Virus record (IMG/VR): IMGVR_UViG_3300025000_000379
Location: 1-26,523 of that record
Source of the DNA: a virus
Reading direction: 5' to 3' (one strand)
DNA length: 26,523 nucleotides
This document shows, piece after piece, positions 1 through 26,523 of this stretch. Position 1 is the stretch's first letter. Each line of letters begins with the position of its first letter. The notes beneath the pieces are model-generated. The model saw nothing but the letters and a program-made list of their open reading frames with translations, was not told the DNA's origin and did not search any database. A program made the translations under genes and the position numbers.

Positions 1-2134
1 AGTCCATCTCCGGCACTGGGTACTCGAAGACCCGATTGATCTCGGCGGAGGCGTCGTGCTTGAGTTCACTCAGCTTATCAATCAAGGAGGCGTTTGACGA
101 GGTCACGGCCAGGGTGTTCCAGGCGTTGATCAGCTTGCGTTCCTCGGAGTTCTTGGTCAGCCGTGCCTTGTCCCGTCCTTGGGTGACCTTGTAGACGAAG
201 TCCGAGATCTCGATCCCCGGCATGTTGGTCACCTCGTCGACCACCAGCGGCAGGTTGCCGTAGACCCCGAGCCTGGACACCAGGGCGTTCTTGGTGTCAT
301 CCCTGAGCATCATCAGGTCGTTGTGGTATCCCCAGATCGACTGGTTAAATCTGAGCATCAGGGTCTTGCCGGCACCGGACTCGCCGACCATCGAAATCAA
401 GGCCCCGTCAAAGCCGGTGAACTTCATCAGTGGGGCACCGAACCCAGCCAAGAGGGCAAAGGCGAACGGCTCCATGCCACGGTTGTTGAAGACCCCGGTG
501 GCTGCCGACCACTTCTCAAGCGACCCTTGCTGCCGGAAACCCTCCGCTGACTTCGGGACGTTGCGGGCGAGACTCGCCTCTTCGCAGGAACCGTCGGCGT
601 GGTAGATCTTCCGGCCATGGACGAACATCGGCTTGCCGCCGCTGGTCTCTTTCCAGCCCATCTGGCAGAGCAGGCGGGTCATCCGTCGGTTACGCTGCAG
701 CTTTGCCTGGTACGACTCGATGTAACCGACCATTTTCTTTTTCTCGTTCATGCCTACCACCTTGATATGATTGTCTGACAGTATGGTCATCAGCGCCTTG
801 GGGTCATGGACCAAAGAACTGCGGATCGTGCACTCCATCTCGCCTTCATGCGGCAGCCGGTGCCTGAGAGTGGTCACCTCGTAGCCCAGCGACTCGTCGT
901 AGGCGAGGCAGGAGATGTGCAGGTCCTGGTCATAGAAGCGTACCCAGCGGCCTTCTTCCTCAGCAAACAGGCCTTCCTCAGTGCGGCGGTAGCCAGCGGG
1001 GGGCTCGCACTCTTCAACAGGGACTTCCTTTTTCGCCGGTTCCGGCCGGCCGAGGACGACCGGACTCTTGATCTTGCCGTTGTGCGGGCAGCCGATGCAG
1101 CCGCCGGCATTCTCTGAGCCGAGCTTGGCACAGGTCGTCGGGCCTACCCCAGCGTCCCGCCACTGCTGGATCTTGGCGTCGGTCTCGGTGGCGGTGTAGC
1201 CGGAGTACCCCTGCGACCAGGCATGGATGATTTCCGGGCCGTTGACACAATGGACCAGGACACCGATGCAGGCGTACCACACAGGCTCGCTGATATTGCC
1301 ACCTGTCGCTCGCATCTGGCTGACTTGGGCACACTTGTCGGCGATCAGGTTGGCGTCGCTGGGCACGTCGTCATGGACGAAGAACTCGGCATTGATATCG
1401 GTGTTGACCTTTGGCGGCAGCAGAGCCTGGTGCCGTACCTTTTTCTTCTGTGCCGCGGCCAAGAGACGAGCGGTGAACTCCTCGAACTCGATGTCGCCCG
1501 GGTCGTAGATAATCTGCACCGGTTTTGGCTCCTTGCCGGGCTTCCTGTTGGTCGTGCCGGGGATGCGCAGGACCGAGGCCGGGTCGGAGGTACGAGAGGA
1601 ATCAGCACCGATCGCAGGAGCATAGGCCGCCACGACTTTTTTCAGGGTATACGCCACGGTCTGCCACTGTGCCGTGGGGATCGGCTCAGTAAGGATCCAG
1701 TGGGCGTAGAGGCCATTGCCGGAGTTGACCACGGCGGGCATCGGCAGACCAGTCTCGGCGATGAACTGCTGCAGTGCTTTGCAACCCTCGCGCTGATTCT
1801 TTAGTGGCCACTTCTCGCCACAGTCGATGTCTAAGAAGAAGTTCTTCAGGGTCAGGGTATTGACCTGACTCCGGGTCTTCATGGCGAGTCTCTTGTACTC
1901 GTCTTTCGGTATGCCCTTCGGAATCAGCCGGTTATGCGCCTGGGCTTCCTTGATCTTCTCAGGACTGAACGCCGCCTGAGTTATGTAAACGGTATTGCCG
2001 CCTTTATCCAAGGCGAGGAGGTTGGCTACTGCGGCGTCGAGATTGTCATGGAAGTGGTGACGGAAACCGCCTCCAGGCAACAGCATTGCGACGCAATAAT
2101 ACCCTTCTCCGGGAAGGAGCCTGTGCAGAAACAT
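1..2134 (-). CDS. Phage primase-helicase (AEP/PrimPol-like plus DUF927-like ATPase), C-terminus outside the window
   Basis: The reading frame stays open from an ATG at 2134 to the window edge, giving 711 codons without a stop. The start follows GGAGGTGATCG, and an in-frame TGA lies just upstream, so it is secure. Residues about 95-195 resemble an archaeo-eukaryotic primase core: LDIDCG (D102, D104) as the metal-binding motif, NSGNGLYAHW (S138, H145) as the second motif, and VLRIPGTTNRK near 188-198 as the third. Cysteines 335, 346 and 349 could belong to a zinc site. The C-terminal half has a Walker A GESGAGKT (584-591) and a Walker B-like LVVDE (about 630-634), as in DUF927/superfamily 3-like phage helicases. 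By family knowledge it would prime and unwind DNA at the phage fork in the cytoplasm. It is the last visible gene of the leftward replication arm. Confidence 0.88.
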   Translation of the reverse strand, partial: MFLHRLLPGEGYYCVAMLLPGGGFRHHFHDNLDAAVANLLALDKGGNTVYITQAAFSPEKIKEAQAHNRLIPKGIPKDEYKRLAMKTRSQVNTLTLKNFFLDIDCGEKWPLKNQREGCKALQQFIAETGLPMPAVVNSGNGLYAHWILTEPIPTAQWQTVAYTLKKVVAAYAPAIGADSSRTSDPASVLRIPGTTNRKPGKEPKPVQIIYDPGDIEFEEFTARLLAAAQKKKVRHQALLPPKVNTDINAEFFVHDDVPSDANLIADKCAQVSQMRATGGNISEPVWYACIGVLVHCVNGPEIIHAWSQGYSGYTATETDAKIQQWRDAGVGPTTCAKLGSENAGGCIGCPHNGKIKSPVVLGRPEPAKKEVPVEECEPPAGYRRTEEGLFAEEEGRWVRFYDQDLHISCLAYDESLGYEVTTLRHRLPHEGEMECTIRSSLVHDPKALMTILSDNHIKVVGMNEKKKMVGYIESYQAKLQRNRRMTRLLCQMGWKETSGGKPMFVHGRKIYHADGSCEEASLARNVPKSAEGFRQQGSLEKWSAATGVFNNRGMEPFAFALLAGFGAPLMKFTGFDGALISMVGESGAGKTLMLRFNQSIWGYHNDLMMLRDDTKNALVSRLGVYGNLPLVVDEVTNMPGIEISDFVYKVTQGRDKARLTKNSEERKLINAWNTLAVTSSNASLIDKLSELKHDASAEINRVFEYPVPEMD

Positions 2135-2148
2135 CGATCACCTCCACT

Positions 2149-2179
2149 AGTAGGTTATATGTGTAGTGCTTTACCTACT
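2149..2179 (-). other. Small stem-loop between the HTH gene and the primase-helicase gene
   Basis: AGTAGGT (2149-2155) and ACCTACT (2173-2179) are perfect inverted arms around a 17-nt loop. The right arm overlaps the stop codon of the HTH gene. In the leftward transcript it lies just upstream of the primase-helicase ribosome site, so it could affect that gene's translation or bind a protein. It has no U-tract, so it is not an obvious terminator. Confidence 0.3.
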
Positions 2180-2468
2180 GGGGACGTGACATTTCCGCAA
2201 CGATTTTCTTCAGGAGTGCCTGGCGCTCGGCCGTCTTGAGTTTTTCCGGCAGCGGGAACCGGCCAGCCTTGCAGCCGCGCTGGATCATCTGCGCGTACCA
2301 GTACGCCCTTGTGAGCCTGAGCTGGTCCGCCACGTTGTGGCCGTTTTTCCAGCGGTGGATGGTCTCCCGGGAGATGCCGGTGATGAATGAGAAATCTACC
2401 TGCTTCATTTCAGCAACTTCGATGATGCGGAAGATGAAGTCGACTTTTTGTTTCGTTGCGTCTGACAT
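2175..2468 (-). CDS. Small helix-turn-helix DNA-binding protein
   Basis: This 97-residue protein has a clear helix-turn-helix around residues 20-50: an acidic first helix, the turn VDFSFITGISRETI, and a recognition helix ending IHRWKNG. The layout is typical of Cro/CI or phage replication-associated HTH proteins. A basic C-terminal tail (about residues 70-92) may add DNA or partner binding. The ATG at 2468 is preceded only by a weak GAGAG. It sits immediately upstream of the primase-helicase gene with a 40-nt gap that holds a stem-loop. It may regulate the leftward genes or help load the replication machinery; the sequence does not decide between these. Confidence 0.72.
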   Translation of the reverse strand: MSDATKQKVDFIFRIIEVAEMKQVDFSFITGISRETIHRWKNGHNVADQLRLTRAYWYAQMIQRGCKAGRFPLPEKLKTAERQALLKKIVAEMSRPQ

Positions 2469-2512
2469 GGGGGGCTCTCTTAGATGTATAATTAAATTGA
2501 ACTATTGACGAC

Positions 2513-2713
2513 CTAGACCGATAACTGAAAAAGCTCAGTGGCAAAACCTCTCACATTGTTTGCCGCATCAAAAAAATCAGAGTCGGGATAGGCCAGTGGT
2601 TCGCCTTTTGAGAGCCTCTCCATATTAGCGATTTTCATGCCGTCGACTTCTATAGATATCGCCAAAATTTCGGCGTTTATTCTTGATACTCTTGCCATCA
2701 TCATGTGGTCCAT
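2513..2713 (-). CDS. Hypothetical protein, 66 aa
   Basis: I do not recognise the family. The chosen start is the ATG at 2713, because GGAG lies six bases upstream; a TTG four codons earlier overlaps that ribosome site and is less likely. The N-terminus is methionine-rich (MDHMMMARVS), followed by a predicted mixed helix and an acidic stretch, YPDSDFFDAANN, ending in a hydrophobic tail, ATELFQLSV. There is no signal peptide or membrane segment. It lies between the ssDNA-binding-like gene and the HTH gene on the same strand, downstream of a perfect 10-bp hairpin. Confidence 0.6.
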   Translation of the reverse strand: MDHMMMARVSRINAEILAISIEVDGMKIANMERLSKGEPLAYPDSDFFDAANNVRGFATELFQLSV

Positions 2714-2734
2714 TGTCGGCTCCAATATTTTAGT

Positions 2735-2760
2735 GGCAGGAGCGGAACATCGCTCCTGCC
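2735..2760 (-). terminator. Perfect 10-bp hairpin after the ssDNA-binding-like gene, possible weak terminator
   Basis: GGCAGGAGCG (2735-2744) and CGCTCCTGCC (2751-2760) pair perfectly around the 6-nt loop GAACAT. The hairpin begins 12 bases beyond the stop codon of the 2773-3912 gene in the leftward direction. The 3' flank is ACTAAAATATT, not a run of U, so termination may be partial, or the hairpin may stabilise the 3' end of an abundant upstream message. Confidence 0.5.
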
Positions 2761-2772
2761 GGAAGGTTAATC

Positions 2773-3912
2773 TTACAGACCGAGGTCCTTCATCAGCTGG
2801 TCATCAGTCACTTCGCCGGGAGCGGCTGCGGGAGCTGAGGCAGCGGCCGGGACCGGGACTGTACTGAGATCAAGACCGAGGTCGTCCAGCAGTTCTCCAC
2901 CCCCCTGCGCTGCGGTGGCAGCTTCAGCGTCCGCCTTGGCTTTGGCCTCGGCAGCAGCCTTGGCTTTGGCTGCCTTGGTAGCTGCGGCTTTCTCGGCTTT
3001 GGATTTGGCAGCTTCAGCAGCCTCATTACTGGCTTTCTCAGCAGCGGCGACACTGGCAGCGGCCTCTGCTGCTATTCTTGCACGTTCAGCCAGCAGGGTA
3101 TCCTGAGAGGGGGCACTCAGTTGCTGAGCAACCGGAGGTGCCGGCAAAGCAGGAGCGTTGAACCCGCCGATGATATCCTCGGTCTCCGGCAAGGCAGCCA
3201 TCTCAGCCAGCTTGGGCAGGGATGCTTCAGGCAGGAAGCCTCCGAACTTGAAGATCACGACCGGGAAAGTCTGGGCCGGGTCGAAGCCGACCAGGGTCTG
3301 GGCAGTGCCAAGAGGGATACCTGCGGCCGAAAGCTGCTTGACGTACAGGCCGAAGTTTTTCAGTGACGCTGGCGGGATCTTAAACTGGTAGACTTTCGGG
3401 TCGGTCTCAGTCTTGCGGCTGCCGGGGATGAAGATGGCCAGGAGCTTTGAGTCAGCGCAGGCCTTGCCCTTGGTGGCGTTGCCATTCTGGTCGGTGCCGC
3501 TGCCGAACTGGTTGTGAGGGCAGGTGGCACAGAGGTCGCTCTGCACTGCCAGAGATGTCGGATCCGGCCGCTCGCCATCGACGGAGAAGCAGTCCGGAGA
3601 TTTGCCTTCCTCGCCGGGATTGAACGCCGTGGCATACCAGGTCTTCTGCAGAGGCTTCCGAGCCCGCAGCACGACCATCGGCAGGTAGGCGTTCTCATCC
3701 GGGCCGATGACCATCTTCCCGGCCGGGAACGGAGTCTCTTCTCCACCGGAGTCGACCAAGGTGAACTGCTTACCGGAGAGTTTCAGGCGCGGAGGCATCC
3801 CGGTGCTTATGCCTGCAGCTGCCTCGTCGTTGGCCTGCTTGGCGAGGGTGGGGTTAAGAATATATGACGGAATGGTAGTGCGGTCGGGAATCATCAGATC
3901 AAGATCACTCAT
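2773..3912 (-). CDS. Putative ssDNA-binding protein with zinc cysteines and a double acidic tail
   Basis: A 379-residue protein in three parts. Residues 1-250 form a folded core with four spaced cysteines (C108, C128, C131, C152) in the pattern CFS, CATCPHNQFGS and GKACADSKLLAI. I recognise this pattern from phage proteins encoded beside family A polymerases and annotated as single-strand binding or recombination-associated. Residues 270-335 are an alanine- and lysine-rich, probably coiled-coil linker. The C-terminus carries two similar acidic-hydrophobic elements, LLDDLGLDL (341-349) and QLMKDLGL (372-379), the second at the very end as in SSB tails. The start has AGGAG ahead of ATG at 3912. 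The likely role is coating ssDNA and recruiting replication or repair partners. The function is inferred from pattern and context. Confidence 0.62.
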   Translation of the reverse strand: MSDLDLMIPDRTTIPSYILNPTLAKQANDEAAAGISTGMPPRLKLSGKQFTLVDSGGEETPFPAGKMVIGPDENAYLPMVVLRARKPLQKTWYATAFNPGEEGKSPDCFSVDGERPDPTSLAVQSDLCATCPHNQFGSGTDQNGNATKGKACADSKLLAIFIPGSRKTETDPKVYQFKIPPASLKNFGLYVKQLSAAGIPLGTAQTLVGFDPAQTFPVVIFKFGGFLPEASLPKLAEMAALPETEDIIGGFNAPALPAPPVAQQLSAPSQDTLLAERARIAAEAAASVAAAEKASNEAAEAAKSKAEKAAATKAAKAKAAAEAKAKADAEAATAAQGGGELLDDLGLDLSTVPVPAAASAPAAAPGEVTDDQLMKDLGL

Positions 3913-3959
3913 TTGTTGCTCCTAAATAATTTGATGGTTGCGCCCTGTCGGGCTGTAGA

Positions 3960-4556
3960 TTAACTGCGCCGTACCTTAATGCCTTTGAAAGTCGTGTAGT
4001 TTACACCTGGGGGAGGTGTCTGCCCGTCCTCAAGCCGCTGCTTAACCGCGGTCTTCGAGACTGAGTGAGTCAGGAACTCAAACTCGGCGTTGGCCTGGAC
4101 CCAGCCAAAGAACGTCTCCCAGTCGGCGACGGTGACCGAGTCGCCGGTCTCGATGTAACTGGTGCCGTGCGGGGTCTTCATGCTGGAAGCACCGACCCGG
4201 GTCATCTCGGACATCAGCCAGGCTTCGCGTTTCTCCTGCAGGACCTTGAGGTCGGCAAGCTCGGCGGCAAGTGCCTTGGTCTTGGCCGCGATCAGGTCTC
4301 GAGTGGCGACATACTTCTCAATGACCATGTCAACGGTGATCGTCTGGGTCATGGTGGTCTCCTTCTTCTTTTGAGGTTTCAGTTCGTTGACGGTGCCTAT
4401 CCAGTTGCACATGCACTCGACGACGTTGAGGTCCGGCGGGGCCGGGTAGTTGACACTGGTGAGCCGGTTCGGAGCCCTGCCGCACTTCGGGCAGCCCTGG
4501 TGCAGGATCTTATACTCCGCCATGCTCATCATGCCTACTGGTTTGCTTGCAGTCAT
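3960..4556 (-). CDS. Zinc-ribbon plus coiled-coil phage protein with a strong internal start at 4352
   Basis: The full frame gives 198 residues. Residues 20-52 look like a zinc ribbon (CPKCGR then CMCNW; C22, C25, C48, C50). Residues 70-115 form a helical coiled-coil, and 120-198 contain SMKTPHGTSYIET, TVADWETFFGWV and a basic end, KGIKVRRS. The second part resembles a widespread phage protein of about 130 residues with no assigned function. The ATG at 4556 overlaps the previous stop as ATGA, which supports the long form. An internal ATG at 4352 has a near-ideal AAGGAG with seven-base spacing and would yield exactly the common 130-residue protein. Both products may be made. It sits between an unknown 68-residue gene and the ssDNA-binding-like gene. 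Confidence 0.72.
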   Translation of the reverse strand: MTASKPVGMMSMAEYKILHQGCPKCGRAPNRLTSVNYPAPPDLNVVECMCNWIGTVNELKPQKKKETTMTQTITVDMVIEKYVATRDLIAAKTKALAAELADLKVLQEKREAWLMSEMTRVGASSMKTPHGTSYIETGDSVTVADWETFFGWVQANAEFEFLTHSVSKTAVKQRLEDGQTPPPGVNYTTFKGIKVRRS

Positions 4557-4759
4557 ATTGTTCTCGTGATGATTTGAAAATCAGTTTCTACCGATTCACC
4601 AACTGCCAGAGTCAGGATATGCTCACACCAAAACCAGCGCTGATCCATGGTAGATCCTGCAATAGTATTATTACTGGTTAGCCAAGCCGGGGCAGCTAAC
4701 TCGGAAAACATCCCCGGATCCCTCTCAGTAAAAAACTTATGGCGCATCTCGAACTGCAT
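4553..4759 (-). CDS. Hypothetical protein, 68 aa
   Basis: The family is not recognised. The ATG at 4759 is preceded by AAGGAGCGAGGG, a good ribosome site, and the stop overlaps the next start as ATGA, so it is probably translated and coupled to the zinc-ribbon gene. The protein is tryptophan- and phenylalanine-rich (APAWL, MDQRWFWCEHI) with an acidic middle and no membrane segment or signal peptide. A candidate promoter lies in the 71-nt gap just upstream. Confidence 0.6.
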   Translation of the reverse strand: MQFEMRHKFFTERDPGMFSELAAPAWLTSNNTIAGSTMDQRWFWCEHILTLAVGESVETDFQIITRTI

Positions 4760-4782
4760 ATTCCCTCGCTCCTTTCAATTCA

Positions 4783-4811
4783 ACCTTAGTTCTTTGTAAA
4801 CGGGTTGTCAA
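4783..4811 (-). promoter_or_regulatory. Candidate leftward sigma70-type promoter in the gap after the helicase gene
   Basis: On the minus strand a perfect -35 TTGACA (4806-4811) is followed after 17 bases by TAAGGT (4783-4788), a weak -10. The spacer contains GTTTAC, and another copy overlaps the helicase stop codon on the opposite strand. It would serve the genes from 4759 leftward. The -10 match is poor, so activity might need an activator. Confidence 0.35.
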
Positions 4812-4830
4812 CAATTATTTGTGAAGGGGT

Positions 4831-6387
4831 TTACTTTTTATTCGTCATCTCCAAAACAACGTCTTGGAAACGCCCCTTGCCAAGCAGGACATCATAAGCG
4901 CGTTTCTCTTCAGCTGTTGCGTAGATATGGGCGATGTCGATCTTTGCCGACTGCTTCGACCCATCCGTCCTAGCGTTGGCCTGCTGGACCTTGGCAGCTT
5001 TCAAGTAGGGAGCGTACCAGATCGACAAGGAGGCAGCGGTGAGGTCGAGGCCGTGGGCCATGGTGTCCGGATTGGCCATGATGATCCAAGGATCGGGCAG
5101 TGAGCGGAACTCCCGGAAGATCTGCGCCCGCCGGCTGGCAGAGACACTGCCATCGACAACTGCCACCGACCAACGCTTGCGGAGCTCAGTAGCGAGGGTG
5201 TTCAGGACCCCGGTGAACGGCACGAAGACCAGGACTTTTTCATTGTTGGCCTCAATCAGTTCCTCAAGGACTTTCAGCCGCGGGCCAAAGTCGAACTTGA
5301 CCAGCTTACCCTCAGCATCATAAGCCACGCCACAACTGACCTGAATTAATTTACTTAATAATACCGCAGCGTTAACTGCTGTAACTGTCTGCCCTCGTAA
5401 GTCGGTTGCGGCCTGGTTGCGCAGCTGCTTGTATGCCCTCTCCTGCTCTGCTGACAGCGGGGCCCGGCGATCGATGAAGCACGGCTCCATGGTGGAGCAG
5501 ACTGTACGCTTGAATCGGATGGCGGGTTTCAATATTCTGGCGACGGACTCTTCCGCCCCTTTCTTCGGCACCCAGCGAAAAGGTCCGAACTGAATCATAG
5601 TTTCATGTCGAAAGCTGGTGAAGTGGCCGCGGTAGTTCTCAGGGGTGATCAACTTGCACTGTCCGAAGGCGTCAGGCGGTTCATTGGGAGTCGGGGTCCC
5701 GGTCAGTCCCCAGGCGGAGCGGACAATGCCCTGCTTATTCAGCACCCGGTTCATCGGCGCCCACAGGACGCCCTTCTTATTTTTTGCTGAGCGAAGTTCT
5801 GCTAACTCATCGACGATCACCAGGTCGATGTCCGGCCGGGAGGCAAGGGCTTCCTCGATAAGGCCTACTCCATGGTGATTGACGATGTAAAAATCATGTG
5901 GCTGGGCAAGCAGGTCGAGGCGTTTCTGTCGGCTGCCGTGCAAGACGGCGAAGGTACGCAGCGGGAAGCTCTCGAAGATGTTCTGCTCCCAGACATCATA
6001 AATGGTGGAGAGCGGGGCGGCGATCAGGGTGCGGTGGACCTTGCCGGTGCGTCTCAAGTAGTCGGCTGCCCACAGGGCACTGAGGGTTTTTCCAGTACGC
6101 ATTTCTGACAAACAGTAGCAGCGGGAGTAAAAGGTGAAAAACTCCGCAGTATCGCGCTGATACCACCTCGGGGTGTACCTCCCCGGCCAATCATATTGCG
6201 TCCTGATTGGGGATTGAACCTTCACCCCGATGTTATTGAGCACCCGAGCAACCTCGAGGGTGTGAGGCACGGCGACGAACTGGCGGCCCTGCACCACCGC
6301 CTCCTTGAGATCAGGGAACAGGGCGCGGAACTGGCCAGCGTTGTCGGTCTGCAGGACGTAGTGGTCGTTTAGGACGCGGATGGTCAT
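4831..6387 (-). CDS. SF2 DNA helicase/translocase, SNF2-like
   Basis: This 518-residue ATPase has the superfamily 2 motifs in order: a Walker A variant SEMRTGKT (94-101), motif Ia LIAAPLSTI (121-129), motif II VDELAE (192-197, DELA rather than DEAH), motif III LTGTP (228-232), motif V AHGLDLTAAS, and a motif VI-like QQANARTDG near residue 466. Length and order fit phage SNF2-like translocases encoded beside VRR-NUC nucleases. It would use ATP to move along or remodel DNA during phage replication or recombination. The start ATG overlaps the VRR-NUC stop as ATGA, with AGGA seven bases upstream. Motif VI lacks the usual second and third arginines of the HRIGQ type, which may mark a phage subfamily. 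Confidence 0.9.
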   Translation of the reverse strand: MTIRVLNDHYVLQTDNAGQFRALFPDLKEAVVQGRQFVAVPHTLEVARVLNNIGVKVQSPIRTQYDWPGRYTPRWYQRDTAEFFTFYSRCYCLSEMRTGKTLSALWAADYLRRTGKVHRTLIAAPLSTIYDVWEQNIFESFPLRTFAVLHGSRQKRLDLLAQPHDFYIVNHHGVGLIEEALASRPDIDLVIVDELAELRSAKNKKGVLWAPMNRVLNKQGIVRSAWGLTGTPTPNEPPDAFGQCKLITPENYRGHFTSFRHETMIQFGPFRWVPKKGAEESVARILKPAIRFKRTVCSTMEPCFIDRRAPLSAEQERAYKQLRNQAATDLRGQTVTAVNAAVLLSKLIQVSCGVAYDAEGKLVKFDFGPRLKVLEELIEANNEKVLVFVPFTGVLNTLATELRKRWSVAVVDGSVSASRRAQIFREFRSLPDPWIIMANPDTMAHGLDLTAASLSIWYAPYLKAAKVQQANARTDGSKQSAKIDIAHIYATAEEKRAYDVLLGKGRFQDVVLEMTNKK

Positions 6388-6764
6388 TTATACATCCTGT
6401 TGATATACTCAAGACTGGGATGGTTCAGCAGGTTCAACTTCTTCAACCAAGATTCAAAATCTTTCAAAGTCTCAGGCCCGTCGACCACAAAACAAGCTCC
6501 ACCGGCGCATGAGATGGCGTCGATCTGGAGTTTCTGGAAGCCTGTAGCCTTCTTTCCTAGGGCCTTTAATTCTACCCCGAAGAAAATCCCTCGATACTGC
6601 CCTATTATGTCAGGTATTCCGCGCACTGACATCATGCCTTGTACTGCAAAGTAGTACCAGCCGGCTGCCTGTTTGAACGTCCCTGCCTTGCTGGCCGGCT
6701 GGATGTCATAGCGGGCGAGGAGGTCGCGGGCCAGGCTCTTGGTCTTGCTTTCAGGAGTGCTCAT
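6384..6764 (-). CDS. VRR-NUC domain nuclease
   Basis: A 126-residue protein with the VRR-NUC (PD-(D/E)XK) core: GIPDIIG (49-55, D52), VELKA (64-68, E65 and K67) and a conserved glutamine region, FQKLQ (76-80). It ends in a helical tail. Members of this family cut branched DNA or act as nicking enzymes, and phages commonly pair one with an SNF2-like helicase, as here (ATGA overlap with 4831-6387). I chose the ATG at 6764 because it overlaps the stop of a 23-residue upstream ORF as ATGA; an in-frame TTG at 6812 is less likely. There is no strong ribosome site, so translation probably depends on coupling. Confidence 0.88.
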   Translation of the reverse strand: MSTPESKTKSLARDLLARYDIQPASKAGTFKQAAGWYYFAVQGMMSVRGIPDIIGQYRGIFFGVELKALGKKATGFQKLQIDAISCAGGACFVVDGPETLKDFESWLKKLNLLNHPSLEYINRMYK

Positions 6765-6832
6765 AACTTCATAAGCATCCAGCAGAATGCTACCACTACT
6801 CCAACGACGCAAAATGCTTCAGGCCAGTTCAT
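6761..6832 (-). CDS. 23-aa transmembrane micro-ORF coupled at both ends
   Basis: A tiny ORF, too short for usual gene callers, starts at the A of the preceding stop (TGATG, 6830-6834) and ends overlapping the next start (ATGA, 6761-6764). The start is preceded by GGGGGGAG at the end of the DHH gene. The peptide begins MNWPEAF, then forms one hydrophobic span (residues 7-21, rich in V, A, F, C and W) and ends MKL. Its exact fit between two coupled genes suggests it is either a real membrane peptide or a translation bridge that hands ribosomes to the VRR-NUC gene. No function can be named. Confidence 0.5.
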   Translation of the reverse strand: MNWPEAFCVVGVVVAFCWMLMKL

Positions 6833-7659
6833 CACTCCCCCCAAAGAAAGTCATCAGGAAACGTATCAACCTCGGTAGCAAACCCAGCGGCTCGCTGATG
6901 TCCGCCCCCGCCATACCGCCGAGCTACCTCAGAGACATCGAAGTCACCCACTGATCGCAACGACCACGACCGCACACCTTTCCTGTCGCAGTAGGTCGCT
7001 GAGAACGGGGCGTCCGGATAGACCCGACAGAGCTCGTTACCGACCTCGCTTACGTTGGCCGAGCAGTTGACCACCGGCACCTCGTGGATGTCCCAGAACA
7101 TGATCCGGACGTCGCGCAGGGCGGCTTTGATCTGGCCATTGCGGAAGGTCTGGATGTAGCTGCCGGCCTCAAGTGCAAAATGAACAAAATCAGGATGAGT
7201 AGCGTTGTTGTGCCATACTCCGAAGTCAAAGGGTAGGGTGGCGATGTAAAGATTAATTGCTTCAGAGTCTTCCAGCTCGAACTTCCACAGGTCACGGTCC
7301 TGGACGTAGGCGAGGATGGCAGGCATCGGCTCCCGCGGGTGGAAATACTCCCAAGTCAGGGCGCAACCGGACTTGTTCATACTGAAGATGGCGTAGTTAC
7401 TGCCGCGTAAATTCTCTTCCGCCGACTTGTGGTGATCAATGACCAGCAGGCTGTATTTGGCAGCGAGGGCGCCGCAGGTCTCTCGGTCGTAGGAAAAATC
7501 GACAATGAGCAGATGCGTCGTGCCCTCTGGGATCTCCGGCACTGGCTGGTTGTACTGGACTGAGATGTAGGTCGCCGTGTCCTGGTAGACTCTCCAGGCT
7601 GCGTAGGCTGAGGCAAACCCGTCCGCATCTGAGTGGTAGAGAACTGTTACTGGTTTCAT
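6832..7659 (-). CDS. DHH-family phosphoesterase (NrnA/NrnB/RecJ-like)
   Basis: A 275-residue protein with the DHH metal motifs: YHSDADGFAS (8-17; D11, D13), IVDFS (52-56, D54), the signature IDHHKS (74-79) and QDRDLW (120-125, D121). The C-terminal DHHA1-type loop GGGGHQRAAGF (250-260) binds substrate in this family. Relatives hydrolyse short oligonucleotides, cyclic dinucleotides or 5' ssDNA with manganese. The length is close to nanoRNase types and much shorter than RecJ. In this setting it may recycle short oligonucleotides or process DNA ends. It could also degrade cyclic-dinucleotide defence signals, which is speculative. The start overlaps the upstream stop (AATGA) with a CGGAGG ribosome site. 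Confidence 0.87.
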   Translation of the reverse strand: MKPVTVLYHSDADGFASAYAAWRVYQDTATYISVQYNQPVPEIPEGTTHLLIVDFSYDRETCGALAAKYSLLVIDHHKSAEENLRGSNYAIFSMNKSGCALTWEYFHPREPMPAILAYVQDRDLWKFELEDSEAINLYIATLPFDFGVWHNNATHPDFVHFALEAGSYIQTFRNGQIKAALRDVRIMFWDIHEVPVVNCSANVSEVGNELCRVYPDAPFSATYCDRKGVRSWSLRSVGDFDVSEVARRYGGGGHQRAAGFATEVDTFPDDFLWGE

Positions 7660-7889
7660 TTTTCCTCCGTAGTTGTGACTCGCCTGGCGAGTTCTTCCTT
7701 GTACTCTCTCAATGCTGTTTCGAGCACTTCAACAGGTATCCAGCATCGTTCGGATCCGCGCCCACCATACCCATAGTCCCACTCACAGATAATTTCTACC
7801 TCTCCTCCAGATATCTCGATATCAAAAAAGTCATCGGAAATTGTTATCTGCGGGTCGTTCCAGTCGAGATGCTTATCTACCTTCAGCAT
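7656..7889 (-). CDS. Hypothetical acidic beta-rich protein, 77 aa
   Basis: The family is not recognised. Two adjacent ATGs (7892 and 7889) follow AAGGAG; the second has better spacing. The protein has an aromatic/acidic first half (DWNDPQITISDDFFDIEI), a glycine-rich turn (YGYGGRG) with CWIPVEVL, and a basic helical C-terminus. It has no membrane segment. The stop overlaps the DHH start, so the two are probably translated together. The longer frame to 7955 lacks a ribosome site and would overlap most of the 49-residue ORF upstream. Confidence 0.6.
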   Translation of the reverse strand: MLKVDKHLDWNDPQITISDDFFDIEISGGEVEIICEWDYGYGGRGSERCWIPVEVLETALREYKEELARRVTTTEEK

Positions 7890-8022
7890 CATCCATCTCC
7901 TTGTTGGGTATGAGCCTGTCGGCTCGGGCTTGTGCGACCTCTGCTGCCCACTCATCCTCGGACAGCGGCTCCTGATCTCTGTCCCAGCACCAGTCTATGT
8001 AATCTTCGTATGAGGTGATCAT
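7873..8022 (-). CDS. Small acidic protein, 49 aa
   Basis: This short ORF starts by an ATGA overlap with the upstream gene (ATG at 8022), with GGGAGG nine bases ahead, and ends inside the start of the next gene. The peptide is acidic and tryptophan-containing (YEDYIDWCWDRD near the start, LSEDEWAAEVAQARADR in the middle) and looks like one soluble helix. The frame fills an otherwise unexplained gap and is coupled on both sides, which supports translation. The function is unknown. Confidence 0.62.
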   Translation of the reverse strand: MITSYEDYIDWCWDRDQEPLSEDEWAAEVAQARADRLIPNKEMDDAEGR

Positions 8023-8351
8023 CCCAATACCTCCCCCATAAGTGCGTCCGTAGCTCTGATAATTTCCTCTCTGCTGCCTGAGTACGCCGCTCGCTGCAAT
8101 GCGTAGGCTTTCTTGCGAAAGTCTCCATAGATCTCATCTCGAAGCTGCGCGATGAGGTTGTCTTTCATCTTTCCAATATCCTCTGGAAGACAGGATACTT
8201 TAATCCCGTACTCCACTGATATTGTGTACTGCAAATGAGTAGAGTACACTGATTCTCGGGAAGCATTAACCGAGACTTGCAACAAAGGTATCGGATCTAC
8301 TGTCTTCTTTCCGGACAACTCTGCTTTAATATTGTCAATGAATTTGCTCAT
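8019..8351 (-). CDS. Hypothetical protein, 110 aa
   Basis: The family is not recognised. The ATG at 8351 overlaps the nuclease stop (ATGA) and follows GGAGAGGAG, so the shorter start is preferred over the in-frame upstream one at 8405. The N-terminus is a lysine-rich helix (SKFIDNIKAEL), the centre is beta-rich (HLQYTISVEYGIKVS), and the C-terminal half is helical (KMKDNLIAQLRDEIYGDFRKK). There is no membrane segment. The context suggests an accessory protein of the nuclease/replication cluster. Confidence 0.65.
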   Translation of the reverse strand: MSKFIDNIKAELSGKKTVDPIPLLQVSVNASRESVYSTHLQYTISVEYGIKVSCLPEDIGKMKDNLIAQLRDEIYGDFRKKAYALQRAAYSGSREEIIRATDALMGEVLG

Positions 8352-9052
8352 ACTCTCCTCTCCCCGCGCCGTGAGGCGCAATCGTTTACCAGGCACCAAG
8401 GACATAGGCCTGAAGGCCTGGCCTCGAAGATCTCCATCCTCCAGGCGTCCTCCATCCTCTGCACCCTTGGGATGAACTCCTGCCAGACCTTGGGGATCTC
8501 CGCCTTGGTGATCGGCCTGATGCCGGTCGTCTGCTGGTGCTTGGTCCAGATGTATTTGCCTCCAAACTCCTGCAGGTACGGCCTGACCACTGACAAGGCG
8601 GCAGCACAGACTCGCAGCTGGTCCTCGTCGTCTCGGATGCTTTTTGAAGTTTTCCAGTCGTACAGCTGGACGGCGTTCTCCTTTACTTTTGTAACCACCA
8701 CGTCGAGCTTGGCGCGGAACCAGACGTCCTTGGCGAACCAGCTGACCGGCTTCAGCTGCCGGGTCAGGGCGATCTCAAGCTCGGCCTCGACCTTGTGGCC
8801 GGAGCGGAGCATGGCCGTCGCGTATTTCTCGACGGGTTTGAGTGCCTCGATGTCCGGGTGCGGGATGCCTTTTAAGAAAAGCTCTCCTGATTTATGGACA
8901 CGCTGCCCCCATATCGACTCTGGTGAGTCTGTGAACAGAACTGTAAAATAGAACCAGCGAGATGCGTACATCTTCGGACAAGTTTCAAACTTCTCCAAAG
9001 CGGTGTAGCTCCAGCTGAAGGGCTTGCCCTTGGCGTTGAGTGGTTGGGTCAT
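8348..9052 (-). CDS. RecB/Cas4-like PD-(D/E)XK nuclease with an iron-sulfur cysteine set
   Basis: A 234-residue nuclease. SYTALEKFETCPKMY (15-29, C25) is the family N-terminal motif. GQRVHKSGE (49-57, H53), AKLDVVV (D117) and LYDWKTSK (130-137, D132 and K134) form the catalytic core, followed by a glutamine helix, DEDQLRV (Q145). CPWCLVNDC near the end supplies C217, C220 and C225, which with C25 make the four-cysteine cluster seen in Cas4 and AddB-type nucleases. Family members resect DNA ends or make 3' overhangs for recombination. The gene is in the leftward replication arm, with AAGGA ahead of ATG at 9052. There is no cas1 or CRISPR nearby, so a recombination role is likelier than adaptation. 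Confidence 0.87.
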   Translation of the reverse strand: MTQPLNAKGKPFSWSYTALEKFETCPKMYASRWFYFTVLFTDSPESIWGQRVHKSGELFLKGIPHPDIEALKPVEKYATAMLRSGHKVEAELEIALTRQLKPVSWFAKDVWFRAKLDVVVTKVKENAVQLYDWKTSKSIRDDEDQLRVCAAALSVVRPYLQEFGGKYIWTKHQQTTGIRPITKAEIPKVWQEFIPRVQRMEDAWRMEIFEARPSGLCPWCLVNDCASRRGERRV

Positions 9053-9061
9053 TTGAGGTCC

Positions 9062-9247
9062 TTAGAAGAAGTATACATAATGGCCATATATGCCCTTGAG
9101 CACTTGGTCGATTGCTAAGCCAGCAAGTGCGATAATACTTGCAGCGAACGCCAGCGTACTCGCTTCAGCGTGTAACTTGCGGTGTCCTTTGTAGACCGAC
9201 AATAGAAAAACCAATGCCGATATTGGGATAGTAAAAAACTGAATCAT
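9062..9247 (-). CDS. Small membrane protein with two predicted spans, 61 aa
   Basis: The ATG at 9247 follows AAGGAGGGAACT, an excellent ribosome site; the in-frame extension to 9367 runs through a terminator-like hairpin and is not credible. The protein has a hydrophobic span at about residues 3-18, a basic loop (KGHRKLHAEA) and a second span at about 30-48, ending aromatic (YGHYVYFF). It does not carry the features of a confident holin. It lies between the polymerase and nuclease genes, behind a hairpin that could limit read-through. The function is unknown. Confidence 0.65.
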   Translation of the reverse strand: MIQFFTIPISALVFLLSVYKGHRKLHAEASTLAFAASIIALAGLAIDQVLKGIYGHYVYFF

Positions 9248-9271
9248 AGTTCCCTCCTTAGTAAGAAAAAT

Positions 9272-9322
9272 GATGCCCTCGCAGTCAGTTACCCAGCCAG
9301 AGTGCGATCCTGCGAGGGCATC
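9272..9322 (-). terminator. Long-stem hairpin after the DNA polymerase gene, terminator or attenuator
   Basis: GATGCCCTCGCAG (9272-9284) and CTGCGAGGGCATC (9310-9322) pair over 13 perfect bases around a 25-nt loop. In the leftward transcript the stem is followed at once by AUUUUUCUU, as in an intrinsic terminator. It lies 66 bases past the polymerase stop and just upstream of the ribosome site of the 9247 membrane gene, so it could end the polymerase message or attenuate the genes beyond it. Confidence 0.65.
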
Positions 9323-9388
9323 GTCCAGCGCACAATTTACTGTGACATGGTTTACAAATAAAAACAAGTAAAAAGTTGCGGGGTTTAC

Positions 9389-11551
9389 TTATTTCTCGCA
9401 GTCCCCGTAGCTCACTGCATACCCGCCCGATGACTTCAGCGGCAGGTCCGGGCACCACGGCGATGCGGTGGCCATGACTTTCTTCATCATCTGCAGGCAG
9501 TCGTCGGCGCGGTAGAACGGGACGCAGCAGACTACTTCGTCATGGGTGCTGGTGACGACCTTATACGTTCCCTGCCGGTCGGCTGCCCCCCAGGCTGCCA
9601 GCTTCGCACGAATGACCAGCATTTGATCGGAGAGCACGATCCTGGATAATCCTTGTACCACATTTTCCACACATTTACCGCCGTAGATATAAGACCACTC
9701 TTTCTTCCGGGCATTGGAGAGATACCGGTACTGCCTCTGCTCGTTGCTGCGGAGTTTATGATACCTGATCTTCATGCCGTTCGGCATAATCAGTCCTTCC
9801 TTGCAGGTAGTTACCAAGTCGCGTTTACCAACCGGGATTTCGTCCCCCTGCACGATGGCTGCCAAGGCCCCGCCTGCTTCCTTCCAGGAGGCCACCACAG
9901 CGGCGTTACTCAGGCGGTACTTGTCAACTATCTGCTTCACCGTCGCGCAGTGCCAGAGATGGGCTTCTGCCTCGACATTGAGAGGTTTCATGGCCAGTGC
10001 CTCATCCTGTAAGAAGGCACAACCGGGTTTGTAACTCCGCTGGTGGCAGAAAACGTCGATGTTTGCCCCCAGCTTCTCGGCTTCTGCTGGACCAAAGAGG
10101 ATGGAGGGCATCCCCATGAACCCGACCCGCAGGCTCTCCTGGAACTTCGACCAGCCCATACCATAGCCGTTACCGAGTACCGAGGCTTTGCCGGCCATGC
10201 CCTCCAACCAAAACTCGGGCAGCTTGCGGTTGACCTTGTAGCCGAAGATCAGCGAGGCCTGGCGGTTGTACGGGTCGCCGTCAGCACGGAACAACTCAAG
10301 CAGATCCTCCTGCCCCGCCCAGTAAGCGAGCATCCGAGCCTCGATCTGCCCAAGGTCACGCACGACAAGAACATGCTTATCGAGGGCGCAGAGGGATTTT
10401 CGCAGAGCTCCGGAAGTGATGTCTTTTGGATTTACTCTCCCTAGGTTCTGCGCGTTCTGTTTGTCGCCGCCGGACCAGCGCCCGGTATGGGCACCATAAT
10501 AGGTCAGGTACACCGGGAACGCCCCGCGCTTACCGATTTTGAAGAACCGCTTGCTCCGGGTTTCCTTGATCGTCGATTTGATCCCCATGCGGGCTTCAAC
10601 TACAGCTTGGACCTGCTCGTCTGGATGGTCGAGGAGCATTTTGAACTCCTCGTCGCTCTTGCCGAAGGCGTAGGCCCAAGGATAGGAGTTTTTCTCCTCT
10701 TTCATCCGCACCCGGTCCTCGACCGGCAGCCCTGCAGTCTTAAAGGAAGGCAAGATCCCGAGCGGCGGCTCGCCGGCGTTGTCCGGGTCCACCCGCCCAT
10801 CTTTCAGCTTCGACGGACTGAGTTTTTTCGGCGGGTTCACGCCAAGGGTCAGCAGCAGGGCAGCAAACTGGTCGTTGGAGGCGAGCACGGACTTGTCCGT
10901 CGCGCATTTCTTCAATAGCGCCCGCTTGCTCCTGCGCTCTCGTTTGTACTCCTCAACCAGGATACCTCGCTCGACCTGCAGCACCGGCTCGGTGAACAGC
11001 CGGATGGTCAGATCGATCAACCGCAGCTCAGACGGCGGAAATTGTCGTTTCATCACATCAAAGGCATCGGAGGTCAACTCCACGTCGTTGCAACAATAGC
11101 TGCCGAGTATGCGCTGCTGCTCGTCGGTCAGTTCCCAGAGGTTGATGAAACTGACCAGTTCATGTCCCTTCTCGCCAAGCTGCAGCAGACGGGCGATGTT
11201 GGCCAGGCTTACCGACTCATGCGGATAGATGGCGCGGGCCATGCTCAAGGTGCAGCCCCAGAACGCCGGTTTGATCCCCGTCCGCCAGGAGAGTATGGCA
11301 CCGTCGAAGTGAGTATGGTGGCAGACGACGAAGCTGTCCTGCCAGGGGTGGGTCTTCAGGAAGTGCAGGAGGTCTTCTCGCTTGTAGAGGTAAAACGCTC
11401 GCTCCCGCTCTATTTTGACCCCCAGGCCGTGGACTTTGAAGAGATCATGACGGACATACTCTTCCGTTGTCATCTTCGACAGGGTGATGTTCTCCTGCGT
11501 CACTGGGTGCTTGCCGTAGGCGGTTTCCCAGTCGAGGGTTACTTTGATCAT
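9389..11551 (-). CDS. Family A DNA polymerase with 3'-5' exonuclease domain
   Basis: This 720-residue replicative polymerase has an N-terminal DnaQ-like exonuclease: LDWET (D7, E9), HTHFDGA (D83) and YCCNDVEL (Y152, D156). The polymerase domain has HTGRWSG (about 355-361), motif A VRDLGQIEAR (D399), motif B GKASVLGNGYGMG (K455, L459, Y463) and motif C STHDEV (H670, D671, E672). It should copy the phage genome with proofreading. By my alignment, the E. coli Pol I F762 position is leucine, and the R754 position is glycine instead of arginine. The ATG at 11551 overlaps the upstream stop (ATGA) and has only a weak ribosome site, so coupling probably drives translation. Confidence 0.95.
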   Translation of the reverse strand: MIKVTLDWETAYGKHPVTQENITLSKMTTEEYVRHDLFKVHGLGVKIERERAFYLYKREDLLHFLKTHPWQDSFVVCHHTHFDGAILSWRTGIKPAFWGCTLSMARAIYPHESVSLANIARLLQLGEKGHELVSFINLWELTDEQQRILGSYCCNDVELTSDAFDVMKRQFPPSELRLIDLTIRLFTEPVLQVERGILVEEYKRERRSKRALLKKCATDKSVLASNDQFAALLLTLGVNPPKKLSPSKLKDGRVDPDNAGEPPLGILPSFKTAGLPVEDRVRMKEEKNSYPWAYAFGKSDEEFKMLLDHPDEQVQAVVEARMGIKSTIKETRSKRFFKIGKRGAFPVYLTYYGAHTGRWSGGDKQNAQNLGRVNPKDITSGALRKSLCALDKHVLVVRDLGQIEARMLAYWAGQEDLLELFRADGDPYNRQASLIFGYKVNRKLPEFWLEGMAGKASVLGNGYGMGWSKFQESLRVGFMGMPSILFGPAEAEKLGANIDVFCHQRSYKPGCAFLQDEALAMKPLNVEAEAHLWHCATVKQIVDKYRLSNAAVVASWKEAGGALAAIVQGDEIPVGKRDLVTTCKEGLIMPNGMKIRYHKLRSNEQRQYRYLSNARKKEWSYIYGGKCVENVVQGLSRIVLSDQMLVIRAKLAAWGAADRQGTYKVVTSTHDEVVCCVPFYRADDCLQMMKKVMATASPWCPDLPLKSSGGYAVSYGDCEK

Positions 11552-11778
11552 GGTTGTTTCACCACGTTCTGAATCGAGTAAGCCAACGGCGGAGTGATTG
11601 CATGTCCGTCCCTACCGTCGAACCTGCGCTCCCCAGACAACACGTACTCTTTGTATTTTTTGCCTGTGATGTTGTCGTAACGAATATCTACAGCAACGAC
11701 AACTTCCTGCTCATCAGGTCCGCAGAAGCCCGACCATCCGAGCACCCATACTTTTTCTCCTGCTTTTGCATCGATCAT
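11548..11778 (-). CDS. Hypothetical protein, 76 aa, coupled to DNA polymerase
   Basis: The family is not recognised. The ATG at 11778 overlaps the upstream HTH stop as TAATG and follows GGAGGGGAG. The product is beta-rich (GEKVWVLGWSGFCG, EVVVAVDIRYDN) with a short basic segment and no membrane span. It may be an SH3-like or OB-like small fold, but I cannot support that further. Its stop overlaps the polymerase start, so the two are probably made in linked amounts. Confidence 0.65.
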   Translation of the reverse strand: MIDAKAGEKVWVLGWSGFCGPDEQEVVVAVDIRYDNITGKKYKEYVLSGERRFDGRDGHAITPPLAYSIQNVVKQP

Positions 11779-11969
11779 TAGTTTCTCCCCTCCCGCCCCA
11801 CCACGTGGTGGTGGAGCTTCAGTAATTTGGTCATGTTCTCCGGCTTCGGTCCGCCTGCCCCCGACTCCCACAGTTGCCAGACACTGACGGAAACCCCGAG
11901 GATCTTGGCCATGTCCTGCTGGGTCCGCCCGAGGGTGGTGCGGATGAATTTGATTTGTTCGGGGGTCAT
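11778..11969 (-). CDS. XRE/Cro-CI type helix-turn-helix regulator, 63 aa
   Basis: A compact HTH_3 protein: MTPEQIKFIRTTLGRTQQDM, then AKILGVSVSVWQLWESG, with a recognition helix around residues 28-38, and a histidine-containing tail (KLLKLHHHVVG). The preferred ATG is at 11969: it overlaps the stop of the 41-residue upstream ORF (ATGA) and has GAGAGG in range. Family members bind palindromic operators as dimers. It sits directly upstream of the polymerase cluster and could tune leftward expression; the GTTTAC elements are possible targets, which is inference. Confidence 0.8.
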   Translation of the reverse strand: MTPEQIKFIRTTLGRTQQDMAKILGVSVSVWQLWESGAGGPKPENMTKLLKLHHHVVGREGRN

Positions 11970-12091
11970 ACCAATCCTCTCAGCAGTACGAAAGTTACAC
12001 AAATAAACCCAGCCCAGGCGATGGTGAAACAGAACCAGGCGAGCTTTTCCTTTGTTGGCAGGCCGTCGAGCGGGGTGTCGTATGTTTTCAT
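11966..12091 (-). CDS. 41-aa single-span membrane peptide
   Basis: A short ORF with a strong ribosome site (AAAAGGAGCC before ATG at 12091) whose stop overlaps the HTH start as ATGA. Residues 1-17 are polar (MKTYDTPLDGLPTKEKL). Residues 18-37 are a hydrophobic, aromatic span (AWFCFTIAWAGFICVTFVLL), and the end is RGLV, a positive cap. By the positive-inside rule the short C-terminus may be cytoplasmic. The function is unknown. Confidence 0.65.
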   Translation of the reverse strand: MKTYDTPLDGLPTKEKLAWFCFTIAWAGFICVTFVLLRGLV

Positions 12092-12128
12092 TTTACAGGC
12101 TCCTTTTTAATGTGACTCAGTTTACAGT

Positions 12129-12500
12129 TTATCGCTCGCCGCTGCAAGATAAAGTTAGCTCAAACGTCCCGGCTGCGGGGATTTTCCATAAGTTTGCGCT
12201 CCTGTCCTTGCCTGACAGCGCGGCCCACTCAGCACTGCCTGCGTTTTTAGCCGACTCGCCGGTGATGGAGAACCCACGCTTGGCCGGCGGGGCGAGGAGG
12301 GTCGGGCTGTCCCAGCCCATCCGGGCCATGCGCTGCACCAGGCTGGCACCGTTGGCAAGGCCGATGAGGACCGCCAGGTCTCCGGAGGTGTAGCTCTTGC
12401 CGTCATCACAGGCAAGCTCATAGGTCTTCTGGCCGGAGGGCAGGGTGATACGGCGTGGCGGTCGGATGACTCTTGAGGGCTTAATACTGGGCGTTGTCAT
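12129..12500 (-). CDS. Hypothetical protein with a possible HTH segment, 123 aa
   Basis: I do not recognise it with confidence. A basic proline-rich N-terminus (KPSRVIRPPRRITLPSG) precedes a helical segment, GDLAVLIGLANGASLVQRMARMGW (about residues 40-63). That segment resembles the HTH found in some phage DNA-binding proteins, with a repeat-like GWDSPTLLAPP after it. The C-terminal part contains SAEWAALSGKDRSANLWKIP. The start at 12500 lies inside the end of the upstream small membrane ORF (20-nt overlap), and a weak AGAGG precedes it. Translation may depend on the upstream ORF. Confidence 0.6.
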   Translation of the reverse strand: MTTPSIKPSRVIRPPRRITLPSGQKTYELACDDGKSYTSGDLAVLIGLANGASLVQRMARMGWDSPTLLAPPAKRGFSITGESAKNAGSAEWAALSGKDRSANLWKIPAAGTFELTLSCSGER

Positions 12501-12627
12501 ATGTCGGCCTCTGGGTTGTTTGGTGGTCGGTCAGCTTGTCTATGGCCTTCGGCAGGGTGTGGACGAAGGCGAAGGACATGGCGGCTATCAGGGTCGCAGC
12601 TGCGGCATAGAGGAGTAGGGATTTCAT
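12481..12627 (-). CDS. 48-aa N-terminal membrane-anchor peptide
   Basis: ATG at 12627 follows TAAGGAGCCC, a strong ribosome site that overlaps the stop of the preceding gene. The peptide starts MKSLLLYAAAATLIAAMSFA, a hydrophobic N-terminus like a signal anchor (residues 3-22), then a polar tail (LPKAIDKLTDHQTTQRP) to residue 48. It could be anchored with the tail in the periplasm, or secreted. It ends 20 bases inside the next gene. The length, ribosome site and tight packing support translation; the function is unknown. Confidence 0.62.
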   Translation of the reverse strand: MKSLLLYAAAATLIAAMSFAFVHTLPKAIDKLTDHQTTQRPTYDNAQY

Positions 12628-12639
12628 GGTTTGGGCTCC

Positions 12640-13050
12640 TTACCAAATATGGATGTCGGCCATGTGGCCTTCACAGACGAAGACAACGGCGAAGTCGGTA
12701 CCTACGCAGTCGCCTATACCTTCCTCGCCGGACAGCACCTCCATAGCCTCAGCCTGAGCTACCTGCTGCGCCTCCTCGACGTTTTCCGCGTTAATGTGGG
12801 CCAGGTATGTGTCCTCGCCGTACTGGTGAGCAATAGTGTCGGGAACGATCATCAGGACCGTGTAGGGTTGGAGTTTAACTTGCTGTGGTGCCTGCTTTGC
12901 TTCAAGTGCGTCCAGTAACTTGTCAACGTCTTCGTCTGTGTATTTCATATCTTTGTCCTCCTCTGCTGGTTTATCCTCATCTTGCCACGGCACGGTGCCG
13001 TGAGTCCTTAACTGCTCAAATATGTCTGCTACTGTTGAGGGTTTGGTCAT
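12640..13050 (-). CDS. Hypothetical acidic protein, 136 aa
   Basis: Not recognised. The N-terminal third is polar and acidic (EQLRTHGTVPWQDEDKPAEE), followed by a helix with EDVDKLLDALEAK. The C-terminal half looks like a mixed alpha/beta fold (YTVLMIVPDTIAHQ, AHINAENVEEAQQVAQAEAME, DFAVVFVCEGH). There is no membrane span. The ATG at 13050 has GGAG nine bases upstream and lies three bases past the stop of the preceding gene. It is one of a run of small early genes whose products may modify the host. Confidence 0.65.
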   Translation of the reverse strand: MTKPSTVADIFEQLRTHGTVPWQDEDKPAEEDKDMKYTDEDVDKLLDALEAKQAPQQVKLQPYTVLMIVPDTIAHQYGEDTYLAHINAENVEEAQQVAQAEAMEVLSGEEGIGDCVGTDFAVVFVCEGHMADIHIW

Positions 13051-13053
13051 GGG

Positions 13054-13236
13054 CTATTCTCCATCACTGTCAATAAAATTGGCCACCCACAGCCAGTACC
13101 CGGACCGAGTGTTGCCGTGGTACACTTCGTCCTGCCAGTCATCAGCCGTGTATTTTGGGTGCTCTCCCCACCAGCCATACGACTCTGCAAGGGCGTCCGC
13201 TTTCAACTCTATTTCGTTCTTCAGATCCTTTCCCAT
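13054..13236 (-). CDS. Conserved-type phage hypothetical protein, 60 aa
   Basis: The ATG at 13236 follows CAGGAG; the in-frame extension to 13344 is proline/glycine-rich and lacks a ribosome site. The protein has a lysine-rich helix then an aromatic block, DDWQDEVYHGNTRSGYWLWV, resembling short phage proteins with a DWxxEVxxGxTRxGYWxWV pattern that I have seen as unannotated genes. No catalytic motif is visible and no function is known to me. The gap 13237-13318 upstream holds a short GC-rich stem and no ORF. Confidence 0.68.
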   Translation of the reverse strand: MGKDLKNEIELKADALAESYGWWGEHPKYTADDWQDEVYHGNTRSGYWLWVANFIDSDGE

Positions 13237-13318
13237 TTTATTCTCCTGTTTGAGTGTTTTTGTATGTGCTGCCTCGCCGCCGAGGAGGGCGCTGGTCCCT
13301 CCCCAGGAGCCGGGCGGC

Positions 13319-14104
13319 TCAGTACACCAGACCAAGCGACTCAACGGCAGTTTTGAACTCCTCCATCAGCGCGGGCAAGCGAGCAAGGAGTTTTTCTTCG
13401 GTGAAGTCTGCGAGCTCTGCAGCGGGCCAGATGGCTGTATACCTGGCGGCGGCGAGGTCGGGGTCTTTGCCTTCGCCCCAGGCAGTTGGCATCGTGACAA
13501 AATCAGGCTCGTAATACCTGAGAGCATCCTGCCACTCTACAGCCTCAGCTAAGGAGTCGAACGGGCAGGAGTGCCAGGTGTCGAGTGAGTAGGGCAGAAA
13601 GGTATATTTCGGTTTGAAGGTTTTCGGGTCCGTCTTGTGGTGGACCGGCGCAATGGTCAGGTTGTCGAAATTTTCCAACGACTGCAACCAGGTAACAAAT
13701 TTCTGAGGGAGTTTGTGCCTGATCGGTACATCCAGGAACCGGACCACAGTCTCAAAATTCTTCGGCTCGCCTTTGCGCTTGCCCCAACAGTCTTTGTCTG
13801 AGGCGTGATAGATCGAGTTGGCCACGTAGTGCATCGGGCCGGCAGTGCTGCACAGGTGCCATTTCAAGAGGGGTGCGAGGTCAGGGAAGAACCTGGCTAC
13901 TTCGTCGTGCTGCATGCCCCAGCAGCGGTCGTACCAGCGATTATTCCCGGCCCGCTCTGCCTTGACGGCAGTAATAGCAAACGAATTGTGTCCGTTGCCG
14001 CAATCGTCGTCGTGGCGGATGGTGACGGTTAAGCGTTCGTTGCCGATAGTTTTGGTACGGGTCAGTTTCTGGTTCTTGACTAATTTGGATGCAGGTAAGG
14101 TCAT
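13319..14104 (-). CDS. Conserved phage protein of unknown function, 261 aa
   Basis: The protein has HDDDCGNGHNSFAIT near residue 31, then a cysteine/histidine-rich region with WYDRCWGMQHDEVARFFPDLAPLLKWHL (about 57-84) and PMHYVANSIYHA, and ends ARYTAIWPAAELADFTEEKLLARLPALMEEFK. I recognise the pattern from phage and prophage proteins of similar length with no assigned role. The histidine and cysteine clusters could bind metal. The ATG at 14104 has an ideal AAGGAG seven bases away and is preferred. An in-frame ATG at 14125 overlaps the HTH stop (ATGA) and might be used by coupled ribosomes. The ribosome-site-to-start stretch is identical over 18 bases to that at 4352. Confidence 0.72.
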   Translation of the reverse strand: MTLPASKLVKNQKLTRTKTIGNERLTVTIRHDDDCGNGHNSFAITAVKAERAGNNRWYDRCWGMQHDEVARFFPDLAPLLKWHLCSTAGPMHYVANSIYHASDKDCWGKRKGEPKNFETVVRFLDVPIRHKLPQKFVTWLQSLENFDNLTIAPVHHKTDPKTFKPKYTFLPYSLDTWHSCPFDSLAEAVEWQDALRYYEPDFVTMPTAWGEGKDPDLAAARYTAIWPAAELADFTEEKLLARLPALMEEFKTAVESLGLVY

Positions 14105-14121
14105 GGTGGTCTCCTTGGTTG

Positions 14122-14511
14122 TCATTGTTTGCGCTCCTGTTGCTCAGTTTTGAGTTGTGCGACCATGCCCCTTAAAGTGTGGAGCATATGTTTCGGGATG
14201 GCCGTCTGGCCATTCTCCCATCTGTTCCATGTGATGCGAGAAACGCCGAGAAGGTCAGAGGCTTTTCCCTGGGTGAGTTTAAATGCTGATCTGAAGGCTG
14301 TTAAGTGGGCCGGGGTGGCCCGCCTTTCTGTCTTTATATACCTAGGGTCTTCCTTTGCTTTGATTTCCATAAAGTCGGCTATGCGCGCCGGGACGTTGGC
14401 TGATTTTTCGAGTCTACGGTAGTAGCTCTCTGAGATATTGAATTGTTTGGCTGCGTAGAAAACTGACCAGCCTGCCATTTGCCGTACTTCTTTCAATCGT
14501 TGTCCAGCCAT
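14122..14511 (-). CDS. Tandem helix-turn-helix transcriptional regulator
   Basis: A 129-residue protein with two HTH units. The first spans about residues 5-45 (LKEVRQMAGWSVFYAAKQFN, then ESYYRRLEK). The second spans about 70-112 (FRSAFKLTQGKASDLLGVSR, then WNRWENGQTAIP) and is a standard XRE/Cro fold. The tail is basic and glutamine-rich. The ATG at 14511 has AAGGAGG nine bases upstream; an upstream in-frame start overlaps the promoter and is rejected. It is the first gene after a strong promoter and palindromic sites, so it may autoregulate and control the leftward early block. The two DNA-reading units could bridge the paired motifs found upstream; this is inference. Confidence 0.83.
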   Translation of the reverse strand: MAGQRLKEVRQMAGWSVFYAAKQFNISESYYRRLEKSANVPARIADFMEIKAKEDPRYIKTERRATPAHLTAFRSAFKLTQGKASDLLGVSRITWNRWENGQTAIPKHMLHTLRGMVAQLKTEQQERKQ

Positions 14512-14535
14512 TGTGGTTTTCCTCCTTATGTAGTC

Positions 14536-14565
14536 ATAATATACTAAGCAGGAAGTTAAAGTCAA
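14536..14565 (-). promoter_or_regulatory. Strong sigma70-type leftward promoter for the tandem-HTH block
   Basis: On the minus strand, -35 TTGACT (14560-14565) is followed by TATATT after 16 bases (14538-14543) or TATTAT after 18 bases (14536-14541), giving a close match to the sigma70 consensus. The start point would fall near 14530, giving a short leader before AAGGAGG and the ATG at 14511. GTTTAC-type palindromic arms lie directly upstream of the -35. Confidence 0.82.
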
Positions 14566-14569
14566 GCGG

Positions 14570-14589
14570 TTTACAAGAAATAATGTAAA
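14570..14589. promoter_or_regulatory. Inverted repeat next to the promoter -35, candidate operator
   Basis: TTTACA (14570-14575) and TGTAAA (14584-14589) are perfect arms with an 8-bp A/T-rich spacer. They end four bases upstream of the -35 element. Position and symmetry suit a dimeric HTH protein acting as repressor or activator. A second palindrome, TTCCAG and CTGGAA (14620-14640), lies 30 bp further upstream. Confidence 0.6.
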
Positions 14590-14797
14590 AATAAGTTTTT
14601 TCAGATTGAATTACAATGATTCCAGATAGTTAGGCTGGAAGGTAGGACGAATTTAACCTAAAAACGAAAATCATACTCAGTCTGTATGTATTTTGGTCCG
14701 TAATATGCTACATCAATTAAATTGGTAAATATGCCAGTGTTAGGCTGATGTATCATATCGCGGACCAAATGGCTAGTCCTTAGGCAGTGCTTATGTC

Positions 14798-14842
14798 TTT
14801 TTTTACTATATATATATATATTATTTAATAAATATAATATAA
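14798..14842. other. 45-bp A/T tract, possible DNA-unwinding element
   Basis: This 45-bp stretch contains only one non-A/T base and includes an alternating TA run. It lies between the two inverted pairs of the 19-bp motif. Such tracts are typical of melting sites at replication origins and also of promoter regions. An apparent short frame across it is rejected as coding. Confidence 0.55.
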
Positions 14843-14903
14843 GGGGTATGATTTTATTCAATTTTCTCCACGCGACTGGGACCCCCCGCCGCCACCAAAA
14901 CCT

Positions 14904-14948
14904 CTAGAAATAGCCTTTTTCGTGTAAACTATGCCACAGAAAAATCAT
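14904..14948 (-). CDS. Possible 14-aa leader peptide with an ideal ribosome site
   Basis: AGGAGG lies six bases before ATG at 14948, and the frame encodes MIFLWHSLHEKGYF and stops. The ribosome site overlaps the edge of one 19-bp motif copy (14964-14982). It may be a leader ORF of a leftward RNA from the origin-like region. It is too short to judge by composition, so confidence is low. Confidence 0.25.
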   Translation of the reverse strand: MIFLWHSLHEKGYF

Positions 14949-15267
14949 TTTTTACCTCCTCTCGGTCCGCGATATGATACATGCCTGTTCGCCCGACCTT
15001 CTAAAACACCACACTGTGGTATATGTTTCTCCACTGATGTCGGAGGAATAGGCAAGAATCAGCAAGATTTTTTACTCCATCGTCTCTGTGTTTGATCTCC
15101 TTCAAACGTATCATTTTGCGGACCTGATCAGCTTCAGTTTACATTTTTTCAGTAAAACACCAAAATTTTTTCAGATAAAAATCGTCTCAGATGTGGTGTG
15201 ATCCGCACTTTCCTAACTCAATTCTGCTACCTCGCCAGTGTTTGACCTCCTAGCGACAGTATAGTTT

Positions 15268-15343
15268 TGTTACTTTTTATGTATCAGAATGTTACTACAG
15301 AATGTTACTACAGATGTATATTCCTGTTACATAACTTGTAACA
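15268..15343. repeat. Phased TGTTAC array with a tandem 13-bp repeat
   Basis: TGTTAC starts at 15268, 15290, 15303 and 15325, and its reverse complement starts at 15338, so the steps are 22, 13, 22 and 13 bp. Two copies form a perfect tandem repeat of CAGAATGTTACTA (15285-15310). The last two form an inverted repeat around ATAACTT. The regular phasing suggests cooperative protein binding, for example by a replication initiator or repressor. Confidence 0.62.
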
Positions 15344-15354
15344 ATTCACTACTC

Positions 15355-15401
15355 AAAACATGCAGACTTTCGGGTTTTAGGGCCTCCGGCCTGCATGTTT
15401 T
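15355..15401. terminator. Bidirectional terminator-like hairpin at the end of the 15418-17307 block
   Basis: AAAACATGCAG (15355-15365) and CTGCATGTTTT (15391-15401) are perfect 11-bp arms around a 25-nt loop that contains a smaller GGCC stem. The A-run/T-run ends give a U-tract in either direction. It begins 17 bases past the stop of the 15418 gene, so it probably ends that leftward message and insulates the repeat region. Confidence 0.65.
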
Positions 15402-15417
15402 AGGTATCAAATTGCTA

Positions 15418-15693
15418 CTATTTGCCTTTCTCGATACCGGCAAGGTATGCCTGCATTGCATCCATCAGCCGGCTTTTTGTCGTGTACCCTGTATAAAGTA
15501 CCGTCCGCACTCCGCCGCCTTCATTGCTCATCTGTTCAAGGCAAACACCGCCATACGCCCAGCTCAGGTGGTAGCATCCAGGGTTTGCCTGATACGTGCC
15601 GTCTTTTCTGGTGTAAGCGGTTTCAGGATTGCCGGTTACTTTGTTGATCCTGGCCACAACCATTTCAAGGTCTTTTTTCGTTACTCGCTGCAT
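15418..15693 (-). CDS. Conserved-type phage protein of unknown function, 91 aa
   Basis: The ATG at 15693 follows AAGGGG; the upstream extension to 15777 overlaps the preceding gene and has no ribosome site. The pattern TKKDLEMVVARINKVTGNPETAYTR, NPGCYHLSWAYGGVCLEQM and NEGGGV, followed by SRLMDAMQAYLAGIEKG, resembles a small protein family common in phages and prophages without known function. It has an N-terminal helix, a beta-rich centre and a C-terminal helix, and no membrane span. It is the last gene of its leftward block. Confidence 0.75.
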   Translation of the reverse strand: MQRVTKKDLEMVVARINKVTGNPETAYTRKDGTYQANPGCYHLSWAYGGVCLEQMSNEGGGVRTVLYTGYTTKSRLMDAMQAYLAGIEKGK

Positions 15694-15752
15694 GATATTC
15701 CCCTTCAATTTTTGATTTTTAACACAAGGCCCGGCGAACCGGGCACGATGTA

Positions 15753-15953
15753 TTAACAGCTTGCTACTTCCAGACAATAACCGTGTTTGGATACAATAGA
15801 GAGTAGGTTTTCATACTCGCTCTCATTGAAGTATGGCCAGGATACACCATTCATTTCTATGTGAAATTGTCGCATTAACGGATAATCGGCAAGGCTTTTT
15901 GCTGCATATTGCTTCATATATTTCTTATACTCAATTTGTATAACGTTCATCAT
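15753..15953 (-). CDS. Hypothetical protein, 66 aa
   Basis: Not recognised. Two adjacent ATGs follow GAGGTGAT; the first (15953) overlaps the stop of the small ORF upstream (ATGA). The sequence is aromatic-rich and polar (IEYKKYMKQYAAKSL, then NGVSWPYFNESEYENLLSIV) with no membrane span or signal peptide. A base composition closer to A/T than the replication genes suggests it belongs with the accessory block 15418-17307. Confidence 0.6.
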   Translation of the reverse strand: MMNVIQIEYKKYMKQYAAKSLADYPLMRQFHIEMNGVSWPYFNESEYENLLSIVSKHGYCLEVASC

Positions 15954-16069
15954 ATCACCTCGAAAATGTAAAAGTGAACAACCTGCAACCGAGCCGAAAT
16001 ACTCAACCGATAATAGCCAGGTTCGGACAATAACCTGGAGAGCGCTTGCCTTATTAAGATGTGTCTCAT
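15950..16069 (-). CDS. 39-aa basic peptide coupled to the antitoxin-like gene
   Basis: The ORF starts by an ATGA overlap with the stop of the antitoxin-family gene and ends by an ATGA overlap with the next start, with GGAGAA eight bases ahead of ATG at 16069. The peptide is basic and amphipathic (MRHILIRQALSRLLSEPGYY, then several leucine/isoleucine and arginine residues) and ends hydrophobic. A 7-bp hairpin, CCAGGTT and AACCTGG (16017-16038), lies inside it. The perfect joins support translation, but the DNA could instead act as structured RNA. Its place beside an antitoxin-like gene makes it a candidate partner. Confidence 0.45.
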   Translation of the reverse strand: MRHILIRQALSRLLSEPGYYRLSISARLQVVHFYIFEVI

Positions 16070-16701
16070 ATCATTTCTCCTTCGCTGGTAAATTCATATT
16101 CGTTAGCAATGATGGATTCATCCACCTGTTCATCTGACATTATCCAATTATACTCATCTTCCAGCCTATCATATATCCAATCAGCGAAGTCTCGCATACA
16201 CTGTATAAAATCATCTTCACCAACTACAGGTAGATAGCTGTCGAATGAGTTTTCACACTCTACCTGCATACAACCTGAATGATAATAATGCCCGCTGTGA
16301 CGCATTGAACAATGAATTCGGTAGAAGTTTTTCTTCTGTAAATCTTGCAGAACTTTGACGATTCTATGCAATTCTTCATCCTTTGGATACTCAGTTTTAA
16401 TCGCCTTGAAAGCGCCTGCCTTGTATTGATATTCGCCCTTAAAACAAGCGCCGTCACCTTGAGATGAAAAACCAGAAAAGTAAATGCAGGGATCATACCT
16501 TACTTTGCCATTCATGAGTTTAACTGGCCTTGTCCTGATATCAAGGCCAAAAGTTTCCGCTATAGTCGCTACATCCTCATAGGTAAAATCAAAGGTAGAT
16601 GAATCCTGATTCTCGCAGTCTCTCCACCATTGCCGCGCCTTTTCTTTAGCATCATCTGATAACTCGTCAAATTTATAAACTACCTTTTCAATTGTTCTCA
16701 T
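16066..16701 (-). CDS. Antitoxin-of-stability-system family protein, 211 aa
   Basis: The sequence matches a family I know from enterobacterial phages and prophages, annotated as antitoxin of toxin-antitoxin stability system: VYKFDELSDDAKEKARQWW at the start, FDFTYEDVATIAETFGLDI, then IYFSGFSSQGDGACFKGEYQ (about residues 73-92), KDEELHRIV, HCSMRHSGHYYHSGCMQVE and a C-terminal ANEYEFTSEG. That label is a database convention, and the biochemical role is not established to my knowledge. No catalytic motif is obvious. The ATG at 16701 overlaps the upstream 38-residue membrane ORF (ATGA) with GAGGTGGTGAA ahead. No conventional toxin gene is adjacent, only two micro-ORFs. Confidence 0.78.
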   Translation of the reverse strand: MRTIEKVVYKFDELSDDAKEKARQWWRDCENQDSSTFDFTYEDVATIAETFGLDIRTRPVKLMNGKVRYDPCIYFSGFSSQGDGACFKGEYQYKAGAFKAIKTEYPKDEELHRIVKVLQDLQKKNFYRIHCSMRHSGHYYHSGCMQVECENSFDSYLPVVGEDDFIQCMRDFADWIYDRLEDEYNWIMSDEQVDESIIANEYEFTSEGEMI

Positions 16702-16814
16702 TTCACCACCTCAAGAGCTGATATTATTGGGTGCATAAGCACGGACACCTTGATAATTGCCAAGTGTCCGGCATAGACCAGAACGGCGACAACTATGCAG
16801 ATAAGGGCTTTCAT
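16698..16814 (-). CDS. 38-aa membrane peptide upstream of the antitoxin-like gene
   Basis: ATG at 16814 follows GAGGTGTAACT; the stop overlaps the antitoxin-like start (ATGA). Residues 1-21 (MKALICIVVAVLVYAGHLAI) form a hydrophobic span, and a second apolar stretch, VSVLMHPIISALEVV, follows a lysine. Small hydrophobic peptides of this kind include type I toxins, holin-like peptides and harmless membrane anchors. The translational coupling to an antitoxin-family gene makes a toxin role a reasonable hypothesis, nothing more. Confidence 0.6.
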   Translation of the reverse strand: MKALICIVVAVLVYAGHLAIIKVSVLMHPIISALEVVK

Positions 16815-16816
16815 AG

Positions 16817-17071
16817 TTACACCTCACTATTAACGATTATCGAGATAAGACTATCCAGCATGTAACAATATTCCAGGCCATAAACTGCACCGCTTTCCCG
16901 CTGTAACTTGCGGGCCTGTCGTATCGCCCGTTCGGTTGCATTGAACCTATTATTAATAGGCCATAAATGGCTATCGTCCTGCGCTAGGTATGCTTTATTG
17001 ATTGCGCGGATATTCGCTAGGCCGTTCTTGTCGTCCGCCTCATTTGCTATCTGCTCTGCTGTCTTTATCAT
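16817..17071 (-). CDS. Hypothetical protein, 84 aa
   Basis: Not recognised. The ATG at 17071 follows AAGGGGGAG. The protein is mostly helical and polar (AEQIANEADDKNGLANIRAINKA, then ATERAIRQARKLQRES) with a hydrophobic C-terminus (YMLDSLISIIV). It has no signal peptide. A 12-bp palindrome, CGGGATATCCCG (17087-17098), lies in the gap upstream. It is part of the accessory leftward block. Confidence 0.6.
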   Translation of the reverse strand: MIKTAEQIANEADDKNGLANIRAINKAYLAQDDSHLWPINNRFNATERAIRQARKLQRESGAVYGLEYCYMLDSLISIIVNSEV

Positions 17072-17118
17072 CTTCTCCCCCTTTGCCGGGATATCCCGCC
17101 CGGCTCGGGAGTTTGGGT

Positions 17119-17307
17119 TTACTTAAGTTCGCCTATAATCTTTATATTGAGTGCTTTGCAGGTTTCCCTTGCTTCTTTCTTTGTCCAGGACCAAGGGACT
17201 ACAACGTCATTTCCTTTTTCATCTACTATTCGCCAGCAGTTCCGCCAGTAAATCCGCTTAGCTGTTCTCATTTCATTAACATCGCGTTTAAGATATGCCT
17301 TTCTCAT
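17119..17307 (-). CDS. Hypothetical basic protein, 62 aa, first gene of the leftward block
   Basis: Not recognised. The ATG at 17307 follows GAGGAGAG; an in-frame ATG ten codons upstream lacks a ribosome site. The protein is strongly basic in the first half (MRKAYLKRDVNEMRTAKRIYWRN), continues with a short beta section (WRIVDEKGNDVVVPWSWT) and ends in a helix with KKEARETCKAL. It could bind nucleic acid, based only on charge. It is the promoter-proximal gene beside the divergent region 17308-17887. Confidence 0.62.
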   Translation of the reverse strand: MRKAYLKRDVNEMRTAKRIYWRNCWRIVDEKGNDVVVPWSWTKKEARETCKALNIKIIGELK

Positions 17308-17364
17308 AATGCTCTCCTCAAGTTGAGTTATTCTCAATCAATCTCTATAATTAATAGTATTCGA

Positions 17365-17381
17365 TGTATCGCAAAGATACA
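17365..17381. promoter_or_regulatory. Palindromic candidate operator upstream of the leftward accessory block
   Basis: TGTATC (17365-17370) and GATACA (17376-17381) are perfect arms around GCAAA. The site lies between the repeat cluster at 17390 and the start at 17307. A weak leftward promoter could overlap it: -35 TTGTAT, 17 bases, -10 TACTAT. It may bind one of the HTH regulators. Confidence 0.42.
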
Positions 17382-17389
17382 AGGGAAAA

Positions 17390-17468
17390 GTTAATCCGTT
17401 TACATTTTTATTTCGTTGCTTGGTTTACTTTGTTAATCCGTTTGCGTAGGCGAATCGGTTTACCTTTT
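17390..17468. repeat. Direct repeats GTTAATCCGTTT with GTTTAC elements
   Basis: GTTAATCCGTTT is repeated exactly at 17390-17401 and 17432-17443, 42 bp apart (four helical turns). Interleaved GTTTAC-type hexamers lie at 17399, 17423 and 17458. The cluster sits between divergent arms, in a 550-bp stretch without a convincing gene, and could be an operator array or part of an origin. Confidence 0.6.
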
Positions 17469-17547
17469 GAGGGCTGCCAGGCGGGTATGATTGCCAGCTC
17501 GCCTGGTTTGTGCAGATCAGCTAGGGGAATTTCAATTGAGGATCACA

Positions 17548-17621
17548 GGGCGCCGGGTGCGTAGGGGTAGGGGCGTCCGTGATATCGGGGAAGGGTGCCT
17601 GGGGGCAAGGGGGGCGGAGGG
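17548..17621 (+). other. Two adjacent G-quadruplex motifs in the divergent region
   Basis: On the plus strand, G-tracts at 17548, 17555, 17564 and 17570 are separated by loops of 4, 6 and 2 bases. Five further tracts at 17587, 17593, 17601, 17609 and 17619 have loops of 2, 5, 3 and 4. Both sets meet the usual four-tract rule with loops of at most seven bases. About 50 bases further right the plus strand becomes C-rich instead. Confidence 0.5.
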
Positions 17622-17673
17622 CCATGCTTCATTTCATACCTTCTGTTAGGAAAACTATCTCCAGACCCAAATC

Positions 17674-17754
17674 TCCGTAAACCCCCGTACTTACTACAAA
17701 AATCCTCCTCCCTAAAATATAACCCCCCGTTTTTACTACAAATTTCCGTAAACC
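17674..17754. repeat. C-rich direct repeats upstream of the rightward arm
   Basis: CCCCCGTACTTACTACAAA (17682-17700) recurs as CCCCCGTTTTTACTACAAA (17724-17742), again 42 bp apart. TCCGTAAACC occurs at 17674-17683 and 17745-17754, flanking the pair. The latter is a GTTTAC element on the minus strand. A minus-strand frame across this region shows the repeat as paired SKNGGL/SKYGGL segments and is not credible as a gene. No clear promoter or ribosome site for the rightward arm was found here. Confidence 0.55.
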
Positions 17755-17887
17755 AAACCACACACCCCTGAAGCCCTCAGAAATTCCCTCGAACCAACCA
17801 AGAACCCTAACACTCAGCAACTGCGTTCCGTATCATCCTGTTACTTTTCTCTTGCAATTTCTCCGCAAACACGCTACCACCTTTAAT

Positions 17888-18415
17888 ATGAACCTGACAA
17901 GCCATCACACCATGCTCGAAGACGATCTCGCCGACCTTCTTTCTGGGGACTACGAGGACCTACCACAAGCTGTGGCCATGCAGGATGGCGAGATATTCAC
18001 CGTCGCCGCCCCCACTCCTACTGTTCTCAAACGCGACACAGTCAACCGCTGGGACCCCAGGCTCATCCTCGACCTGGCCCTGGGGGTGGAAGACCTCGAC
18101 ACCGTCCTGCCCCGCTATAACCTCACTCCAGACGACTACGAGACCCTGGCCCACTCGCCGATCTTCAGGCGGGAGCTGGCTCTGACCATCCGCGACGTCC
18201 GCGAAAACGGCCTGCCGTTCAAAGCCAAGGCCCGGGTCCAGGCAGAGGCCTACCTCGAGGTCTTAGACGAGCTGGTGTACAGCGACGGGACGCCGGCCAG
18301 CACCCGGCTGGAAGCAATCAAGTCGACGGTGGCCTGGGGCGGCCTGATCCCCAAAGAGAGCAAGGAAGAAACCGGCGCCACTGGCAGTACTATCAATGTC
18401 CAGATCAATTTCTGA
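17888..18415 (+). CDS. Possible small-terminase-like protein, first gene of the rightward arm
   Basis: The 175-residue product has a helical core: RWDPRLILDLALGVEDLDTVLPRYNLTPDDYETLAHSP resembles a HTH-containing phage module, followed by FRRELALTIRDVRENGLPFKAKARVQAEAYLEVLDELV. The C-terminal motif TRLEAIKSTVAWGGLIPKESK precedes a short hydrophobic tail (INVQINF). This order is seen in phage proteins often labelled small terminase subunit or left unannotated. No large terminase follows, so the call is tentative. The start is uncertain: the ATG at 17888 has no ribosome site, and a TTG at 17852 and an ATG at 17912 are alternatives. Codon use is GC-rich. Confidence 0.62.
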   Translation: MNLTSHHTMLEDDLADLLSGDYEDLPQAVAMQDGEIFTVAAPTPTVLKRDTVNRWDPRLILDLALGVEDLDTVLPRYNLTPDDYETLAHSPIFRRELALTIRDVRENGLPFKAKARVQAEAYLEVLDELVYSDGTPASTRLEAIKSTVAWGGLIPKESKEETGATGSTINVQINF

Positions 18416-18436
18416 CCTAATATCAAGGAGTTAACA

Positions 18437-18754
18437 ATGGGCGACATCATCACCCCTCAGACCACAGCCAAGACCTCGGACGTCATCCATCTGACCCGTG
18501 GACCCTTCCCGAAGACCATCCATGCGGTCGGACCGTTCGCCGCCAACACGATCGCCGTCAATATCGTCACAGCCATGGATGCAGCAGGTGCAGCGACGGC
18601 CGTCCTGCCGCTCTACGACGCCTTCGGCGCCGCGGTGACCATCACCGCCACCTCCCAGCCGATCACCATCCCCAGCCCCATCAGGCTGCAGTTCGTCAAG
18701 ACGGAGTCGGTAGGTGCCACCATCGGCGTCGCTCTGGTTGAGCAGGAGTACTGA
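18437..18754 (+). CDS. Small beta-rich protein of unknown function, 105 aa
   Basis: Not recognised. It has an excellent AAGGAG six bases before ATG at 18437. The sequence is alanine/threonine-rich with repeated beta-strand patterns (HAVGPFAANTIAVNIVTAMD, VTITATSQPITIPSPIRLQF, VGATIGVALVEQEY), suggesting a small all-beta structural or decoration protein. It has no signal peptide and no cysteine. It sits between the terminase-like gene and the tail-esterase gene with tight spacing, which suggests a virion part, but this is inference. Confidence 0.62.
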   Translation: MGDIITPQTTAKTSDVIHLTRGPFPKTIHAVGPFAANTIAVNIVTAMDAAGAATAVLPLYDAFGAAVTITATSQPITIPSPIRLQFVKTESVGATIGVALVEQEY

Positions 18755-18755
18755 T

Positions 18756-20558
18756 ATGTCTGTCTTCTTCGACCCGTTCCACTCACTGACCAACGAGCCA
18801 TTCGGGCAGAACTTCGGCTCTGCTCTCTCCGCCGGCGGCGACGCAGGGCTCTACCCCGACACTGAGAACTTACTGGCGTGGTACCGCACCGACATCGTCG
18901 ACGGGAACCTCAAAGCCTGGCTGCCTCCGGGCACCAGCCATGTCACACAGCAGGTAAAAGGCTCTGGCTTCCTCGGCGCGGGCAGCGCCACTGTAGCTGG
19001 CCTGTTGGTCAGCGACACCATCACCTCCAGCGGGCCATCTGATCCGATATGCAGCGTGGCTGGCACGCTGACTTTTCCTGGGCCGGATTGCTGGGATATT
19101 GATGTGTTCCGGGATGGGGTGAGGTGGGCGAGTTGGAAGGGGATAAACGTCAGTAAAGATGCTGAGTTAGATGCCTCTGGTAATGGTCACCATCTCACGG
19201 CGCTGGTGACTACTACCATCACCGAGAGGCTGGACGGGACGGGCAGCAATTGGCTAAACGAGAGGGGGTATAGCCTCACCGGATTAGGTCCAGAGATGAT
19301 ACCTGCCGTCCAGGACCGGGAGATGACCTATGACTCAGGAGTCTGGGATAATGGGACCGGCACCACATGGATTATTGGCGGCGGCTTTGCGACTCACACA
19401 GGTGCAGGATCTTCGTTATACGGGATACCAATCGTCGTAGGCAAACAGTACAGATGCCGGTTCACTATACATCAGCATGGTGGCAGCTATGTAGGCATCT
19501 CAGGATCTACGATGGCGGCTGGGTATTATCCCGCAACGGTCGGTGCGTTTTCAAAAGATTTTACCGCAACCGGCGTAAAGCTGAATTTTTACTCTGATTC
19601 AGAATCAAAAATTACAGTTGAATCCCTCCGGGAAATCATCACATACAAAACACCTGCATCAGTGCGCGGGTTGCCCTCCGATATCGGACGAGTTGTATGT
19701 ATCGGGGATAGTCTCACAAATGGGTATGTCGGATACATATCGTCGCTTAACCCCTCTACCGAGTTTTATTACGCAGGCATAGGTGGGAGCACATCAACTC
19801 AGGTGGCGGCAAGATTTCAAGCCGATGTCGTGGACGCAGGGGCCACAGATTGTATCCTGCTGGTAGGGATAAATGATATTATTGCAGGGACTGCTGCGAC
19901 AGCGATAATGGCAAAAATCACAGAGTGTGCCGTGCTCTGTGTAAATAATAACATACGATTGATGGTGTCCACCCTGCCGCCATTCGGGAGTCACGCATCA
20001 TGGTCATCTGCAAAACAGACACAGTTGGAGTCGTTCAATACCCTCCTGGCTGCGTATTGTGCGGCAAATGGGCACACTCTCGCAGATCTCTACGCTACAT
20101 GGAAAGATCCGAGCACAGTGGCATTGCTGGTGTATTATGAAACTGCTGATCATCTACATCCTAACGTAATTGGGTCGAAGGCGCAGGCCGATCTATTCAG
20201 TAGTCTATTGCCGACTACATACTCTGCTGGGGATGCTTACAGTGAGCCGTTGTTAATCCCCGGCCCCCTCGGCATAGACGGCCCAATAACCGGCACCACC
20301 ATAACCGCCCCACTCGGCCCGAAGTTCCAGGCCATCGACACCTTCACGAACGGCGCAGCGGTAGACCTCGCCACCCTCGTACCGACAACACAGGTGCGGA
20401 CTGGACCACGGGGGACGCTGGTCTATCGCACTGCGCTGGATGCTGCCGGGATTATCCGAGCTGATCGGGTGGTGGGGTATGTCGCGCCTGAAGAAGTTGA
20501 TTTACTATTTATAAACGAAGATCAAGCGACAATAAATGACGACCCACTAACATTCTGA
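18756..20558 (+). CDS. Tail protein with SGNH/GDSL esterase domain
   Basis: A 600-residue protein with AGGAG eight bases before ATG at 18756. The N-terminal 130 residues (DTENLLAWYRTDIVDGNLKAW) and C-terminal 100 residues look like structural attachment parts. A beta-rich, possibly carbohydrate-binding section spans about 190-300. The SGNH hydrolase domain covers about 310-485: GDSLTNG (317-323, Ser319), AGIGGS (about 340-345), VGIND (370-374, Asn373) and DHLHPN (465-470, Asp465 and His468). Such domains remove acyl or acetyl groups from surface sugars and help phage adsorption. It has no signal peptide, unlike the genes after it. The esterase-encoding middle is visibly less GC-rich than both ends, which suggests domain exchange. 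Confidence 0.85.
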   Translation: MSVFFDPFHSLTNEPFGQNFGSALSAGGDAGLYPDTENLLAWYRTDIVDGNLKAWLPPGTSHVTQQVKGSGFLGAGSATVAGLLVSDTITSSGPSDPICSVAGTLTFPGPDCWDIDVFRDGVRWASWKGINVSKDAELDASGNGHHLTALVTTTITERLDGTGSNWLNERGYSLTGLGPEMIPAVQDREMTYDSGVWDNGTGTTWIIGGGFATHTGAGSSLYGIPIVVGKQYRCRFTIHQHGGSYVGISGSTMAAGYYPATVGAFSKDFTATGVKLNFYSDSESKITVESLREIITYKTPASVRGLPSDIGRVVCIGDSLTNGYVGYISSLNPSTEFYYAGIGGSTSTQVAARFQADVVDAGATDCILLVGINDIIAGTAATAIMAKITECAVLCVNNNIRLMVSTLPPFGSHASWSSAKQTQLESFNTLLAAYCAANGHTLADLYATWKDPSTVALLVYYETADHLHPNVIGSKAQADLFSSLLPTTYSAGDAYSEPLLIPGPLGIDGPITGTTITAPLGPKFQAIDTFTNGAAVDLATLVPTTQVRTGPRGTLVYRTALDAAGIIRADRVVGYVAPEEVDLLFINEDQATINDDPLTF

Positions 20559-20565
20559 GGACTCT

Positions 20566-21948
20566 ATGAAAAATTTATTTTTATTCCTGTGTTTTCTCCT
20601 GGTGGCCTCAACGTACTCGATGGCTGCGAATGTTGACACCGATATTGATAACAACGGATACATCGATATTGCCTACGGCGGGACCAATGCGGCTACTGCT
20701 GCTAATGCAAGAACGTCACTGGGTGTTCCAGCTACAGCTTCAACCTTGGCTGGCTCCTGTACAGTAGGCCCATGCCTTGACGGTACAAGCGATGGTGGTG
20801 ACCTGATCAAGCTCTACGGCCCTGGAGGTTTTTGGACCGCACTGCAGGCTGGGAATTCGGTCGCCAATAGATCATGGAGACTACCTCTTGCCGCAGCCCC
20901 TGGTGCAGGAACTACCAGGCTGATGAATATGGACGAGAACGGCCAGATGGGTTTTGTTGATCCGGCTACGTTTGCCGCAGCTCTTGGTGCTGATGATAAC
21001 TATGTGACAGATGCCGAAAAAACCGTCATTGGGAATACCAGTGGCACTAATACTGGCGATCAGGTTATCAGCGACACAGCTTACGATGCTACCACCTGGA
21101 ACGCCAACACCGATGCAGCCACCAAGAATGCTATAAGGGACAAGATCGAATCACTGGCTGGCGGGCATAGTGCTGTCACAATCAACGCCACGGCCAACGG
21201 ACTTAGCGTTGATGGAAGCCAGGTTCTTACGCTTGGTTTAGCCTCTACCAGCACAATTGGTGCCCTCTCGGATACGGATTGGGATACATTTAATAACAAG
21301 GTTGGCCTTTCCTCTGTACCATCTGCCGACAACCAGATTATGCAATCAACTGGTGTTGGTACATACGCCTGGACCAATTCCCTGGAGGGGATTGGAGATT
21401 TCACTGATGCTGGAAGTTATAATAAGATCACGATAACCCAACCAGCTACCGGTGCAACCCTTACGCTCGTTGATGGATCAAGTCTTATTACTGCCGGGGC
21501 CTACAGCACAACCTTAACGGCTACTGGGGCAACGGACGTAACCCTACCGACTACAGGTACGTTGGCAACCACAGTAGTACCAGAGGTCAACGGTTCTGCC
21601 AGTGGCAACCTGACCGCTGCAAACGTGTCATCGACAATCGTCTACAACACCGGCATGGGCGCGGCAGACGTTGCCTTGGTCCTGCCAACCGCTGCATCTG
21701 GATACTCGGTAATTTTCACAGTCGGGACGGCACAATCTAACAAGTGGGGGGTTCAAGCAGGAGCGAGTGATAAAATCTATCTGCTGGCCGCTGATGGCAC
21801 AATAGCAGCAGGGGCGGACAATGGGTATGCTCGCATGACCGCTGCACAAGTTGGACAATCGTTTGCCTGCTGGACATTCAAGACGGATGCCTATGACTGG
21901 ATGTGCAAATCAATTTCGATTGGAACATCAACCTTTGCAGCCAACTAA
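20566..21948 (+). CDS. Tail-fibre-like protein with an N-terminal signal peptide
   Basis: A 460-residue protein. MKNLFLFLCFLLVASTYSMA is a clear Sec signal peptide with likely cleavage near residue 20-21. The mature part has tail-fibre features: DIAYGGTNAATAANARTSLG (about 34-53), the recurring fibre motif SGTNTGDQ (159-166), SDTAYDATTW and KNAIRDKIE (about 169-195), and serine/threonine-rich repeats to a C-terminal lectin-like end. Fibre proteins normally assemble in the cytoplasm, so an export signal is unexpected. It may decorate the cell surface, or the signal may be a remnant of host origin. GAGGA overlapping the previous stop serves ATG at 20566. Confidence 0.82.
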   Translation: MKNLFLFLCFLLVASTYSMAANVDTDIDNNGYIDIAYGGTNAATAANARTSLGVPATASTLAGSCTVGPCLDGTSDGGDLIKLYGPGGFWTALQAGNSVANRSWRLPLAAAPGAGTTRLMNMDENGQMGFVDPATFAAALGADDNYVTDAEKTVIGNTSGTNTGDQVISDTAYDATTWNANTDAATKNAIRDKIESLAGGHSAVTINATANGLSVDGSQVLTLGLASTSTIGALSDTDWDTFNNKVGLSSVPSADNQIMQSTGVGTYAWTNSLEGIGDFTDAGSYNKITITQPATGATLTLVDGSSLITAGAYSTTLTATGATDVTLPTTGTLATTVVPEVNGSASGNLTAANVSSTIVYNTGMGAADVALVLPTAASGYSVIFTVGTAQSNKWGVQAGASDKIYLLAADGTIAAGADNGYARMTAAQVGQSFACWTFKTDAYDWMCKSISIGTSTFAAN

Positions 21949-21949
21949 T

Positions 21950-22642
21950 ATGAAAAAATTCATGCTGAGTTTGATCTTGTGCCTATGGGCCTCTGCTTCG
22001 TGGGCGTTTCCTCCGGGCTTTATTGGGGCTATTACACAGGGGGCAGCTGGGGGCACTCCAGATCCAGCAATAGCCTATGAAATCTATTCTAGTAATAGTG
22101 GAACAGGGACCGCTGCAACCTTCTCCACCCCTACAGGGACCACAGACGGTGACCTTCTGGTTATGGTGGTCAACGAGGATGCAGGTACGGGGATCACACC
22201 CCTTGCCGGGTGGACACAGATTGCTTATGTCGATAGCTATGCGTCAGCCGACGCTGGGGTATACTACCGAGTGTTTCAGACCGGCGATGCAGTGCCATCC
22301 GCGACGATAGGTTCATCCACCGAGTGGTCCGGGGTTGTGGTGAGGTTGAGCAAAACCACTGGAACGTGGTCGATAGCTGATTTCGCTGCCGCTGGAACGT
22401 TAGTTCCACTTACAGTCACTGCGACAAACCCAGGAATGCTGCTTTTCTTGTGGGGGTCTGATGATCCTGCCACTATCAACACACCCCCCGCTGGTATGAC
22501 AGAGGTAGTGATAGTCACTCCCGCCAGTAGTCGTGCTGGTGCTTGGAGGCAGAATGTTTCTTCGGCTGGCGATTACGAAAAATCCCTGAACGTAACCGAT
22601 CAAAACGCACACTTTCTGGTGGCTATAGGGCTGACGCTATGA
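21950..22642 (+). CDS. Secreted beta-sandwich-like protein, 230 aa
   Basis: The ATG at 21950 overlaps neither neighbour by more than four bases and gives a signal peptide, MKKFMLSLILCLWASASWAF. A short glycine-rich link (GFIGAITQGAAGG) leads to a beta-rich domain (GDLLVMVVNEDAGTGITPLA, SGVVVRLSKTTGTWSI, GMLLFLWGSDDPATI). It resembles phage minor-tail or host surface proteins with jelly-roll folds. No catalytic residues are evident. The stop overlaps the next start (ATGA). The function is unknown. Confidence 0.75.
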   Translation: MKKFMLSLILCLWASASWAFPPGFIGAITQGAAGGTPDPAIAYEIYSSNSGTGTAATFSTPTGTTDGDLLVMVVNEDAGTGITPLAGWTQIAYVDSYASADAGVYYRVFQTGDAVPSATIGSSTEWSGVVVRLSKTTGTWSIADFAAAGTLVPLTVTATNPGMLLFLWGSDDPATINTPPAGMTEVVIVTPASSRAGAWRQNVSSAGDYEKSLNVTDQNAHFLVAIGLTL

Positions 22643-24396
22643 TGATCAGACTGCTACTCTTGATATCGCTTCTCATCTTTCCGGGTCTGTCTTTCGGGGC
22701 GGTCCACGACATTACTGGACTCCCGATTACGGCTTCAGGATGGACGGACTTTGCCACGATGACCGGGGGAGGCGGCTACTCAACATCTCGCGTAATCTTT
22801 GTTTCCTCTACGGATGGTGATGATGGGACCGGGACACCAGATACAATCGCCAACGTCACGTTTGATGCCTACGGATCATTTCAGCCTGCCGGTACAATCC
22901 ATCCCTATGCCACGGTAGGCGCTGGATACACGCAAATGAGAGACGGGTATGCAGATATCCTCCTGCTCAAGCGGGGAGATAACTGGGTGACACGGTTCTC
23001 TACTGGCGGGGTTGGCAATTGGACAAAATCTGGGGCCTCGACATCTGCCAGGATGATAGTATCCAGTTACGGGACAGGGGAGAGGGCAAAAATCACATCT
23101 GACGAAGCGGGCAACGAAGCACTGAAGATTTACGGAGGGGATAACCTGATATTTTCCTCAGTGTGGTTTTACTGTCCAACGTGGGAGTCCAGTACCCCCG
23201 GCATAAGCGTCCTGCTCGACTCAAACGATATTCTCCTTGAGGATTTTTTTGTCGAGAAGCACTGGAAGAACGTCATCCAGGGCGACACCGTAAACACTGG
23301 TATTTTCGTCAACAACCTCGCCATCAGGAGATCGACATTTTCCGAGATGTCCGCCCATGACGGAATGTGGTACGCTGCAATTGCCGATAACATCCTGTTT
23401 GAAGAGAGCATATTTTATAAGCCGCACGACCCCGACGCCCTTGCCCCTGCTGTTGAGGGTAGACATTTTTACCTATCGCCTGATGGCCCGAATGGAGACA
23501 CGCACCACGACCTCACCAACGTGGTTATGAGAGGGAACATTCTCTATTACTCCGACCGTGGAGGTATCGACGGGAGGTCTGGAGGACTGTTCGACAACAA
23601 CCTCTTCGTTCAGGCTCCTGTAAATGTCGGAGGGTTTGGCGGAAGCTCGGGATCAATCCAGTCGGGAACAGTGATAAGAAACAATGTATTCGCAGAAGGC
23701 TCGGCAAATACCGGGGAGGGGACAAAACTCAAGCTCATCAATATGTTGAACACTGAGGTGCATCACAACATATTTATCGACCCCGTTGGCGTAACGGCAT
23801 CCACTTACGGCATAACTCTTTTAGGTGATGGAGAGGGTTTTAATTACTCCCATAATGTGAGTGTGCATGACAACGTGATTTACAATATCAATGGGTCAGG
23901 GTCGGGCAGAGGAATCTATATAGTAGGATTAACGGATGTCTCGGGGAATAATATCTATGACAATGATATTCAGATGCCCGCAGGCTCAACCAATCTTGTA
24001 TACCTCGATGCCTCCCCTCTATCAGGGTTCACTTATTCAGGGAACAGGTACTACTCATCTGCGGATGCGAGTACGTGGTTTTCTCCAGGCGGGACTATCG
24101 CAGGGTGGGTGACAGCAGTTGGAGAGACCGGGCACATCATCACTGAGATAACGTACCCAGATGCAACGAGGACGGTGAAGACATACAACGTCACGCTCGG
24201 AGGCACAGCCTCAACGCCAGAGTTTATGGCCGCCGCTATTGCTCAATCCCGCCAGAATTGGCGGACAGAATACACCGCCGATGCCGTTAATGATTACATC
24301 CGGGCAGGGTTCGGGATCAATTTGGGCGGCACTGCCGGAATGGGTGGATCTGGTTCGATGGGGTTGGGTGGTAGCGGGACTATGGGACTGCAATGA
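22639..24396 (+). CDS. Secreted right-handed parallel beta-helix protein
   Basis: A 585-residue protein, ATG at 22639 coupled to the upstream stop, with a second ATG at 22642 also possible. MMIRLLLLISLLIFPGLSFG is a signal peptide. From about residue 110 to 470 there are repeated beta-helix coils rich in Asn, Asp and Gly (NLIFSSVWFYC, NILFEESIFYK, NNLFVQAP, NNVFAEGS, HHNIFIDP, HDNVIYNI), as in pectate-lyase-like and tailspike folds that bind or cut polysaccharides. The end is a glycine/methionine-rich repeat (GMGGSGSMGLGGSGTMG). The catalytic residues cannot be assigned. It may be a depolymerase acting outside the cell, or a spike. Confidence 0.82.
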   Translation: MMIRLLLLISLLIFPGLSFGAVHDITGLPITASGWTDFATMTGGGGYSTSRVIFVSSTDGDDGTGTPDTIANVTFDAYGSFQPAGTIHPYATVGAGYTQMRDGYADILLLKRGDNWVTRFSTGGVGNWTKSGASTSARMIVSSYGTGERAKITSDEAGNEALKIYGGDNLIFSSVWFYCPTWESSTPGISVLLDSNDILLEDFFVEKHWKNVIQGDTVNTGIFVNNLAIRRSTFSEMSAHDGMWYAAIADNILFEESIFYKPHDPDALAPAVEGRHFYLSPDGPNGDTHHDLTNVVMRGNILYYSDRGGIDGRSGGLFDNNLFVQAPVNVGGFGGSSGSIQSGTVIRNNVFAEGSANTGEGTKLKLINMLNTEVHHNIFIDPVGVTASTYGITLLGDGEGFNYSHNVSVHDNVIYNINGSGSGRGIYIVGLTDVSGNNIYDNDIQMPAGSTNLVYLDASPLSGFTYSGNRYYSSADASTWFSPGGTIAGWVTAVGETGHIITEITYPDATRTVKTYNVTLGGTASTPEFMAAAIAQSRQNWRTEYTADAVNDYIRAGFGINLGGTAGMGGSGSMGLGGSGTMGLQ

Positions 24397-24430
24397 CAAG
24401 AAACGAGCAAACTTTACTTGGGTGAAAAAA

Positions 24431-24793
24431 ATGAAGAGACTTTTTGCAGTGGCACTGGTCGTGGGGTTGCTGTCGAGTTGTGCGATTGATTACACGAGCA
24501 TCGAGTACAATATCAAGGCAGAGGGCAGTTCAAAGGCCAACATCCGAGCTGATGGCAGCCAGTTCGACAAGTCAACCGCACAGGATGCCAGTATGCCTGG
24601 AGCAGCCCTTGAAGGATTCCTTGATGCGCTGAAACCAGACGTGCCAAGCATTGTTGAGAAGGTACAGGAGCCGGTTGTACCTCCGCTCGCTCCGACAGAA
24701 CCCTCCACTCCTATCTTTCCTGATGTTACACCGCCGGCTGAAGAACTCGCTGACCCCATCGAGCCTGAAGGCCAGATTGAGGAGGTAGACTGA
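24431..24793 (+). CDS. Proline-rich lipoprotein, 120 aa
   Basis: MKRLFAVALVVGLLSSC gives a signal peptide with lipobox LSSC and an acylation cysteine at residue 17. The mature part has a short polar section (AIDYTSIEYNIKAEGSSKAN), a helix and a long acidic proline-rich tail (VPPLAPTEPSTPIFPDV, then EPEGQIEEVD). It is probably anchored in the outer membrane with a flexible tail. Outer-membrane spanins are also proline-rich lipoproteins, but no inner spanin partner is visible, so this is only one possibility. The stop overlaps the next start (TGATG). Confidence 0.72.
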   Translation: MKRLFAVALVVGLLSSCAIDYTSIEYNIKAEGSSKANIRADGSQFDKSTAQDASMPGAALEGFLDALKPDVPSIVEKVQEPVVPPLAPTEPSTPIFPDVTPPAEELADPIEPEGQIEEVD

Positions 24794-25590
24794 TGTTCAG
24801 GTTAGTGCTGGCGCTTGTCTTACTCTGGGCGGTGCCGGCCAGTGCAGTGACCATACCTCAGTCGCTTAACGAGTGCAACGCCCTTTGTGCTCAGTATTTT
24901 CCGGGAGGTGTGCCAGTCACACCACCGATAACGCCCCCTGCCACACCTCCATCCGGCAACAAGACATTCCCGCACCAGATCACCTTCGAGCGAGAAACCA
25001 CTCAGGGCAACGGCTCAGCCGGCATCCTGTTCAGGACCCTGCAGGCCGGATCGATTACCTACGTCTCGGTCAACGGCGAGGTTGCGAGGCAAGGCACACC
25101 GTACAAAGGAGCACCGGTCTTCCTGCTGACCAAGTCCGGCGATCAGTATGCCAGGCCGCTGCAGTTCGTGATCAAAATGGCTGACGGTGTGACGTATACT
25201 GCCAAGAGTGGCACCGCCGGAGAGACAACTGGACCGGTTACCCCGGGAGTATATAAGAACTCTGCGACATACAAGGCATACGGAAAAAGGAATGGTGATA
25301 GGTGGGCGTGGCGCATCAACAAACGAGGCGATTCCCTCGGCTCAGGGCCGGTAAAATTCACCTTCTCGGACGGACTGACTTTCGTGGTCAAAGACCCGAA
25401 CAAGAACTGTCGAGATAGAGAGGATACCTGCAATAGGGATTCCCGTGCGGAGAAAGACGGATTTCTGTACAAGCCGGGCAACGGGTTACCGAATGGAACC
25501 GGTGATGCAGATCGCGGCACGGCGCACGGTGGCATCTATCTCCATGCTCCTTACGGGAACGATAGCAAAGAAGTGAAAATGCAATGGTAA
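24793..25590 (+). CDS. Secreted protein with cysteine pairs and a proline linker, 265 aa
   Basis: Starts by TGATG overlap. MFRLVLALVLLWAVPASA is a signal peptide. NECNALCAQYFPGG (about residues 26-39) and NCRDREDTCNRD (about 204-215) hold two cysteine pairs each suited to disulfides in the periplasm. A PPITPPATPPSG linker separates the N-terminal part from a beta-rich body (HQITFERETTQGNGSAGILF, VTYTAKSGTAGETTG, VKFTFSDGLTFVVKD). The end has YLHAPYGNDSKEVKM. The family and function are not recognised. Confidence 0.72.
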   Translation: MFRLVLALVLLWAVPASAVTIPQSLNECNALCAQYFPGGVPVTPPITPPATPPSGNKTFPHQITFERETTQGNGSAGILFRTLQAGSITYVSVNGEVARQGTPYKGAPVFLLTKSGDQYARPLQFVIKMADGVTYTAKSGTAGETTGPVTPGVYKNSATYKAYGKRNGDRWAWRINKRGDSLGSGPVKFTFSDGLTFVVKDPNKNCRDREDTCNRDSRAEKDGFLYKPGNGLPNGTGDADRGTAHGGIYLHAPYGNDSKEVKMQW

Positions 25591-25667
25591 TTTGTCCCCA
25601 ATGTGGGCACAAATATACCGGTCCAAGATGCCCGATATGTAATTATCCAAACGAAGATTGCGACTGA
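25584..25667 (+). CDS. 27-aa double-CxxC zinc-ribbon peptide
   Basis: A tiny ORF overlapping the previous gene by seven bases, with ATG at 25584. The peptide has CPQCG (residues 4-8) and CPICN (16-20), eight residues between the pairs, and an acidic end with one more cysteine (NYPNEDCD). Two CxxC knuckles this close define a minimal zinc ribbon. It is too short for usual gene finding. Coupling and the conserved-looking cysteine spacing support it; the function is unknown. Confidence 0.5.
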   Translation: MVICPQCGHKYTGPRCPICNYPNEDCD

Positions 25668-25695
25668 AGTTTTCCTTTACTTCCTGGAGGGAGAG

Positions 25696-25884
25696 ATGAG
25701 GGTGATTGCGGAAGCGAGTTTGCACATGAGTGACAGGGACGAGAACGGTATTCATCAGGTAAAGGATCGCTACTGCCCGGAAGACGGCCCCTGCTTCTCC
25801 TTCGACTACAACGGGCGGAAGAACAAAGGCTGTGAGAGGTTCAGGCAGCAACCTACCGGAGTAAAATTATGCGTCAAATTATAA
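25696..25884 (+). CDS. Small cysteine-containing protein, 62 aa
   Basis: ATG at 25696 follows GGAGGGAG, a very strong site; the longer frame from 25603 overlaps the zinc-ribbon ORF and is not preferred. The sequence is polar (MRVIAEASLHMSDRDENGIH) with cysteines in YCPEDGPCFSFDYN and KGCERFRQ, and ends basic. It has no signal peptide. Its last 16 bases overlap the start of the thermonuclease gene. The function is unknown. Confidence 0.6.
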   Translation: MRVIAEASLHMSDRDENGIHQVKDRYCPEDGPCFSFDYNGRKNKGCERFRQQPTGVKLCVKL

Positions 25885-26333
25885 TCCTCATCCTATTCTT
25901 TGTAGCCTCAACTGCCCACGCCGAGCCGGCCACGGTAGTCAATGTCGTCGACGGCGACACCCTCAAGGTAGCCACTGAGCAAGGTATCACTGTAGTTCGT
26001 CTCTACGGCGTCGACTCCCCTGAGAAATCCCAGGCGCACGGCCAGTCCGCCCGGGACTTCGCCGCCTCGCAAGTCTTCGGCAAGATCGTCGACGTCGCCC
26101 CGGTCGGCAGGGACCGCTACGGACGGACAGTTGCCCTCGTCATGGTCGGCACCCAATGCCTGCAGGAGCAGCTGATCCTCCAGGGCTACGCTTGGGTTTA
26201 TCCAGACTACTGCAAGGAGAGGTTCTGCCAGGCATGGACGACCTTGCAGGGCATCTCCGCCGGCAACAAGGTGGGGTTATGGGTGGACCCGGCACCGGTA
26301 CAGCCGTGGATATGGAGGAAACAGGCGCGATGA
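25869..26333 (+). CDS. Exported thermonuclease (SNase family)
   Basis: A 154-residue nuclease with signal peptide MRQIIILILFFVASTAHAE (cleavage near A18). The staphylococcal-nuclease fold motifs are VVDGDTL (26-32), VRLYGVDSPE (43-52) and DRYGRTV (82-88). R44, E52 and R86 match the catalytic set, and D28, D30 and D49 are calcium-type ligands. It would cleave DNA or RNA in the periplasm or outside the cell, not in the cytoplasm. It overlaps the previous gene by 16 bases and its stop overlaps the next start (ATGA). Possible uses are clearing DNA at lysis or blocking incoming DNA; both are inference. Confidence 0.92.
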   Translation: MRQIIILILFFVASTAHAEPATVVNVVDGDTLKVATEQGITVVRLYGVDSPEKSQAHGQSARDFAASQVFGKIVDVAPVGRDRYGRTVALVMVGTQCLQEQLILQGYAWVYPDYCKERFCQAWTTLQGISAGNKVGLWVDPAPVQPWIWRKQAR

Positions 26334-26523
26334 ACCATTTCCCAGAACCGAAATTCGAGTTCATTCCTTGCACCATCAGAGCCAGGCTTCTTGAGGATTA
26401 CGTGTACCAGATCGGGGAGTCCAGGCCGATAATCATTCCGGAGGGGTTCGAAACCGATTTTGCCAGCGTCCCGCGCCCGCTCTGGCCGATTGCCTCTCCA
26501 ATGGGGATTCTCCGTTACGGCTC
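26330..26523 (+). CDS. DUF1353-type phage protein, C-terminus outside the window
   Basis: The frame runs from ATG at 26330 to the window edge (64 complete codons). The motif GFETDFASVPRPLW (about residues 42-55) is the signature of DUF1353 proteins, which phages often encode near tail or lysis genes. The biochemical role is not established to my knowledge. ATG overlaps the thermonuclease stop (ATGA), and GGAGG lies about 12 bases upstream. The partial length prevents further comparison. Confidence 0.82.
   Translation, partial: MNHFPEPKFEFIPCTIRARLLEDYVYQIGESRPIIIPEGFETDFASVPRPLWPIASPMGILRYG

Follow-up and report, generated by a model that had tools for sequence, protein, structure and literature searches.

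The virus record analysed here, a 26.5-kb stretch that is referred to in full as the window, contains a run of late genes (20566–26333) the products of which are very probably exported via the Sec pathway, whatever role they have. Six of its seven genes begin with a Sec signal, five of the SPase I type and one with a lipobox. The reading that we favour, with a probability of approximately 0.45, is that the run encodes late-expressed, Sec-exported cargo that clears or masks surface glycans or receptors, and extracellular DNA, around lysis. Phages normally retain tail fibres and enzymes that cut sugar polymers within the cell, and the assumption has been that fibres and depolymerases work solely in the virion or once lysis has occurred. 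A cassette exporting them, recurrent in phages with little else in common, would mean that certain tailed phages put fibre and lyase parts to work on the infected cell. Annotation would change too: the genes would be labelled tail fibre or depolymerase, although their products may never become part of a virion.

The left part of the window contains, on the minus strand, a replication set of a DUF927 protein, an SNF2 helicase, a DHH protein, a PD-(D/E)XK nuclease, and a family A DNA polymerase, which is approximately 30% identical to those of Pseudomonas (KPP25) and Rhizobium phages. The late genes occupy the plus strand from position 17888 onward:

17888–18415, plus strand, small-terminase-like protein of 175 residues at the start of the late block (55–87% identical in L052, L008, and L009)
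18437–18754, plus strand, conserved late protein of 105 residues without a signal, 5′ of the tailspike-like gene (43–97% identical in relatives)
18756–20558, plus strand, tailspike-like protein without a signal, with an SGNH/GDSL hydrolase domain (Pfam Lipase_GDSL_2, 7e-14)
20566–21948, plus strand, trio gene 1, tail-fibre-like protein (the L002 relative matches tail fibre PHROGs); SPase I signal MKNLFLFLCFLLVASTYSMA (first 20 residues, 20566–20625), likely cleaved before ANVDT
21950–22642, plus strand, trio gene 2, partner of 230 residues (weak match to PHROG 3329); SPase I signal MKKFMLSLILCLWASASWA (21950–22006), likely cleaved before FPPGF
22639–24396, plus strand, trio gene 3, predicted right-handed beta-helix of the polysaccharide lyase/tailspike type (AlphaFold model, Foldseek, VIA); signal MMIRLLLLISLLIFPGLSFG (22639–22698), likely cleaved before AVHDI
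24431–24793, plus strand, putative lipoprotein with a low-complexity, proline-rich tail; signal MKRLFAVALVVGLLSS (24431–24478) with lipobox LSSC, likely cleaved before CAIDY
24793–25590, plus strand, protein of 265 residues with an Ig-like middle domain and a conserved C-terminal domain (HGGIYLHAPY), found at approximately 25 IMG/VR loci; SPase I signal MFRLVLALVLLWAVPASA (24793–24846), likely cleaved before VTIPQ
25696–25884, plus strand, protein of 62 residues with four cysteines and without a signal (53–95% identical in relatives)
25869–26333, plus strand, predicted exported staphylococcal-nuclease homologue (Pfam SNase, 3e-17); SPase I signal MRQIIILILFFVASTAHA (25869–25922), likely cleaved before EPATV
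26330–26523, plus strand, DUF1353 gene truncated where the record ends (Pfam DUF1353, 3e-9)

The N-terminal motif of the small-terminase-like protein resembles that of the gene directly before TerL in Pseudomonas phage Rollin; a Pfam search with the protein gave no match. The terminase, portal, capsid, and lysis genes were found in relatives of the window, one of which (G001; 68.4 kb with a 127-bp end repeat) is probably a complete genome. The signal-bearing run is positioned between the small-terminase-like gene and the DUF1353 and lysis genes, not within the head or tail gene block. Lysis genes are located near the run in relatives, and these neighbours, together with the strand, point to late expression. 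The tailspike-like protein 5′ of the run has 32–60 conserved N-terminal residues (approximate limits), which are followed by unrelated bodies in L087, L083, L081, and G008. It is probably a virion protein, the conserved N-terminus of which resembles a virion anchor.

Signals were called by a written rule that requires a positively charged n-region, a charge-free hydrophobic h-region, and an AxA-type site or lipobox. Applied to seven cultured phages, the rule marked 5 of 394 genes, which gives a background of 1.3%. It recovered Lom and Bor of phage lambda, which served as positive controls, and marked no fibre; it also marked Rz, an anchor and a known kind of false call. Five genes of the window are marked, all of them within the run. 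The sixth signal, that of 22639, has a positive n-region, a strong h-region, and a weaker LSFG/A site; it was missed by the rule and judged by eye. The chance of finding six signal genes among seven consecutive genes at the 1.3% background is of the order of 1e-11. Chance or miscalled starts as the source of the signals are ruled out by this background together with the conservation of the signals in relatives. The lipoprotein gene has an alternative GTG start at 24422, from which the lipobox is unchanged.

Signals are retained in each of the protein families. All 30 complete N-termini from trio slots, across 11 phages, have a hydrophobic core and a positive n-region (neutral in one case), and AxA-type sites are modestly enriched over shuffled c-regions (28 observed, 21.5 expected). 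In the nuclease family, each of the 16 distinct proteins has a hydrophobic leader that ends with a small-residue site, and the lipobox is kept in all 11 distinct members of the lipoprotein family with a complete N-terminus. The six signal-bearing gene starts of the original prediction were confirmed in the sequence; the run that they define also includes the signal-less gene 25696–25884.

The six genes had been regarded as one exported set. They instead constitute a trio, a pair formed by the lipoprotein and the 265-residue protein, and the nuclease, each with its own distribution. The order of the trio is a tail-fibre-like protein, a partner of approximately 200–250 residues, and an enzyme of a glycan-active type. 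It occurs in nine phages (the window, L079, L003, L007/L009, L092, L002, L078, L097, and L099, in which the start of the fibre is missing) and in a two-gene form in two more (L054 and L042); judged by contig prefix, these loci derive from several metagenome sets. The trio is missing from L052/G008, the relative closest to the window, and is therefore optional, dispensable cargo. In G007, an otherwise unrelated phage, the trio is located among replication genes on the strand opposite to the structural block.

Comparison of their sequences indicates that the fibre-like proteins of the trio are mosaics. The mature N-terminal part of 20566 shares 116 residues with L078 at 77% identity, and its last 120 residues are 81–82% identical in L003 and L002, the bodies of which are different. 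The 20566 protein has no PHROG match, and the L002 relative with the same C-terminal domain has many matches to tail-fibre PHROGs. The fibre domains are preceded by a signal in every copy with a complete N-terminus. The signal type varies: the fibre of L042 begins with MRNLLIVMPLLALTACANNQ, which contains a lipobox (LTAC), and that of L054 begins with MKKLFIIMAVLMLPSTVFGAAA, an SPase I signal, with the two proteins being 69% identical in the mature part, compared over the first 170 residues. Because SPase I signal and lipobox are swapped on homologous fibres, the N-termini behave as export signals. In several phages, the mature partner retains a short conserved beginning, FPPGFI, FAPGFI, or GPGF. 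Cysteine pairs are conserved in the fibres; their use as proof of an oxidising compartment was dropped, since the 265-residue protein keeps its pair in a signal-less form. A candidate N-terminal domain common to exported fibres and the signal-less fibres of L052 and L083 amounted to a 13-residue motif that was not significant, and was rejected. Signal-bearing fibre-like proteins were also observed in unrelated IMG/VR contigs (L010:2051–4933, L013:1259–2602, L035:7028–11602, and L038:9329–14632), in the last of which additional proteins encoded nearby also bear signals; other fibres that share the motif are mostly without signals.

The third protein of the trio, 22639, has no match to a Pfam family. 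Its AlphaFold model, built from four sequences, is of moderate confidence (pLDDT 63, pTM 0.76). Foldseek matched the model to GH136 and also to PL6 enzymes with E-values down to 1e-6, and VIA-align gave a Z-score of 22.9 to RbmB and of approximately 21–22 to PL6 lyases and phage tailspikes. The protein is thus modelled as a parallel right-handed beta-helix, and it is possible that it binds its target without cutting. The enzyme slot is occupied by a GH123-like protein in L054 and by a PL14-like protein with an fn3 domain in L002, both identified by weak but consistent Pfam matches. A glycan role is suggested mainly because unrelated glycan-active folds swap in one exported position.

The start of the gene for the 265-residue protein overlaps the stop of the lipoprotein gene, and the two genes travel together. 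They are also present in L043, the terminase and capsid of which are different, and form a second pair that moves separately from the trio. One lipoprotein encoded by a Desulfobulbaceae genome (L101, L103) joins a part similar to the phage lipoprotein to the C-terminal domain of the 265-residue protein; the similarity of 24.8 bits comes from a small search and calls for caution, as the segment is of low complexity. This joining in one polypeptide suggests that the two phage proteins act together. The C-terminal domain is also found in lipoprotein form, both in L077 and in genomes of Desulfobulbaceae. In four relatives, the 265-residue protein has a CPxC start instead of a signal (L084:5473–6156, L087:6785–7474, L089:4610–5293, and L006:6555–7244, the last shared with L092), so export is not obligatory for it. 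With an SPase I signal, a lipobox (L077), or a signal-less CPxC start, the family apparently represents compartment switching of one domain. A Foldseek search with the fold of the 265-residue protein returned nothing significant (best E-value 0.011), and VIA gave generic Ig-like matches alone, to residues 60–142 with Z-scores of 5–7. Copies of the C-terminal domain are located beside an rsmE-like gene in Desulfobulbaceae (L104:7782–8297 and L105:8001–8805), and two tandem copies are present in Desulfoprunum.

The nuclease matches Pfam SNase with 63.5 bits against a cut-off of 21. In an alignment with PDB entries, the equivalents of the catalytic residues D21, R35, D40, E43, and R87 of the family are kept, and T41 is replaced by serine. 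The protein thus resembles the staphylococcal (micrococcal) nuclease family in its SNase domain, catalytic residues, and export signal; unlike staphylococcal nuclease, it is phage-borne and has the Thr41 to Ser replacement, and its homologues in cultured phages are at most 42% identical. The 62-residue protein encoded between the 265-residue protein and the nuclease matches no known family.

Export of the run, as had been proposed, is well supported by the recurrence of its components in other phages, the SPase I–lipobox swap, and the lipoprotein forms of the 265-residue C-terminal domain. The proposal that polymers and DNA are the targets of the exported proteins is consistent with the beta-helix fold, the GH123-like and PL14-like substitutes, and the SNase domain; these targets are predicted only. 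The other proposed roles, a remodelled surface of the infected cell and a block to superinfection, are speculative. We infer the following course of events for the favoured reading. The fibre-like protein, its partner, and the enzyme, of the type that cuts sugar polymers, would cross the inner membrane via Sec and have their signals removed. The lipoprotein would be anchored in a membrane, probably working with the 265-residue protein, and the nuclease would be exported as well. In the periplasm, and then outside after lysis, the fibre-like protein would bind glycans of the host's own surface or matrix, the enzyme would cut these, and DNA would be cut by the nuclease. This would spare progeny from being trapped on the dying cell, on its debris, or in the slime around it, and would hinder late superinfection.

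The nearest working precedents, by analogy, are Llp of phage T5 and Lom of phage lambda. Llp blocks the receptor against secondary infection and against nonproductive adsorption to fragments of lysed cells (PMC9586334). Like the 24431 protein, it is a phage-made exported lipoprotein, and it protects the infected cell; however, Llp blocks FhuA directly, whereas the 24431 protein is longer, of low complexity, and recognised as a lipoprotein by its lipobox. The lom gene is located beside tail fibre genes (PMC12309495). Lom and Bor resemble the proteins of the run by description, in being phage-encoded with a Sec signal or lipobox; however, each is a small outer-membrane protein that stands alone, and they are neither fibres nor lyases nor products of a multi-gene run. 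The nearest solved folds to 22639 are those of RbmB, a biofilm-polysaccharide lyase of Vibrio cholerae, and of PL6 lyases, bacterial enzymes with 13–14% identity to it; the likeness is one of fold. The tailspikes and depolymerases Sf6, Dettilon, and phi29 gp12 share with 22639 the right-handed beta-helix (Z-scores 20–22) and likely a glycan target. By contrast with these, 22639 is predicted to be exported and is separate from the virion-type tailspike gene. To our knowledge, the phage beta-helix tailspikes and depolymerases belong to the virion and carry no Sec signals.

The fibre-like protein, its partner, and the beta-helix protein could instead be receptor-binding parts of the virion, which are first exported and become incorporated into the particle at lysis or later, or in which the hydrophobic N-terminus is kept as an assembly anchor. 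In architecture, the fibre corresponds to real tail fibres (L002, several tail-fibre PHROGs), the beta-helix resembles phage tailspikes, and the trio adjoins the tailspike-like gene. Furthermore, the structural block of G007 (28350–30176, minus strand; L073), a phage otherwise different from the window, includes a signal-bearing fibre-like protein of 608 residues, so some signal-bearing fibres could be virion parts. Nevertheless, we consider this explanation unlikely for the trio. Behind the signals there is no conserved virion-anchoring N-terminus of the kind found in 18756, the trio of G007 is off the structural block, and the rule marked no fibre in the cultured phages. The AxA and lipobox cleavage signatures also speak against it, and an assembly anchor is hard to square with the alternation of two types of export signal on one mature domain. 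The position of the G007 trio away from the structural block, and the presence of the pair in L043 despite its different terminase and capsid, are what would be expected of cargo. The separate signal-less tailspike-like gene 5′ of the run and the retention of nearly all SNase catalytic residues also speak for cargo; the fibre in the G007 structural block, the signal-less 265-residue forms, and the lack of the trio in L052/G008 speak against it. The balance is towards cargo, although not decisively.

A cargo function could also be confined to public goods, in which the enzyme and the nuclease, released by lysis, degrade the polysaccharide and DNA of the biofilm matrix and thereby open the way for progeny to new hosts, with no role on the infected cell. 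The closeness of the beta-helix to RbmB and PL6 lyases, the GH123-like and PL14-like substitutes, and the exported SNase agree with this. However, a lytic phage could free such proteins at lysis without signals, and the fibre-like protein and the lipoprotein would be superfluous, which makes the explanation improbable. It is far less probable still that the genes are morons that alter the surface of a lysogen, as Lom and Bor do. Lom provides a precedent inside a late region and Bor one beside lysis genes, and the 265-residue C-terminal domain is also found in bacterial genomes. Against this, no integrase was seen in the window and none was recognised in the searched part of the gene sets of relatives; the genes are on the late strand by the lysis genes and are not separate units; and a search of 395 genomes sampled from the phylum of Desulfoprunum, run without a positive control, gave no match to the fibre C-terminal domain. 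Returning to exported cargo that acts around lysis, a more specific form of it is conceivable but doubtful: a recurrent mobile cassette, in which tail-fibre-type binders and exchangeable glycan enzymes are exported to conceal or degrade the receptors of the phage itself, either from the periplasm or on debris during release, as a receptor-destroying module built out of tail-fibre components.

Surface proteins exported by phages are known, as are phage depolymerases. No description of a conserved exported cassette that combines a fibre with an exchangeable glycan enzyme was found in the open literature that was searched. Searches by tblastn with the fibre, 265-residue, and beta-helix proteins gave no match in 50,697 phage records, and therefore there is no annotated or host-assigned relative among them. 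The C-terminal domain of the 265-residue protein is present in 4 of 93 Desulfobulbaceae genomes and also in other phyla; a host from Desulfobacterota is therefore only a lead.

Two further features were observed in the compared sequences. The terminase-like gene of L087 (11282–13570) encodes 762 residues, in comparison to 453 in relatives, and has an intein-like insertion at the P-loop (GPIG/CTSADTEFL...); a Pfam search gave no match, and PHROG 32482 covers the inserted part. In L101 (4304–5377, minus strand), a phage-integrase domain is fused to TOBE domains, an arrangement resembling TunR-type regulators of sulfate-reducing bacteria.
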